Positions 1 to 62,732 of a stretch of 62,732 nucleotides of DNA are shown here, piece by piece (the first letter of the stretch is position 1; each line of letters starts with the position of its first letter). Source of the DNA: Bacteroidetes bacterium 41-46 (GTDB lineage: Bacteria; Bacteroidota; Bacteroidia; Bacteroidales; UBA932); contig MKTA01000023.1 of assembly GCA_001897515.1 (NCBI GenBank), positions 1 through 62,732 of the forward strand, written 5' to 3'. The notes under the pieces were generated by a model, which did no database searches, was not told the origin of the DNA, and saw only the letters and a list, made by a program, of their open reading frames with translations. Position numbers and translations under genes: made by a program.

Positions 1-1215
1 AACGCTATTACTTCAAAGGGTAAGGCAATAACAGATGAGCTCAGCTACCTCAAAACCGCCCTCATGGGTACTACCGAGGTGGCCGGTGGGCTTATCCTCG
101 CCAGAATGATGATGCTCAAAAATGCGCTGAACCAAGTGACAGCGGGTATTTCGGGCATGGACTCAAACGATATTTTCCTGTTTGCGAATGACACGGACGC
201 TCTCAACGCCGCGCTCAATAACATGGCGACATTCCTTTTGCGCAGAAATGGTACCGGTAACCTTGGCACTCTTAAGTTCACAAGGAACGGGTTGGCATAT
301 TGTACCAGGAACGCCGATGGAACGCTTGGTAAGGCAATCATAGAGTTCAGAAATACGCCTATTCCGCCACTTTCTGACCTCGTGGCATCATTCACCGACA
401 CTAAGGCTGCTCCGGGCGGAAACGCTTCAAAAATGGGCGGTGTGCAAACGGGAAACTTCGGCTATGGAGTTCCTATCATTGTTTCGGCATACGATAACTT
501 TTCTATGCGCATTACAGGTACCCTTGAAGCAAGCATCAACAATGTTGGGGATATGCCGATTCTTGACAGCCACGCTGCAATTAACCTGGTGCTGTACAAA
601 TACGATGGCGGAGTGTACACTGTTGAGCAAAATGTCGCTTCTCTGTACCTCTTGAGAGACGTTACAGGAACTGACTCCGATTCCATAGCCGTTGATGAAA
701 CATATACGCTGGCCAAAGGCACTTACTACTTGAGAGCCGAGTATTATATCAACACCTCAGAAGGCAGCCACGACTCCGGCTTTGTTTCGGCCGCGAACCT
801 GCAGATGGTGGCCAGCGGAGCCTCAGGAAATCAGACCATGATCTTCGGCTCAAACGGATTTGTCCGGGTAAAAGACGGAAACAACTTTACCTATATGAGC
901 GATGAGATGATGGCACATAGAGGAGTTTCGGATATGCCGGGTGTTCTTGCTTCGGCAAGTGTGGCCAGCACCGGAAGCAGTTCAAGGCAATGGGGAGCAA
1001 AGGTCAGTGATTCGTCAAAGCCGTCAACAGGAACTTATCAAATTAACCACACTATCGGTCATACGGATTATACAATTCAGATAACGCCGAATACAGCAGG
1101 AAGGCTTTCTTATATATCAGCAAGGTACCCCACTTATTGCACTGTTGTCCTTACAAACACAAGTTCAACCGCAACGGACACTGCTTTTGATTATATAATC
1201 ATGGGAATGAATTAA
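1..1215 (+). CDS. Prophage tail-fibre-like structural protein, 5' end outside window
   Basis: The frame is open from base 1 (reading NAITSKGKAITDEL) through the internal Met at 64 to the stop at 1213-1215, so this is the C-terminal 404 residues of a longer protein. It has no signal peptide or membrane segment. The start resembles the end regions of Bacteroidota prophage tail or fibre proteins (LKTALMGTTEVAGG, GGLILARMMML, then TAGISG), followed by a beta-rich, Ser/Thr/Gly-rich part (SVASTGSSSRQWGA, ITPNTAGRLSY) typical of receptor-binding modules. The base composition is more GC-balanced than the neighbouring kinases and Arg/Thr codons are mixed, as expected for phage DNA. The phage-tail assignment is by resemblance only; a secreted adhesin is the alternative. 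Confidence 0.55.
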   Translation, partial: NAITSKGKAITDELSYLKTALMGTTEVAGGLILARMMMLKNALNQVTAGISGMDSNDIFLFANDTDALNAALNNMATFLLRRNGTGNLGTLKFTRNGLAYCTRNADGTLGKAIIEFRNTPIPPLSDLVASFTDTKAAPGGNASKMGGVQTGNFGYGVPIIVSAYDNFSMRITGTLEASINNVGDMPILDSHAAINLVLYKYDGGVYTVEQNVASLYLLRDVTGTDSDSIAVDETYTLAKGTYYLRAEYYINTSEGSHDSGFVSAANLQMVASGASGNQTMIFGSNGFVRVKDGNNFTYMSDEMMAHRGVSDMPGVLASASVASTGSSSRQWGAKVSDSSKPSTGTYQINHTIGHTDYTIQITPNTAGRLSYISARYPTYCTVVLTNTSSTATDTAFDYIIMGMN

Positions 1216-1220
1216 ATGAA

Positions 1221-1251
1221 GAAAGCCGGTTGTTAGCCGGCTTTCTTTTTT
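1221..1251 (+). terminator. Rho-independent terminator after the tail-like gene
   Basis: A perfect 9-bp stem (GAAAGCCGG at 1221-1229 with CCGGCTTTC at 1237-1245), a 7-base loop and a T run to 1251. It lies 5 bases after the stop at 1215. The convergent lipoprotein gene ends at 1268, so it may also serve that gene. Confidence 0.85.
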
Positions 1252-1267
1252 ATCGTGAAATTCTATT

Positions 1268-1840
1268 TTACTGCAATCCTTGTCGCTTCAAATCTCTATA
1301 AGCGCTTGCTGTTATAGGAATAAACCTAAATGCGTTATAAAAGATCTCATACACAGCTGCGGTATCTTTCGCTTCAAATGCAGCAATGATTTGCTGTCTT
1401 GCGCTTGTGATATTGGCGTTTGGAATGTAGGCAAGGGTGTCGTAAACAGGATAAGAGCCGGAGGTAATTACAAAGTCCCTGGTTTCAATAAACTCCATTT
1501 GCAGGCCATAATGTCCGTACCCGTCAGTATCGTAAATAATATCAGAAGCCATGCGAAGAAGGGCTGGAGTGGCTGAAGTGGTGTCTTTGCCGGCCCACAT
1601 CCAAGTTACTTCTGAATCAGCGATCTTGCTGTTGAACCCTCTTAAGGTTGTCGCTTTTTTTACTACTTCAAGCGGTGAAAGAGCCTGATCTCCGGCTTTG
1701 GTGAATCCTACGGCCTTTATTGTTGTCTGAGGTTTGACGTAAACCTTTGAGTTAGGATAAATTCTGAAGGATTTGACATTGTCCTTGCTGCATGAGGCAG
1801 TCACGATGACGATGGTGATAAATAAGAATAACTTTTTCAT
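1268..1840 (-). CDS. Small lipoprotein of unknown function
   Basis: 190 residues from the ATG at 1840, chosen because it begins MKKLFLFITIVIV and leads into a lipobox ending at Cys17 (TASC), followed by SKDN. This is a classical lipoprotein signal; an upstream in-frame Met at 1882 would put 14 polar residues before the signal peptide and is rejected. The mature part has no motif I recognise; it contains a W-rich stretch (TWMWAGKD) and ends in a helical region. It lies between the tail-like gene and the truncated kinase, so it may be cargo of the prophage-like element, expressed from its own promoter. Function unknown. Confidence 0.7.
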   Translation of the reverse strand: MKKLFLFITIVIVTASCSKDNVKSFRIYPNSKVYVKPQTTIKAVGFTKAGDQALSPLEVVKKATTLRGFNSKIADSEVTWMWAGKDTTSATPALLRMASDIIYDTDGYGHYGLQMEFIETRDFVITSGSYPVYDTLAYIPNANITSARQQIIAAFEAKDTAAVYEIFYNAFRFIPITASAYRDLKRQGLQ

Positions 1841-1905
1841 GATTCTTTCGATTTGCACAAATGTAATAAAATTATATACCATTGGTACAAATACTTACAC
1901 ATGTT

Positions 1906-3945
1906 TTAAATATCGTTTAAATGGTGTTTAAGTACTTTTTGTACATTTTGATTTATATTTATGCACATTTCGTTTTGGCGATTATAAAGCTGAATGTCAA
2001 TTTTAAATTCCAGCCTCTTTTTAAATGCCTTAAGCTGGAAGAAATTGAACAGATAATTCATCAATTCTGGTATGTCAACACTCTCTCTCTTAACCGGAAG
2101 CAATCCGGATTCAATTTTTGATACCTCAATAATATTGTTTATTGTTGTGAGCAGCCTCTCCGCACTCTCCATTGTAAGATCAAGATAGGTTCTCCTCTCT
2201 TCATCCTCGCAGTCATCGTCAGAGAGAAGCTGGACAAAACCCATAATCCCATTAAGAGGGGTTCTGATTTCATGACTCATATTGGCAAGGAAGGCCGACT
2301 TCAGCCTCTCCCCCTCCTCTGCCTGAAGTTTTGCCTCTATCAACTTCTCAATCATTGACATTTTATGAAGCACCAGGCCAAGCTCGTGGGCGACCATCTC
2401 AAGCAACTGAATGCTTGCATCGTCATATGCACCCGGATCTGTATAGCTTTGTACTACAACTACCCCAAGCCTCTCTCCCTCAACTATTAAAGGAACTCCA
2501 AGCCAGCACTCCGCAGGGGTTCCGAAATTGAAGTTCATCCTCTTTGCATGCTCTTCCGACTCCGCCTTTAGGAATAGCTTTGGTTTCCCCTCCTTTATAA
2601 CTATTCCCGAAAGAGAGTCTTCGGCCTTCCACTCGGTAAAATAGTCTTTTTCATCTATATAGACCAGCTTCTTCATCATATCGCTCTCCTTATCATAGAG
2701 GGCTACAAAGAAGTTTGTTGTATCAATTACCCTGCTAAGTTCCTCTCTCACACCGGTTAAATACTCTTCAATACTGTCTGAGGAGAGAGAAGATTTTGTA
2801 ATGTTGTAAAGCACATCCCTGAACATCTCCACTCTTCTTTTTGATGAGATATCTGTATCTGAACCTCTGAAACCTATTGTATTTCCTTCCGGGCCATATA
2901 GGGGATATGCATTTGATGCAACATAGATTATTTTCCCGCTTTTTGTTTCAATAGGATTTTCAAAACTCTCAATAGTTGCCCCCTCTTTGATTGAAGTTAG
3001 AGCAAACTCTTTTATTTTTTCTCTCTCTGAGACAGGTGCTAAATCATATACATGCTTTCTTCCTACCAGTTCATCAGGCTTATATCCAATAATCGCCTCT
3101 GAATTGTCACTTATGTATGTGTAAAGTCCGTTTATATCAACCTCCCACCCCACAGTTTTGCTGTCAAAAGCGAGCTGGCGGTATCTGGTCTCGGCTTCAA
3201 GAAGAGCATCTTTTATATTTACAAGTTCAGTAATAAATTCAGTATAGATAATTATCCCTCCAATCTTCTCAAACGAATTGTACCAAGGTCTGCACTCCCA
3301 TCTCATCACCTCGGATGTGCCGTCAGGCCATAAAAAGAAGTCATAATCATCCCTTAGTACCTCTCCATTCAAAGCGTTGTTGTGAATATCTTTCCATTTA
3401 TCATGGAGAGTACCGAATGCGTCGTACATATTCCGGCCATAAAGATTATAAGCCGGGAGTTTGAAATCCTCAATGAATTTATCGCTTGCAAAAATGAAAT
3501 TCAAGTTGTTATCAAGCACACAAACAGCAGAATAATCGTTTTTAAGGATGTAGTTCATCAACTCCTGATTGTGCCTGTTGAGCTCTTCACTCCTCTTAAC
3601 ATCAGTAATATCAATTACTGTTGTTATATAGAAAAGTGGCTCTCCGGCAGAATCCCGGTGAAGATTGACATTCACATCTGCCCAAAAGAGTTCTCCACCC
3701 TTTTTAACAAACTGCTTCTCTGACCTGAAAGAGTTTTGGTCAGAATAGTTTATCTGGTCCCGTATAAAGAGATCCTTCCACTCTTCATCCCGTTTATCCT
3801 CTTTAGAATAACCAAGCATGGTGTAAAAGGCTTGATTGGCTTTAACTGAGCCATCTCTTCTTATAATTACCATTCCGGCATTTGAAGTTTCTAGCAGAGC
3901 GAGAAAAAGCTCTCTCAGTTCAGCTGGATTCTCAAATGAAATCAT
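1906..3945 (-). pseudogene. PAS-PAS-PAS-GAF sensor histidine kinase lacking its ATPase domain
   Basis: 679 residues from the ATG at 3945 (MISFENPAEL). An upstream ATG at 3999 would overlap the divergent kinase start at 3992. Domains in order: PAS about 10-115, PAS 130-250 (close to PAS1 of the divergent kinase: both have ECRPWY and GGII.YT), PAS 255-380, GAF 395-545 (AECWLGVPL), HisKA with the phospho-acceptor His in MSHEIRTPLNG. The HATPase domain that should follow is absent: similarity to the neighbour stops near LEFKIDI, followed by about 28 unrelated AT-rich-encoded residues (QLYNRQNEMCININ) and a stop. No N, G1 or G2 box exists, so it cannot autophosphorylate alone. The break faces the prophage-like end at 1-1840, suggesting insertion there. 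It could still act as a sensor or phospho-acceptor with a partner. Confidence 0.75.
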
Positions 3946-3964
3946 AATGCAAAATATTTCTACC

Positions 3965-3972
3965 CAAAGATA
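3965..3972 (-). promoter_or_regulatory. Bacteroidota -7 promoter element of the truncated kinase
   Basis: Minus-strand TATCTTTG matches the TAnnTTTG consensus of the primary sigma factor of Bacteroidota, 20 bases upstream of the ATG at 3945. The divergent start at 3992 leaves only 46 bases between the two genes, so their control regions overlap. Confidence 0.5.
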
Positions 3973-3991
3973 GAAATTATTATCTTTAAAC

Positions 3992-5959
3992 ATGGACAAG
4001 AAATTCTCTCCATACTTTCAAGAGCTTCTAAGCTATATTATTAAGCACGCCAACAGCTCAATTGCCATCCACGACCGGCAGATGAATTATCTTTTTGTTA
4101 GCGAAAAGTACATCCAGGAGTACAAAATTTCCAATCTGGATGTTATTGGAAAAAATCATTACGAAGTATTTCCGGACTTACCCCAAAAGTGGAGAGAGGC
4201 ACATAAGAGGGCGTTAAAAGGGGAGATTGTAACCGGAGATTCAGATAAATATATTAGGGAGGACGGGACAGCGGAGTGGACTGACTGGGAGTGTCGGCCA
4301 TGGTATGACGAAGATGGGTCAATAGGTGGCATAATTGTATACACTGCCATGACAACAAGGCTCAAGAAGATGCAGAGCCTTTTGATGGAGAGTGAAGCTC
4401 TATCAAAAACAATGGCTGAAGACTGGGATAAAACATTCCATGCTATGAGGGATGGTGTTGCGCTGCTTGATGACAATCACCATATTATCAGAGCCAATAA
4501 GGCATTTTTAACAGCAGTAGGGAGAGAGGATCTCAGCTTTATGAGTGATGAGTGCTTCTATAAAGAGGAGGGTAAAATTTTACCGGATAAATTGTGTCCG
4601 TATCACAGAATGAAGATAAGTAAATGCCGTGAAACTGCAGAGACTGAAATTAACGGAAGGGTATTTGAGATTGTAATAGACCCTTTATTTGAGGAGAACG
4701 GAGAGGTTAAAGGGGCAGTTCAGATACTCTCTGATATTACTGAGAAGAAGAGATCTGAGAGAGTTCAACAGGTGCTGTATAATATTGCTAAGGCTTCTAT
4801 TACATACTCAACAATTGAGGCTCTTCTGAAATATGTGCAGATAGAGCTCAATAGGATATTGGAGGCAGAGAATTTTTTTGTGGCAATGTACAACAGAGAG
4901 AGAGATACCATTGTAAAGATTGTTTTCAGCGATGAAAAGGAGGAGCGAAGAGAGAGAGATGCAAAGCCGACTCTTTCCGGATTGGTTATTAAAATGAAAA
5001 GACCTCTTCTTCTTACAATGGATGAGGCAAGAGAAATTGCTGCAAAGAATGGCATGGATATTTCAAAAGCGGGCCACCCTTGTGAAAAGTGGCTTGGGGT
5101 ACCTCTCCTTATTGACGGAGAGGTGATTGGGGTTATGGTTGTTCAGAGCTATGTTAATCCAAATGCTTATCAGGAGAGAGATGTGAAGATTATGGAGCTT
5201 GTCGCTCATGAGCTTGCATTGACTATTCAGAGGATGGATATTGTTAACAACCTTATTGATGCAAAGGATAGAGCAGAGGAGAGTGACAGATTAAAATCGG
5301 CCTTCCTTGCCAATATGAGCCATGAGATAAGGACACCCTTAAATGGGATAATGGGTTTTATCCAGGTTCTTAAGGAGGAGCAATACTCAGAAGAGGAGAA
5401 ACAGATGTACTTTAAACAGATAGAGAAGAGCTCCGAAAGACTTCTTTGCACTATAAACAACATCATAGACATTTCTAAAATTGACACCGGTCAGATAAGG
5501 GTGGTAAAGAGCAGAACAGACCTTAACGATGTAATAGCAACTCAGTTTGCTCTTCATAAAAAGGCCGTTGAGGATGTCGGTTTAAAATTAGTAATGAGGA
5601 TTGAGAGCAGTCATCCTCAAATTATCGTGGAGACAGACCAGCTTCTTGTTGAGAGAATACTGGCAATTCTTATCAGCAATGCTATCAAATTCACTCAGCA
5701 GGGGCGGATAGAGATAGGATGCAAATTGGTTAATAACAGGGCGGAAGTCTATGTCTCCGACACAGGAATCGGGATCCCGAAAGAGAGACAAAATGCCATT
5801 TTTGAGAGATTCGTACAGGCAAACCTTGATTATAAAAGGACTCAGGAGGGTTCCGGTTTGGGGCTTCCTATAGTAAAAGCTTATGTTCTGGCACTTGGAG
5901 GAGAGATTAAAGTAGAGTCAGAGCCCGGCATAGGGAGTAAGTTTACATTCATTTTTTAA
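3992..5959 (+). CDS. Sensor histidine kinase, PAS-PAS-GAF-HisKA-HATPase
   Basis: 655 residues, cytosolic: no transmembrane segment or signal peptide. PAS at about 8-125 and 145-255, GAF 265-420 (CEKWLGVPLLIDGEVIGVMV), HisKA with His444 in NMSHEIRTPLNG, and a complete HATPase domain with N box ISNAIKFT (561-568), G1 DTGIGIP (590-596) and G2 GSGLGLP. It should autophosphorylate at His444; no response regulator is encoded next to it, so its partner is elsewhere. It is paralogous to the divergent kinase at 1906-3945 over PAS, GAF and HisKA, so the pair arose by duplication and inversion. PAS and GAF suggest a soluble small-molecule, redox or light cue, but no ligand can be read from the sequence. 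Confidence 0.9.
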   Translation: MDKKFSPYFQELLSYIIKHANSSIAIHDRQMNYLFVSEKYIQEYKISNLDVIGKNHYEVFPDLPQKWREAHKRALKGEIVTGDSDKYIREDGTAEWTDWECRPWYDEDGSIGGIIVYTAMTTRLKKMQSLLMESEALSKTMAEDWDKTFHAMRDGVALLDDNHHIIRANKAFLTAVGREDLSFMSDECFYKEEGKILPDKLCPYHRMKISKCRETAETEINGRVFEIVIDPLFEENGEVKGAVQILSDITEKKRSERVQQVLYNIAKASITYSTIEALLKYVQIELNRILEAENFFVAMYNRERDTIVKIVFSDEKEERRERDAKPTLSGLVIKMKRPLLLTMDEAREIAAKNGMDISKAGHPCEKWLGVPLLIDGEVIGVMVVQSYVNPNAYQERDVKIMELVAHELALTIQRMDIVNNLIDAKDRAEESDRLKSAFLANMSHEIRTPLNGIMGFIQVLKEEQYSEEEKQMYFKQIEKSSERLLCTINNIIDISKIDTGQIRVVKSRTDLNDVIATQFALHKKAVEDVGLKLVMRIESSHPQIIVETDQLLVERILAILISNAIKFTQQGRIEIGCKLVNNRAEVYVSDTGIGIPKERQNAIFERFVQANLDYKRTQEGSGLGLPIVKAYVLALGGEIKVESEPGIGSKFTFIF

Positions 5960-6012
5960 AAATCTCAACCGAACGTCCGGACTATACTTGCCCGGTTGCA
6001 CCCCACCAGCCC

Positions 6013-6130
6013 GGTGTCACCCCAGGGGTAAAGTGTCAAAAGGCTAATAATCAAGAATTTAAACTAATAAATCTATTTCTATATGAAGTTGAATATCAGC
6101 AAATTGACACTTTACCCCTGGGGTGACACC
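6013..6130. repeat. Inverted-repeat element A of the CCCCAGGGG family
   Basis: Perfect 27-bp arms at 6013-6039 and 6104-6130 enclose a 64-base AT-rich centre. The left arm contains CACCCCAGGGGTAAAGTGTC. The ATG of the following exporter gene (6083) lies in the centre and the right arm is translated as LTLYPWGDT. It is the best-conserved of six related sites in the window (12222, 27641, 38265, 44517, 52421). Confidence 0.9.
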
Positions 6131-7435
6131 CGCACCAGCACCCGGTACTCAGGTTTGGGGTTGAGTTTGGGTATGGGTTACGGTTTTGGCTTGGTACTTT
6201 GTTTCTGTTTTTTGGGGACATTGGCCAGTTACGGACAGAGCCTGAGAGAGTGGTCAATTGAGGAGCTGCAGTTAAGCGCAGAACGGAATTACCCGCTTGT
6301 AAAGCAGTATGATCTTATTGAACAGAGCAGGGATTTTTCGGTGTCAAATGCCTCCAAAGGTTATTTACCTCATATTTCACTAAGCGGAAGGGTAAGTTTC
6401 CAGTCGGATGTTACTCAGTTGCCGACAGCGATACCCGGTATAACACCAATGAACAAGGATCAGTATCAGGCCCTGCTGGAGATCAACCAGACTATATGGG
6501 ATGGAGGTGCAATAGAGTCACAGAAAAAAATTGCAAGGGCGACATCTGAGACAGAGATGAAAAAGACAACAGCAGATCTGTATGCAATCAGAGAGCGAGT
6601 GAATCAGCTATTTTTCGGGATATTGCTCTATGAGGAGCAAATAAAACAGACAGAAATTTTAACAGATGAGTTAAATAACAATTTTAAGAGGGTTGTAGCA
6701 TTTGTTGAGAATGGAATCGCTTTAAAATCAGATGTAGATGCCATAAAGGTTGAGATACTTAAGGCCTCTCAGAGAATGGAGGAGTTGAAAATGGCCGAAA
6801 GAACCTACAGAGAGATGCTGGGAGCACTTACCGGTATTGAGAGTGTAAAGAGTGACTCATTTAAGAGGCCTGTCGGTGATTTGATAAGTAGTGAAAACAG
6901 AAGACCTGAACTGGAGTATTTTAAATCTCAGCTTAACCTTATAAAAAGTCAGGAGAGCAGTATAAAAGCGACGACAATGCCTCGGCTTAACCTGTTTTTA
7001 CAGGGAGGCTACGGTAACCCCGGTCTCAATATGCTTAAAAACGAGTTTTCAGCATACTATATTGGAGGGGTAAGGCTTGTTTGGAATATAGGTGCACTCT
7101 ATACGAGGGGTAACTCTCTGAAGAGACTTGAGGCTGGCAGGGAGAGCATCATGGTTCAGCGGGAAACATTCCTATTCAATAGCTCTCTCGCCGAGAGACA
7201 GCAGCTTAACGAGATTACTAAACTGAATAATTTGCTTAAGGCCGATGATGAGATTATTACTCTGAGAGAGAGCATAAAGAGGTCGGCAGAGATGAGAGTA
7301 CAGGAGGGGACAATGTCGGTATCTGACCTGATAAGGGAGATAAATGCGCTCAATCTGGCCCGACAGGAGAGGGCAACACATGAAATCATGAATCAAATGG
7401 CAATTTACTCATTCAAATATCTGATAAACAATTAA
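6083..7435 (+). CDS. TolC-family outer membrane efflux protein
   Basis: Outer-membrane channel of a tripartite exporter. From the ATG at 6083 it is 450 residues, but residues 7-16 are encoded by the right arm of inverted repeat A. An ATG at 6173 (residue 31) starts just before the hydrophobic signal segment (GLVLCFCFLGTLASYGQS) and may be the ancestral start, although it lacks a positively charged n-region. The mature part has the duplicated long coiled-coil pattern of OEP repeats: WSIEELQLSAERNYPLVKQ at the start, VRLVWNIG-type strand and a final helix with NALNLARQERATHE. It opens a six-gene codirectional operon (gap 4 bases to the adaptor). Family assignment is firm, start uncertain. Confidence 0.88.
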   Translation: MKLNISKLTLYPWGDTRTSTRYSGLGLSLGMGYGFGLVLCFCFLGTLASYGQSLREWSIEELQLSAERNYPLVKQYDLIEQSRDFSVSNASKGYLPHISLSGRVSFQSDVTQLPTAIPGITPMNKDQYQALLEINQTIWDGGAIESQKKIARATSETEMKKTTADLYAIRERVNQLFFGILLYEEQIKQTEILTDELNNNFKRVVAFVENGIALKSDVDAIKVEILKASQRMEELKMAERTYREMLGALTGIESVKSDSFKRPVGDLISSENRRPELEYFKSQLNLIKSQESSIKATTMPRLNLFLQGGYGNPGLNMLKNEFSAYYIGGVRLVWNIGALYTRGNSLKRLEAGRESIMVQRETFLFNSSLAERQQLNEITKLNNLLKADDEIITLRESIKRSAEMRVQEGTMSVSDLIREINALNLARQERATHEIMNQMAIYSFKYLINN

Positions 7436-7439
7436 ATAT

Positions 7440-8345
7440 ATGAAATACAATTTTGCATTCAGAGAACTTTCTATACTTTCGCTTATCCTGATATCCTTTG
7501 CATGTAGCAGAGATTCGGGGATTTATGACGCCTCCGGTTCGTTTGAGGCTACTGAGATAATAGTCTCCTCAGAGGTTGGAGGGAAAATTCTGGAGTTAAA
7601 TATAAACGAGGGTGATTTAGTTGAGGGCGGCACGGTGCTTGGTCAGATAGATACCGTACAGCTTTGGTTAAAAAAGAGGCAAATTCTTGCTACAGTGCGG
7701 GCACTTGAAGCGCGCCGCCCTCAGGTGGGCAAGCAGATAGCAGCCATTGAGGAGCAGATATCTGTTCAGACTACTGAAAAAGAGCGGGTTGAGCGTCTTC
7801 TTAAGGCTGGTGCTGCAACAGGAAAACAGCTTGATGACATTAATGCCTCTTTATCAATTCTTAATAAACAGCTGGATGCTCAGCGCTCCTCTCTGACCAA
7901 CACATCGGGTGGGATAACTGAAGATGCGGCTGCACTTATGATTCAGGTAGAGCAAATAAATGACCAACTGCAAAGGAGTCGCATAACCTCCCCTATCCGG
8001 GGAGTCATTCTGGCTAAATATGCGGAGGTCGGTGAGGTTACGGGAGCAGGAAGACCCATCTTTAAAGTTGCCGATATAGAGCATATGATTCTTAAGGCTT
8101 ATATAACATCCGACATCCTTACCATGGTTAAGCTGGGGCAAACAGTAAAGATCTTTGCCGACTTTGGAGCGGATAGCAGCCGTGAGTATGAGGGGAGAAT
8201 AGTCTGGATGTCTGACAAAGCCGAATTCACCCCAAAAACTATTCAGACCAGGAGCGAAAGGGACAATCTGGTTTATGCTGTTAAAATTGCTGTTACAAAT
8301 GATGGTTTTCTCAAGTTAGGTATGTATGGGGGAGTTAAACTTTAA
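7440..8345 (+). CDS. HlyD/YbhG-type membrane fusion protein
   Basis: 301 residues. It begins with a hydrophobic segment ending in a lipobox-like FAC (ISFACSRDSG), so it is probably a periplasmic lipoprotein. Biotinyl-lipoyl half-motif VSSEVGGKILELNINEGDLV near residue 40-60, a long coiled-coil hairpin in the middle (EEQISVQTTEKERVERLL), then the second lipoyl half (ITSPIRGVILAKYAEVGEV) and a beta-barrel domain. It bridges the TolC-like channel and the inner-membrane ABC permeases. The gene overlaps the next one by 20 bases, which implies coupled translation. Arrangement matches YbhG of the YbhGFSR exporters. Confidence 0.9.
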   Translation: MKYNFAFRELSILSLILISFACSRDSGIYDASGSFEATEIIVSSEVGGKILELNINEGDLVEGGTVLGQIDTVQLWLKKRQILATVRALEARRPQVGKQIAAIEEQISVQTTEKERVERLLKAGAATGKQLDDINASLSILNKQLDAQRSSLTNTSGGITEDAAALMIQVEQINDQLQRSRITSPIRGVILAKYAEVGEVTGAGRPIFKVADIEHMILKAYITSDILTMVKLGQTVKIFADFGADSSREYEGRIVWMSDKAEFTPKTIQTRSERDNLVYAVKIAVTNDGFLKLGMYGGVKL

Positions 8346-9297
8346 AGCAGTTAATGTTAAGTCACTTGCAAAAAACTTTGGCAAGGTGAAGCAGGGGGGC
8401 GGCGGCTCCGGAGGAGGAGTCGCCGCCTTGGGAGGGCTCTCGTTTGAGGTTGATAGGGGTGAGATTTTTGGGGTAATCGGGCCGGATGGTGCGGGGAAGA
8501 CAACTCTTTTCAGGATACTTACCACTCTGTTGCTACCAGATAGTGGCGAGGCAAGGGTTATGGGATTTGACACTGTTAAGGATTACAGGGAGATCAGAAA
8601 AATTGCAGGATATATGCCCGGGCGGTTCTCTCTATATCAAGATCTTACAGTTGAGGAAAACCTTAAAATCTTTGCAACTCTGTTCAACACAACAATTGAG
8701 GAGAATTATCACTTGATCAGGGATATATACGAACATCTTGAGCCCTTTAAAAAAAGGAGAGCGGGAGCACTCTCCGGGGGGATGAAGCAGAAGCTGGCTC
8801 TGAGTTGCGCACTTATCCACAAACCTGAGGTACTCTTTCTTGATGAGCCAACAACGGGTATAGATCCTGTCTCAAGAAAAGAGCTGTGGGAGATGCTCAG
8901 AAGGCTAAAGAAGCAGGGTATTACAATTATAGTCTCTACACCCTATATGGACGAGGCCTCACTGTGCGACAGAATAGCACTGATGCAGGATGGAAAATTC
9001 CTCAGATGCGATACCCCATCGGCTATTATTGCATCATTCGGAAAGAATCTCTTTAGCGTTAAGGGTGATAAAATGGGCGCTATGCTTGAGGGATTAAGAA
9101 GAGTGGAGGGGGTCTCATCCTGTTTTGCATTTGGGAATTCGCACCATATAACTGCCGAAAAGGATAATGGGACTAAATCGTCTCTTACTGTAACCTCTCT
9201 TAAAGCCCATCTTGAGAGTGCCGGATTCACAGATGTAGAGGTGACTGAGGCCGAACCTACAGTTGAAGATTGTTTTATGGAACTATTGAGCAAATGA
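8326..9297 (+). CDS. ABC transporter ATP-binding protein, first of a pair
   Basis: 323 residues. Walker A GPDGAGKTT, Q-loop region, signature LSGGMKQK, Walker B VLFLDEPTTG, and H-loop position replaced: STPYMDEA where most ATPases have THYMDEA, so the switch His is Pro-Tyr here. The second ATPase has the normal THYMDEA. In E. coli YbhF the two ATPases are fused; here they are separate genes overlapping by 4 bases, and the missing His suggests one degenerate ATP site in a heterodimer. A Gly-rich insertion (KQGGGGSGGG) sits between the first two strands and is encoded by a GC-rich hairpin. Overlaps the adaptor gene by 20 bases. Confidence 0.9.
   Translation: MGELNFKAVNVKSLAKNFGKVKQGGGGSGGGVAALGGLSFEVDRGEIFGVIGPDGAGKTTLFRILTTLLLPDSGEARVMGFDTVKDYREIRKIAGYMPGRFSLYQDLTVEENLKIFATLFNTTIEENYHLIRDIYEHLEPFKKRRAGALSGGMKQKLALSCALIHKPEVLFLDEPTTGIDPVSRKELWEMLRRLKKQGITIIVSTPYMDEASLCDRIALMQDGKFLRCDTPSAIIASFGKNLFSVKGDKMGAMLEGLRRVEGVSSCFAFGNSHHITAEKDNGTKSSLTVTSLKAHLESAGFTDVEVTEAEPTVEDCFMELLSK
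8398..8427 (+). repeat. GC-rich hairpin inside the ATPase gene, encodes the poly-Gly insert
   Basis: Arms GGCGGCGGCTCC (8398-8409) and GGAGTCGCCGCC (8416-8427) pair at 11 of 12 positions plus one G-T, around a 6-base loop. It is much more GC-rich than the surrounding gene and codes for the extra Gly/Ser linker. There is no T tract, so it is not a terminator. Confidence 0.6.
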
Positions 9298-10031
9298 AAG
9301 TTATAGAGGTAGAAAACCTGACTAAACGGTTCGGCATCTTTACGGCTGTTGACAACATCTCCTTTTCCGTAGAGAGAGGGGAGATTTTCGGCTTTCTGGG
9401 GGCAAACGGAGCAGGAAAAACAACTGCAATGAAGATGCTCTGCGGACTACTGAGACCATCGGCAGGTAAAGGGAGCGTTGCCGGATTTGATATAAACAGG
9501 GATAGTGATAAGATTAAGGCTGCCATAGGCTATATGAGTCAAAAATTTGCGCTTTATGAGGATCTCAAGGTGTGGGAAAATATAAGATTATATGCAGGAA
9601 TATATGGTGTTCCTGAGAGAGAGGCAGCCCGGCGGACAGACGCCCTGCTTGAGGAGCTCGGCCTGAGCCATGAAAAAGAGAGCCTGGTAAAATCGCTCCC
9701 GCTTGGATGGCGGCAGAAGCTCGCCTTTTCTGTTTCCATTTTTCACAGACCGGGCATCGTTTTTCTTGATGAGCCCACAGGAGGCGTTGACCCTGTAACA
9801 AGGAGGCAGTTCTGGGAGATGATTTACAAAGCCTCGGAGAGTGGGATAACGGTTTTTGTGACAACACATTATATGGATGAGGCCGAGTATTGCAACAGGG
9901 TTTCCATAATGGTGGACGGAAGAATAGCCGCTCTGGACTCCCCTGCCCTGCTCAAAAAGGAGTATGGGGCCGAAAGTATGGATGATGTTTTCAGAAGACT
10001 TGCCAGAAAATCAGTAAACGGAGGATTATGA
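9294..10031 (+). CDS. ABC transporter ATP-binding protein, second of a pair
   Basis: 245 residues from the ATG at 9294, which overlaps the previous stop as ATGA; an ATG at 9270 would add 8 non-conserved residues. Walker A GANGAGKTT, signature-equivalent LPLGWRQK (a degenerate LSGGQ), Walker B IVFLDEPTGG, D-loop and H-loop THYMDEAEYC. Upstream partner has a good signature but a degenerate H-loop, so the two ATPases look complementary, forming one competent and one degenerate site. It belongs to the DrrA/YbhF group that energises ABC-2 permeases. The stop overlaps the start of the next gene (ATGA at 10028). Confidence 0.9.
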   Translation: MKVIEVENLTKRFGIFTAVDNISFSVERGEIFGFLGANGAGKTTAMKMLCGLLRPSAGKGSVAGFDINRDSDKIKAAIGYMSQKFALYEDLKVWENIRLYAGIYGVPEREAARRTDALLEELGLSHEKESLVKSLPLGWRQKLAFSVSIFHRPGIVFLDEPTGGVDPVTRRQFWEMIYKASESGITVFVTTHYMDEAEYCNRVSIMVDGRIAALDSPALLKKEYGAESMDDVFRRLARKSVNGGL

Positions 10032-11107
10032 GAGCATTCAGAATATTTGTTCAGAAAGAGTTCTTCCACATAATGAGGGACAGATGGACCACCCTTATTT
10101 TGTTGGTATTACCCATCCTTATGATAATCCTCTTTGGGTTTGGAATTACTACCGAAATCCGAAACACAAAGTTTGCGGTTTACGAACCCTCAGGAGACCA
10201 CACCACAAGAGCAATAGTAAACAAACTGGAGAGTAGCGAATATTTTATACTTGAGAGGTATATCAAATCTGAAGATGAGATAGAGCAGCTTTTCAGACAG
10301 GGTAAAACCGGATTTGCTGTTGTGTTTGGGAAAGAACAGATTCTGCTGGTAGCGGATGGTACTGATCCAAATACTGCATCAATACTTACCAATTATGCAA
10401 CTACGCTAATTAATTCATATCTGCAGGAGAGTGCTCCTACCGCAACCGACGCCGCCTCCCGGGCAATCACCCCTGAGATCCGGCTCCTCTACAATCCCAC
10501 CCTCAAAAGTGCCTATAACATAGTTCCCGGCATAATGGGAATGATACTAATGCTCATCTGCGCACTGATGACATCGGTATCAATAGCCAGAGAGAAGGAG
10601 CTGGGGACAATGGAGGTTTTGCTTGTTTCACCAATGAAACCATACCTGATCATCCTGAGTAAAATTGTCCCATACTTTACAATATCAGTTATAAATTACA
10701 TAACCATCCTCCTGCTATCAGTCTTTGTTCTCAAAGTTCCCATTGCCGGCAGCCTTGTACTGCTTTCAGGAGTGTCACTTCTCTTCATAATAGTCTCGTT
10801 ACTAATAGGGATTATGATATCCTCACTCGTGGATAAACAGATAGTTGCCCTTCTGATTTCCGGAATGCTGCTTATGATGCCAGCTGTATTCCTCTCAGGA
10901 TTAATGTTCCCTATAGAGAGCATGCCTCAGGTGTTGCAGTGGTTCTCCCATATCCTCCCGGTAAAGTGGTTTATTATAGCTGTACGGAATGTAATGATCA
11001 AAGGCCTGGGGTTCTCCTCAATAATAAGAGAGGTGCTCATCCTTACAGGAATGGGTATTGCTATTTTGATAGTGAGTGTGAAAAAATTTAAATACAGACT
11101 GGAGTAG
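10028..11107 (+). CDS. ABC-2 type permease, YbhS-like
   Basis: 359 residues. One N-terminal transmembrane helix after a basic start (KEFFHIMRDRWTT...LPILMIILFGFGITTE), a large extracytoplasmic domain of about 130 residues, then five C-terminal helices with the ABC-2 signature SIAREKELGTMEVLLVSPMK. The domain layout is that of ABC2_membrane_3 permeases (YbhS/YhhJ). Pairs with the following permease to form the exporter pore; substrate cannot be inferred, though YbhGFSR-type pumps export drugs and cations. Overlaps the upstream ATPase by 4 bases and is 2 bases from the next gene. Confidence 0.92.
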   Translation: MRAFRIFVQKEFFHIMRDRWTTLILLVLPILMIILFGFGITTEIRNTKFAVYEPSGDHTTRAIVNKLESSEYFILERYIKSEDEIEQLFRQGKTGFAVVFGKEQILLVADGTDPNTASILTNYATTLINSYLQESAPTATDAASRAITPEIRLLYNPTLKSAYNIVPGIMGMILMLICALMTSVSIAREKELGTMEVLLVSPMKPYLIILSKIVPYFTISVINYITILLLSVFVLKVPIAGSLVLLSGVSLLFIIVSLLIGIMISSLVDKQIVALLISGMLLMMPAVFLSGLMFPIESMPQVLQWFSHILPVKWFIIAVRNVMIKGLGFSSIIREVLILTGMGIAILIVSVKKFKYRLE

Positions 11108-11109
11108 CA

Positions 11110-12210
11110 ATGCTAAAATATTTACTGGAGAAAGAGTTTAAGCAGTTTTTCAGAAACAAGGCCCTGCCAAAAATGGCAGTGATTATGCCATTTATGGCAA
11201 TACTCATCTTTCCCCTGGTTGCGAATTTTGAGATAAAAAACATCAGTCTGGCCGTGGTTGACAACGACAAAAGCTCCACTTCACGGGAGTTAATACAAAA
11301 AGTTGCCGCAGGTGGATACTTCTCTATATCAGAGGTTGCATCCACATATACCCACGCACTCAGGAGTGTTGAGCTTGACAAATCAGATATAATTATGGAG
11401 ATCCCCGCCCACCTGGAGAGAGATCTTCAAAGAGAGGGCAGCTCAGAAATACTAATATCGGCCAATGCGGTAAGTGCTACAAAAGGGGGGCTCGGCAGTG
11501 CATACCTTGCCGGAATAATAGGAGATTTCAACAAAGAGATTAATGGAAATATCTCTACGGTAGTGGCCGACAGTTTCACCATCACTCCCCGCTTCTGGTA
11601 CAACCCTCGCCTGCTATACACTTACTTCATGGTTCCGGCACTTATGGTAATGGTGCTGGCGATGGTCTGCGGCTTCCTGCCCGCCCTCAATATTGTAGGT
11701 GAAAAGGAGAGCGGTACAATAGAGCAAATTAACGTCACACCCGTAACTAGGCTAAGCTTTATACTCTCCAAGCTTCTCCCCTACTGGATAATCGGCTTTG
11801 TAGTGCTGACAATCAGTTTCTTTGCCGCCTGGATTGCCTACGGACTCACCCCTGCCGGAAACCTTGGCACCATCTACCTCTTTGCTGCACTGTTCGTACT
11901 GGCCTTTTCTGGGTTTGGCCTCGTAATCTCAAACTACGCCACCACCCTCCAGCAAGCTATGTTTATGATGTTCTTCTTTGTCCTCACCTTCATCTTTATG
12001 AGCGGGCTCTACACCCCCGTCGCCAACATGCCCCGGTGGGCCCAAAACCTCAGCATCATAAGTCCACTAAAATACATCATCATCGTCCTCCGCCAAGTCT
12101 ATCTCAAAGGCAGCACCTTCACCGAACTCCTCACCCCCTTCTGGATGCTCACCGCATTCGCAATATTCTTCAACGGCTGGGCCGTTCTAAGTTACCGAAA
12201 GAAGAGCTGA
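11110..12210 (+). CDS. ABC-2 type permease, YbhR-like
   Basis: 366 residues, same architecture as the preceding permease: N-terminal helix, a long periplasmic loop, five C-terminal helices, and the signature VGEKESGTIEQINVTPV. Last gene of the exporter operon. Its final third is GC-richer and unusually rich in C-ending codons (runs of CCC, ACC, CTC) compared with the first part, a composition shift within one gene. The stop at 12208-12210 is followed 12 bases later by inverted repeat B, which could act as a transcription terminator between this gene and the convergent PDZ protease. Confidence 0.92.
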   Translation: MLKYLLEKEFKQFFRNKALPKMAVIMPFMAILIFPLVANFEIKNISLAVVDNDKSSTSRELIQKVAAGGYFSISEVASTYTHALRSVELDKSDIIMEIPAHLERDLQREGSSEILISANAVSATKGGLGSAYLAGIIGDFNKEINGNISTVVADSFTITPRFWYNPRLLYTYFMVPALMVMVLAMVCGFLPALNIVGEKESGTIEQINVTPVTRLSFILSKLLPYWIIGFVVLTISFFAAWIAYGLTPAGNLGTIYLFAALFVLAFSGFGLVISNYATTLQQAMFMMFFFVLTFIFMSGLYTPVANMPRWAQNLSIISPLKYIIIVLRQVYLKGSTFTELLTPFWMLTAFAIFFNGWAVLSYRKKS

Positions 12211-12221
12211 AGGTAGGAGGT

Positions 12222-12333
12222 GGCCACCCCAGGGGAAAATGGCTAAAAGGCTGTTAATGTAGTAATTACGAAAAAATAGTAGCTTATAATACGCTAAATA
12301 TCAGTCGTTTGACCATTTCCCCCTGGGGTGGCT
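12222..12333. repeat. Inverted-repeat element B of the CCCCAGGGG family
   Basis: Arms 12222-12247 and 12308-12333 match at 22 of 26 positions (left contains GCCACCCCAGGGG, right CCCCTGGGGTGGC) around a 60-base AT-rich centre. It lies between convergent genes and its right arm is translated as the final KPPQGEMVK of the PDZ protease. Confidence 0.85.
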
Positions 12334-13471
12334 TCACGCTCAGGGTTACTTCGCCTTTGGTTTTGTAAATAGCCTCCTGCTCAACCTCACTTATAGACTT
12401 AACATCTTTTCCGTTAAGCTCAAGGATTCGGTCACCTCCCTTTAACCCGGCCCTCTCTGCCTCGGAACCGTGATAGAGGCCATTTACCACCCAACAGTCC
12501 AATGTTTTGCTTCTATCAGTAAATGTGAATCCTAGGGTATTAAAAACAGACATATTATTGAAAAGACTATTTGGTTTAAGGTAGAGCCTCTTGTTTTTCA
12601 AGTCAATAATAACATAAAATCGTTCCCAAACCTTGTTACCAATCAAGCCTATATGATCACTTTTGCCGGACAACGCACCACCTGAATCTGTACTATATTC
12701 TATAATTAAATCATTCATATCAAAAGAGGCAATTGTACTCTTTTTGGCACGAAATTGCCAACTTGATGATTTACCGCCAATACCTCCAATCTCATAAGTT
12801 AGACCAAACTTCTCCTTAATATTGCTCAATTTATACCTGTTTGCCACAGCAGCTGATATGCTTACAGAACCTCCCGATCCAAGGTCCATCATTGCCTTTC
12901 CTGTTATTGTAATATTTTCATCAATACTTATAGCAACAGGCAGATAAATCCTGTTTGATGTAACCTCAATATCTACAGGCGTAAACCCCTCTATATCCGC
13001 ATTAGAGAGCTGATTCACAAACCCTATTTTTTCGTTAGCATAGTCAATTATTATCGCCTTACCGGCTAACCCCTGAATCCCGAACAACCCATCGGCCTTG
13101 TCGCCAAGTATTGGTTTTAACTGAATTACTGGTGCCATTTTTGGTTTGTACTCCTTTCCATACAAATTCAAAATCGCATCATCAAAAATCATCTTTACCT
13201 TTTGCTGTTTTCCTCCGACACCACCAAGCATCGCATAACCAACCTTACTGAATTTCAATCCACTACCGGCAAGGAAAGTACTATCAACGTAAACCATGTC
13301 GGCCCCGGTATCAAAAACAAAATTTGCCGACTTCCCGTTCAAAACACTCTTCAGATATATATGTCGGCTATGATAGACCATATCATTCATTTCAGTGGTT
13401 TGACCGACAGATTGCAGAGACAGAAATAATACATTAAACGCAAGCAATAGTGTAGAATAGAAATGTTTCAT
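12284..13471 (-). CDS. Retropepsin-like aspartic protease with C-terminal PDZ domain
   Basis: 395 residues with a signal peptide (MKHFYSTLLLAFNVLFLSLQ). Two pepsin-like halves: the first has the active-site motif FDTGADMVYVDS, the second MDLGSGGSVSIS, where Gly replaces the Thr/Ser after Asp-Leu-Gly, so the second lobe departs from the DTG rule. A PDZ domain follows near residue 330-385 (GLKGGDRILELNGKDVKSIS). This architecture is common in Bacteroidota secreted or periplasmic proteases. The last 16 residues are encoded by repeat element B, where an ordinary PDZ domain would end in its final strand, so the terminus was probably remodelled by the element. Monocistronic, convergent with the exporter operon. 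Confidence 0.85.
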   Translation of the reverse strand: MKHFYSTLLLAFNVLFLSLQSVGQTTEMNDMVYHSRHIYLKSVLNGKSANFVFDTGADMVYVDSTFLAGSGLKFSKVGYAMLGGVGGKQQKVKMIFDDAILNLYGKEYKPKMAPVIQLKPILGDKADGLFGIQGLAGKAIIIDYANEKIGFVNQLSNADIEGFTPVDIEVTSNRIYLPVAISIDENITITGKAMMDLGSGGSVSISAAVANRYKLSNIKEKFGLTYEIGGIGGKSSSWQFRAKKSTIASFDMNDLIIEYSTDSGGALSGKSDHIGLIGNKVWERFYVIIDLKNKRLYLKPNSLFNNMSVFNTLGFTFTDRSKTLDCWVVNGLYHGSEAERAGLKGGDRILELNGKDVKSISEVEQEAIYKTKGEVTLSVKPPQGEMVKRLIFSVL

Positions 13472-13670
13472 ATTGATATTATGATAGATGATTATCCAAA
13501 TATAAAATAAAAAAGCCAGAAAGCTTAAGAGAGCCCCTTAAAGAAAGCTTCCAGCACCACTGAACCATTATAAAGACGATTTTAATTTGAATAAAGGGAG
13601 AATATTTTCACAAATTGTCAAATGTTGTCAAAACCATGTATTAACCTTGTCATATATTTAAGTTAATTTT

Positions 13671-13690
13671 TATCCAATTAAAATTGGATA
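13671..13690. promoter_or_regulatory. Palindrome upstream of the cas operon
   Basis: TATCCAATT-AA-AATTGGATA, perfect 9-bp arms, 85 bases before the cas6 ATG. The 303-base gap 13472-13774 holds this, short direct TTGTCAAA repeats near 13614-13632, and no gene. It could be an operator; no regulator can be assigned. Confidence 0.35.
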
Positions 13691-13774
13691 TGATGAATTA
13701 AACACCTGGACTTTAAACATTTTTATTATAACTTTATAGCAACAATTTTATTGAATAATTTACTGAATAATTCT

Positions 13775-14434
13775 ATGAGAATACATTTAAAAATTAACGC
13801 AAACGGCGTTACAATTCCATTTAACCATCAACATATGTTAACTGGTACAATTCATAAATGGATTGGAATTAATGATGAACATGGAAAAACCTCGTTGTAT
13901 TCCTTTTCCAGATTAGAAGGTGCGATCAAATATAATGATGAATTAAAATTCCAAGATCAAGCCTATCTTTTTTTTAGTTCTATAGATGAAGATCTTATTA
14001 AAAAACTTATTAGCGGAATTAGAACAGACAACAAATTATTCAATGGGCTTGAAGTAAAAGAAATTATTATTCAGGAGGATCCTGATTTATCGGACAGAAG
14101 CCTTTTTTTGGCAGCAAGCCCTATACTGATTAAAAGATTAGAAAATAATAGTGTGAGGCATATTCTTTATAATGAACCAAATGCAGGAACTTATCTTAAA
14201 GAGACAATTAATAAAAAAATGGAAATATCTGGATTAGATATTGATGATTCTTTAGAGATTAAGTTTGATTGCAGCAACTCTTCTTCAAAAACAATGATGA
14301 TTTCATATAAGGGTATAATGAACAGAGTTAGTTGGTGTCCAGTATTTATCTCTGCAAATTCCGAGACTAAAAAATTCATTTGGAATGTAGGTTTGGGAAA
14401 CTCAACTGGAATTGGCTTAGGTGCAATTCGTTAA
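13775..14434 (+). CDS. cas6: CRISPR crRNA endonuclease Cas6
   Basis: 219 residues from the ATG at 13775, where similarity to Cas6 begins (MRIHLKINANG, then LTGTIHKWIG); an in-frame TTG at 13751 is an unlikely start. Two ferredoxin-like folds are expected, and the C-terminus carries the Gly-rich RNA-binding loop GLGNSTGIGLGAIR at 206-219. Cas6 cuts the long array transcript inside each repeat, leaving an 8-base handle that here would be AUUGAAAU. First gene of the cas operon, 58 bases before cas5. The gene is more AT-rich than cas3 and cas7 and uses mostly AGA for Arg, unlike cas5. Confidence 0.93.
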   Translation: MRIHLKINANGVTIPFNHQHMLTGTIHKWIGINDEHGKTSLYSFSRLEGAIKYNDELKFQDQAYLFFSSIDEDLIKKLISGIRTDNKLFNGLEVKEIIIQEDPDLSDRSLFLAASPILIKRLENNSVRHILYNEPNAGTYLKETINKKMEISGLDIDDSLEIKFDCSNSSSKTMMISYKGIMNRVSWCPVFISANSETKKFIWNVGLGNSTGIGLGAIR

Positions 14435-14492
14435 GATAATCCTGTTGAATTATGATCTTATGGTTTAGCATCATATTAAAATTATATATAAT

Positions 14493-15038
14493 ATGTATTA
14501 TGTCGTAAAATATTCAGGTCCATTTGGGTTTATCAAGCCCTGGACAGCAGTGCGAGATGGGAAAACATTCAGTCAGCAGTTCCTTACACCATCAATAATT
14601 GAAGGAATAAGACAAAAATTAGAAGTCAGTTCCATCGTTCGGCACAAATTGACCTATTCATCAATCAGTGTGCAACAAGAGCAAACTCAAACTCGAGGTT
14701 GGGAGAAGAAAACCCAACAGAAAATGATGATACGCAATCAATCCATCCTAGAACGAGGAGTAATGATTAACCCGAGTCTTTACTTAGCTTTTATAACGGA
14801 GGAAGAGGCTCAAAAAAGTGCAAATCAACACATTTGTTTATGCCGTAACGAAGATGTACTTTTCCCTGATTCAGAGATAATCCAACTAGACGAAAATGAA
14901 TTTGACCAATTAACCGGATTTGAATTACGGTTTGGAGAAAACGAAAAGTCGTTTTTGGTCGGTTTTAATCGGTTTGATGAAGCCAAACCAATGTATGGAT
15001 GGTTAGAAATTGCAGGCAAACCAGTTAGTGGAATGTAA
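14493..15038 (+). CDS. cas5: CRISPR Cascade subunit Cas5, type I-B
   Basis: 181 residues. N-terminal block YYVVKYSGPFGFIKPWTAVR followed by QQFLTPSIIEGI is characteristic of the I-B Cas5 group: Cas5 binds the 5' handle of crRNA and caps the Cas7 filament. Its stop overlaps the cas3 start (TAATG at 15036-15040), so the two are translationally coupled. By hand count 8 of 9 Arg codons are CGN, the opposite of cas1 and of most chromosomal genes here, a sign of separate origin. Its position between cas6 and cas3, before cas8 and cas7, differs from the usual I-B order. Confidence 0.88.
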   Translation: MYYVVKYSGPFGFIKPWTAVRDGKTFSQQFLTPSIIEGIRQKLEVSSIVRHKLTYSSISVQQEQTQTRGWEKKTQQKMMIRNQSILERGVMINPSLYLAFITEEEAQKSANQHICLCRNEDVLFPDSEIIQLDENEFDQLTGFELRFGENEKSFLVGFNRFDEAKPMYGWLEIAGKPVSGM

Positions 15039-17179
15039 TGAAAAACCTCAGTCACATTTTAGCCAAAGGAGAAGAAAACGGACAAGTTACATTGGTTCAG
15101 CATCTATCCGAAGTTGCACTACTCGCTGAAAAGGTAGCACTGCATCTTGGTTTAGATACATTGATTGCCAGAAAGGGTGCAATTCTCCACGACATTGGTA
15201 AGGCGAGTTCACTGTTTCAAAATACTTTGAAGAAAAACTATCAACGACCTCCCGGATTTTTGTTCCGACATGAGTTGGCATCCCTGTTTTTCATTTCTGT
15301 CCTGAATGAAGAAGAAAAGTATCCTATAATTGATATGATTGTTGCTCACCACAAATCAATTTATAAGGATGCTGGTGGAAAAGGATTACTCGATTTGGAT
15401 GAAAACGAACCAGAGGTATTTGAGAAACATATCAAGGATTTTGATGTTTGGAGTAAAGACGCCCTGTCGATATTGGATTATTTCAAAATTGAAACAAAAC
15501 CAATTTCTGTTGATCAAGCCAAAGAGAGTTTTTACGAAGTAGTTGATTATTGCCTTTCAAAAAAATATGGTTATTCCCAATGGAAAGGGGTTTTGATTGC
15601 TGCTGACCATTTGGCCTCTGCCATGAGTGGCTGCATTAAACCATTGGATAGAAAACTTTTTGTTATACCTGACTTGAGCTATTACCATACCCGAAAAAGT
15701 GAACTATATCCATTATCGTTGATTCCGACAGAAGATATGCGCAAACACACGTTGGTAACAGCTCCAACAGGAGCAGGGAAAACCGATTTTCTGCTTCGCC
15801 GTTGTAAAGGGCGAGTGTTTTACACCCTACCATTTCAAGCATCAATTAACGCCATGTACGAGCGTATTAAAGGTGACTTGAATAAAACCGATGCCGATGT
15901 TCGCTTATTGCATGCAGCTTCAAGCATCAACTTGAAAAATGGGACAGTTGAAGAAAAGATACTTCAACATCATATTGGAGCTTCGGTTAAAGTGCTCACA
16001 CCACACCAAATGGCTTTGCTGGTATTTGGCACAAAAGGTTACGAAGCAATGATTGCCGACATCAAAGGCTGCGATATTATTCTTGATGAAATCCACACGT
16101 ATTCCGAAACAACTCAGGCCATTGTTTTAAAGATTGTTGAAATACTTTACAGCATTGATTGCCGTGTGCATATTGGAACAGCTACAATGCCATCGGTTTT
16201 GTATGACCGATTGGTTGACATATTGGGGGGTTCTGACAATATTTACGAGATAAAGCTACCCGACGAGACTTTGGATACCTTCAATAGGCATATCATCCAT
16301 AAAGCCGATTCAATGGATTCGATGAGCAACGCTATTGACGAAGCTATTAAGCAAAATCAAAAAATTTTGTTGGTCTGCAATCAGGTAAAACGGGCTCAGT
16401 CTCTTTTTAATGATTTATCTGAAAGGTATCCGCTTATTGAAAAAATGTTGGTGCACAGCCGGTTCAAAAGAGGAGTGCGAAGCCAACTGGAATCCGAGCT
16501 GCGAAATATCTTCAACAACAGTACAGAAGCTTGTTTAGTGGTTTCAACACAAGTAGTAGAGGTGAGTCTGGACATTAGTTTCGACCTGATGGTTACCGAG
16601 TGTGCCCCTGTTGATGCTTTAATTCAGCGCTTTGGTCGAATTAACCGCAAGCGTTCAACAGAAACAATTGGGCACTACAAACCCATTTATGTACTTGCTC
16701 CGCCTACCGAGAAAAACGATGCCTTGCCTTATGGCTTGGAAGCTTTGCAACGAACTTATGATGCTTTGCCCAATGGCAACTTGATGAAAGAAAGGGATGC
16801 CCAATTGATGATCGATACCGTTTATCCTTCCATTGAATTTGTCAACATCGACTTGAATGCCGTATTCAAAGATGGGAAATGGATGATCAAAGAACTTTGG
16901 CACAACTCCAAGTCGGCACTATTAGAAACACTGGATGTTGATTCGGTTGCCTGTATTGACGAAGCAGACAAAGATCTTTACGACACTTCGGCTTATGAAG
17001 AGCAAGCAAAAATGGAAATTCCTGTTTCGTATCGTTCTGTAGGCTATCAGGGCTTGGATAAATCGGGCTACGGCTCAAAACCTTTTATCATTCCATCAAA
17101 AGCATACGATAATGAATTGGGCTTTCTGGTTGAATTTGCCAAACCCGAATTTTATAATGTTTCATTACGATTTTTATAA
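15038..17179 (+). CDS. cas3: CRISPR helicase-nuclease Cas3
   Basis: 713 residues with HD nuclease and SF2 helicase domains in one chain. HD part: QHLSE near residue 21, HDIGK at 51-55 and AHHKS near 103. Helicase: Walker A TAPTGAGKT (241-249), DEIH box at 350-353 instead of DEAH, SAT-equivalent GTATMPS, motif V region STQVVEVSLDISFD and motif VI QRFGRINRKR. It is recruited to Cascade-bound target and degrades DNA. Start fused to the cas5 stop; 12 bases before cas8. All catalytic motifs look intact, so the interference machinery is probably active. Confidence 0.96.
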   Translation: MKNLSHILAKGEENGQVTLVQHLSEVALLAEKVALHLGLDTLIARKGAILHDIGKASSLFQNTLKKNYQRPPGFLFRHELASLFFISVLNEEEKYPIIDMIVAHHKSIYKDAGGKGLLDLDENEPEVFEKHIKDFDVWSKDALSILDYFKIETKPISVDQAKESFYEVVDYCLSKKYGYSQWKGVLIAADHLASAMSGCIKPLDRKLFVIPDLSYYHTRKSELYPLSLIPTEDMRKHTLVTAPTGAGKTDFLLRRCKGRVFYTLPFQASINAMYERIKGDLNKTDADVRLLHAASSINLKNGTVEEKILQHHIGASVKVLTPHQMALLVFGTKGYEAMIADIKGCDIILDEIHTYSETTQAIVLKIVEILYSIDCRVHIGTATMPSVLYDRLVDILGGSDNIYEIKLPDETLDTFNRHIIHKADSMDSMSNAIDEAIKQNQKILLVCNQVKRAQSLFNDLSERYPLIEKMLVHSRFKRGVRSQLESELRNIFNNSTEACLVVSTQVVEVSLDISFDLMVTECAPVDALIQRFGRINRKRSTETIGHYKPIYVLAPPTEKNDALPYGLEALQRTYDALPNGNLMKERDAQLMIDTVYPSIEFVNIDLNAVFKDGKWMIKELWHNSKSALLETLDVDSVACIDEADKDLYDTSAYEEQAKMEIPVSYRSVGYQGLDKSGYGSKPFIIPSKAYDNELGFLVEFAKPEFYNVSLRFL

Positions 17180-17191
17180 AACACAACAGAT

Positions 17192-18514
17192 ATGATAGCA
17201 GCAAATATTGGAAAAATCTTTCTGGATGCTTACAACGAAAAGTATCAGAGCAGCTACACAGCAAAAGAATTTTTCGTTGAAAAGTATTTTGAGATTTTCT
17301 TTAATCACAACAAGTACATGATGTCTGCTGGAAACTCTCCATTGGAAAACCCCAAAATAAGTTGGGACAAAATGAGGACAGGCCAGATACCTTACGAAAC
17401 TGACGAAAAGAGAAAAGAGCGTTTTAATAAAACGGTTGAGAAAATTGAAACAAAGCCTGCAGATGCAAGTATTGCGATTGGTTTTCCTACTTTGGATTTT
17501 TCGGCACCCACATCTGGACAAATTACCAATATGGATTTGCCTTTGAAAAAAGAAGAAATGTATTTGTCTTGGATAGGTAGTGGTTTTGGCATTGGGGTAC
17601 AAAGTGGAAAAGACGGTTTATCACTCCTGTTCAGCAACAAACAAATTTTGCTTGATTTGTTCGAGGGCTGGCAGGTTTATCGCGATTATTTAAACAGTAC
17701 CCCAGGCTTAAGAGGAAACCAAATCAACACTTGGAACGGTCAATGGATTGCGCACCGCTACGACAAACTAAGCTATGATGAAGAAAATCCAACAGCATCC
17801 TTTAATCCTTTTGGTAGAATGAAAGATGAGGGTATGGAGGTAAATACCCAGTCGTGGACCAAAGTCCTAATTGGTATCGCGCGCAACTATCCCGAAGCAT
17901 CTTTAATAGCGTATGTTTATAGTTTGGGGCAAATGAATATCACTGTAGGCTTTGTTCCATTTGATTTGCCTCGAATTCGGCAACCTTTTGAACTCTATAA
18001 CAAGTATTTTGGAACCACCAAAAGAGAACAAGTTGAGCAATTGTTTGGAACTGCAATAGGCTTTACCAAAGCTTGTCAGATGGGAGCGATTGGAGTAAAT
18101 GCACTTGAGCCTAAAGGGTTCAGGGAATGTATGGACAAAGGAGTCGTTCCAAAAAACAACACAATCGATGAAGAAAAAACAATCAATTTTAATACTTATC
18201 AAATATGGTTATTAGCTATGTTGAATAATGAACAATTATGGGAAAAGGCGCAAGATATTGCAGCAACCCTCAGTAATTACTCAAAAACGGATAGAGATTT
18301 AAGGACAAAAAAGAGTCAGGAAGTAACAAACCTATTAACTTCATTAAATAAGAAGCAGTTTATTGAGTCATTAATTGAAATTGTAAAAGGAAGTCCGGAG
18401 ACAAATCAACTGGCCGAAATCGCAGAAATAATTCATACGATGCCAGTCGACAATGTACCTTACTTCCTAACCTTAATCCGTTTTCAATACGCAGTAGTAA
18501 ATAAAAAATCTTAA
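17192..18514 (+). CDS. CRISPR Cascade large subunit, Cas8b1/Cst1-like
   Basis: 440 residues, between cas3 and cas7, in the position and size of the I-B large subunit. It has no classical motif I can name with certainty; SWIGSGFGIGVQSGKDGLSL and WNGQWIAHRYDKL resemble the Cst1 family of the Tneap branch, and no CxxC zinc finger is seen. The large subunit recognises the PAM and recruits Cas3. Assignment rests mostly on position next to the Cst2/DevR-type Cas7. The next gene begins 11 bases downstream. Confidence 0.75.
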   Translation: MIAANIGKIFLDAYNEKYQSSYTAKEFFVEKYFEIFFNHNKYMMSAGNSPLENPKISWDKMRTGQIPYETDEKRKERFNKTVEKIETKPADASIAIGFPTLDFSAPTSGQITNMDLPLKKEEMYLSWIGSGFGIGVQSGKDGLSLLFSNKQILLDLFEGWQVYRDYLNSTPGLRGNQINTWNGQWIAHRYDKLSYDEENPTASFNPFGRMKDEGMEVNTQSWTKVLIGIARNYPEASLIAYVYSLGQMNITVGFVPFDLPRIRQPFELYNKYFGTTKREQVEQLFGTAIGFTKACQMGAIGVNALEPKGFRECMDKGVVPKNNTIDEEKTINFNTYQIWLLAMLNNEQLWEKAQDIAATLSNYSKTDRDLRTKKSQEVTNLLTSLNKKQFIESLIEIVKGSPETNQLAEIAEIIHTMPVDNVPYFLTLIRFQYAVVNKKS

Positions 18515-18525
18515 AACGAATAACT

Positions 18526-19623
18526 ATGAATGCTTACATTTATTTAAGAGCGTTAAAACACGCAGAACACACAGTTTTTTGTGTAGAAAAAGGCCAAAAA
18601 ACATATTATGACCCACAGTTTAACAGATGGCTTGCCTATTCCAGTGGGCAGCAAGTGAAACGTTCAATTTTGGATACATTAACCTCTAAAATGAACGTTC
18701 AAATGGCTCCAATTACATTCAATTATGAAATAGTTTCGAAAAATGGAAAACAGGAATTACAGCAAAAAGAAGTATGGTCTCCCTGTAATCCCATTTTTAT
18801 TGATCAGTTAATTGGTGGATGGATGAGAGCCAAAGACAAGGACAGTAGTGAAGAACAAGAATCTGTTTTAAAAAGGCGAAGTCCATTATCAATTTCAGCT
18901 ATGCGAGGGTTACATCCATTACTAGCTGGAGTTGATTACGAAAACATGACATTTGATCGCAGCAATAATCCAGAAAACAATCCGGTTAAAGTACGTATGG
19001 GAGATAAGCTGTTATCAGATGACGAAATTCAAAAGTTCTTAGATGACAATAATCGGACTCTTACTCGTCGCAATTGGATTGCAAACAAAAATGACAGTCG
19101 GGGCTTTGGACGTGCAGGTGGACTTTTCGTATACGATATTGCCGTCGACCTGCGCACCCTCTTTTCGGTTTCAACCAATCAACATGAGCCCGAATTGTCG
19201 AAAGATAAAATTGAAGAACTGAAAGCAAAAGGCTGGGTCGAAAGTGAAAATGTGTTTGGTAAATGTTTAGTACTTCCAAAAAAGGAACGTGAAAAAGTTA
19301 TTCCGGCATTAGCAAGTGCATTATTGAACTGGCGAATTACTTCCAACCAAGCCCGTACTTTCAGCCTAATGGAAACTTTGGCTGTGGCAATAAGCGATAA
19401 TGCCAACAAACTGGCGGGTGCTATCCGTGCAAAACTGATCGAAGATGGTGAAAAACCAAAGGCTAAACCAATTATCGATGAAACAGCCGGAGCCGATGTT
19501 TTTGTAACCCTGCCATGTTCAAACTATGTGGTTACAGTGAACGAAAGTGCCGATGCTCTTGACAAAGCAGAACAAAAACTAATCGATCTAATGATGGCTT
19601 TTGATTACGAAAATCAGCTTTAA
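18526..19623 (+). CDS. cas7: CRISPR Cascade backbone Cas7, Cst2/DevR type
   Basis: 365 residues. The N-terminal block LKHAEHTVFCVEKGQKTYYD, FNRWLAYSSGQQVKRS and the internal MRGLHPLLAG are typical of the Cst2/DevR family, which forms the helical filament along the crRNA. 14 of 18 Arg codons counted by hand are CGN. A 56-base gap separates it from cas4, the largest spacing between the later cas genes, and codon use changes across it. The Cst2 type assigns the system to the I-B (Tneap-like) branch. Confidence 0.93.
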   Translation: MNAYIYLRALKHAEHTVFCVEKGQKTYYDPQFNRWLAYSSGQQVKRSILDTLTSKMNVQMAPITFNYEIVSKNGKQELQQKEVWSPCNPIFIDQLIGGWMRAKDKDSSEEQESVLKRRSPLSISAMRGLHPLLAGVDYENMTFDRSNNPENNPVKVRMGDKLLSDDEIQKFLDDNNRTLTRRNWIANKNDSRGFGRAGGLFVYDIAVDLRTLFSVSTNQHEPELSKDKIEELKAKGWVESENVFGKCLVLPKKEREKVIPALASALLNWRITSNQARTFSLMETLAVAISDNANKLAGAIRAKLIEDGEKPKAKPIIDETAGADVFVTLPCSNYVVTVNESADALDKAEQKLIDLMMAFDYENQL

Positions 19624-19679
19624 ATAGAATAACCATCGCATCCATTTTAGTAAGTTATTGTGAATTTCAATTCTTTAAA

Positions 19680-20198
19680 ATGCGCATCACCGGCACTCAT
19701 TTTAATTACCTTCTCATTTGTAAACGAAAGCTTTGGCTGTTTGCAAACGGGATAAATATGGAATCTACCTCCGATCTGGTGTATGAAGGGAAATTGATAC
19801 ACGAAACTTCATACTCCAGACGGAGTGAAAGATTTCAGGAAATTGAAATTGACGGCATTAAGATAGATTATTATGACTCGAAGGGAAAGGTTGTTCACGA
19901 GATAAAAAAGTCTGACAAAAGGGAGGAGGCGCATATCTGGCAGCTTAAATACTATCTGTTTGTTCTTGAGAGAAATGGAATTAAGGGTGTGACAGGGCTT
20001 ATTGAATATCCAAAGCTTCATAAAACTGAGGAGGTATTACTTACAGAACCTGATAGAGAGTTTATTAGGGAGAGTGTTGTAAAGATTGATAAAATCATAC
20101 ACAGTGATGATTGCCCCGAAAGAATCGGCAAAAGCAACTGCAGAAACTGCAGCTATTTTGATTTTTGCTGGAGCGGAGAGGAGTCGGATAATAATTAA
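19680..20198 (+). CDS. cas4: CRISPR adaptation nuclease Cas4
   Basis: 172 residues. Iron-sulphur cysteines Cys14 (LICKRKLW) and the C-terminal Cys154, Cys157, Cys163 (CRNCSYFDFC), plus an extra Cys145. RecB-nuclease core: His41, Asp63 (KIDYYD), Glu74 and Lys76 (HEIKKSD), and QLKYYLF. Cas4 trims prespacers and selects PAM ends. Three of eleven Arg codons are CGN and all lie in the first 48 codons, the rest being AGA/AGG, so a recombination point between effector and adaptation halves may lie inside the 5' part of this gene. 11 bases before cas1. Confidence 0.95.
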   Translation: MRITGTHFNYLLICKRKLWLFANGINMESTSDLVYEGKLIHETSYSRRSERFQEIEIDGIKIDYYDSKGKVVHEIKKSDKREEAHIWQLKYYLFVLERNGIKGVTGLIEYPKLHKTEEVLLTEPDREFIRESVVKIDKIIHSDDCPERIGKSNCRNCSYFDFCWSGEESDNN

Positions 20199-20209
20199 TA
20201 CTTAATCGA

Positions 20210-21214
20210 ATGAAAAAGACCTATTATCTGTTTAATCCCGGCAGGCTTCAAAGACAAGACAACACTCTGAAGTTTACCGCTATTGACGAAGAGGGCAATG
20301 AACAAAAGCCCAGATTTCTCCCCGTTGAGAATGTATCCGAGCTCTATTGTTTTGGCAATCTGGATGCAAATTCTGCCCTCTACAATTTTTTAGGTCAGGA
20401 GCAAATCTGCGTCCACTTTTTTGATTATTATGAGAACTATACAGGTTCATTTATGCCAAAAGAGTCTCTAATTTCGGGCAGGATGCTAATCTGTCAGGTG
20501 AAGGCGCAACAGAATAAGAAAAAGAGGATGGAGGTTGCTCAGAAGCTCTTAATCGGAGCGAGTCACAATATGCTCAAGAACTTAAAATATTATAACTCCA
20601 GAGGCAGAGATATTGAACCTTTAATTAACACTATACAGGCACTTTCAGATAAAATTTGCGCAACGTCTGAGATAGATGAATTGATGGGAATTGAGGGAAA
20701 TATCCGAAAAAACTATTACGAAGCATTTGATCTTATAATCAATGACTTTCAAATGGAAGGCAGAAGCTACAAACCTCCACTTAATGAGGTTAATGCCCTT
20801 ATATCATTCGGAAATATGATGTGCTACAGTCAGTGTTTGAAAACTATTCATCAGACACAACTGAATCCTGCTATCAGTTTTCTTCATGAGCCCGGTGAGC
20901 GACGTTTTTCACTCTCTCTGGATATTGCAGAAATATTCAAGCCTCTGCTTGTAGATAGAGTAATATTTAAGGTGTTGAATAAAAAGATGATACAGGCCGA
21001 CGACTTTGAAGAGTCTCTAAAGAGAGTCGTTTTAAAGCCAAAGGGGAAGAAAAAATTTGTTGAGGCCTTTGAAGAGAGGCTGAATGAAACTATTCAGCAC
21101 AGGACTTTGGGCAGATCAGTTAGCTACAAACATCTGATTAAACTGGAGTGCTACAAACTTCAAAAGCATTTGCTTGGCCTGGAGGAGTATAAACCTTTAA
21201 AGATGTGGTGGTAG
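20210..21214 (+). CDS. cas1: CRISPR integrase Cas1
   Basis: 334 residues, usual length for I-B Cas1. Metal-binding residues appear in the expected order: Glu in GIEGNIRKNYYEAF, His in SFLHEPGERRFSL and Asp in LSLDIAEIFKP. Cas1 integrates new spacers at the leader end of the array with Cas2. 13 of 16 Arg codons counted by hand are AGA/AGG, like most chromosomal genes in the window and unlike cas5/cas7. The stop is one base before the cas2 ATG. Confidence 0.97.
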   Translation: MKKTYYLFNPGRLQRQDNTLKFTAIDEEGNEQKPRFLPVENVSELYCFGNLDANSALYNFLGQEQICVHFFDYYENYTGSFMPKESLISGRMLICQVKAQQNKKKRMEVAQKLLIGASHNMLKNLKYYNSRGRDIEPLINTIQALSDKICATSEIDELMGIEGNIRKNYYEAFDLIINDFQMEGRSYKPPLNEVNALISFGNMMCYSQCLKTIHQTQLNPAISFLHEPGERRFSLSLDIAEIFKPLLVDRVIFKVLNKKMIQADDFEESLKRVVLKPKGKKKFVEAFEERLNETIQHRTLGRSVSYKHLIKLECYKLQKHLLGLEEYKPLKMWW

Positions 21215-21215
21215 A

Positions 21216-21479
21216 ATGTATATAATTGCTGTTTATGATGTTGGTCAAAAGAGGGTTGGCAAAATGTTAAAACTTTGCAGAAGATATCTTAACTGGATAC
21301 AAAACTCTGTGTTTGAGGGAGAAATTAGCGAAGCTAAACTTATGGAGTTAAAATATAATGCACTATCTATTATGGACAAAGAGACAGATAGTCTTATCAT
21401 TTTTAAAACCAAGCAGGAGAAGTGGCTAGATAAAGAGATTGTAGGTAAAGAGAAACAGGAATTAGATACATTTTTATAG
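21216..21479 (+). CDS. cas2: CRISPR adaptation protein Cas2
   Basis: 87 residues with the ferredoxin-fold start MYIIAVYDVGQKRVGKML and the conserved LNWIQNSVFEGE block. Dimerises and bridges two Cas1 dimers. Last gene of the operon; its stop is followed directly by the leader. Codon use matches cas1. Confidence 0.96.
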   Translation: MYIIAVYDVGQKRVGKMLKLCRRYLNWIQNSVFEGEISEAKLMELKYNALSIMDKETDSLIIFKTKQEKWLDKEIVGKEKQELDTFL

Positions 21480-21706
21480 CAATTAAGTTGTCTATCCCTG
21501 AAGAAAACCAATAAAATTTTAAATATTGTTATAGAACCATGTCACTTATGCTCTTTGACGTATTGAAAATAAAGATAATAACACATGTTGTCGTTCTTAA
21601 GGCATTTATACACTTTTGCCGTTTGACGACTTTTAAATAAGAATTTCTTTTATTTGAAACTGCCAAATAATTGGTAACCAAATATTTTTTTAAAGTCGTC
21701 AAACGG
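21480..21706 (+). promoter_or_regulatory. CRISPR leader with long inverted repeat abutting repeat 1
   Basis: 227 AT-rich bases between cas2 and the first repeat. An inverted repeat, GCCGTTTGACGACTT at 21618-21632 and AAGTCGTCAAACGGC at 21693-21707, extends one base into repeat 1 and nearly pairs further through TTTAAA. In RNA it would form a stem of about 17 bp immediately before the first repeat. Array transcription should start here, but no clear TAnnTTTG box was found. Confidence 0.75.
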
Positions 21707-24700
21707 CTTCTAATCGTACCATAGTGGAATTGAAATTTAACAATGGCAGTTTTTGTAAGCTAGAAAAAAACTTCTAATCGTACCATAGTGGAATTGAAAT
21801 TCAGAAGGTTCATTTGTCGGCTGGAAAAAAGCGGGCTTCTAATCGTACCATAGTGGAATTGAAATATCAGAGACTGAAATGTATGAAAAGACAAGAGGAA
21901 TCTTCTAATCGTACCATAGTGGAATTGAAATAGCTGAGCAAAACCCTGCATAATAGCAACTGCAGTCTTCTAATCGTACCATAGTGGAATTGAAATAGGC
22001 AAAAATGCAGTAAGTGCTTTTATGGACGCTGACTTCTAATCGTACCATAGTGGAATTGAAATAATCGCTCATATATGACACCTACGCCTGTATTAACTTC
22101 TAATCGTACCATAGTGGAATTGAAATTTTGTCGCTCTTTATTTTCTGCCTCGCTGCTTTACACTTCTAATCGTACCATAGTGGAATTGAAATGATATGGG
22201 AATTTGTTCAGGGAATACTCTCAAACCTTCTAATCGTACCATAGTGGAATTGAAATATTGCCAAAACATTCAGACAGGAAAAACAATCTCCCCTTCTAAT
22301 CGTACCATAGTGGAATTGAAATTAAGAAGAATGGAGTTAAGGCCAAAGTTCTTCTTTCTTCTAATCGTACCATAGTGGAATTGAAATATGTGTGTCTAGC
22401 TGCATAAAAACTCAGATGATCAACTTCTAATCGTACCATAGTGGAATTGAAATATGTTGATACTCTTCGCTTTGATGCAGTGGTCAATCTTCTAATCGTA
22501 CCATAGTGGAATTGAAATAATATAGATCAACAGGTATTAATCTCTCATCTGACTTCTAATCGTACCATAGTGGAATTGAAATAAATTTTGAGCGCGTTGG
22601 ACACCCTGCTTGAAAAAGCTTCTAATCGTACCATAGTGGAATTGAAATTAAATTAACTGGCCAGGTTCCATCCTTCTTTAGCCTTCTAATCGTACCATAG
22701 TGGAATTGAAATGAGAGATCTGCTTCTGGATTGAGATATGCTCAAAATCTTCTAATCGTACCATAGTGGAATTGAAATCTAGTCAAGTTGGCAAACGGCA
22801 AATGGGGGCCGGGCTTCTAATCGTACCATAGTGGAATTGAAATAAAGTTGGAGAATAGGAGTTATAATTACCCGAATGCTTCTAATCGTACCATAGTGGA
22901 ATTGAAATACAATAAACACATCCTTAAAAAGCAGGTAAAATTCTTCTAATCGTACCATAGTGGAATTGAAATGGCATCTGATGATACGTTGTCGTCTATG
23001 TAGAAGCTTCTAATCGTACCATAGTGGAATTGAAATCGATATTAAATGCCCCGACTTGGTTTGGCTTTGGCTTCTAATCGTACCATAGTGGAATTGAAAT
23101 AAATCCCCATCTGAAAAAAGATTGGACATTTGTACCTTCTAATCGTACCATAGTGGAATTGAAATGGAGAGAGGCATATTATGCCGAACAGGTTAAGGCC
23201 TTCTAATCGTACCATAGTGGAATTGAAATGTAATTTCACATGGAGAAAAGAAAAGATGATTTGTGCTTCTAATCGTACCATAGTGGAATTGAAATCTAAA
23301 TAATGGAAATCATGACTGCAAAAGTAAAACTTCTAATCGTACCATAGTGGAATTGAAATGGTAAATATTGAACCAGCTAACTATGCAATTGGTTCTTCTA
23401 ATCGTACCATAGTGGAATTGAAATTGGATTTCTGATTGAAATTGACTTGTCATCGTAGCTTCTAATCGTACCATAGTGGAATTGAAATTAGCTCCATACT
23501 TTTCTTCAAGCTGATGATAAATCTTCTAATCGTACCATAGTGGAATTGAAATAACATACACCTCCAGACCAGGTTCCCCCGGATGCCTTCTAATCGTACC
23601 ATAGTGGAATTGAAATGAATAAGACAATCAAACTATGATGTAGCAAAATACTTCTAATCGTACCATAGTGGAATTGAAATTTGAGTTGAGTTACCATTAA
23701 GAGCTGATATTGTGGCTTCTAATCGTACCATAGTGGAATTGAAATATGGATAACTGCCAACTCAAATAATCGGTATCTAACTTCTAATCGTACCATAGTG
23801 GAATTGAAATAGTTTACTTTTACAAACACGAATACCCTTGCTACCTTCTAATCGTACCATAGTGGAATTGAAATTTAAGGTATGTCATATAGTTTTGTGA
23901 CGCAGAACTTCTAATCGTACCATAGTGGAATTGAAATGGGTGCGCTTGTTGCGTACTTCAAGCGGTCTCAGGCTTCTAATCGTACCATAGTGGAATTGAA
24001 ATATATCAAAAACCCTAAAGAAATGAAAGCACTAATACCTTCTAATCGTACCATAGTGGAATTGAAATGAATGAAGGAACTCCTTCCTGCTTGGCGAGAG
24101 ATCTTCTAATCGTACCATAGTGGAATTGAAATATTTCTTTTACTTGTACTTCAAAGATTTCTTCGTCTTCTAATCGTACCATAGTGGAATTGAAATGGGA
24201 GAATTGAGCTAACTGCCCGTTATCAAACTTTCTTCTAATCGTACCATAGTGGAATTGAAATAACAACAAGCGAAAGAATTTAGGGCGGAGGCTCACTTCT
24301 AATCGTACCATAGTGGAATTGAAATAGATATTATGGGGTTTATAGGAGAAGTTGATGCTCTTCTAATCGTACCATAGTGGAATTGAAATCTACATTGTCT
24401 TTTGTGAATCTATAAGCCATGTCCTTCTAATCGTACCATAGTGGAATTGAAATTTTGTATAAAAACTTCGCCAACTCCACAATCGGCACTTCTAATCGTA
24501 CCATAGTGGAATTGAAATAATCTGATTGAGTACCTTGCAAAAGAGAAAGTAAAGCTTCTAATCGTACCATAGTGGAATTGAAATGCAATTGGTCACGATT
24601 ATGTTAATCGTATGTGTGCTTCTAATCGTACCATAGTGGAATTGAAATTAAAAAAAGCGGAGGCTGAAAGATTAAAAGCCGAAGCTTCTAATCGTACCAT

Positions 24701-26990
24701 AGTGGAATTGAAATAGAATGCGAAGGACATCTTGGCGTTAAGGAGCGAGCTTCTAATCGTACCATAGTGGAATTGAAATAGTACAGAAATCTATTGAAGG
24801 AGCGACAAAAGACTCTTCTAATCGTACCATAGTGGAATTGAAATTTTATATCATATCGGGTACACTCGCCCCCATTATCTTCTAATCGTACCATAGTGGA
24901 ATTGAAATGGGGTTACAATCAACCAGCCCTGTTCTTTCCACTCCTTCTAATCGTACCATAGTGGAATTGAAATATGCTATCGGCACAACCTTAGAGAGTT
25001 GGGTTGCAGACTTCTAATCGTACCATAGTGGAATTGAAATATCTCTATTAGCGAAAATATCTTCAGGGTTAACTGCTTCTAATCGTACCATAGTGGAATT
25101 GAAATTATTTAGGGTTAACTTTTTTTCGTGCGATAAATCCTTCTAATCGTACCATAGTGGAATTGAAATATTTTATACGGTTGAAACTCTTGTGATAGTT
25201 TTTGCTCTTCTAATCGTACCATAGTGGAATTGAAATCTCACAGAGGAGCTGCTTAAAAAGTGCGGGTTTACACTTCTAATCGTACCATAGTGGAATTGAA
25301 ATGATATTAAGCGAGTTCGTTGAATTTAGTGTAATGCTTCTAATCGTACCATAGTGGAATTGAAATAATGCATCTGATGTTGCATTTCCTCTACGAACAA
25401 TCTTCTAATCGTACCATAGTGGAATTGAAATCTTGGAAGATGGTGTTGCAACAGGGCAGTTTTGAGGCTTCTAATCGTACCATAGTGGAATTGAAATCTT
25501 TTATCATGAAACTGAATTAAATCTGAATGAGATATACTTCTAATCGTACCATAGTGGAATTGAAATATTTCAATTGCTGCTCCACCACCTTGCACTAGGA
25601 TCCTTCTAATCGTACCATAGTGGAATTGAAATCGCTACTAGGCCCTTGCGCTCTAATATATAGTGTTCTTCTAATCGTACCATAGTGGAATTGAAATGAG
25701 CGAGCTTCTCCTACAGTTTCCTTGCCTCTGACTTCTAATCGTACCATAGTGGAATTGAAATACAGAAGCAAGTTTTCCTATAACATCTATAATATCCTTC
25801 TAATCGTACCATAGTGGAATTGAAATAAGGAAAGCGGAAAAGAGGGTGATAACAAGAGGGCTTCTAATCGTACCATAGTGGAATTGAAATAAACGGGCTT
25901 GTGTTGACACGAATGATGCTGTTGCTTCTAATCGTACCATAGTGGAATTGAAATCTGCTTGAAGCCCTTATCACGAATCGCAAATACTCTTCTAATCGTA
26001 CCATAGTGGAATTGAAATTTCACAAGACGAGGGCAGTAAGCCATTCCGTCTCTCTTCTAATCGTACCATAGTGGAATTGAAATATCAGCTCTTCGCATTT
26101 GGCTGTGTCGTCAAAGACTTCTAATCGTACCATAGTGGAATTGAAATGCTAACGCTGCTGCTCCTGCTATTGCTGCTCCTGCTTCTAATCGTACCATAGT
26201 GGAATTGAAATAGAGTAGGGATAATCAATTCATAATGATTTTTCAGCTTCTAATCGTACCATAGTGGAATTGAAATAAATTAAAGCTGGTATATACTTAG
26301 CTATTCGCATACTTCTAATCGTACCATAGTGGAATTGAAATGTGACAAAGCAGAGTCTTTCTTCACCGCGGCGTTGACTTCTAATCGTACCATAGTGGAA
26401 TTGAAATAATCAAGAAGTGAAGAGGCAGGGGTAGAGCCACCCTTCTAATCGTACCATAGTGGAATTGAAATTTTCTTGCCCTTTTGCCCTAAACGCTGTA
26501 ACTCGCTTCTAATCGTACCATAGTGGAATTGAAATTTCAAGTTTCTCTTCTTTGTTCCTGAGAGTAAAACTTCTAATCGTACCATAGTGGAATTGAAATA
26601 AATTCTTCAACAAACCAGTACAGAGCCTCAACCCTTCTAATCGTACCATAGTGGAATTGAAATTTTCAATCAACTTATCTATATTAACATCCCATTTTCT
26701 TCTAATCGTACCATAGTGGAATTGAAATAGCACGACCTTAGCTAGTATATGTGTTATCTGCGCTTCTAATCGTACCATAGTGGAATTGAAATGCATAGAG
26801 CGCGATGCTTGTAGAGCCGGCAGGAATCTTCTAATCGTACCATAGTGGAATTGAAATTGGATGACTCCGGCTGAAGCGAGATTAGCATTTGACTTCTTCT
26901 AATCGTACCATAGTGGAATTGAAATTTAAACACACTTGTAGTCACATAATCATGTGAATGCTTCTAATCTACCATTCTGGAATCGTAACG
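21707..26990 (+). CRISPR. Type I-B CRISPR array, 82 repeats counting one decayed terminal repeat
   Basis: Counted by hand: 81 identical-looking 30-base repeats starting CTTCTAATCGTACC and ending GGAATTGAAAT, first at 21707 and last at 26896, then a decayed copy at 26961-26990 with CTTCTAATC-TACCAT-CTGGAATC. Spacers are mostly 34-38 bases. The ATTGAAAT end marks the array as plus-strand, downstream of cas2, and gives the 8-base crRNA handle; the decayed repeat marks the old, leader-distal end. No duplicated spacer was noticed by eye, and no match to the window was found, though neither check is exhaustive. Apparent proteins with FQFHYGTIRR or NSTMVRLE are translations of the repeats. 26991-27132 beyond the array holds only a short palindrome (CATGATT-ATG-AATCATG). 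Confidence 0.98.
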
Positions 26991-27132
26991 AATAAAAACG
27001 ACCTCATGATTATGAATCATGGGCTTTATAGTTGAATGGATGTATCGTGATACCTCTTCTAAGGCTAGAACTGTGTTACGTGCAATTCATTTATTAATTG
27101 GCCCCCCAAATAGCAGATTTTATAGAGAATTG

Positions 27133-27546
27133 CTAATTACTTCGGTGTTTATTCAGAAATAACCCACACCCTATAAGGGTTATTCCTATAACAATAAAGG
27201 TTAGATGCATAGGAGCATAGAATATTCTGAGCATTAACAACTGAACAATAATCCACCCGGTAAGAAGAACTCCCTGTGCAATAATAAACAACGGATATTT
27301 TAAGGTTTTAAATAAAATGGTAACGACAGTAACAAAACTTAAAATTCCATTGACAATCAAAAGGATAATACCTGGTATCAAATAGCTTTTGAATGGAGAG
27401 TGTTCAAGAAATGACAGAGGCATTTGCAATCCAGCTCCTGAAGGGTCAGCAATAAGGTGCAATCCTCCATATGCAGCACCAATTCCGTTTACACATAAGA
27501 GAAGTATAGCTATAATTTTTACTATTGTATGAGGGCTGATTCTCAT
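27133..27546 (-). CDS. Four-helix membrane protein of unknown function
   Basis: 137 residues with four predicted transmembrane helices (IVKIIAILLLCVNGIGAAYG, IPGIILLIVNGILSFVTVV, YPLFIIAQGVLLTGWIIVQL, LTFIVIGITLIGCGLF). Small integral membrane protein of a type often found beside alpha/beta hydrolases in Bacteroidota. Its ATG at 27546 overlaps the stop of the hydrolase remnant as ATGA, so it was the second gene of an operon whose first gene is now broken. Without the operon promoter its expression is doubtful unless element C supplies one. Confidence 0.7.
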   Translation of the reverse strand: MRISPHTIVKIIAILLLCVNGIGAAYGGLHLIADPSGAGLQMPLSFLEHSPFKSYLIPGIILLIVNGILSFVTVVTILFKTLKYPLFIIAQGVLLTGWIIVQLLMLRIFYAPMHLTFIVIGITLIGCGLFLNKHRSN

Positions 27547-27640
27547 TCATTCGTTAATATTTCTATTAATATTTTATTAAATCTATCCGGTTCGTCAAAA
27601 ATAGGGCAATGTGCAGAATTTTCAAAAGTCAACCATGAAA
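27543..27640 (-). pseudogene. C-terminal remnant of an alpha/beta hydrolase
   Basis: The minus-strand frame ending in TGA at 27543-27545 reads SWLTFENSAHCPIFDEPDRF and then NKILIEILTNE. ENSAHxPxxDEP is the catalytic-His region and tail of alpha/beta hydrolases. Nothing of the fold upstream of the His remains: the frame meets repeat element C at 27641 and runs into a stop inside it. The 5' part of the gene is gone from the window. Confidence 0.75.
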
Positions 27641-27750
27641 TTACCCCAGGGGTAAAGTGTCAACCATCAGTGAATAAGCGTGTTACAAAAATTTAAAAAA
27701 TTGACTAATTATTTAATTATTAAGCTTTTGACACTTTACCCCTGAGGTAA
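27641..27750. repeat. Inverted-repeat element C of the CCCCAGGGG family
   Basis: Arms 27641-27663 and 27728-27750 match at 22 of 23 positions (left TTACCCCAGGGGTAAAGTGT, right differs by one base) around a 64-base AT-rich centre. It lies between the divergent hydrolase remnant and DUF1761-like gene and marks the point where the hydrolase is cut. Confidence 0.9.
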
Positions 27751-27803
27751 AAACTGCATTTCACATTTTTTGTAACTTCAACCAAATTTTAATCTTCACT
27801 ATT

Positions 27804-28244
27804 ATGGAAACAATTGTTGACATTTTGGATCTCTTTTCCGGGATCTCCTGGCTTTGGTATGTAATTTCAGTGGTGGTTGCGTTTGGAATGGGTGCGTTGT
27901 GGTACACGGTGCTGTTTGGTAAGAAGTGGATTAAAGCTGTGAATTATGTTTGTCTGTGTGGTGCAAATATCTATGACGGAGAGGAGTGTACCTGCAAGGG
28001 TCGATTTCCGTGGGAGATGCTATTTCAATTTATGGGAACGGCACTTATAGGATTAATGTATTTTCTTTTAACCCCCGTATCTTTGTGGCTCTCAATTATT
28101 GCTTGCGTTGCTTTTGCAGGGTGGACAAAATCTATGCTTAAGTTTCAGATTGCCGGGTGGAGCAGGTATATAACACTTGCGATGATAGATGTTGGGTACT
28201 TTGTAGTAGTGTCAGTAATTTTTATTTTGTTCAGCTATCTGTAG
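27804..28244 (+). CDS. DUF1761-like membrane protein with a cysteine-rich insertion
   Basis: 146 residues, three to four transmembrane helices. GALWYTVLFGKKWIKA in the first part and KSMLKFQIAGWSRYITLAMI in the last resemble DUF1761 membrane proteins. A segment between helices carries four cysteines in CLCGANIYDGEECTCKG, a spacing reminiscent of a small metal site, not expected in the family. Function unknown. Monocistronic, started just after element C. Confidence 0.6.
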   Translation: METIVDILDLFSGISWLWYVISVVVAFGMGALWYTVLFGKKWIKAVNYVCLCGANIYDGEECTCKGRFPWEMLFQFMGTALIGLMYFLLTPVSLWLSIIACVAFAGWTKSMLKFQIAGWSRYITLAMIDVGYFVVVSVIFILFSYL

Positions 28245-28250
28245 GCAACC

Positions 28251-28314
28251 TTGGGTCCAAATCCAAATTTATCGCCACTTTCTTGGATTCAAATCCAAAT
28301 TTATCGTATATTTG
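28251..28314 (+). promoter_or_regulatory. Tandem operator-like repeats and promoter before the ATPase gene
   Basis: Two 24-base direct repeats at 28251-28274 and 28283-28306 agree at 22 positions (shared CAAATCCAAATTTATCG) and start 32 bases apart, three helical turns. The second begins with TTGG, a possible -33 box, 20 bases before TATATTTG (28307-28314), a good TAnnTTTG -7 box. The repeats therefore overlap the promoter, as expected for an operator. Confidence 0.55.
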
Positions 28315-28331
28315 ATTAAAACTGATCTAAT

Positions 28332-29453
28332 ATGATAGTACGGGAACTTGAAGATATTGTTAAAAACAGGCTTAACAAGGGAAAAGCAATTGTTATAATG
28401 GGGGCCAGACAAGTTGGAAAAACCACTCTTGTTAAGGGTCTGTTTAAAGGTTCAAATGAAGTTGTTTGGCTAAATGGCGATGAGCTTGATGTACAAAATC
28501 TTTTTGAAAACATATCATCTACAAGGCTAAAATACATCTTTGGAGATAAGAAGTACGTTGTTATTGATGAAGCACAGAAAATAAAAGAGATAGGAGTTAA
28601 GTTGAAACTAATTGTAGATGAGATTCCACAAATACAACTTATAGCAACTGGCAGCTCCTCTTTTGATCTTGCAAATCAAATCAACGAACCACTTACCGGA
28701 AGAAAATGGGAATACAAAATGTATCCGGTATCTTTTGCCGAAATGGTTTTGCATCACGGATTACTGGAAGAAAAGCGGTTAATTCCTCACAGACTTATCT
28801 ATGGTTACTATCCCGATGTTGTAAATAATCCGGGGGACGAAAAAGAGATATTGAAGCAATTATCTGACAGCTATTTATATAAAGACATTTTGATGCTGGA
28901 CCAAATCAAAAAGCCGGAAAAACTGCTTAAATTATTGCAAGCCGTTGCATTTCAAATAGGCAATCAGGTATCCAATTCAGAACTTGGGCAAATATGTGGT
29001 CTGGACTCAAAAACAGTTGAACGATATCTCTTATTACTTGAGCAGTGCTATGTAATTTTTAGATTGGGCTCTTTCAGCCGTAATTTAAGAAATGAGCTTA
29101 AAAATTCTAAAAAAATATATTTTTATGACAATGGTATCAGGAATGCTATAATTGCAGATTTCTCATTAGCTGAAAGTCGAAATGACATAGGTAGATTGTG
29201 GGAGAACTTCATAATTTCAGAGAGATACAAAAAGATAGAATACAACTCCTTATGGAAGAACAGATGGTTTTGGAGAACAAAAGATCAGGCAGAAATTGAT
29301 TATATTGAAGAGGGTGATGGCCAAATCAAAGCCTATGAATTCAAATGGAGTCCAACTGCTAAGCATAAAACGCCTAAACTATTTTTAGATAACTACTCCG
29401 GTAGTACTTTTTCAGTTATAAACCCAGAAAACATTGAAGACTTTCTGCTATGA
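28332..29453 (+). CDS. AAA+ ATPase with DUF4143 domain
   Basis: 373 residues. Walker A GARQVGKTT at 24-32, Walker B YVVIDEAQ near residue 77, sensor-like ATGSSSFDL, then a DUF4143 C-terminal domain (IYFYDNGIRNAIIADFS, DQAEIDYIEEGDG with a nuclease-like D-E-I-D pattern and YEFKW). Proteins of this family are widespread, often in multiple copies in Bacteroidota; their role is unclear, with links to mobile DNA suspected. The direct repeats upstream could be its own target. Ends 4 bases into the next gene, which starts on the overlapping ATGA. Confidence 0.9.
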   Translation: MIVRELEDIVKNRLNKGKAIVIMGARQVGKTTLVKGLFKGSNEVVWLNGDELDVQNLFENISSTRLKYIFGDKKYVVIDEAQKIKEIGVKLKLIVDEIPQIQLIATGSSSFDLANQINEPLTGRKWEYKMYPVSFAEMVLHHGLLEEKRLIPHRLIYGYYPDVVNNPGDEKEILKQLSDSYLYKDILMLDQIKKPEKLLKLLQAVAFQIGNQVSNSELGQICGLDSKTVERYLLLLEQCYVIFRLGSFSRNLRNELKNSKKIYFYDNGIRNAIIADFSLAESRNDIGRLWENFIISERYKKIEYNSLWKNRWFWRTKDQAEIDYIEEGDGQIKAYEFKWSPTAKHKTPKLFLDNYSGSTFSVINPENIEDFLL

Positions 29454-30859
29454 AAAAAATAAACCTCCTGATTAGTATTCTCACTTTAATGCTTCCGCTT
29501 ACCCTCCTTGCTCAAAAGGGAAATACTACGGAGCAGCGGATTGATGCACTTTTTGCTTCGTTTCACAATGAGATGCCCGGTGTGGCTGTTGCGGTATCTT
29601 TGGATGGCAAACAGATTTACAACAAGGCGTTTGGGCTTGCGAACCTTGAGTATAATGTTCCAAATACAACGGCAACCATTTTTGAGGCAGGGTCCGTATC
29701 TAAGCAGTTTGTGGCAGCATCGGTGTTGCTGCTGGCAAAGGAGGGTCGGCTCTCTCTGAAAGACGATGTCCGGAAATTTGTCCCGGAGCTTCCGGTTTAC
29801 GATGCCCCCATTACTGTAGATATGCTCCTATGCCACACCAGTGGTCTAAAGGATTGGGGGGCTATCTACTCCCTCACCGGATGGCCAAGAACCACTCGTG
29901 TTTATACTCAGGAACTTGGCTATGACATTATATTCAGGCAGAAGAGCCTTAACTTCTACCCGGGCAGTCAGTATTCATACAGCAATTCAAATTATATGAT
30001 GCTGACTCTTATCGTTGAGCGGGTTTCCGGTCTCTCACTCGCTCAGTTCACCGCTCAAAAGTTTTTCGGACCGATGGGTATGTCGCAGACAAGCTGGAGG
30101 GACAACCACAGGGCGATTGTGCCCGGAAGGGCTACTGCATATGATAAACGCGAAGGGAGGTTTCTTCTCAATATGCCTTTTGAGGATCTGCACGGTCCGG
30201 GCGGGCTCCTCACCTCAACTCACGATCTGCAAGTCTGGAACAGCCTGCTGGCGGGAGATGATATGTTCGGTAAAGAGTTTGCACAGAACCGAATCACTGA
30301 GAGGAGACTGAATAACGGGGAGGGGTGCGGATATGCTGCCGGCCTGACTATCGGAAAATATAACGGGAATGAAGAGATAGCCCACAGCGGATCAACTGCG
30401 GGCTACCGGGCATGGCTTGCCTGGTATCCGGAAAAGAGGCTATCGGTGGTGCTGCTTAGCAATTATGCACAATTCCAGCCGGTACAGATTGGGCGGGCTA
30501 TCGCTGGAATTTTTGTGGGCGAAGAGCCTGTAACCTCTGTTCAGCCGGTTGCTAAAGCCGAGGATAACGTGGATGACAAAACTGCATCTCCCAAACGGGA
30601 GCATAAGAGTCTTGCCGAATACGAGGGAGAATATTTTAGTGAAGAGGCAGGGTCCATAACCTTTTTTATTACTTTTGAAGCAGAAAAATTGTTGGTAAAA
30701 CGAAAGGCGGATGAGGTCTTTAGTTTAACAAATATCTCGGGAGACAGTTTTACTTCAGACAGAAACGGAGAGTATCTCTTTACCCGCGACAGACGTGGCA
30801 GGATTAATGGTTTTAAAGTAAGCGTAATGAGGGCTTCCGATATCCCTTTCTATCGTTAA
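29450..30859 (+). CDS. Serine hydrolase, beta-lactamase/class C family
   Basis: 469 residues with signal peptide (MKKINLLISILTLMLPLTLLA). Catalytic SxxK at Ser82-Lys85 (GSVSKQF), tyrosine motif YSNSN near residue 170, and third motif HSGSTAGY. It is followed by a C-terminal domain of about 100 residues (SLAEYEGEYFSEEAGS), the lipocalin-like domain seen in many such enzymes. Likely a periplasmic or secreted peptidase or esterase acting on D-amino-acid or ester substrates; resistance is not implied. Its start overlaps the DUF4143 stop. The two are unlikely to be functionally linked. Confidence 0.9.
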   Translation: MKKINLLISILTLMLPLTLLAQKGNTTEQRIDALFASFHNEMPGVAVAVSLDGKQIYNKAFGLANLEYNVPNTTATIFEAGSVSKQFVAASVLLLAKEGRLSLKDDVRKFVPELPVYDAPITVDMLLCHTSGLKDWGAIYSLTGWPRTTRVYTQELGYDIIFRQKSLNFYPGSQYSYSNSNYMMLTLIVERVSGLSLAQFTAQKFFGPMGMSQTSWRDNHRAIVPGRATAYDKREGRFLLNMPFEDLHGPGGLLTSTHDLQVWNSLLAGDDMFGKEFAQNRITERRLNNGEGCGYAAGLTIGKYNGNEEIAHSGSTAGYRAWLAWYPEKRLSVVLLSNYAQFQPVQIGRAIAGIFVGEEPVTSVQPVAKAEDNVDDKTASPKREHKSLAEYEGEYFSEEAGSITFFITFEAEKLLVKRKADEVFSLTNISGDSFTSDRNGEYLFTRDRRGRINGFKVSVMRASDIPFYR

Positions 30860-30897
30860 TTCTTTAATTTTTTCACCTTTTCTGTAATATTTCTGCC

Positions 30898-30912
30898 ATT
30901 GGTGCGACCAAT
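30898..30912. promoter_or_regulatory. Small palindrome before the sigma-factor gene
   Basis: ATTGGT-GCG-ACCAAT, 21 bases before the sigma-factor ATG. It could bind a regulator or fold in the 5' leader; nothing else supports a role. Confidence 0.3.
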
Positions 30913-30932
30913 ATGGGTGAAAAGCAAAAATA

Positions 30933-31412
30933 ATGAGCAACACAAAAGAAGAATTTCTAAGCTTGATAGATGACAACAGAAACATCATCTACAAAGTATG
31001 CTTTGTCTATTCAGACAGCGTAAACACTCACGAAGATCTCTTTCAGGAGGTGCTTATAAACCTGTGGAACTCATGGCCAAAGTTTCGCAGGGAGTGCAAG
31101 GTTCAGACATGGATTTACCGTATCGCCCTGAACACTTGCGTAAGTTTCCTAAGAAAGAGCAAAGCGAGACCCTCATCAATGCCCCTGACAAATAATATTG
31201 AGGATGTGGCTGGCGATTTTGACCCTGAGAGGGTAAGAGAGCTATACCGAAACATCAACAATCTTGAGAAAATTGAGAAAGCCATTGTTCTTCTCTATTT
31301 AGAGGAGAGGTCGCATGAAGAGATATCGCAAATACTGGGAATTTCCAAAACTAATGTTGCAGTTAAGCTTTTCAGAATCAAAGAAAAATTAAAACAAATG
31401 ACCCAAAATTGA
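30933..31412 (+). CDS. ECF-type RNA polymerase sigma factor
   Basis: 159 residues with region 2 (YKVCFVYSDSVNTHEDLFQE, then VLINLWNSWPKF) and region 4 (IVLLYLEERSHEEISQILGI), and no extra domains. The downstream gene, 8 bases away, encodes a membrane protein starting with a cytoplasmic helix, so the pair could be sigma and partner, although it lacks a recognised anti-sigma motif. It directs polymerase to a small regulon, possibly including itself. Confidence 0.92.
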   Translation: MSNTKEEFLSLIDDNRNIIYKVCFVYSDSVNTHEDLFQEVLINLWNSWPKFRRECKVQTWIYRIALNTCVSFLRKSKARPSSMPLTNNIEDVAGDFDPERVRELYRNINNLEKIEKAIVLLYLEERSHEEISQILGISKTNVAVKLFRIKEKLKQMTQN

Positions 31413-31420
31413 TTTAAGCC

Positions 31421-32008
31421 ATGGAACTGGAACAATTAAAAAGAGACTGGCAGCAATTGTCGGAAAAGATTGAAAAAAATGAATTATTTAATAAAGAGTT
31501 GACTATGAATATGTTTAAAAAGAGTGCAAGGAGTTCCGTTTATAAACTGGAGAAATATGAACTTCTCTTCCTGTTAATATCTCTGTTTTACACAATATTT
31601 CTCTCCTTTGCTCTCTTTATAAATGATGAAAGACTTATAGTTAATGAAAGTATTTGGGCCTCTATTGCACTATTTGTTATAGCAGGCGGATGGCAGGCAT
31701 ACAAACTATTTCTCCTCCAAAAGATACGCATAGACACTTGTTCAACGATAGAAATTCTGGAGAGGGTTACCCGTTTTAAAATTCTTACAAAGGCAAGACT
31801 ATACTGGGGTATGTCACTTTTGATTCCTTTTTTTGGAGTAGTCTTCTATTTTCAAAAGGATATTTTCACCTCCGAGTTTATAATAGTAATGGCAGCGGGA
31901 GCAATTTTGGGTGTGGTTATTGGTCTTTCAAGCTTCTATAAACACTGGAAAAACATTAACGACCTTCTCTCAGATATTAAAGAGATTAAAAGCTACGAAA
32001 AGATATAA
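31421..32008 (+). CDS. Membrane protein cotranscribed with the sigma factor
   Basis: 195 residues. Cytoplasmic N-terminus rich in charged residues (LEQLKRDWQQLSEKIEKNEL), then two pairs of transmembrane helices around residues 47-67, 78-98, 125-145 and 150-168. Such proteins often follow ECF sigma genes in Bacteroidota and may hold the sigma factor at the membrane. No known anti-sigma domain was recognised. Ends 11 bases before the convergent gene. Confidence 0.7.
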   Translation: MELEQLKRDWQQLSEKIEKNELFNKELTMNMFKKSARSSVYKLEKYELLFLLISLFYTIFLSFALFINDERLIVNESIWASIALFVIAGGWQAYKLFLLQKIRIDTCSTIEILERVTRFKILTKARLYWGMSLLIPFFGVVFYFQKDIFTSEFIIVMAAGAILGVVIGLSSFYKHWKNINDLLSDIKEIKSYEKI

Positions 32009-32019
32009 ATCAGAGAAAA

Positions 32020-32700
32020 CTATCTTCTGTAAATACTTCCGTTTCCTCTGTTATTATCCCTTGAGTTATTATCTCTTGAGTTACTATCACGCTTATTGTT
32101 CTCCCTTTTGTTATCTCTGCGATTGTCATCGTTTCTGTTTCTGTCTCTGTCTCCGCGATTATTGTCGCTCCTGTTGCGGTCTCTGTTATCGTACCTGTCC
32201 CCTCTTTTGTCCCTCCTGTCGTTGTCTCTTCTATCCTTGTACCTGTCATCTCTCCTTTGCTGCTCCTTAAGCCACCTGTAATGCTCCGGATGATGTCTGT
32301 TTACAAAATATCTGGGATCCCTGACATCTCTGATAGTAATATACGGTCTGAAATCTCTGTAGTTTGAATACCTCCTTTGAATTTCGTGGTGTCTGAGAAA
32401 TGGCTTGTACTCATTAATTACTACTACTCTGGTTCTGTAAAAGTCAAAGTGTCTGTATGCAGAGGGGAGAGTTCTTCTTGCAATCCATCTTCCATTTTTG
32501 TAGTAGATAAACTCCCTTGTTGGAACATGATAGTAAACATCAATCTCAGGAATGTAGTAGTATTCCACATACTCAAACCCCACCGGTCCCCAAATTGGCT
32601 GAGCCCCAATGTTTACTCTAATCTGGATTTGCGCCTCCGCTGTCTTGGGGGCAATCAACCCTCCAACTAATATAACAGCTGTAAGTAGTAATTTTTTCAT
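32020..32700 (-). CDS. Secreted protein with Arg/Asp-rich low-complexity tail
   Basis: 226 residues with signal peptide (MKKLLLTAVILVGGLIAPKTAEA). A Tyr-rich globular part of about 110 residues (VEYYYIPEIDVYYHVPTREF) resembles small exported proteins of Bacteroidota. From about residue 145 to the end it is almost only Arg, Asp, Asn and Lys (RDNDRRDKRGDRYDNRDRNR), a highly charged, probably unfolded tail encoded by repetitive sequence. Such tails may bind nucleic acid, minerals or polysaccharide; no function is claimed. Confidence 0.7.
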   Translation of the reverse strand: MKKLLLTAVILVGGLIAPKTAEAQIQIRVNIGAQPIWGPVGFEYVEYYYIPEIDVYYHVPTREFIYYKNGRWIARRTLPSAYRHFDFYRTRVVVINEYKPFLRHHEIQRRYSNYRDFRPYITIRDVRDPRYFVNRHHPEHYRWLKEQQRRDDRYKDRRDNDRRDKRGDRYDNRDRNRSDNNRGDRDRNRNDDNRRDNKRENNKRDSNSRDNNSRDNNRGNGSIYRR

Positions 32701-32762
32701 AACGCTGTGTATTTTATGGTACTTACAGTTACCTGAACAACAATCGTTCCAAACCCAACATG

Positions 32763-33551
32763 TTACCGTAGCGACGCCTTACTAAAGATATGCTCAGGAA
32801 TAGCAGCATCAAACTGAATTTTGGTAATCCGGAACTCTGTCCCCTTGCCCTCTTTAAGCATGTCCTTGTATATCATTGTCTTTGGAAACCAACGGCCCTG
32901 GATACGCTCAACATTGGAGAGCTCCATACGTTTAAGCAGCTGGCCGCTTTTTGCGTACATCTCCTGACGGAGAGGAACAAAGCGTTCGGCATCAATCCAC
33001 ATCTTCTGGCGATGGTAGGCAACATCGGTAAGCCGGGCAGTGAGTTCAAGGACAACTACATCTCTCCCCTGCAGGGTATCTTTGCCGGTAACCTTGCTGT
33101 CGTAAATATCCGTGAGTTTGCGGTCGTCCATCATATCTTCGTATGAGAGGTCTGAGCCCATCACGGATTGCCTTAACATGTGGCCGGAGATCTGTATTGT
33201 TCTGTCTGCCGATGGTGTGTAAATCCAAAGCTGGCCTTCAAGTTTAAGCATCTTTGTGCCCGCCTCTGCAGCAGGCGAGAGGTATTCTGAGAAGGATTTT
33301 TTGTCACCTTCGCTCCAGCTTTTTGATGTAACGCTTCTGGTGGAGCGTCTGCCGTTAATAATCATGGTTGACTCAAATACTCTGTTCTTTGACGAGAGGT
33401 TCTGGTCAACTTTGCGGAGAATAGCTTCGCCGGACTGGTCGGGCTGAATAATGGCGGGTTGCAGGGTAGCTGGCTGCGAGCTCCGGGCAGAAGCCGGGAG
33501 CGAGCCCAGGAGCAAGATTGCGGTTATTATCGCCGGTTTACAAATTTTCAT
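32763..33551 (-). CDS. LolA-like outer-membrane lipoprotein-sorting protein
   Basis: 262 residues from the ATG at 33551 with signal peptide (MKICKPAIITAILLLGSLPA); the longer frame upstream is not conserved. Mature part matches the LolA-like family of Bacteroidota (FESTMIINGRRSTRSV, QLWIYTPSADRTIQISGHML, SDLSYEDMMD). Last gene of the TetR-headed operon, 28 bases after the second permease. It probably carries a lipid or lipoprotein in the periplasm between the ABC transporter and the outer membrane. Confidence 0.88.
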   Translation of the reverse strand: MKICKPAIITAILLLGSLPASARSSQPATLQPAIIQPDQSGEAILRKVDQNLSSKNRVFESTMIINGRRSTRSVTSKSWSEGDKKSFSEYLSPAAEAGTKMLKLEGQLWIYTPSADRTIQISGHMLRQSVMGSDLSYEDMMDDRKLTDIYDSKVTGKDTLQGRDVVVLELTARLTDVAYHRQKMWIDAERFVPLRQEMYAKSGQLLKRMELSNVERIQGRWFPKTMIYKDMLKEGKGTEFRITKIQFDAAIPEHIFSKASLR

Positions 33552-33579
33552 AATTATTTCAAAAGTATTTCTGTTTATA

Positions 33580-34854
33580 TCAAACTTCCAATTCATTAAA
33601 CAACCTGGCAGTCTCCCTCTTAAATATTCCCACACCTGCCAGTGCATTTCCAAGCAGCATTGAGAATACACCGGGTATAAATCCTATATACCACATTACA
33701 GGGGTTACAGCAGGCCTCATTACTGATGGCATAAGCATTGTGGCATTTTTCATCATTCCTGAGATGTCTATGCCATGTGAGTTCAAAGCAAAAACAACCG
33801 TTACTCCCAGTACGGTCCCTAATACCGACCCTATCACTCCGGTCATAAGTGCCTCCCAGAGAAGAGATTTGTAGATATGTCTCTTATCCTCACCCAGAGC
33901 AATTCTAACTCCAAACTCGGTGTACCTCCTCAGCCCTCCCAGTAGCCCTGCATTCCACAGAACAATTGCCATTGCAGAAACAAACAGGAATATCATTATA
34001 CTACCTATATAGTTGCTGTATGCAAGAAAATCGGCCATCCCGGGAACATCCCTTAAAGACTGGGCAACCGGTGCAAACTCATCCTCATCAGAGGCCCAGG
34101 CTGCATTTAATCTGCCCTTAACTGCCTCAGCCTCCTCCTCATTAAAGTAGTCATACGGCAGAAAGCCGAGTATCTCTCCCGATGCTCCCTCCATATCAAA
34201 TGCGGCTCTTATATCTTTAATATCTGCAATTACCGCACCCCTGTCCAGAGCCGGAGAACCAAACCTTATTGTTCCTGAGACAATAAAATTTGTAAATGAG
34301 AATCCTCCCTCCATGGTTGTTCCGAACAGGGTAAACTGCTCTCCCGGAGAGACTCCGTATCTTGCAGCAAGATCCTCTGAAAGCAGGCATTCCCCTCCCT
34401 TTTCCGGTAAACGACCCCTCTCAAGAGATTCCTGAAGGTTAAATCTCTGAGGCTCTTTTGACCCTTCGCCAAGAAGATCCACAGCCCATCCAACAACAGC
34501 CCCCTGCCCTCTCGTCTCACCCAGAGAGTCAGGAAAGTCGGCCAAAGCCCCAAATCTTATCCTCTCTGCCCATTCAACTTGAGGTTCAAGTTTTTTAAGC
34601 TCCTCAACCAAACCATGAGATTCAAGTATGGCCAGATCGTTAGGAAACTGCTCCTTATCATTAGCATAAGGCCGGGTCATAATCCTCACATCACCGGTGT
34701 TATAATTTGAACTAAGCTCTATAGACTCACCCATCACCCCGGTCAGCCAACTGTGAAGAAAGATCGTGAGCATACTTCCCAGTGTGACAACAATAATTGG
34801 AAGCAAACTTCTCCCCTTATCGTTTAAAATACCTTTAAGTAAAAATTTAATCAT
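33580..34854 (-). CDS. FtsX-family ABC permease, second of a pair
   Basis: 424 residues. N-terminal helix, a periplasmic MacB-PCD-type domain of about 230 residues, and a C-terminal FtsX block with three helices (NYIGSIMIFLFVSAMAIVL, FGVRIALGEDKRHIYKSLL, SVLGTVLGVTVVFAL). Layout is that of LolC/LolE and MacB-type mechanotransmission permeases. Overlaps the preceding permease by 4 bases. It likely forms a heterodimer with it, driven by the ATPase at 36031-36723. Confidence 0.92.
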   Translation of the reverse strand: MIKFLLKGILNDKGRSLLPIIVVTLGSMLTIFLHSWLTGVMGESIELSSNYNTGDVRIMTRPYANDKEQFPNDLAILESHGLVEELKKLEPQVEWAERIRFGALADFPDSLGETRGQGAVVGWAVDLLGEGSKEPQRFNLQESLERGRLPEKGGECLLSEDLAARYGVSPGEQFTLFGTTMEGGFSFTNFIVSGTIRFGSPALDRGAVIADIKDIRAAFDMEGASGEILGFLPYDYFNEEEAEAVKGRLNAAWASDEDEFAPVAQSLRDVPGMADFLAYSNYIGSIMIFLFVSAMAIVLWNAGLLGGLRRYTEFGVRIALGEDKRHIYKSLLWEALMTGVIGSVLGTVLGVTVVFALNSHGIDISGMMKNATMLMPSVMRPAVTPVMWYIGFIPGVFSMLLGNALAGVGIFKRETARLFNELEV

Positions 34855-36062
34855 AGCAATTTCCCCCTCAAAGCCTCAGTTGGTTTCATTTTAGATATTT
34901 TTCTGGCAGGTATATAGCTTACAATAAATGATGTAACTATTACCAGAACAACGGATGCCATTATCATTCCCGCACTGTAGGCAGGTACAATCTTATCGGC
35001 AATTGCAAGCCCCACCTGGTCAGTTCCGGCAGGCATCGGTAACCCCACATACTGAATCAGTTTCAGAAGCGGCATCCCCCATATAAGACCCAGAAGAATT
35101 GCCAGGATTGAGTGGACAGTCCCCTCTATTGTAAATATTCCAATAACCCTGAGTCTGGTCATTCCAAGTGCTATATAAGTCCCTATCTCCTTTTGCCTTC
35201 TGAAAATTGAGAGTATCTGTGTATCAAAGATTGCCAGTAACGCAATTCCAAGCAGAAGCATTGACATAATCATGGAGCTGGCCCTCTTGGTCTTGATAAT
35301 ATCATCTATCTCCTTCATCAGCGCATTCTCATCCACATACCTCCACTCACCTGACAAAACACCGGTTGAATCAAAGTCACCTGAGGCAATAACCTCATCA
35401 GAGAGCACTAAATAAGTTGCCTCTCCATATAAAGAGGTCATCTCCCTCAAATCCTCAAGAGGCATCCATAGCTGCCCTCCATCTACAGTCGGAACCGTGG
35501 TTTTAAATATACCCGCAATCCTTACCTCTCTGGCGTCAAAAGTGCCATTCACATCCCTCCACCTCACTATCATCACATCACCCTCCTTCAGTTTTGCGCT
35601 TTTAGCAGTTCTGTCTCCCACTATAACAGGTATCGCCGGATCTCCCTCAACGCGTCCGGAGTCCAGCGCAGCAGTGGGCAGAAGAAGAGTCTTCTGAGCA
35701 GGGTCAATACCCTTTAGAAGGACATTCACCATTCTTCCGTTTGGGTAGGCCGAAGCCTGTACAGCCAGCACAGCTACAGCCCTGCCACTCTCAATCTCTG
35801 CCTTAAGCATATCCCCGAGCGGAGCATGAGCATCCACAAGTGAAAGAGGATCAAATTGATCATAGAGAACATGGTCTATCCTTCCACTCCCCGTTTCCCA
35901 CGCCTTTGTATCCCTCTTTGCCTGCAGATTCCAGCCATCCAGCAGACCATTATAGAAGACGATTACAACAAAGGCTATTGAGAGAACCGTAACATTCAGC
36001 CAGGTTCTCTTCCCGGAACCCATCAGGTTCCTAAAGGCCAGTTTGATTGACAACCATTCCAT
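34851..36062 (-). CDS. FtsX-family ABC permease, first of a pair
   Basis: 403 residues. Basic N-terminus and first helix (LNVTVLSIAFVVIVFYNGLL), periplasmic domain with GIFKTTVPTVDGGQLWMPLE, then the FtsX helices (RQKEIGTYIALGMTRLRVIG and SYIPARKISKMKPTEALRG, both typical FtsX motifs). Overlaps the ATPase gene by 32 bases, so translation is coupled. Partner of the next permease; the substrate is most likely lipid or lipoprotein given the LolA-like neighbour. Confidence 0.93.
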   Translation of the reverse strand: MEWLSIKLAFRNLMGSGKRTWLNVTVLSIAFVVIVFYNGLLDGWNLQAKRDTKAWETGSGRIDHVLYDQFDPLSLVDAHAPLGDMLKAEIESGRAVAVLAVQASAYPNGRMVNVLLKGIDPAQKTLLLPTAALDSGRVEGDPAIPVIVGDRTAKSAKLKEGDVMIVRWRDVNGTFDAREVRIAGIFKTTVPTVDGGQLWMPLEDLREMTSLYGEATYLVLSDEVIASGDFDSTGVLSGEWRYVDENALMKEIDDIIKTKRASSMIMSMLLLGIALLAIFDTQILSIFRRQKEIGTYIALGMTRLRVIGIFTIEGTVHSILAILLGLIWGMPLLKLIQYVGLPMPAGTDQVGLAIADKIVPAYSAGMIMASVVLVIVTSFIVSYIPARKISKMKPTEALRGKLL

Positions 36063-36723
36063 CTTGCAATTGTATTATTCTGTCCAGATATTGCATAACT
36101 TTTTCATCATGTGTAGAAAAGATAAAGGTAGTTCCAAGTTCCTTGTTAAGACGCTTCATAGTCTGCACAATGTGGTGAGAGTTCTTTGAATCCAGGTTTG
36201 CCGAAGGCTCATCGGCCAGGACAAGCTGAGGCCTCTTAACCATAGCCCTGGCAATAGCCACTCTCTGACACTCTCCGCCTGAAAGTGCAGATGGTTTAGA
36301 ATTTGCCTTCTCAGTTAAACCGACCCACTCTAGCGCCTCCATAACCGCCTTTTTCCTCTCAGCAGCACCCCTTTTCTGCAGCAGCAGGGCAAACTCCACA
36401 TTATCATAAACGGTATAGACAGGAAGCAAATTGTAGGTCTGAAAAATAAACCCTATCCCCATATTCCTCAGCAGAGCCGCCTCCTTATGAGAAAGAGTGT
36501 TTATCCTCTTTCCCAGTACATCCGCCGTCCCCTCCGATGGAGAATCCAGAGAGCCGATTATATTTAGCAGAGTGGTCTTGCCTGAACCACTCGGCCCCAC
36601 AAGTCCGGCAAACTCCCCCTTTCCAAAGGCGAGACTAATGTTGTTAAGAGCGGTAAACTCCGTTTTCCCCGCCGGAAATCTTTTGTAAACACCCTCAAGT
36701 TTTACAATTTGTTCTGTTTCCAT
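36031..36723 (-). CDS. ABC transporter ATP-binding protein, LolD/MacB type
   Basis: 230 residues. Walker A GPSGSGKTT, Q-loop FIFQTYNLLP, signature LSGGECQRVAIARAM, Walker B LVLADEPSANLD and H-loop FSTHDEKVM: all motifs intact. The LSGGECQR variant and DEPSANLD are typical of the LolD/MacB/SalX group. First ATPase-permease gene after the barrel protein; its start is one base from the barrel stop. Confidence 0.94.
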   Translation of the reverse strand: METEQIVKLEGVYKRFPAGKTEFTALNNISLAFGKGEFAGLVGPSGSGKTTLLNIIGSLDSPSEGTADVLGKRINTLSHKEAALLRNMGIGFIFQTYNLLPVYTVYDNVEFALLLQKRGAAERKKAVMEALEWVGLTEKANSKPSALSGGECQRVAIARAMVKRPQLVLADEPSANLDSKNSHHIVQTMKRLNKELGTTFIFSTHDEKVMQYLDRIIQLQDGMVVNQTGL

Positions 36724-36724
36724 A

Positions 36725-38296
<1,572 letters not shown>

Positions 38297-38341
38297 ATAA
38301 TCAACTTTTTATGCAAATTTAAAAATTTTAATAAAGTGCTA

Positions 38342-38992
38342 TTAGTCAGGCTTTTGACACTTTTTCTCTGAGGCAGGCTGTGCATGTGCGCGGGAAGTGG
38401 AGAGCTCGGCCCCGGTAGGAGCTATGCCATGGGTTATCAGGTTTACCAACTCTACAATCATCTCCTGAGGATTTCCATAGAGAGAACTTAATGCGGGGCT
38501 CTTTATCAGCTCTATATAACTATTGCTCAATGCAAAAAGTAATTCAGGTTTAAAGTTTGAGTTAAACACACCTTTTGATTGTGCAATTCTGAACTCCTCC
38601 ATCATGGTTGTTATTGTATGAGCAGTCAACTTTGCCATATATTGCTGGATTTCAGATCCCACATCTCCGTATATATCAGCAATAAACTCTTTGCTGATAT
38701 TGTTTGTCCCCTCAATCTTAAGAGCAATGAACCTATGCATCTTATTTGCGGCAGTATCATTATCGGCCATAATATTTCTGAATTGTTCAATCCCATCAGA
38801 TAGAACCTTATCCAGAACCCGCTTGGCTAAATCTGTTTTATTGTCAAAATATCTGTAAAACGACATTTTGCTAACCCCTGCCTTTTTACACACATCCTCC
38901 ACAGTCACCCTTTTGAATCCGAACTTCCAAAAAAGCTCATGACCAGCCCCAATCAATAGGTTTTCAGCATCTCTCCTCGCAACTTTCGCCAT
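38342..38992 (-). CDS. TetR/AcrR-family transcriptional regulator
   Basis: 216 residues. HTH near residue 25-50 (FKRVTVEDVCKKAGVSKMSF, then YRYFDNKTDL), followed by a helical ligand domain. It heads the operon with the barrel protein, the LolCDE-like transporter and LolA-like protein, 45 bases before the barrel start, and probably represses it in response to a ligand. The final residues (from about ASEKKCQKPD) come from repeat element D; the preceding Ala/Ser/His-rich stretch also looks non-structured, so the natural end may be earlier. Confidence 0.9.
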   Translation of the reverse strand: MAKVARRDAENLLIGAGHELFWKFGFKRVTVEDVCKKAGVSKMSFYRYFDNKTDLAKRVLDKVLSDGIEQFRNIMADNDTAANKMHRFIALKIEGTNNISKEFIADIYGDVGSEIQQYMAKLTAHTITTMMEEFRIAQSKGVFNSNFKPELLFALSNSYIELIKSPALSSLYGNPQEMIVELVNLITHGIAPTGAELSTSRAHAQPASEKKCQKPD

Positions 38993-39066
38993 TATCTTTA
39001 CTTTTATAGCGCAAAGTTACGATTTTTGTATTTATATGCAATTTTTGTAACTTTTATTTTTTTACA

Positions 39067-39132
39067 GGTTTGGGTGGGACGAACCTCCGGAGCTCGCCAT
39101 CCGGCCGAAGGCCGTATAAACTGCGTAGCACC
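39067..39132. repeat. Dispersed repeat modules, partial copy
   Basis: 22 bases at 39067-39088 (GGTTTGGGTGGGACGAACCT and CC) are identical to 52561-52582, and 39101-39132 matches the reverse complement of 52522-52553 at 29 of 32. Within this copy the second module is on the other side and inverted relative to the copy at 52 kb. The 213-base gap 38993-39205 holds only this and the TetR promoter region. Confidence 0.7.
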
Positions 39133-39205
39133 TTATAAATCCTTGCAAGGCTATTTGTATCCGCTAATCTGCGCGATGCAAACTGTACCCGCACAACTGT
39201 AACAA

Positions 39206-39688
39206 TCAAAACAACCAGATCTTAAAGAAATAGAATGCAATCACGAATGTAACCATCAGCTTAAGTCCTACACCAAGCAGAAAACCGATGAATGAGCCAA
39301 TTGCAGATCGGAATGCTTTGTCGCCGGGGGTGCCGCTGAGTAGTTCACCGGCAAGGGCGCCAAAGAAGGGGCCTATGATTATTCCCAACGGACCAAGAAA
39401 GAGTCCCACAATAACACCGGCAATTGCACCTCTTTCGCCAGCCTTACTTCCGCCAAACTTTCTGGTACCCCAAATGGGAACAATATAGTCAAGTATTGTT
39501 ACCAGAAGGGCAAGCCCGGCCATTGTCCATAAAACCTCAGGAGAGACATGGGCAACAGACGTAAAGTGGAGCAATATAAGTGCTCCAAAAGCAAGTGGCG
39601 GTCCGGGAAGAACGGGCAGAAAACACCCAAAAAGTGCTACAATCAATAGTACAATCCCGGCAATTAATAGGAATATGTCAAGTCCCAT
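39206..39688 (-). CDS. DUF456 membrane protein
   Basis: 160 residues with four transmembrane helices. GCFLPVLPGPPLAFGALIL at the start and YIVPIWGTRKFGGSKAGERG in the middle are DUF456 hallmarks, followed by Gly-rich helices (GVIVGLFLGPLGIIIGPFFG). No known function. Divergent from the next gene. Confidence 0.9.
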   Translation of the reverse strand: MGLDIFLLIAGIVLLIVALFGCFLPVLPGPPLAFGALILLHFTSVAHVSPEVLWTMAGLALLVTILDYIVPIWGTRKFGGSKAGERGAIAGVIVGLFLGPLGIIIGPFFGALAGELLSGTPGDKAFRSAIGSFIGFLLGVGLKLMVTFVIAFYFFKIWLF

Positions 39689-39749
39689 TTGAGTCAGATT
39701 TAGTATATTTACACGTTACGTATCAGTAAAATCAATAATAGGTAAATTT

Positions 39750-40292
39750 ATGAAAAAAAGAGAGATGTTATCATTATACACTCATGTTATTAAACTTACG
39801 CTTTCTGTAGTGCTTACAATTACATTTACAATAGCTGGGACCACACCTGCAAATTCACAGAACAAAACTGTAAACGAGAGCAAAACCTCAAATGAGCACA
39901 AACACACATATGACCCTGCACTTGCTGCAAAATATGGTGCAGATGATTATGGGATGAAAAGCTATACATTTGTGATTCTGCGTACCGGACCTAATAAGAC
40001 GGAGGACAAGGCTCTTCTGGCAGAGCTGTTCAAAAGCCATATGGAGAACATCAATAAGCTAGCCAGAGAGGGCAAGCTTATCATTGCCGGCCCAATGGGA
40101 AAGAACGAAAAACAGTACAGAGGAATTTTCGTACTCAACACAAATGACCATCATGAGGCAAGAGAGATGCTAAAGGGAGACAGAGCAATCGTAGAGGGAG
40201 TTTTTGAGGCCGACCTGTTTACATGGTACGGATCGGCTGCACTCCCTGCCTATCTTGAGGTCCACGAAAAAATAGCAAAGAGTAATCCATAA
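39750..40292 (+). CDS. Exported YCII-domain protein
   Basis: 180 residues. Signal peptide (LTLSVVLTITFTIAGTTPANS), then a YCII-like ferredoxin fold from about residue 75 with the conserved His in LFKSHMENINKLAREGKLI and GPMGKN. An exported version is unusual, as YCII proteins are normally cytosolic. 44 bases before the DUF438 gene and codirectional, so it may open the B12-sensor cluster or simply precede it. Confidence 0.8.
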   Translation: MKKREMLSLYTHVIKLTLSVVLTITFTIAGTTPANSQNKTVNESKTSNEHKHTYDPALAAKYGADDYGMKSYTFVILRTGPNKTEDKALLAELFKSHMENINKLAREGKLIIAGPMGKNEKQYRGIFVLNTNDHHEAREMLKGDRAIVEGVFEADLFTWYGSAALPAYLEVHEKIAKSNP

Positions 40293-40336
40293 AAATCTCT
40301 AAAAAAATCCCCAGAAATCTAGAATTAGCAATTTCA

Positions 40337-41560
40337 ATGAATATCATAAAAAGCGACAGAAATAAAATAGAGCAGCTGATTGCCTTCTCTACAGGAATGA
40401 TGAGTGGTGGCGATGGGAAGGAGTTGATTGAGAAACATAAAGAGGCACTCAATGGTATAACCCCTTATGACATGCTCTACCTTGAGGAGTACCAGATGCA
40501 GATGGGAATCACTGTCCCTGAAATCAAAAGGGATATAAATAAAATACTTAATGTTTTGTACGAATACCTGAAGGCATATGACTGGGAGCGGCCTGAGGAG
40601 GGGACTTTTTTGTACTATCTTATGCTTGAGAACAGGGCATTTGAGTTCCGCCTCAATACAATGAAAAAGATCCTCAAAGCCTACAAAGGGAGGGAGCTTG
40701 ATGAACTCGGCTCATTGAAGGCCGAACTTCTCCCCCACCTGGAGAGTTTTGCCGGATTTGAACCTCACTATGTAAAAAAAGAGAACATTCTTTTTCCATA
40801 TCTTGAAAAACACTGGAAAGAGTACAAACCGCTCAGGGTTATGTGGTCTCTGCACGACGACCTCCGCCGGATGATAAAAGAGCTTATCGGTCTTGCAAAA
40901 TCTGAGCAGAGCGAGTGGATGACACTCAACCGGGCTATCGGAAATTACTACTTTGGAGCCTTTGGAATGATTCAGAAGGAGGAGATAATTGTCTATCCCA
41001 TTGCGGCAGGCACAATTCCTAAAGAGGATTGGGCCGAGATGCACAGGCAGAGCTTTGAGTACCCGTTTCCATTTATTGACAGACCTACTCAGCCTGCAGA
41101 GGAGTCGGGCTCAGATACAAACATAGATATTCACTACTCAAACAGATTAGAAATAGAACTTAACGGTCCCGTATCAGACCAGTTCCTGCAACGTGCAACA
41201 ATGATATTTGACAGCCTACCGCTTGATATTACCTATGTTGACGAGAATGACAAGGTGAGGTATTTTAACAGGGCTAAAGACCGCTTTTTTCCTCGCTCTC
41301 CGGCAGTAATCGGCAGGGATGTCAGAAACTGCCATCCGCCTGAAAGCCTCCACGTAGTTGAGGAGATTGTAAATAAATTCAGAAGCGGAGAGAGGGATGA
41401 GGCCGAATTCTGGATTACCCTGAGAGGAAAATTTATTCATATCAGGTATTTTGCAGTGAGGAGTGAGAAGGGAAAGTATAAGGGGGTTCTTGAGGTTAGC
41501 CAGGATGTAACTGAGATAAGGAAACTTCAGGGGCAAAGAAGGCTTCTTGACTGGGAATGA
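40337..41560 (+). CDS. DUF438-hemerythrin-PAS protein
   Basis: 407 residues, cytosolic. N-terminal DUF438 domain (ALNGITPYDMLYLEEYQMQM), a hemerythrin-like four-helix domain with His ligands (LPHLESFAGFEPHYVKKENI and MWSLHDDLRRM), and a C-terminal PAS domain near residues 290-400 (ITYVDENDKVRYFNRAKDRF, IGRDVRNCHPP). Hemerythrin domains bind oxygen or NO at a di-iron site. Such proteins are implicated in redox or nitrosative sensing. It is followed 40 bases later by the B12-binding protein; together they suggest a signalling cluster with several sensors. Confidence 0.9.
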   Translation: MNIIKSDRNKIEQLIAFSTGMMSGGDGKELIEKHKEALNGITPYDMLYLEEYQMQMGITVPEIKRDINKILNVLYEYLKAYDWERPEEGTFLYYLMLENRAFEFRLNTMKKILKAYKGRELDELGSLKAELLPHLESFAGFEPHYVKKENILFPYLEKHWKEYKPLRVMWSLHDDLRRMIKELIGLAKSEQSEWMTLNRAIGNYYFGAFGMIQKEEIIVYPIAAGTIPKEDWAEMHRQSFEYPFPFIDRPTQPAEESGSDTNIDIHYSNRLEIELNGPVSDQFLQRATMIFDSLPLDITYVDENDKVRYFNRAKDRFFPRSPAVIGRDVRNCHPPESLHVVEEIVNKFRSGERDEAEFWITLRGKFIHIRYFAVRSEKGKYKGVLEVSQDVTEIRKLQGQRRLLDWE

Positions 41561-41600
41561 ATATTTTTTCCTAACTTAGAAGAGGTTAAAAAACAACATT

Positions 41601-42263
41601 ATGAACAGACAAAGCTCAAACAACGAATTGCTCCCAATACTACTCAACGGAGACAGAAACAGGGGGCTTGAGGTGGTTAACAGATTGCTGGAAGAGGGCA
41701 AGGATGTCATAACCATATATGAAGGGGTAATTAAGCCTGCTATGTACGAAGTGGGAGAGCTTTGGGAAGAGGGAAAGATAAGCGTGGCATCTGAACACCT
41801 TGCATCCGCAATTGTTGAGACTCTTTTAGGACACCTCTACTACAGGATAATAAAGAACTCCGGAACAAATAAGATGGTTGTTGTTGTAACATCAGTTGAA
41901 GATGAGGTTCACCAGATAGGGGCAAAGATGGTATCAGATATGTTTGAGATACATGGATGGACTTCGCACTTTCTGGGAGCAAACACACCAATAGATGAAC
42001 TCCTGGATTTTGTTACAAAAGTAAATCCTACAATTATCGGACTTTCTATGAGTATTGATCTTCACACAAGGAATCTTGAAAAAACAATTTTGAAAATTCG
42101 TGAGAGAATCCCTGAGATGCCAATTCTTATAGGTGGACAGGGACTTCACGAAGAGGGCAAAGAGATAATGTTAAAACACAATGGAGTTCTGTATTTAAAA
42201 GATTTGCAAGCCCTGGAAAAATTCCTTAATCAAGCTCATTATGAAAAGGACAGGCCTAATTAA
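41601..42263 (+). CDS. Cobalamin-binding protein with CarH-type light-sensing motif
   Basis: 220 residues, no DNA-binding domain. A helical cap (about 1-85) carries Trp55 followed nine residues later by Glu65-His66 (LWEEGKISVASEH), which is the W-x9-EH motif that marks light-sensing adenosylcobalamin proteins such as CarH and LitR. The Rossmann domain has E102-x-H104-x-x-G107 (EVHQIG; His104 would be the lower axial Co ligand), SMS at 149-151 and GGQG near 178. In CarH light breaks the Co-C bond and changes oligomer state; here the same change would have to be passed to a partner. The kinase gene overlaps its end by 23 bases, so the two are coupled. Light sensing is inferred from the motif. 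Confidence 0.85.
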   Translation: MNRQSSNNELLPILLNGDRNRGLEVVNRLLEEGKDVITIYEGVIKPAMYEVGELWEEGKISVASEHLASAIVETLLGHLYYRIIKNSGTNKMVVVVTSVEDEVHQIGAKMVSDMFEIHGWTSHFLGANTPIDELLDFVTKVNPTIIGLSMSIDLHTRNLEKTILKIRERIPEMPILIGGQGLHEEGKEIMLKHNGVLYLKDLQALEKFLNQAHYEKDRPN

Positions 42264-43371
42264 TAACATCTTAACAAATTGGAGGAACGAGTTTAAACTC
42301 TCAGTAGCCGAGAGCCCCTCCATCTATATAGCACTTTTTAATGTGAGCGGAGAGCTTGTCTTTGCCAACAAAACAATTAAGAAGACCTTCAACTCCTCTT
42401 TAACACCAGCCGGTAATTTTCTAAACCCCTCTTTTAACAAGCTTGTCAAAAAGGAGGCAAAAGAAACGACTATCTATACAGGCTATGTTACTCTTGGAAG
42501 CTATGATACTGAGAACATCTCACTACTTGGGAGGTTTTACAGAAAGGGCGATGAGATTCTTTTTATAGGAGGGGTTGATTCGCAGCAACTCCTTGAGCAG
42601 AATAAATTACTCTATAATCTCAATTCGGAGATAAACAATCTCCAGAGACAACTGGTTAAAGAGAAATCACTTCTGGAGGAGGCAAATGCCGCAAAAGATA
42701 AATTCTTCTCAATTCTTGCACACGATCTTAAAAACCCTTTTAATTCACTTTTGGGATTTTCCGACTATCTCATTGAGAATTTCAGGGAGATGGAGCAGGA
42801 GGAGATAGAGGAGCAGCTGACAATGATGAGAGACTCCATCAGGCAGACATTCAATCTTCTGGAAGACCTTTTAACATGGTCAAAAGCACAGAGAGGGAAA
42901 TTGAACTGCAAACCTGAACTGATAAAAATTAAAGAAATTTGTCAGGAGGTAAGAGGAGCCCTCAGCTCAATGGCAGAAGAGAAGGAGATTGAAATTAACC
43001 TCTCTGCCGGCGACGGTGCCGAGATTTATGCGGATCCGAATATGCTTAAAACCATAATGAGAAATCTCCTCTCCAATGCGATAAAATTCTCGTTCAGAGG
43101 GGGTAAAATTTCAACCTCATTTGAGATAGAGGGGAATTATTACAAAGTGGCCGTCCATGACAATGGTACAGGAATCTCAATTGAGAATCAGGTTAGGCTA
43201 TGGAATCTTGCAGGGCAACATACAACTCGGGGTACTGCAGATGAATCCGGGACGGGGCTTGGCTTGTTAATTTGCAAAGAGTTTGTTGAAGCTCACGATG
43301 GTAAGATCTGGGTAGAGAGCGAAGAGGGAAAGGGCAGCACCTTCTCATTCAAACTGCCTTTAAAAAAATGA
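42241..43371 (+). CDS. Sensor histidine kinase coupled to the B12 protein
   Basis: 376 residues, cytosolic. N-terminal PAS-like part (YIALFNVSGELVFANKTIKK), a coiled coil near 115-150, HisKA with His161 (SILAHDLKNPFNSLLG) and complete HATPase (NLLSNAIKFS, HDNGTGIS, GTGLGL). No response regulator follows, so its target is elsewhere. Start lies 23 bases inside the B12 gene, a strong sign that the two products work together. Confidence 0.93.
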   Translation: MKRTGLINNILTNWRNEFKLSVAESPSIYIALFNVSGELVFANKTIKKTFNSSLTPAGNFLNPSFNKLVKKEAKETTIYTGYVTLGSYDTENISLLGRFYRKGDEILFIGGVDSQQLLEQNKLLYNLNSEINNLQRQLVKEKSLLEEANAAKDKFFSILAHDLKNPFNSLLGFSDYLIENFREMEQEEIEEQLTMMRDSIRQTFNLLEDLLTWSKAQRGKLNCKPELIKIKEICQEVRGALSSMAEEKEIEINLSAGDGAEIYADPNMLKTIMRNLLSNAIKFSFRGGKISTSFEIEGNYYKVAVHDNGTGISIENQVRLWNLAGQHTTRGTADESGTGLGLLICKEFVEAHDGKIWVESEEGKGSTFSFKLPLKK

Positions 43372-43403
43372 GATGACAAAAATTAACCTTAAATATTTCA
43401 GAT

Positions 43404-44483
43404 ATGGACTCTTTTTGGGGATATTTAGCACCACTCATAATTATTATCGGAATAACAATACTACATCTGCTTCTTCCGGCCAGGTGGCTTAAAGGGTACA
43501 TCAACAGACCCGGCAGTGAAGAGAAGAGCATTTACAGACTTAACGGACTTCTTGTTCTGGCATTCTCTGTGGCGATATGGTTCTCTTTATGCAACTACGG
43601 GAACCTGTCATATAACTGGCTCTATCTTCACAGATGGGAGGGGTTGGCAGGAGCATTCTTCACAGGGCTAATATTCACTGCATTAGTAGTATTCAGGTAC
43701 AAACCGGTAAGAAAAAACCTCCTTGCCGATATCTTTCTGGGCAGAGCGGAGAACATTAAACTTCTTAACGGTAGAGTTGATGCAAAGATGTGGCTGTATA
43801 TGGTTGGTGCCGTAATGCTGGAGCTCAACGTACTCAGCTTTGCTGCTCACCACAATATGACTTTTGGCCCGGAGGCATCCGCAGGTGTACTTACCGCTAC
43901 ACTCCTTATAACCTGGTTTGTCACAGAGTATATGTTCTTTGAGAGAGTGCACCTCTACACATACGATATATTTGCTGAGCGGGTGGGATTCAAACTGGGA
44001 TGGGGATGTCTGGTCTTCTATCCTTTCTTCTACACTATTCCGCTCTGGTCAACTGTCCATCTGCCGGACCCTGGACTCTCATCGTTCTACTATATTCTTC
44101 CCGTCATAATTTTCTTCACGGGATGGGGACTCGCTCGGGGAGCAAATATGCAGAAGTATCACTTCAAAAGAGACCCGAACAAGAGATTTTTATGGATTAA
44201 ACCTGAAAGTATTACCGACGGAAAAAACACCCTTTTGGCAAATGGCTTCTGGGGTAAATCAAGACATATCAATTATTTGGGAGAGATTCTGATGGCTAGC
44301 GGCATTGTACTAGCAACAGGTTATCCCGATATTATATGGCCTTGGCTCTACCCCCTCTACTATATATTGCTCCTCTTCACCCGCGAATGGGATGATGACC
44401 GCCGGTGTGCCGCTAAATATGGCGAACTCTGGAGCGAATACAAAAAGAGAGTTAAATACAGAATTATACCGTTTGTATATTAA
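43404..44483 (+). CDS. ERG4/ERG24-type sterol reductase homologue
   Basis: 359 residues with about nine transmembrane helices. C-terminal signature of the family: LLANGFWGKSRHINYLGEIL, then the acidic DDDRRC, AKYGELWSEYKKRVKYR and final IIPFVY. Eukaryotic members reduce sterol delta-14 or delta-24(28) double bonds with NADPH. A Bacteroidales bacterium is not expected to make sterols, so the substrate may be another polyprenoid or an exogenous sterol. 32 bases after the kinase, codirectional; may be an output gene of the B12-sensor cluster. Confidence 0.85.
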   Translation: MDSFWGYLAPLIIIIGITILHLLLPARWLKGYINRPGSEEKSIYRLNGLLVLAFSVAIWFSLCNYGNLSYNWLYLHRWEGLAGAFFTGLIFTALVVFRYKPVRKNLLADIFLGRAENIKLLNGRVDAKMWLYMVGAVMLELNVLSFAAHHNMTFGPEASAGVLTATLLITWFVTEYMFFERVHLYTYDIFAERVGFKLGWGCLVFYPFFYTIPLWSTVHLPDPGLSSFYYILPVIIFFTGWGLARGANMQKYHFKRDPNKRFLWIKPESITDGKNTLLANGFWGKSRHINYLGEILMASGIVLATGYPDIIWPWLYPLYYILLLFTREWDDDRRCAAKYGELWSEYKKRVKYRIIPFVY

Positions 44484-44516
44484 CCGCTTACAAATTAGAT
44501 TTTTGACTACTAGCCG

Positions 44517-44540
44517 TTTGACACTTAACCCCTGGGGTAA
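44517..44540. repeat. Single arm E of the CCCCAGGGG family
   Basis: TTTGACACTTAACCCCTGGG and the following GTAA are preceded by TAGCCG, as in the right-hand arms of the two-armed copies. No left arm was found before it. The arm encodes the terminal YPRG residues and stop of the SDR gene. Confidence 0.75.
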
Positions 44541-45337
44541 ATTCGTGCTGTGTTGTCACCCATAATCTTCACGGCAAGTTTGCGTGAGAGGAGTCTGTGC
44601 ATAAAGAGTGAGGCGATCTTGTTACCTCTTCCACAAATAAATGATGGTGTTGTTCCTAACCTTTTCAGGCACTCCCGGGCGACATCCTCCGGTTTTTGAA
44701 CCTTGGGTGCAAAAATTGAACTCTTTGCCGGGTTTGAATTTATGTAATTGGGTGTAGCTGTGGCACCGGCACAGCATGCAATTACATCCACACCCCTGCT
44801 CCTCCACTCGTACCATAAGCCCTCGGCCAATACCCTTCCAAAGGCTTTGGTTGCTGAATAGAGAGAGATCCCTCCGCTCCCCTGCAGACCGGCCATTGAG
44901 GAGACCACAATCACCGCTCCCCTCCCCCTGCCGGCCATTTTACCGCCCAGAATATGCAGGAGTTTTGCCTGTGTAGTGATATTTACCTGAACGGCTCTGT
45001 CAATTTCAGAGATTTCCATCTCCGGATAAGGCCCTATAGGCGATACGGCAGCATTATAGACAAGCACATCAACTTGCAGAGATGCTATCTCAAGAAAGCC
45101 GGTTATTGAATCTGCAGCTGCCGGGTCTGACAGATCACACTGAAGTGTATAAACCTTTACACCGTAAGACTCCTCTATGGCTGTTGCCAGATTGGTAAGC
45201 TTATCATACCCTCTTGCTACCAAAACGAGCTCCATCCCATTTGCGGCAAGCTCCTTTGCAAACGCCGCCCCAATCCCTTCTGATGCACCCGCAACCAGTG
45301 CCACCTTACCGTACACCCTTTTTTTGTAAGTATTCAT
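44525..45337 (-). CDS. Short-chain dehydrogenase/reductase
   Basis: 270 residues. Cofactor motif GASEGIG (GxxxGxG), NAAVS (NNAG-like), catalytic Ser in VVSSMAG and YSATK, all in the usual order; a classical SDR. VARGYDKL after strand 2 suggests NADP(H). Ends in YPRG from repeat arm E, replacing what should be a longer C-terminus by comparison with typical 260-280-residue members only slightly. Convergent with the sterol-reductase-like gene. Substrate unknown. Confidence 0.9.
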   Translation of the reverse strand: MNTYKKRVYGKVALVAGASEGIGAAFAKELAANGMELVLVARGYDKLTNLATAIEESYGVKVYTLQCDLSDPAAADSITGFLEIASLQVDVLVYNAAVSPIGPYPEMEISEIDRAVQVNITTQAKLLHILGGKMAGRGRGAVIVVSSMAGLQGSGGISLYSATKAFGRVLAEGLWYEWRSRGVDVIACCAGATATPNYINSNPAKSSIFAPKVQKPEDVARECLKRLGTTPSFICGRGNKIASLFMHRLLSRKLAVKIMGDNTARIYPRG

Positions 45338-45382
45338 TGGTGTAGATTTATTTTTTTAATACAATAAATATACATATTATTT

Positions 45383-45475
45383 GCTGACCAATAAGGCTTT
45401 CTGATACACCTCCCCGTTATACGGGGGCCCCCTCCCTCCTCGGGCGCGAGGTATCTGAAAGCCTTATTGGTCAGC
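45383..45475. repeat. Inverted-repeat element with nested hairpin
   Basis: Arms 45383-45407 and 45451-45475 match at 24 of 25 positions (GCTGACCAATAAGGCTTTC in the left arm). The 43-base centre is GC-rich and holds a second hairpin, CCCCGT-TAT-ACGGGG at 45412-45426. It is unrelated in sequence to the CCCCAGGGG family and has no T tract to make it a terminator. Confidence 0.85.
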
Positions 45476-45513
45476 TATTTCTGATAAAATTACACAAAAA
45501 ATAAGATGAAAAT

Positions 45514-46587
45514 CTACACCGCAGATGCCTTACGGAATCCATCCATCAGGTTGCGGATAGTCTCCTTAACAGTAATGATTTTGTCGGCCTTAAAGGCATT
45601 GCTGCCCGCAAAGGCGTACCCTTTTGAGAAGTTGCCTTTGTAAGCATTGTATAGTGCTTTGATGATACAGTACGGACTTTTTGTATAGTCGCAGGTTCTG
45701 ATGCAGTGATAGGGACAGCCGTTTGGTTTTTCGCGGCCCTCCTTCACACTCTGGATGAATTTGCTGAAGATTGCACGGCCCGGCATACCTACAGGGCTCT
45801 TAATAATCTCAACATCTTGCTCAGTTGCGTTAATGTAAGCCTCCTTGAATGCAGGCGAGGCGTCGCACTCCTCAGTGGTAACAAAGATTGAACCCATCTG
45901 CACAGCCGATGCACCCATATCAAGAACTCTCTTCATCCCTTCGCCGTCGTAAATGCCGCCTCCGGCAATGATTGGAATCTTGCAGTTGTTCTTCTCCTCA
46001 ACTTCCTTAATGGTATGTACCAGTTCCGGAAGCAGTTGCTCAAGTGAGTAGTTCTGGTCTTCAATCTGCTCCTCTTTATAGCCGAGGTGCCCGCCCGCTT
46101 TTGGCCCTTCAAGAACGATTGCGTCAGGAATATAGTTATAGTTCTTAATCCACTTTTCACAAATAATAAGTGCAGCCCTTGCAGAGGATACAATTGGAAC
46201 AAGCTTTGTCTGTGAGTCTTTTGTAAGAAACGACGGGAGATCAAGTGGTAGTCCGGCTCCGGAAAATATTACATCTGCCTTTGAGGCTATAGCAGTCTTG
46301 ACCATATCGGAAAAATTGGTCAAAGCCACCATGATATTTACGCCGATAACACCTTTTGCCTTCTCTTTTGCAAGTCTTAACTCCTCCCTGAGTCCAAGAA
46401 TTGATGCCTCAGCAAAATCTTTTGACATCTGTTTATAAAGGAGTCCCAGCCCTGCACATGAAATTACACCCACGCCTCCCTCATTTGCAACTGCAGAGGC
46501 CAGACCATTCAAAGAAATACCTACACCCATTCCTCCCTGCACTATAGGGACAGACAATTTAAGGTTACCAATGGAGAAATTGTTCAT
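45514..46587 (-). CDS. Nitronate monooxygenase-like flavin oxidoreductase
   Basis: 357 residues, TIM barrel of the 2-nitropropane dioxygenase family: PIVQGGMGVGIS at the start, DVIFSGAGLP, IVLEGPKAGGHLGY with the conserved His, IPIIAGGGIYDG and AVQMGSIF for FMN binding. A C-terminal segment has four cysteines in CPYHCIRTCDYTKSPYC, which recurs in a Bacteroidota branch that may bind metal. Could be an enoyl-reductase type instead. Monocistronic. Confidence 0.9.
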   Translation of the reverse strand: MNNFSIGNLKLSVPIVQGGMGVGISLNGLASAVANEGGVGVISCAGLGLLYKQMSKDFAEASILGLREELRLAKEKAKGVIGVNIMVALTNFSDMVKTAIASKADVIFSGAGLPLDLPSFLTKDSQTKLVPIVSSARAALIICEKWIKNYNYIPDAIVLEGPKAGGHLGYKEEQIEDQNYSLEQLLPELVHTIKEVEEKNNCKIPIIAGGGIYDGEGMKRVLDMGASAVQMGSIFVTTEECDASPAFKEAYINATEQDVEIIKSPVGMPGRAIFSKFIQSVKEGREKPNGCPYHCIRTCDYTKSPYCIIKALYNAYKGNFSKGYAFAGSNAFKADKIITVKETIRNLMDGFRKASAV

Positions 46588-46627
46588 TCAGTTTTTTCCC
46601 GGCAAGATAGTGCAAAATAATTACACT

Positions 46628-47515
46628 TTATCTTTTTTCTCTCTTCTCCGGAGCACTTTCTCTCCTCTCAAGAGGTAACACTCCTGCCATCTCACCTATA
46701 ACGTTCACTAACTCAGAACCGGCAGGAATAACAATTTTTGCATTTTTCTCGAGCGAAGCCTCAAGAGTCTCCAGTTTTTTCAACAACTGAGCATTCCCCA
46801 CAAAATATTTATCCGCAGCTTCGTTAACCAGCCTGATTGCTTCAGCGTCACCCTCGGCATTAAGAATCTTAGACTGCTTAATCCCCTCAGCCTCCTTGAT
46901 CTTAGCCCTCTTTACACCATCTGCAACTGTCTCAGCCGCTGTAGCCGAGTCAATAGCGGCAATCTTCTCATTCTCGGCCTTAACAACCTTGTTCATGGTC
47001 TCCTGAACATCCTTTGGCGGGTCAATCTGCTTAAGTTCAGTTCTTACTATCTCAATACCCCAGTCCTTTGTTTCAGTATGTAAAGTCTTGTATAGTTCAG
47101 CATTGATTTTGCCCCTCTCGCTGTTTGCCGATTTAAGCGTAAGTGTACCGATAATATTACGCAATGTAGTCCTTGCGAGGTTAACTATCTGCCACTTAAA
47201 GTTGTTAACATTATAAATAGAACCCTTAACGGACTCCTCATCTGACTTGACCCTGAAATAGACCTGAGCATCCACACTTGCATTCAGATTATCGTTAGTA
47301 ATAATCTCCTGCGGCTCCGCATCCACCATCTGCTCCGTCACATTTACAACATAGATTCTGTCAATAATCGGAATAATCCAGTGAAAGCCAGGAGTTGCAA
47401 ACCTCCTGTACTTACCAAGTCTTTCAATAAGCCCCCTTTGAGTAGGCCTAACGATCCTGATCCCGGCTGCAAATATGAGCAGCACAATGGGAATAATTAA
47501 ATACCAGTAGTTCAT
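46628..47515 (-). CDS. SPFH/band 7 membrane protein, stomatin-like
   Basis: 295 residues. One N-terminal membrane helix (WYLIIPIVLLIFAAGIRIV), band 7 domain with RPTQRGLIERLGKYRR and EMVDAEPQEI-like core, then a coiled coil rich in Ala/Glu (ERAKIKEAEGIKQ region) and a conserved end. It probably forms a large ring or membrane microdomain scaffold. A NfeD partner is not seen next to it. Confidence 0.93.
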   Translation of the reverse strand: MNYWYLIIPIVLLIFAAGIRIVRPTQRGLIERLGKYRRFATPGFHWIIPIIDRIYVVNVTEQMVDAEPQEIITNDNLNASVDAQVYFRVKSDEESVKGSIYNVNNFKWQIVNLARTTLRNIIGTLTLKSANSERGKINAELYKTLHTETKDWGIEIVRTELKQIDPPKDVQETMNKVVKAENEKIAAIDSATAAETVADGVKRAKIKEAEGIKQSKILNAEGDAEAIRLVNEAADKYFVGNAQLLKKLETLEASLEKNAKIVIPAGSELVNVIGEMAGVLPLERRESAPEKREKR

Positions 47516-47606
47516 TGTAACAAATATTTGTGAATGTTATTTGAAACGTAAGGTACGCAAAAAACAGACACAACAACTCTCGCTTTGCCTCTCGCCTCAG
47601 AGTGGC

Positions 47607-47789
47607 TGTATGTCATTGCTGAAGGTTGTATCCCTGTTCTGGTTAGGGCGGTTATGTTACCATTGGAGTCGTAGGTTATCCCCTGTTCGTTGTTTGAACC
47701 GTAATTATAACGGTAACTCTGTTCGCTGCCTCCGTTGTGTCTCCATTTTACGGCACTGATATTGCCGGAGTACTGGGCTGTCGCTCCGC
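47607..47789 (-). pseudogene. Internal Rhs fragment with a 36-base deletion
   Basis: 183 bases nearly identical (about two substitutions seen by eye) to 51898-52116 of the Rhs core gene, but lacking 36 bases of it after GTTTGAACCG. Both ends fall inside the core, so this is a recent duplicate fragment with no start or stop of its own. Confidence 0.85.
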
Positions 47790-47924
47790 AATAAAGTTAA
47801 GATTTGCCGGTCTATCTCTTTAAGCAAGATGTGATAAAAAAGATGCCCTTTCAAACATCCTTTATGCAATTGATGCTTTTATAAAAAGCGTGAAGCTGAA
47901 AAATTTAGCTGCACTATAAAGCAA

Positions 47925-47948
47925 GAAGCCCGGACTTGCCGGGTTTTC
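47925..47948 (-). terminator. Hairpin at the end of the Rhs toxin region
   Basis: Stem CCCGG/CCGGG with a 5-base loop, extended by A-T pairs, immediately after the stop at 47950. T-rich sequence follows on both strands (TTTTCTTT on plus, CTTCTTGCTTT on minus). Confidence 0.6.
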
Positions 47949-47949
47949 T

Positions 47950-48294
47950 TTATTTCACCTTTTCAAAAAGAAAATCATCTCCAAAATCAAAATTATCTTT
48001 CGTCCATAAATTCTTTGTTACAGAGTAAGACCATCTTTCCACATGTTTGAGCTTATTATCTTCAAGTATTAGTTTGTATTTTGCTCGTTGTGACCTGTGT
48101 TCACTTTCCATTGAAGATAGCAAGCTGTCAGTATAGGTAACAAAATTTTGGATATACAATGTATCATCCTTTATATAATATTTACCGTAATATTTATCAT
48201 CAGACTCGCAACTGTAATATATACAATTGCTGTCCGATTTAAAGAGATAGTAGTTTATACAATCGTCTGCAATTTTAAATTGCCACTTTGTATA
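47950..48294 (-). pseudogene. Small protein remnant without start codon
   Basis: From the codon after the stop of the preceding gene (TAA at 48295) the same frame stays open for about 115 codons (KWQFKIADDCINYYLFKSDS, then YYGKYYIKDDTLYIQNF and ending FLFEKVK). No ATG or plausible start lies near its beginning; only an internal TTG. It looks like the C-terminal part of a small lipoprotein, possibly an immunity gene, that lost its 5' end. Confidence 0.55.
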
Positions 48295-48678
48295 TTATTC
48301 TTGGAAAAATTTCAACTCTTTATTCTTTCGTTTTATCTTCAAAAAGTTATTATCATCGGTCAATAACCTGCTGATTTTCGGATTACTTTCAGCATAGACT
48401 ACTTCGCAGGTGTCACCAATATCAACGGGCTGTTGATGTGGCATATAGTTCTGATGACCATCGTAAACCTTACCGTTTACCACAAATTCATATCTGACGT
48501 AATCTCTCGCCTTAGCTCCAACATAGGTTTCTACAATCACAGCTAAACTATGAACCGGATTTTCCTCAAGAAGTTTGTCTTCTTCATTAACCACGCTAAT
48601 ACCAACAATTATAAAACCCAGAATTAAAGAGAAAAGAACTACTGCGGTTATAAGTTGCTTTTTGTTTCCTATTTTCAT
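48295..48678 (-). CDS. Membrane-anchored small protein, possible Rhs immunity
   Basis: 127 residues with one N-terminal transmembrane helix (LITAVVLFSLILGFIIVGIS) and an extracytoplasmic DUF3592-like beta domain (YEFVVNGKVYDGHQNY). It lies 7 bases after the orphan Rhs cassette, the place of an immunity gene for the toxin tip. Immunity is inferred from position only. Confidence 0.55.
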   Translation of the reverse strand: MKIGNKKQLITAVVLFSLILGFIIVGISVVNEEDKLLEENPVHSLAVIVETYVGAKARDYVRYEFVVNGKVYDGHQNYMPHQQPVDIGDTCEVVYAESNPKISRLLTDDNNFLKIKRKNKELKFFQE

Positions 48679-48685
48679 AATGCAA

Positions 48686-49711
48686 CTATTTAAATTCAGG
48701 TAAAGGATAAATTGGTCTTACTACACGTGTATTGTCAGAAGGTTGAGTGTAGTTTTGCATCAGAGGTGCTGTATTACCAGAAGGATTACCTGAGCCAACA
48801 ATACTTTTAGCTCCTTGTTTCCCAATTTCCGTTCCAAGTCCTACTACTGTTTTTGTGCCAGCTTCAAAACCTTGACTATTAACAACTGTTTGCGTTTGAC
48901 GCAATGTGTTTTTTTCAGCCTTATTTAATGTCGAGAATGTTCCTGAGCTTATGTCATTGCTAATAGAGTTTTTGGCTCCTTTAACAATATCGTCGGAGGC
49001 CTTTCCTCCAATTAAAGTGCCTACTGCATCTATTGAAGCAGTTGTTAAAGATTTTTCCCCATTAAAAATATTTTGGTTTCCTTCGGCAATAGAAACATCT
49101 ACTGCAGCATCAACTGCAACTGCGGTTGCTATCGTGGCAACTTTGGCTGTTTTTGAAATAGCCGTTACTCCGGGTATACCAACCGCACCAGCGACAAAAG
49201 AACCACCAGCACTTGTCCAGTCAATATTTCGAAAAGCCTGCCCAAAAGATTGATTATTGAGAGTCATATTAGCAGTCATTTGAATAGAAATATCAATGCC
49301 TGCGCCAATAAGCCCTTTAACTGCAAGAACGCTTAAAGTAATAGGCTCACATCCATCGGGGTCGATAGAGTTAATTGGATTATTAAAGCAATAAGAATAT
49401 GGAGTAGCCCACGGAAAATTTTCCGCCAACGGGTCAACAACATGCCACCTCCCTATCACGGGATCGTAATACCTCGCTCCATAATCATACATTCCAAAGA
49501 ACTGTGAGGAGAGGGTCTGGTTCTGGATCTCCTTGCCATTGTAAAGATAACGGTTTTTAGTTAGATTGCTATTGCTGAAAGATAATCCATAGGGGTAATA
49601 GTCAGTAGCCTGTTCAACTGTCCCGGACTGGTTTACAACAGACCTGACATTTCCCAGATGGTCTGTTATGTTGTACTGGCGTATGTAGTTTGCACCATCT
49701 TTTCGTATCAT
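48686..49711 (-). CDS. Orphan Rhs C-terminal cassette with unknown toxin tip
   Basis: 341 residues. The first 110 are the end of the Rhs core (NGKEIQNQTLSSQFFGMYDY, ARYYDPVIGRW and DPLAE), almost identical in DNA to 51336-51605. The variable tip begins after NPINSIDPDG and holds an Ala/Gly-rich, partly hydrophobic region and a Ser/Asn-rich end; no toxin family recognised. Homology to the core gene breaks at 49708, inside the stop region of the previous gene. Without an upstream core it is silent unless it recombines with one. Confidence 0.7.
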   Translation of the reverse strand: MIRKDGANYIRQYNITDHLGNVRSVVNQSGTVEQATDYYPYGLSFSNSNLTKNRYLYNGKEIQNQTLSSQFFGMYDYGARYYDPVIGRWHVVDPLAENFPWATPYSYCFNNPINSIDPDGCEPITLSVLAVKGLIGAGIDISIQMTANMTLNNQSFGQAFRNIDWTSAGGSFVAGAVGIPGVTAISKTAKVATIATAVAVDAAVDVSIAEGNQNIFNGEKSLTTASIDAVGTLIGGKASDDIVKGAKNSISNDISSGTFSTLNKAEKNTLRQTQTVVNSQGFEAGTKTVVGLGTEIGKQGAKSIVGSGNPSGNTAPLMQNYTQPSDNTRVVRPIYPLPEFK

Positions 49712-50565
49712 ATGTCTGGTGTAATATCGCTTTTCAAAAAAACAATCGGATAAATGGCTCTAACTGTTTGGCCTCTGTGCGATGCAGGAATAAAGTCATA
49801 TTGAGAAATTATTTTGGCTACCCTTATTGCTTCTTTGTCCAATTCAACATCATTTGAACTTTTTACAATTCCTTTTAGTGTGGCTTTACCATTTGTATCT
49901 ACAACAATATGTACAACTAATGGAATTTTACTTAGATGGCCTTTATTGCGCTTTATGAAGTTTGAAGATATTATTTTCCTTAATGTATCTTCACCCAAAA
50001 CAAACTTTGGTTCATTCTCAATCTCGTCTAATTGATAAACTTTGTCTCTTATACTTTGTGATACATTAAAGTGTTTTTCAGCCAAAATTTGTATTTCCGA
50101 AATATCATCGCTCGGAGTACCTTTATATGTTCTCATTTTGCAGAATGTTTTGTCTTTGTAAAAACAAATCTGCCACATGTTTGGATCATATTCTATGTAA
50201 TTATCATTACATCGCTTCTGTTTGTTTATTTTATCGTTTAAAGAATAAAACATAGAATTTTCATCGCCAAATACTCTTACTAAATGTCCTAAATACATAG
50301 TTTGTCCGATAAAATCTTCTCTACAAAATATATACTCTTTACTGTTATTTGCAAAAACAGATAGAAAATAAAAAGAAGTATCTGCTATAGAAATAATAAT
50401 TATTTCGTCCTTTCTTTTTTTTGCACTTAGATTTTCAGCATTGTTGATATACAGAGAGACTAAATCTTTTGAAAACTCCGTTAGCTCTACAATGTTATTG
50501 TCTTTTTTTGATTGACATGAAATAAAACCGCAAAAAAGGAATATGATACTAAATACTTTTTTCAT
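49708..50565 (-). CDS. Lipoprotein with TonB C-terminal-like domain, next to the toxin
   Basis: 285 residues from the ATG at 50565 (MKKVFSIIFLFCGFISC, lipobox Cys17), 7 bases after the JAB-like toxin tip. The C-terminal 90 residues read as a TonB C-terminal domain: VHIVVDTNGKATLKGIVKSS, ELDKEAIRVAKI and YDFIPASHRGQTVRAIYPIV. The family normally energises outer-membrane receptors; here the protein is a lipoprotein without a helix to ExbB, and position suggests an immunity role. Confidence 0.6.
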   Translation of the reverse strand: MKKVFSIIFLFCGFISCQSKKDNNIVELTEFSKDLVSLYINNAENLSAKKRKDEIIIISIADTSFYFLSVFANNSKEYIFCREDFIGQTMYLGHLVRVFGDENSMFYSLNDKINKQKRCNDNYIEYDPNMWQICFYKDKTFCKMRTYKGTPSDDISEIQILAEKHFNVSQSIRDKVYQLDEIENEPKFVLGEDTLRKIISSNFIKRNKGHLSKIPLVVHIVVDTNGKATLKGIVKSSNDVELDKEAIRVAKIISQYDFIPASHRGQTVRAIYPIVFLKSDITPDI

Positions 50566-50572
50566 ATTCATA

Positions 50573-51157
50573 TCATTTAGGAGGTAAGCCAATACCAGGA
50601 TATTGTCTTAAAGCATAAGTGGGATGTTTTCGTGCTGTTGACGGTCTGAAAACTAATCCCCAAGACATAGAGCCAATAATATTTTTTTCATCATACGCAA
50701 TTAAATTACCTGTTCTTGGCTGATATACATAACGTTCAACCTGATAACCGTGAGAATAAGATAAAAGAGTTGATGCATATTTATCACCACTCTTATCCCC
50801 TTTTCTAAATCCTGACGGATTGGAATTATTAGGGTGATTATGTACGACAGAAGTAACAGTTTGTCCTCTATCGCTTAATTTCTTGGCTGTTTCACTTGCT
50901 CTGACTGAACTTTCATTGTTATTAGTCATGACGATTGAACCATTGCTTTGTGTGTTTATTAATCCATATTCTATTTTGGTATTATCAGCAAAAAACTTGA
51001 ACAATTCAGCTCCCGAAGATTCACTATTTACGGCAAATCTTGTAGTAGAACTAAACCATCCCGACTTTTCAAAATTGGTAATTGTACCGTATTCGAATGA
51101 AATAGAGTTATAATGTTTATTTCCTTCTTCGTCAGTCGTGAATGTTCTGTTCCCATT
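50573..51157 (-). pseudogene. JAB-like metalloprotease toxin tip after an in-frame stop
   Basis: Directly after the TAA at 51158-51160 the Rhs frame stays open for 194 codons (NGNRTFTTDEEGNKHYNSIS and on) to the stop at 50573. The centre has VVHNHPNNSNPSG followed by GDK and GDKYAS, the HxH...S...D layout of JAB/JAMM metal-dependent peptidases used as Rhs toxin tips. Exactly one stop codon separates it from the core; one base change (e.g. AAA to TAA) would explain it. Expression alone would need a new start; none is good. Confidence 0.75.
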
Positions 51158-52420
51158 TTAATCAACCATATAGAAAGCATCTTGATTTTTATCTTTAATT
51201 TGATTGACTATTTTGCCTAGACTATTTATTTCCCAAACATCTCTTCCGTCAGGATCTATGGCATTCATCGGATTATTAACCACATATGACCAAGGGGATA
51301 AAAAGAAGTACTTTTCCGCCAGTGGATCCACCCCTATCCACCTCCCTATCACGGGATCGTAATACCTCGCTCCATAATCATACATTCCAAAGAACTGTGA
51401 GGAGAGGGTCTGGTTCTGGATCTCCTTGCCATTGTAAAGATAGCGGTTTTTAGTTAGATTATTATTGCTGAATGATAATCCATAGGGGTAATAGTCAGTA
51501 GCCTGTTCAACTGTCCCGGACTGGTTTACAACAGACCTGACATTTCCCAGATGGTCTGTTATGTTGTACTGGCGTATGTAGTTTGCACCATCTTTTCTTA
51601 TCATACCACTAGAGGTTAGTATGTAGTCAGGTGTCTTGTCTGATTTGTACACTACTGCTCCTGTGTAGTAGTTCTGTGTTGTTCCGTTTTGTTTTGTTGC
51701 CAGCCTGACTCCTGTAGCATCGTAGATGAACTCCAGATTATCCGCACCCTTGATCACGCTCTTTGGCAGGTTGAGGTAATTGTATATTATTGTCATCCCT
51801 CTTATACCGTCTGTTGTCACATTGCCGTTACTGTCATGAGCATAGGTGTATGTAGTACCTCCTTTAACTATTGAAGAGAGCCTGTTTCCCGAGTAATTGT
51901 ATGTCATTGCTGCAGGTTGTATCCCTGTTCTGGTTAGGGCGGTTATGTTACCATTGGAGTCGTAGGTTATCCCCTGTTCGTTGTTTGAACCGCTGTGTAG
52001 GCCATCCGTCAGACGGCTGTATGAATCGTAATTATAACGGTAACTCTGTTCGCCGCCTCCGTTGTGTCTCCATTTTACGGCACTGATATTGCCGGAGTAC
52101 TGGGCTGTCGCTCCGCTCACATTTGGAGCATTGTACTGTAGCTCCATAGCGAAAGGCTTTGTACCCAGCGAGGATGGGTTGTTGATCATCCGAAGACGAT
52201 TCTGTATGTCATATGTAAATGCTGTGCTCACGATACTGTTACCCATAGCGGTGGCGGTTAACCTCTCTAATTCATCATATGTTTGTGCGATTTCTGTCAC
52301 TGTTGTTGTGCCGTTAAGTGTGTTCCACACCTTTGAGAGTCTGCCCTGAGGGTCGTACTTTCTCTGCTCAAGAAGAGTGGTAGTTACGCCTGATGCCGTA
52401 CTTGTTCGCTTGGTAGCATA
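51158..52420 (-). pseudogene. Rhs core fragment, truncated at both ends
   Basis: The minus-strand frame is open from inside the palindrome at 52421 and shows Rhs/YD repeats (YDPQGRLSKVWNTLNG, YDSNGNITALTRTG, YNYLNLPKSV) and the end of the core (RYYDPVIGRWIGVDPLAE, NPMNAIDPDGRD). The 5' portion is missing: the Rhs sequence stops at the palindrome, and a stop codon lies at 52457-52459. At the 3' end TAA at 51158 interrupts the frame before the toxin tip. A GTG at 52330 could start translation but would give no signal or upstream domain, so this is not a working Rhs. Confidence 0.8.
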
Positions 52421-52457
52421 ACACTTAATCCGAGGGGTGACCCCTCGGATTAAGTGT
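52421..52457. repeat. Compact palindrome F, likely variant of the CCCCAGGGG family
   Basis: Perfect 18-base arms (ACACTTAATCCGAGGGGT) around one base. It shares ACACTT and AGGGGT with the family arms but lacks the AT-rich centre. It marks the 5' break of the Rhs fragment. The rest of the 534-base gap 52421-52954 holds other repeats and no gene. Confidence 0.75.
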
Positions 52458-52521
52458 CAACGCGCTCTGATTCTGCTTGTTATGGCCATGTGGGTTCAAA
52501 CCGCCTTCCGCAGAGTTATAT

Positions 52522-52693
52522 GGTGCTGCGCAGTTTATAGGGCCTGCGGCCGGAGATCTTGGTTTGGGTGGGACGAACCTCCAAGAGGTTGATTGGCAGA
52601 CCATTCTAAAACACAATTCTCACATTATCAATAAATTGCGATTTGCAATTAACTCATAATAAAGATGATAGAGGCTCGTCCCAACCACACCTG
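52522..52693. repeat. Dispersed repeat modules with inverted arms
   Basis: 52522-52553 matches 39101-39132 (reverse) at 29 of 32. 52561-52581 and 52673-52693 are inverted copies at 18 of 21 positions (GGTTTGGGTGGGACGAACCT and its partner) around 91 bases. It may be a small mobile element of which only fragments remain at 39 kb. Confidence 0.6.
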
Positions 52694-52710
52694 TTTTTTC
52701 GTTCTCTTTG

Positions 52711-52815
52711 TTCGCTGTGGCGGAGGCTCAGTAGTTTATAGCTTATCTTGTATGTATTACTCCATCTTTTCCACAAAGAAGTTCGCAAAACTGAAGGAGT
52801 CTCCGCCACAGCGAA
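52711..52815. repeat. Third inverted-repeat element upstream of the creatininase gene
   Basis: TTCGCTGTGGCGGAGGCT at 52711-52728 pairs with 52798-52815 at 17 of 18 positions around a 69-base AT-rich centre. Unrelated to the two elements before it; role unknown. Confidence 0.7.
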
Positions 52816-52954
52816 TGAAATGAGCGAGGAGGAAAAGTTCCGGAGGGCTGAGGTTGACCGGGGAATGGTGCGCAGTAGACTTAGGAAAGGAAAAAGCAAT
52901 GTCTAATGATTTTTACTAAATTTGTGAACCTCACACAAACCAAAACCACCCATC

Positions 52955-53836
52955 ATGAAAACTTCACTTCGTAATCTGCACATTTTGATGCTGCTATTCT
53001 GTGCAATTTTAACATCTGCAACAAAAATAAGTGCCCAAAATCTTTCAGCCGCCTGGGAGGAGCTGACGTCGGCTGAGTTCAGGTATGCGGTGGAGAGAAG
53101 TGAGGAGGTTTGTATTGTGCCTATGGGTGTGATTGAAAAGCACGGGCAGCATCTGCCACTCGGGACCGATGTTTTTACTGCAAGGCATACGTCGCTGCAA
53201 GCTGCGGGAAAGGAGTACGCGGTGGTATTTCCGTTCTACTTTGCCGGACAGATTTATGAGGCAATGCATCAGCCGGGGACTATTGCTTACAGCCCGGACC
53301 TTTTATACAAAATGCTTGAGGAGACATGTCTGGAAATCTCCAGGAACGGATTCAAAAAAATAATCTTTGTTAACGGCCACGGCGGAAACACATATTTTTT
53401 GCAGTACTTCTGCCAAACTCAGCTGGCAAAAGAGAGGGATTATTCGGTCTATTTGTTTACCCCCTCTGTCGATGCCGATACTCAGAAAACCATCACATCT
53501 ATGAGAAAAAGCACTACCGGTGGCCATGCCGACGAGGGGGAGAGCGCCACAATGCTTGTGGTGAGGCCGGATCTGGTAAAGATGGAAAGGGCAGGTGACG
53601 AATCGGGAGCGGACCAGATGAGACTTAACCTTCCAAATGCCTATACAGCAATATGGTGGTATTCAAAATATCCTAACCACTACGCCGGTGATGCTGCAGG
53701 TGCTACGGAAAAGCTTGGTAAAGTGATAATGGAGCAGAGAATTGAGCAGCTTAGCAAGGTTATAAAAACGGTTAAGGCCGATAAAGCAACAATGACGCTG
53801 CAAAAGGAGTTCTGGCAACGGTCCGCCAGGTATTGA
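52955..53836 (+). CDS. Exported creatininase-family amidohydrolase
   Basis: 293 residues with a signal peptide (LHILMLLFCAILTSATKISA). Metal site residues of the family: Glu and His in GVIEKHGQHLPLGTD, NGHGGN, and Glu in GGHADEGESATML. Members hydrolyse creatinine or other cyclic or linear amides; an exported version is typical for some Bacteroidota. 29 bases before the peptidase gene and codirectional. Confidence 0.88.
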   Translation: MKTSLRNLHILMLLFCAILTSATKISAQNLSAAWEELTSAEFRYAVERSEEVCIVPMGVIEKHGQHLPLGTDVFTARHTSLQAAGKEYAVVFPFYFAGQIYEAMHQPGTIAYSPDLLYKMLEETCLEISRNGFKKIIFVNGHGGNTYFLQYFCQTQLAKERDYSVYLFTPSVDADTQKTITSMRKSTTGGHADEGESATMLVVRPDLVKMERAGDESGADQMRLNLPNAYTAIWWYSKYPNHYAGDAAGATEKLGKVIMEQRIEQLSKVIKTVKADKATMTLQKEFWQRSARY

Positions 53837-53865
53837 ATTATTGTGAGAATAACCAACCAAACTAT

Positions 53866-56439
53866 ATGAAAAAACTTCTTTTATGCCTTATTACAATTGT
53901 AATGGCATACACATCTTCCTATGCCGCCGGGCAGGATGTTAAATGGTACCTTCCAAAAGGTGTTGAGACTTTTAATTCAAACATACCATCCCCTGAAAAA
54001 GTACTCGGTTTTAAAACCGGTGAAAGGCACATCACATACGATCAGGTCCTCATTTACATGAGAAAACTTGCTGAAATCTCGCCCAGAGTTCAGATAATTG
54101 AGCAGGGTTTTACCTATGAAAAAAACCCACTTATATATCTAATTATTAGCACCCCCGAGAATTTAACCAACCTGGAAAAGATTAGGGAGGAGCACCTGAA
54201 AATTGCAGACCCCTCACAATCTCCAAAGCTAAATCTGGAGAGTATGCCTATGGTTAACTGGTTTGGATACAGCGTGCACGGTAACGAAGCCACAGGAATG
54301 AACGCCTCTGTGGTTGTGGCTTATGCCCTTGCTGCCTCTGAGGACAAAATGGTTCTTGAGATGCTTGAGAAGAACATAATAATCCTGCAGCCATCTATTA
54401 ACCCCGATGGTGGTCAGAGATACGCAAGTTGGGTGAACTCAAACCTGTCTCTTGCCGGAAATACAGACGAAAACTCAAGAGAGTTCCGCGAACCGGCCCC
54501 AGGCAGCCGCTCAAACCACTACTGGTTTGACCTCAACAGAGACTGGCTTCTTGCTCAGCATCCGGAGAGCCGCTCCAGACTTGACCTCTTTTACAAATGG
54601 CTCCCCACAATGGTAAACGACTACCATGAGCAGGGAAATGCAAATGGCACATTCTTCTCTCCCGGAATCAGGAACAGCACAAATCCGCTAATCCCGGACG
54701 AAAACTGGCTCCTGACTAAAAAGATATCGGCCTTCCACTCAGAAATATTTGGTGAGATAGGGACAATGCACTTCTCAAAAGAGGACTTTGACGATTTCTA
54801 CACCGGCAAAGGCTCTACCCTGCCGGACCTCTCCGGAGCAATCGGCATTCTATATGAACAGCCTAACCCGAGAGGTGTTGCAAGAGAGAGAAATGGGATT
54901 TTGGTTACTCTTGCAGATAATGTCCGCAACCAGGTTTTCAACTCATTCAGCGCACTTAAAGCATCCGTTTCAATGAAAGTGGAGCTGATGGACTTTCAAC
55001 GTAGATTCTTTGCAGAGCGTAAAAAGATGGCTGAAAAAGACCTTGTCCAAGGTTATGTTTTTGGCTCCGCGGGTGACATATCACTGAGCCGCGAACTTTA
55101 CAGAATACTTGAAGCTCACAAAATTAAAGTTTACAACCTTTCAAAAGAGCTAATAATTAACGGAACCACCTTCTCTCCGGGAAGTTCGTGGATAGTTCCT
55201 GTACAACAACGCCAATACTCCGTAATCAGGACAATCTTTGAAAGAAACCTCACATTCCGGGACACAACCTTTTACGACATATCGGCATGGACCGTACCTC
55301 TGGCAATGAACATCAGTTATGCCGAGGTTAAAGAGAGCCTCTCCCCTCTTGGCAAACTGGTTGCCGATGATAGCGAATTTGACCGGATGGAAAAATCGGC
55401 AAAACCGGAGATAAGCAGATACATGTATCTTGTAGAGACTTCAGATATGTACTCATATAGTTTGATTTACAATCTTCTGGGGAGCGGAATTGTTGTTAAG
55501 GTTGCCGACAAACCTTTTACTTATAAGGTTGACGGAGCAGAGAGGCAGTTTAACAGAGGAACTTTGATGATTCCTGTTGCCCAGCAGAAGATAACTGCTG
55601 AACAGCTTAACTCTGTGATAAATAGGTGCCTGACAGACTATCATGGTGCAAACATGAAAATCTACAGCTGCTCTGCAGGTCAAAGCGAAGGGGATACAGA
55701 TCCCGGCAGCAACCATTTCCGTATTATCTCCAAACCATCTATTGCAATCCTTACCGGAAGGGGCGCATCGTACGGAACTGCCGGCGAGATATGGCATCTG
55801 TTTGACTATAGACTTAAAATTCCAGTATCTCTGGTTGACGCTGAATCTTTAGGAAATATCTCAAAATACAACGTAATAATAATGACAGGTAATATTCCTG
55901 TAAGTCAGAGTCTGAAGAGCAGACTCACCACCTGGTCCTCTGAACCTGGTAATGTAATTATAGCTGTGGGAAATGCATACCGGAGTATCAACGATCTGGG
56001 AATAGCTACAGTTAAAGAGGTCACAGATAAAAGAGACACATTTAAAATTGCCAACGGAACTTACGAACAGTTTCAGGAGCAGAGAGGAGCATCTAGGGTA
56101 AATGGTATAATTCTGGAATCAGCAATTGACAAAACCAGCCCCCTTTCGTATGGAATAGATAAAGAGTGCGTCCCTCTTTTCAAAAACAGAGATATTGTCT
56201 TTGCTGAACCCAAGAGCAAATTTGCAGTTCCTTTGAGATATAAAGAGAAACCTCTCCTGAGCGGTTTTCTTCAGAAGAGGTATCTTGACAGATTCTCCGG
56301 AACTCCTGCAACCTTTACCGGAAGAGGAGTTGTAATTCTTGCAGATGATCCGGCATTCAGAGCCTACTGGCACGGCAGCTCAAGGGTATTCCTGAATGCT
56401 GTGTTTTACAGAGAGCTGCTGCCTGCGGTATCGCTTTGA
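53866..56439 (+). CDS. M14-family zinc carboxypeptidase
   Basis: 857 residues from the ATG at 53866 with signal peptide (MKKLLLCLITIVMAYTSSYA); a longer frame begins at 53833 but runs into polar residues. Zinc site HGNEATGMN, then NPDGGQRYASW, substrate-binding NRDW in FDLNRDWLLAQHPESRS and NDYHEQG. The rest is a long C-terminal part with a class I glutamine-amidotransferase-like fold (ILTGRGASYGTAGE). Probably secreted. Likely in the same transcript as the creatininase-like gene. Confidence 0.92.
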   Translation: MKKLLLCLITIVMAYTSSYAAGQDVKWYLPKGVETFNSNIPSPEKVLGFKTGERHITYDQVLIYMRKLAEISPRVQIIEQGFTYEKNPLIYLIISTPENLTNLEKIREEHLKIADPSQSPKLNLESMPMVNWFGYSVHGNEATGMNASVVVAYALAASEDKMVLEMLEKNIIILQPSINPDGGQRYASWVNSNLSLAGNTDENSREFREPAPGSRSNHYWFDLNRDWLLAQHPESRSRLDLFYKWLPTMVNDYHEQGNANGTFFSPGIRNSTNPLIPDENWLLTKKISAFHSEIFGEIGTMHFSKEDFDDFYTGKGSTLPDLSGAIGILYEQPNPRGVARERNGILVTLADNVRNQVFNSFSALKASVSMKVELMDFQRRFFAERKKMAEKDLVQGYVFGSAGDISLSRELYRILEAHKIKVYNLSKELIINGTTFSPGSSWIVPVQQRQYSVIRTIFERNLTFRDTTFYDISAWTVPLAMNISYAEVKESLSPLGKLVADDSEFDRMEKSAKPEISRYMYLVETSDMYSYSLIYNLLGSGIVVKVADKPFTYKVDGAERQFNRGTLMIPVAQQKITAEQLNSVINRCLTDYHGANMKIYSCSAGQSEGDTDPGSNHFRIISKPSIAILTGRGASYGTAGEIWHLFDYRLKIPVSLVDAESLGNISKYNVIIMTGNIPVSQSLKSRLTTWSSEPGNVIIAVGNAYRSINDLGIATVKEVTDKRDTFKIANGTYEQFQEQRGASRVNGIILESAIDKTSPLSYGIDKECVPLFKNRDIVFAEPKSKFAVPLRYKEKPLLSGFLQKRYLDRFSGTPATFTGRGVVILADDPAFRAYWHGSSRVFLNAVFYRELLPAVSL

Positions 56440-56458
56440 TACAACTCTATAAGAATAG

Positions 56459-58081
56459 TTAAAACTCTATCCTGGAAAAGTTAATTCCATAGGCATAGTA
56501 ACGTTTAATCATACTCTGCATCCGCTCCATAAATGATTCATAGTTGCGGCTCTCTTTGGGTGACCATACCACCTCACTGAGGGCCGCTGCTCTTGGATAG
56601 ACCATATACTCAACGTGGGCTGAGTTAGGCATATACTCGGTCCATACATTGCCCTGCGCACCCATAATATACTTTGCCTCCTCAGCATTTAATGAGGCAG
56701 GAACAGGTTCATATCCATAGATTTTTGCAAGCGAAGTAAATCCTCCGATTGCAAGTGGCTGGGTAGCCGGCTCTGCCTGATAATGATCCAGATAGCAGTG
56801 CGAACCCGGAGACATTACCACATAGTGGCCGGATTTTGCAGCCTCAATACCTCCGGCCTCTCCCCTCCAGGACATAACTGCAGCATTTGGAGCCAGACCC
56901 CCTTCAAGAATTTCATCCCATCCAATTATACTTCGCCCCTTTGAGTTTAAATACTTCTCAATTCGGGTTATAAACCAGCTCTGTAGCTCGTGCTCATCCT
57001 TAAGTCCCTCTTTTCTGATCCTCTCCTGACAGAGCGGACACTCCTTCCAGTTATGTTTTGGAGCTTCGTCTCCTCCAATATGTATTATTTTTGAAGGGAA
57101 GAGCTCTATAACCTCATCCAGCACACCCTCCAAAAATTCAAATGTACCCTCCTTTCCGGCGCACATTATATCATTAAAGACACCCCATCTGGTAGCAACT
57201 TCATAAGGTCCTCCGGTGCATCCGAGTTCCGGGTATGAGGCGAGGGCTGCCAGTGCATGGCCAGGCATCTCAATTTCAGGGACAACAGTTATATACCTCT
57301 TTGCTGCATAGGTAACAATCTCCTTGATATCCTCCTGAGTAAAGAAACCGCCATGAGGTTTCCCGTCAAATTTGGCATCGGGATTGAAATTCCTCCCTAT
57401 CAGCGTCTCTTTTCTTTTTGAGCCAACCTCTGTCAGCCTGGGATATTTTTTTATCTCAATTCTCCAGCCCTGATCCTCCGTAAGGTGAAAATGGAAGGTA
57501 TTGAGTTTATGCATTGCCATATAGTCAAGGTATCTCAGAACAAACTCCTTTGGCATAAAGTGCCGGCAAACATCAAGATGAAGCCCCCTCCATGGAAATC
57601 TGGGTTCATCCTCTATCTTTACCGACTGTATCTCTATTTTTTCCAGACTCTTCTGTTCTGCCGGCATCAGCTGTAAAAGTGACTGTGCCGCATAGAAGAG
57701 CCCGTTAGGCGTAGAAGCCTCGGCCTTAATACCATCTTTTGTTACCTCCAGTTTGTACCCTTCAGCAGGGATTCCTGAACCAGGGTTCAAATTGAACCAT
57801 ATTGCCCCTTTATTATGCCTGTCTGCTTTAGCAGGAGTTGCAGGTTTCAAACCATAAAATAACTCCATATGCCTGGTAATTGCACTATGAATATTCTCTC
57901 TGTGCTCTCCCTCAAATGAGTATTGAAAAATTGTTGCTCTGTTTAAGGTAAAGGATCCCTTGCCGGGAATCTGTAAAACCGGCACCGGAACAATACCGGA
58001 AGCATTTAAAACGGTTGAAATTCCAAATAGTGAGGACAATATCATAAAAATGTTGACTGCATTGATTTTTAGATTATTCAT
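56459..58081 (-). CDS. Beta-N-acetylhexosaminidase, GH20
   Basis: 540 residues with a signal peptide (NIFMILSSLFGISTVLNASG). GH20b N-domain, then a TIM barrel: HFHLTEDQGWRIEIKKYP, PEIEMPGHALAALASYPELG and catalytic Asp-Glu pair HIGGDEAPKHN. Chitobiose or glycan hexosaminidase, probably periplasmic or surface. Convergent with the peptidase gene. Confidence 0.95.
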   Translation of the reverse strand: MNNLKINAVNIFMILSSLFGISTVLNASGIVPVPVLQIPGKGSFTLNRATIFQYSFEGEHRENIHSAITRHMELFYGLKPATPAKADRHNKGAIWFNLNPGSGIPAEGYKLEVTKDGIKAEASTPNGLFYAAQSLLQLMPAEQKSLEKIEIQSVKIEDEPRFPWRGLHLDVCRHFMPKEFVLRYLDYMAMHKLNTFHFHLTEDQGWRIEIKKYPRLTEVGSKRKETLIGRNFNPDAKFDGKPHGGFFTQEDIKEIVTYAAKRYITVVPEIEMPGHALAALASYPELGCTGGPYEVATRWGVFNDIMCAGKEGTFEFLEGVLDEVIELFPSKIIHIGGDEAPKHNWKECPLCQERIRKEGLKDEHELQSWFITRIEKYLNSKGRSIIGWDEILEGGLAPNAAVMSWRGEAGGIEAAKSGHYVVMSPGSHCYLDHYQAEPATQPLAIGGFTSLAKIYGYEPVPASLNAEEAKYIMGAQGNVWTEYMPNSAHVEYMVYPRAAALSEVVWSPKESRNYESFMERMQSMIKRYYAYGINFSRIEF

Positions 58082-58190
58082 AGCAAAACATATTAAGTAA
58101 AGGGGTTTTGAATATAAGGCAAGTTAAAAAAAATTCTCAATAACAATTTTTTATCCTATATTCAAATTGGATTTCTAACAATTTGAAACC

Positions 58191-58952
58191 ATGAAAAAAC
58201 TTCTTGCCTTTTCAGTTTTTCTTATCTGTTCATCATTTGTGCTCAATGCTCAGGAGGCGCTCAAACCTCAGATGAACTATGTAAAATTCAACCTCACATC
58301 TATCCTTCTTAAGAACTACTCCTTACAGTATGAAAGGGTTCTTACAAAGCGTATCTCTGCGGCAGTCTCTTTCAGATTCATGCCCTATACTACAATTCCG
58401 TTCAAAACTGCAATTATGAATATGGCAGATTTTGAAGATCAGGAGACAATAGATCTGTTTAACAATGCTCAGTTTGGCAACTACGCCATAACTCCTGAGA
58501 TAAGATTCTATCTTGGAAAGAAGGGTTATGGAAGAGGATTTTACATTGCTCCGTATTACAGATATGCTGCTTATGACACACAAAATCTGGAATTCAACTT
58601 TAACACAGGAGATGACCAAAACCCTCAGAACCAGAAGGTGGATCTCAAGGGTAGCATAACATCTCACACAGGAGGGATAATGTTTGGTGTTCAGTGGGCA
58701 CTTGGAAAGCATATATCTCTGGACTGGTGGATATTAGGTGCAGCATACGGAGTCAGCAGCGGAGTTTTGAACGGTGTACCTACCCCGGCAATTCCTGAGA
58801 GTGATCTTGCCGATGTAAAGAGAGAGATTGAGGATATGGACATACCTATGGTCAAGAAGACAGCAACAGTTACTTCAAACAGTGTCAGGGTGGATTTGAC
58901 GGGTCCATGGGCCGGAATACGCTCTGGAATAGTTTTTGGCGTTAAATTCTAA
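58191..58952 (+). CDS. DUF3575-like outer membrane beta-barrel
   Basis: 253 residues with a signal peptide (MKKLLAFSVFLICSSFVLNA). Short amphipathic strands ending in aromatics, last strand SGIVFGVKF as in outer-membrane barrels; QPQMNYVKFNLTSILLKNYS-type start as in DUF3575 proteins. Function unknown. Precedes the next gene by 36 bases. Confidence 0.75.
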   Translation: MKKLLAFSVFLICSSFVLNAQEALKPQMNYVKFNLTSILLKNYSLQYERVLTKRISAAVSFRFMPYTTIPFKTAIMNMADFEDQETIDLFNNAQFGNYAITPEIRFYLGKKGYGRGFYIAPYYRYAAYDTQNLEFNFNTGDDQNPQNQKVDLKGSITSHTGGIMFGVQWALGKHISLDWWILGAAYGVSSGVLNGVPTPAIPESDLADVKREIEDMDIPMVKKTATVTSNSVRVDLTGPWAGIRSGIVFGVKF

Positions 58953-58988
58953 AAACAATGTTTATATTCCGGTCTAAATGACCGTAAT

Positions 58989-59897
58989 ATGAACAGAATC
59001 AAACAAATCAAATTATTATTGATTGCAATGGTCGCAGCTGCGCATTTGTGCAGCTGCTCCTCTTTATCCAAAAGTCAACTGGAGAGCGTTGCAAAATTTG
59101 CCGACGGGTGCGACAGCTTTACTGCCTACCCTTCGCTCCTGTTTCATGAGATAAACAATATCAGAAGAGAGAGTGCATTTTGGTACTCGGCCTCGCTGAA
59201 CTCCCCTGAGAGGCGGGTGGAGGAGATTGTTGCCCTCTCGGCCCACCACTCAGCCGGCATGAAAATGGCGAAAGGGGCCGATCTCTCTATGGAGATATTG
59301 TCAAAATACTCAAGGGCACTTAAGTCTTTGGCCCATAAAAACAGAGTAGAGAGCCCTGGAGTTGATGTCAGAAGAGCGGGGAGAGCAATAGACAGCCTTA
59401 TTATTGCATTCAACTCTCTGCAGATAGTATCACCTTTATCAACCGGACTGGCATCATCTGTTGCAAAAATAGTTGCGTATGGAGCAGAGCTTAATGCATC
59501 AAGAGTGAGGGCTGAGGCATTGAGGATTCTGATACCTGAAGGGGACTCAATAGTAAATCAGCTATGCAGCTCGCTTGAGACAATTTTAAAGGGGGAGGAG
59601 ACTAAGTCTCTTATCCTGCATGAGCAGAAAATGGTTATAAGCAACTATCTCTCTTTTGTAAGGATAACCGGGAGCAACATTGAAGAGGACAGAAAGTTTG
59701 CAGAAGTAAAGGAGAGAGCTGATAGACTGACAAGAGTCAGGACATCAACTATTAACTCAGTAGGTGCATTGAGGCGTGCACATAATAAACTTGCGGCAAA
59801 CATTGAGAATGGGATTCCACTCCCTGAGCTGTTTGAGGAGATTGGAGAGTTCCGGAACGAAGTAGAGAAACTTTATAAAATCGTAAAAAAATTATGA
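58989..59897 (+). CDS. Lipoprotein of unknown family
   Basis: 302 residues with a lipoprotein signal (LLIAMVAAAHLCSCSS). Mostly helical with long charged stretches; no family recognised. Ends overlapping the next gene by 4 bases (ATGA), so they are coupled. Confidence 0.7.
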   Translation: MNRIKQIKLLLIAMVAAAHLCSCSSLSKSQLESVAKFADGCDSFTAYPSLLFHEINNIRRESAFWYSASLNSPERRVEEIVALSAHHSAGMKMAKGADLSMEILSKYSRALKSLAHKNRVESPGVDVRRAGRAIDSLIIAFNSLQIVSPLSTGLASSVAKIVAYGAELNASRVRAEALRILIPEGDSIVNQLCSSLETILKGEETKSLILHEQKMVISNYLSFVRITGSNIEEDRKFAEVKERADRLTRVRTSTINSVGALRRAHNKLAANIENGIPLPELFEEIGEFRNEVEKLYKIVKKL

Positions 59898-60223
59898 ACA
59901 GATATTTAACTGAGCTGTCAGATGTTAGAAGGGCAATACAGGATACAGAGGAGCTAAGATATAAAGCATTTAAAAGCGGTAAAGAGGAGGAGGCCGATAT
60001 TCTGGAGATTGCCTCTGTTGAACTCAAGGCCAGAGAGAGGGAGCTGGTCGTAAAAATCGGGGTTGATCTGGCAAACAGGATCGAGCTTGGAACAACATCT
60101 CTGGAGGAGCTTACTACCCGGGTAAAGGAGAGAGTTGAAAAAATGGGAAAGGCTTCAAAGGGGCTGGATAAATTCAGTAAAATACTCCTGAAGATCTCTC
60201 GTATAATCAGCAATATCGTTTGA
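59894..60223 (+). CDS. Small coiled-coil protein
   Basis: 109 residues, no signal peptide. Almost entirely predicted helix with heptads (LTELSDVRRAIQDTEELRYK and LEELTTRVKERVEKMGK), so a coiled coil. Coupled to the lipoprotein upstream; not recognised. Confidence 0.65.
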   Translation: MNRYLTELSDVRRAIQDTEELRYKAFKSGKEEEADILEIASVELKARERELVVKIGVDLANRIELGTTSLEELTTRVKERVEKMGKASKGLDKFSKILLKISRIISNIV

Positions 60224-60278
60224 TAATCAAAGAACATGACATAATATTATTATATTTACACTCACAATTGTTTAGCAT

Positions 60279-62099
60279 ATGCAACACCTCTTTCCAAATC
60301 AGGTAAACAGTAACTCTCTGCCACTGGCATACTTTACGCTTGACAGAAACGGCGTAATCCTTTTTGTGAATGATAACTGGTGCAGTGCTACTGAGTATGT
60401 TCCCGAGGATGTAGAGGGGGTATATTTCGGTGATCTTTTACCGGACAATCAGAAGAATATATTCCCTAAAACATTCAGAGAGTTCAGATCTAAACTTAAA
60501 ACAGATTTCAGAACATATAAAATAAGGAAGAAGAGTGGCGAATATGCCGAGTTTATCCTTTACGCTCGCGCAGAGACCGAATCGGGTGGATTTCTGAAGG
60601 CCCATTTTATTATGCTTGACCATGGTAGCCTTAAGACAACAGAGAGGGAGCTGACAAGGAGCAAATATATGTATAAACTACTCGCAGATAACATAAAAGA
60701 GGTTGTTTGCGTTTACAATATAACCCAGGGCTCTCATCTGTATGTGAGTCCATCTGTAACCGCACTTAGAGGATTTACCGTTGATGAGGCTATGAGTCAG
60801 ACTCTCTATGACACACTAACTACTGAATCAAGACCGGTATTTGAAAAGGCGGTTGATGAAGCGGAAACTGAATTTCTGAGAAAACCTGATCAGGACTCCC
60901 CTTTCTTTCTTGAAGTTAAACAGATATGCAAAGACGGAACGGAGATAAATGTTGAGATTCAGGCAAGATTCCAGCTTGCAGCAAATGGTGACCTGGAGAT
61001 GATTTGTGTAAGCAGAAAGCTCTCAAGCTCAAAACTTGAAGATACAATAAGATTAATGAGGGAGAAAGAGGTTGAGAGGATTGGAGAGCTCACCGGTGAT
61101 ATGTTTTGTCTTTCAGACAATGCGGGCAGGTTAATCAAATCTAACAAAAGGCTTGAGACCACCCTTGACTATAAATTTGTAGAGCTATCTTCTAACAGTC
61201 TGGCAACCATTATCCACCCGGATGATAAACTTATGTTTAAAACAGTTATTGAAAACACAACAGATGATTTTGTTGATGAGATTGACTGCAGGGTAAAGCA
61301 TAAAGGTGGCGAATACAGATTGATCAACTGGAAGATAACACGCTTTGATGCTGAAAAGATATATTTATGCGCCAGAGATATTACTCCTCCTAAATCTGTG
61401 GCAAACAAAGCTATTTTCAGGCAGGTTCTTGCCAGTAAAAACAGACCTCTTATACAAATAAACGAAAAGAGGGTGACAAAACCGGAAAGTATGGCTGCCG
61501 AGATAGCTGAGGGAAGATCATATATGACAGCTGTAGCAGACTTCTCATCATCTCTGATAAGAAACATAAAGCTACTGGAGAAGAAGGACATAGAAAATCA
61601 GCTTAAGATAATTTATAAAGTGGCAAGAACAGCCTCGGTACAATCTGAAGATTTCGCCTTCATTAATAAATATGCTGCCGGTGAATATGTACCGGTACCC
61701 TTGCTCCTCTCTCTGGAAGAGGAGGGAAGAAACTCTCTGGAGGATCTGGCCGGTATGTACGAACAGTCTGAGCTTAAGATTTCACTAAAAAGCCAGGGCG
61801 GATTGATCAAGATATACGCAGATCCCACAGCAGCTAGGGCACTTTTAAGGTCAATGATATCATATATGATAAGGCAATCTGATGGCAGAGGCGAAATTCT
61901 TATCAGAGCCTTCCGTGAGGATAACGCCGCACTCTTTATCATAACAAATAAAGAGCTAAAGAGTCCGTCGGACAAAAACTCAATAATCAATATCCAGAGA
62001 TGCGAAGTGGTTGCATCTTCAATGGGAGGATCAATCACTTCCGATTCTAATCCCACTACAGGAACCACCATCAAAATCAAGCTGCCGGCTGTGGTCTGA
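60279..62099 (+). CDS. PAS-repeat protein with degenerate histidine-kinase end
   Basis: 606 residues, no membrane helix. PAS-like segments near 10-125, 130-260 and 270-370, then a helical DHp-like region without the phosphoacceptor His (ADFSSSLIRNIK where kinases have a His-containing box) and an ATPase-like end that keeps only a G-rich tail (TGTTIKIKLP) and lacks N and G1 boxes. It is therefore probably a pseudokinase or binding partner. 55 bases after the coiled-coil gene and codirectional. Confidence 0.75.
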   Translation: MQHLFPNQVNSNSLPLAYFTLDRNGVILFVNDNWCSATEYVPEDVEGVYFGDLLPDNQKNIFPKTFREFRSKLKTDFRTYKIRKKSGEYAEFILYARAETESGGFLKAHFIMLDHGSLKTTERELTRSKYMYKLLADNIKEVVCVYNITQGSHLYVSPSVTALRGFTVDEAMSQTLYDTLTTESRPVFEKAVDEAETEFLRKPDQDSPFFLEVKQICKDGTEINVEIQARFQLAANGDLEMICVSRKLSSSKLEDTIRLMREKEVERIGELTGDMFCLSDNAGRLIKSNKRLETTLDYKFVELSSNSLATIIHPDDKLMFKTVIENTTDDFVDEIDCRVKHKGGEYRLINWKITRFDAEKIYLCARDITPPKSVANKAIFRQVLASKNRPLIQINEKRVTKPESMAAEIAEGRSYMTAVADFSSSLIRNIKLLEKKDIENQLKIIYKVARTASVQSEDFAFINKYAAGEYVPVPLLLSLEEEGRNSLEDLAGMYEQSELKISLKSQGGLIKIYADPTAARALLRSMISYMIRQSDGRGEILIRAFREDNAALFIITNKELKSPSDKNSIINIQRCEVVASSMGGSITSDSNPTTGTTIKIKLPAVV

Positions 62100-62117
62100 G
62101 GACAGAAATCTCTCCAG

Positions 62118-62330
62118 CTATTTCATAAACACAAAATATACTGCCAGAATCAGGCAGAAAAATGCTGCCAGGTGGTTCCACTGAATCTGTACATTGAATA
62201 CAACAAAAGAGAACGCAGAAAAAACTAATAATGTTATCACCTCCTGAATTATCTTCAGCTGAACAAGCGAGAAAGTCCCTCCATTACCCGCATATCCAAT
62301 CCTGTTGGCGGGGATCTGAAGTGAATATTC
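62118..62330 (-). pseudogene. DUF486 membrane protein, C-terminal remnant
   Basis: Minus-strand frame ending at TAG 62118-62120 reads EYSLQIPANRIGYAGNGGTF, then SLVQLKIIQEVITLLVFSAF and ends AVYFVFMK, the C-terminal half of DUF486. It has no N-terminal half; the frame reaches the recombinase promoter region near 62340, so the gene was cut by that element. Confidence 0.8.
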
Positions 62331-62389
62331 AGATAAGTTGTCATTTAGACCCCTTTTGATTAATTTTGTAATTATATATCATTAGGAGT

Positions 62390-62646
62390 ATGAAAGTCAT
62401 TGGTTATGTAAGAGTATCTACCAGTACTCAGGATCTTGAAAGACAGAGAGTTAAAATCACAGAATGTTGTGAAATAAGAAATTATGAGTTAATTGATATC
62501 TACTCAGATTTCGCAATATCTGGTGCTACATTCAATAGAGAAGGTTTTAATAAACTAATGAATGTAACAAAAGATGATACAGATATGATAATTGTATCTG
62601 AGTTATCTAGACTTAGTAGGAAAGAAGAAATCCTTGATACACTTGT
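62390..62646 (+). pseudogene. Serine recombinase, cut after about 85 residues
   Basis: N-terminal resolvase domain: MKVIGYVRVSTSTQD with catalytic Ser10, ERQRVKITE and ELSRLSRKEEILDTL, the last being the conserved recombinase helix. After EEILDTL the frame turns into VGPLSDPL and stops at 62671. The rest of the catalytic domain and the DNA-binding domain are missing. An AGGAG six bases before the ATG is a Shine-Dalgarno site, rare in this genome and a sign of foreign origin. Confidence 0.8.
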
Positions 62647-62732
62647 CGGACCCCTGTCGGACCCCCTCTGAGTAGGACAGTGTCTCTTTAGACAAATTTC
62701 AATAAATTTGTAAAGAGAAACGACAAGATGAA
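62647..62732 (+). mobile_element. Left end of an insertion sequence, cut by the window edge
   Basis: At 62644-62665 TGTCGGACCCC occurs twice in tandem, then CCTCTGAGTAGGACAGTGTC and an AT-rich leader, and an ATG at 62728 two codons before the window ends. The position inside a broken recombinase and the leader-like spacing to the ATG suggest an IS end. The family cannot be assigned. Confidence 0.5.

Follow-up and report, generated by a model that had tools for sequence, protein, structure and literature searches.

A stand-alone cobalamin-binding protein paired with a soluble histidine kinase in Bacteroidota: a candidate split light sensor

In Bacteroidetes bacterium 41-46, the gene for a stand-alone cobalamin-binding-domain (CBD) protein runs into the gene for a soluble histidine kinase (HK). 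The question raised by this locus is whether the CBD protein senses light, or the cofactor itself, on behalf of the kinase. The analyzed stretch of DNA, here called the window, comprises positions 1 to 62,732 of contig MKTA01000023.1. Five open reading frames lie at 39750..44483, all on the plus strand, separated by 44, 40, -23 and 32 bp. The first (39750..40292) encodes a YCII-domain protein (Pfam YCII 2.1e-6) with a hydrophobic N-terminal stretch on the Kyte-Doolittle scale; in three other members of the genus (L042, L047 and L050) the YCII gene stands after the kinase. It is followed by the gene for a 407-aa hemerythrin-PAS protein (40337..41560; Pfam Hemerythrin 7e-11, PAS_10 2.2e-32), by the CBD and HK genes and by the gene for a 359-aa membrane protein of the ERG4/ERG24 (sterol reductase) family (43404..44483; Pfam ERG4_ERG24 6.1e-41), the sterol-reductase-like enzyme of the preliminary description. 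The upstream sensor had been described as DUF438-hemerythrin-PAS. Its hemerythrin and PAS domains were recovered, but a Pfam search extended to E = 1 did not return DUF438. An upstream hemerythrin-PAS gene combined with a downstream ERG4/ERG24 gene is the arrangement of one 5-genome subclade. Of the light- or B12-sensing cluster that had been proposed, the CBD-HK unit was borne out, but the wider cluster of YCII, hemerythrin-PAS and sterol-reductase-like genes is ordered alike in those five genomes only. The cluster was also said to contain no response regulator, and no receiver domain was found on the whole contig; the 17 receiver-domain matches in the genome are all on other contigs. An Rfam scan of the window at gathering cut-offs returned no family and hence no cobalamin riboswitch, a result neutral between the readings discussed below. 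Promoter and terminator scans stayed at chance level.

The CBD protein (220 aa; 41601..42263, plus strand) matched Pfam B12-binding_2 (1.4e-18) and B12-binding (3.7e-16). These were its only Pfam matches at E <= 0.01, in agreement with the claim that it has no DNA-binding domain. It is built from a four-helix cap (residues about 9-84) and a Rossmann domain (about 91-217). The AlphaFold2 model had a pLDDT of 85.5 and the photocobilin 8j2w as its top PDB fold match; methionine synthase fitted the model nearly as well. The Wx9EH cap motif noted earlier (W55, E65, H66; 41763..41798) was found and aligns with W131, E141 and H142 of Thermus CarH, the sequence of which was taken as the translation of the annotated gene. 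In the same alignment, H104 of the ExHxxG lower-ligand motif (D101 to G107; 41901..41921) corresponds to H177, and P130 of the GxxxP element (G126...P130; 41976..41990) to P200. W55, E65, H66, H104 and P130 were unchanged in 17/17 aligned homologues. Among the matches listed, Wx9EH was invariant in 118/118 stand-alone and 119/119 globin-fused homologues, with P0251 (261 aa) in neither count. The B12-binding family matches seven places in the genome (one below the family cut-off; two in proteins read in part, cap region included), and Wx9EH occurs only at 41601. This uniqueness and the invariance of the five residues argue that the motif is not due to chance.

SignatureFinder (PMC11796333) defines light-responsive CBDs by the joint presence of GxxW, EH, GxxH and GxxxP. 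Three of these four elements are present in the window protein; D101 stands at the Gly of GxxH, so that DxxH replaces it and the signature as a whole is absent. The long B12-binding motif D/ExHx2G/Px41SxT/Vx22-27GG (PMC9304148) is represented by ExHxxG, the x41 spacing, S149 and GG178-179, with SMS at the place of SxT/V. Judging from the cap residues, which are of the adenosylcobalamin (AdoCbl) type, the CBD is predicted to bind AdoCbl. An adenosyltransferase gene is present in the genome.

The HK (376 aa; 42241..43371, plus strand) matched Pfam HATPase_c (2.9e-26) and HisKA (2.1e-10). As described before, its start lies inside the end of the CBD gene by 23 bases; the same 23-bp overlap was seen in G011, where the CBD is 84% identical. 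Pfam and the structural model together give the order N-terminal PAS-like domain, long helix, HisKA and HATPase_c. The PAS-like sensory domain (residues about 28-111; 42322..42573) is predicted from the strand/helix order of the model and from alignments, in which it is conserved among CBD-linked kinases; Pfam calls no PAS domain in this N-terminus. The predicted phospho-acceptor histidine, H161 (42721..42723), belongs to an AHDL sequence that is invariant in 17 aligned kinases. The protein thus combines HisKA and its phospho-acceptor His with HATPase_c, as two-component sensor kinases do. A membrane anchor was not found, no 19-residue window of the HK exceeding a Kyte-Doolittle value of 1.6.

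A search for the same gene pair in other genomes had been proposed, and lack of linkage would have spoken against the proposed sensing cluster. Sixty related genomes were surveyed, with a CBD counted at E <= 2e-32, and 19 of them carry one. In 18 of these 19 (the window's own locus and 17 of 18 fetched loci) the HK adjoins the CBD or is separated from it by one small gene, here called X. In the remaining genome a contig end separates the two, and the HK opens another contig. A profile of the HK N-terminus matched in 20 genomes, namely the 19 CBD carriers and G004, which has a broken HK remnant without a CBD and is the sole such case among the 41 CBD-lacking genomes. The profile had itself been built with 17 of these 19 kinases, so what it adds is the lack of a match in 40 of the 41 genomes without CBD. 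Four distant loci (L057-L060), Planctomycetota and Thermodesulfobacteriota among them, all contain CBD-HK, and in all four a response regulator follows, directly in three and after an X gene in one. Azospirillum encodes a globin-CBD protein, a small overlapping ORF and then an HK. A globin-CBD protein (P0271) is also present in Perlabentimonas gracilis, which has been cultured. Sampling across the phylum yielded 50 related CBD loci, 27 of them with no HK next to them. In the CBD tree the HK-linked type stands apart from the unlinked stand-alone type. The pair is linked in relatives as well as in distant loci and is conserved as a unit there, so this check does not refute the proposal.

In sister systems that pair with an HK, the CBD carries a phycobiliprotein-like globin in the same polypeptide or is accompanied by the 153-aa protein X, encoded between CBD and HK. 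We identified this unnamed protein, from profile comparisons, as a putative divergent photoglobin. With HMMER at E <= 10, a globin profile recognized 79 of the 120 X proteins, the best E-value being 1.3e-7, compared with 0/120 reversed and 0/120 shuffled sequences. Comparison of 120 X rows with 111 globin N-termini gave P = 1.2e-5 (controls 0.25 and 0.52), 8 of 119 globins having been left out as they were not cut by the motif used. With hhalign, six X rows against A1 reached only P = 0.025. A profile of six X sequences had no match among PDB sequences up to E = 1, and 32 X proteins run against Pfam could not be convincingly assigned to a family. In the window's genome no X-type globin was found, nor is there a globin within the CBD protein. 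Sister lineages do have a globin or X, which might bind bilin. A heme oxygenase gene adjoins the locus of one relative; none was found in the 60 related genomes, X carriers included, which leaves bilin unsupported in the genus and weakens the idea of a working bilin there.

On balance we slightly favor the reading that the locus encodes a split photocobilin-type sensor without globin, which would likely regulate the HK in trans and form a light-controlled switch. The CBD at 41601 would bind AdoCbl, whose cobalt-carbon bond would be cleaved by green or blue light, and the CBD would change its shape in consequence. The changed CBD would likely switch HK activity; the two proteins might touch most simply at the kinase's PAS-like domain, which is conserved, or at the helix that follows it. 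The HK would then pass the signal to an unlinked response regulator. The system may derive from a split photocobilin-kinase system that lost its globin subunit and now works with B12 only, and in the 5-genome subclade its output may be tied to the operon with the hemerythrin-PAS and sterol-reductase-like membrane proteins.

All support for AdoCbl binding fits equally with a second reading, which we consider rather unlikely. Here the CBD would report AdoCbl supply or oxidant damage to the kinase, holo- and apo-CBD having opposite effects and light being incidental. The adjacent hemerythrin-PAS gene, plausibly for an oxygen or redox sensor, is consistent with it, as is L118, where an ATP:corrinoid adenosyltransferase gene is followed by a related CBD. 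Relatives carry HGW-Bacteroidetes names, which we take to denote deep groundwater, a dark habitat; this counts against light. The photoglobin-like partners of the sister systems, however, point to light, and so does an association with photolyase. Within the genus, photolyase was found in 15 of 16 pair-bearing versus 5 of 9 pair-lacking genomes (p = 0.04, a weak association that ignores relatedness), and outside it in 2 of 3 versus 5 of 32.

Decay in this lineage appears less probable still. Without globin there would be no light sensing, and CBD and HK would persist for another purpose or none, as the missing X-type globin and the kinases of G004 and G024 could suggest. The HK is broken in G024, one of the five genomes with the five-gene order, but it is intact in the other four, and in the window both genes are open with all cap residues kept. 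That the CBD is an MtbC-like corrinoid methyl carrier, its HK linkage reflecting regulation of one-carbon metabolism, is highly improbable and was rejected on cap residues and neighborhood: several homologues among the matches listed are named 'methanogenic corrinoid protein MtbC1' and NCBIfam MtbC matched at 1.1e-14, far under its cut-off, but the best NCBIfam match is CarH (3.3e-19; 69 bits, under the cut-off of 400), none of the five cluster genes encodes a methyltransferase, and Wx9EH is missing from the six remaining B12-domain matches in the genome.

If the light-switch reading is correct, B12 photoreception would extend to two-component signaling in Bacteroidota and other phyla. It would concern proteins that, among the matches listed, are often named 'methanogenic corrinoid protein' (the globin 'hypothetical protein'), and an unnamed photoglobin-like family would be added. 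Natural pairs with and without globin would let the part of each chromophore be separated, and a small, trans-acting green-light input would become available for histidine kinases. Schneider et al. 2022 (CSBJ), writing on photoglobin, reportedly predict globin-B12 light-sensing bundles in signal transduction. More tentatively, we propose a widespread class of light-sensing two-component systems with detachable photosensors, in which separate genes would encode the B12 protein, the bilin-type globin and the kinase, to be fused, split or dropped in evolution; the window system would be its globin-less, B12-only member acting in trans, missed by the GxxH signature.

The CBD had been called CarH-like. 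It shares the cap residues of CarH, but by sequence its nearest characterized relative is photocobilin (3.1e-18 against PDB sequences, versus 4.5e-12 for CarH). In common with CarH of Thermus thermophilus it has Wx9EH, the lower-ligand His and GxxxP. It differs in having no N-terminal MerR-type DNA-binding domain, by which CarH transcription factors are defined, and in E56 for H132 and D101 for G174. H132 is the light-state ligand of CarH, and with Glu in its place we would not expect a bis-His light state. The output is likely a kinase rather than DNA binding, in line with the suggestion of an output other than that of CarH. Among the open-licence PMC papers listed in literature searches, we recognized none that describes a CBD-HK gene pair. 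BBAG-2 clusters encode a B12-binding protein and a phycobiliprotein-like globin as separate neighbor genes; they contain a bilin reductase and sometimes heme oxygenase, and the term 'histidine kinase' is absent from the text (PMC10151467). AerR of Rhodobacter is, like the window protein, a separate B12 protein with the cap Trp that acts on a partner, in its case the transcription factor CrtJ instead of an HK (PMC9144470). Photocobilins (SasPcob, AbDPcob) are B12 plus bilin photoreceptors; a photocobilin can in the light state activate a separate diguanylate cyclase, and stand-alone forms exist (PMC10979010). They are the best PDB match of the window protein by both sequence and fold and share its CarH-type CBD. 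Unlike them, the window protein has no bilin-binding photoglobin joined to the CBD, the combination that makes a photocobilin, and its partner is an HK. Separate B12 light sensors acting on partners are thus known from AerR and photocobilin (PMC9144470 and PMC10979010), which makes the novelty of the window system lower than was implied and places it beside them, with a histidine kinase as its likely output.

Five genes on the forward strand fill positions 39750-44483, with intergenic gaps of 44, 40, -23 and 32 bp. By Pfam, the first encodes a YCII-domain protein, the second a hemerythrin-PAS protein and the fifth, behind the kinase, an ERG4/ERG24-family membrane protein. Between them lie the cobalamin-binding-domain protein (CBD, 41601..42263, 220 aa) and a histidine kinase with a HisKA-HATPase_c core (HK, 42241..43371, 376 aa). 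Pfam detected two B12 domains and nothing else in CBD, in line with its reported lack of a DNA-binding domain; the DUF438 domain assigned to the sensor upstream of CBD found no Pfam match up to E = 1. Two further features were seen in the window. The reverse-strand ORF 36725-38296 contains a six-base tandem repeat (38186-38269, 14 copies, 85% matches), which encodes an Ala/Thr-Gln run near the N-terminus with a period that is a multiple of three, and a 21-base repeat (37779-37839, 2.9 copies, 97%). A long CRISPR-like array occupies 21700-26410 (repeat CTTCTAATCGTACCATAGTGGAATTGAAAT, spacers of about 35 bases).

The preliminary description had proposed to look for the same gene pair in other genomes. 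CBD was present in 19 of 60 related genomes, own included (E <= 2e-32), and 18 loci besides the window were compared. HK lay downstream on the same strand in 17, with a gene for a small protein, X, intervening in five. At the eighteenth locus (G018) CBD reaches the contig end, and X and HK start another contig. A profile of the HK N-terminus, searched against the 60 genomes, matched the 19 CBD-bearing genomes, a recovery that is by construction since 17 of the 19 kinases were profile rows, and was absent from 40 of the 41 genomes lacking CBD. The exception, G004, holds a broken HK remnant upstream of an SPFH gene with no CBD left (locus L072 from contig C17, positions 2797-3617 of the locus). 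In G024 (locus L038 from contig C9, positions 3644-4704 of the locus) HK is broken, its sequence falling in two ORFs; CBD and its neighbours are open there. All five genes stand in the same order in the own genome, G011, G024 (HK broken), G007 and G020; a YCII gene also lies downstream of HK in three loci (L042, L047, L050). CBD-HK is a conserved gene pair, and its linkage and residues are seen directly in the sequences.

The comparison was extended to a phylum-wide sample of 392 genomes, 69 of which (own included) had a CBD match. The loci taken, not counting the window, were 50 that scored E below 3e-51 and 10 weaker ones. HK was the next gene, or followed X, in 23 of the 50: 17 with globin-fused CBD (L136 assigned solely from its length and tree position, L152 having globin and CBD as separate ORFs), four with X, and L103 and L141 with no X seen (at L141 the ORF caller missed CBD, and the HK ORF starts shortly past the match). 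The other 27 had no HK neighbour, nor was HK directly downstream in any of the nine weaker loci with a called CBD. The next gene measures 754-807 aa in 15 of the 27 unlinked loci. The single example tested, L107 (1560-5356), reads PAP2 - CBD - alpha-amylase-like gene, an arrangement that, judged from gene length alone, could be shared by 15 of the 50 loci. At L118 (3412-4686) a related stand-alone CBD that has no kinase neighbour is preceded by an ATP:corrinoid adenosyltransferase gene (PF02572, 1.9e-59).

In a tree of 60 CBDs, including 18 of the 27 unlinked and 12 of the 17 globin-fused ones, one branch (support 100/97) sets the unlinked type apart from the rest, and another (96/81) does so for the globin-fused type. 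The X label requires at least three changes, and the window CBD falls in an eight-row group without X whose fork is not strong (94/77). Our interpretation is that X was lost repeatedly; it may instead have been gained.

X proteins (153-159 aa; L044, L045, L046, L048, L049, L057) have 2019 database relatives at E <= 1e-4. The 120 listed show no Pfam domain, and those with names are nearly all called 'hypothetical protein'. Aligned with the N-terminal globin of globin-CBD fusions, a domain that matches phycobiliproteins, the X profile gave P = 1.2e-5 over 119 columns (hhalign, probability 81%); controls gave P 0.25 and 0.52. A globin HMM matched 79 of 120 X proteins and none of 120 reversed or 120 shuffled sequences. 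Judged by these alignments, X is related to photoglobins. It had no match in the window's genome (about 93% complete). Heme oxygenase (PF01126) was unmatched in all 60 genomes, X carriers included, with a control search matching in 3 of 14 genomes; bilin in X is therefore not supported in this genus.

A scan of genome contigs gave one close relative, a Bacteroidales MAG, and four distant loci, including Pirellulaceae, Syntrophobacteraceae and Desulfobacterales. HK followed CBD in all four (L057-L060; at L058 the ORF caller missed CBD itself). A response regulator lies directly behind HK in L058, L059 and L060, and L057 has a sigma-54-type regulator, after an X gene; L060 also carries a heme oxygenase-family gene, which overlaps the 5' end of CBD. 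Azospirillum thermophilum has CBD fused to globin (PF00502, 3.7e-9), followed by a small hypothetical ORF that the annotated HK overlaps. At the Pontibacillus locus there is no kinase nearby. In Ilyobacter (L069, 4527-6570) a GGDEF gene overlaps that of an N-terminally extended CBD protein, which gave no Pfam globin match; the GGDEF gene is a possible second trans output.

The HK model (pLDDT 79.7, pTM 0.51) has a PAS-like strand and helix order at residues ~28-111, then a long helix. Pfam calls no PAS there, so we infer a PAS-like domain from the model. A hydrophobicity check found no stretch suited to a membrane anchor. PMC10979010 reports activation of a separate diguanylate cyclase by light-state photocobilins, which makes control of a kinase in trans plausible.

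Cap residues and photoglobin-like partners in sister systems count for light as the signal. So does the photolyase association within the genus, where 15 of 16 pair-bearing and 5 of 9 pair-lacking members carry the gene (Fisher p = 0.04, relatedness uncorrected); outside it the figures are 2 of 3 and 5 of 32. Adenosylcobalamin can likely be made: the window's genome has a Cob_adeno_trans gene, and so have most of the genomes compared. The listed CBD homologues include relatives with HGW names, which we take to denote deep groundwater; these and the hemerythrin neighbour are against or neutral to light.

Fold alone does not decide the CBD type, since methionine synthase domains match the model nearly as well as photocobilin, which ranks first. 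In the window's genome, only one of seven B12-binding family matches, CBD, has the Wx9EH motif (two proteins from cut loci read in part, region before the B12 domain included). Among the best-listed database matches, which were picked by similarity, all 118 stand-alone and all 119 globin-fused homologues have W55, E65, H66, H104, G126 and P130. CBD has three of the four elements of the light signature given in PMC11796333 (GxxW, EH, GxxH, GxxxP). Of the 118 listed stand-alone homologues, at least 116 have a residue other than Gly at position 101; a strict GxxH filter would thus miss most or all of them.

Our best reading is that the pair descends from a split photocobilin-kinase system and now depends on B12 alone: CBD, its globin lost, would act on the separate kinase HK; cofactor, light response, CBD-HK contact and output are what we infer for it. 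Compared with Thermus CarH, all of W131, E141, H142, H177 and P200 are matched in CBD (W55, E65, H66, H104, P130), which bears out the motif first noticed in this protein. In contrast, G174 and the light-state ligand H132 are replaced by D101 and E56. E56 is compatible with a light response, because PMC11796333 describes the H132 position as variable among light-responsive relatives. The best PDB sequence matches were photocobilin (8j2w, 3.1e-18) and light-responsive CtMerR (8jbs, 2.3e-17), followed by methionine synthases and CarH (4.5e-12).
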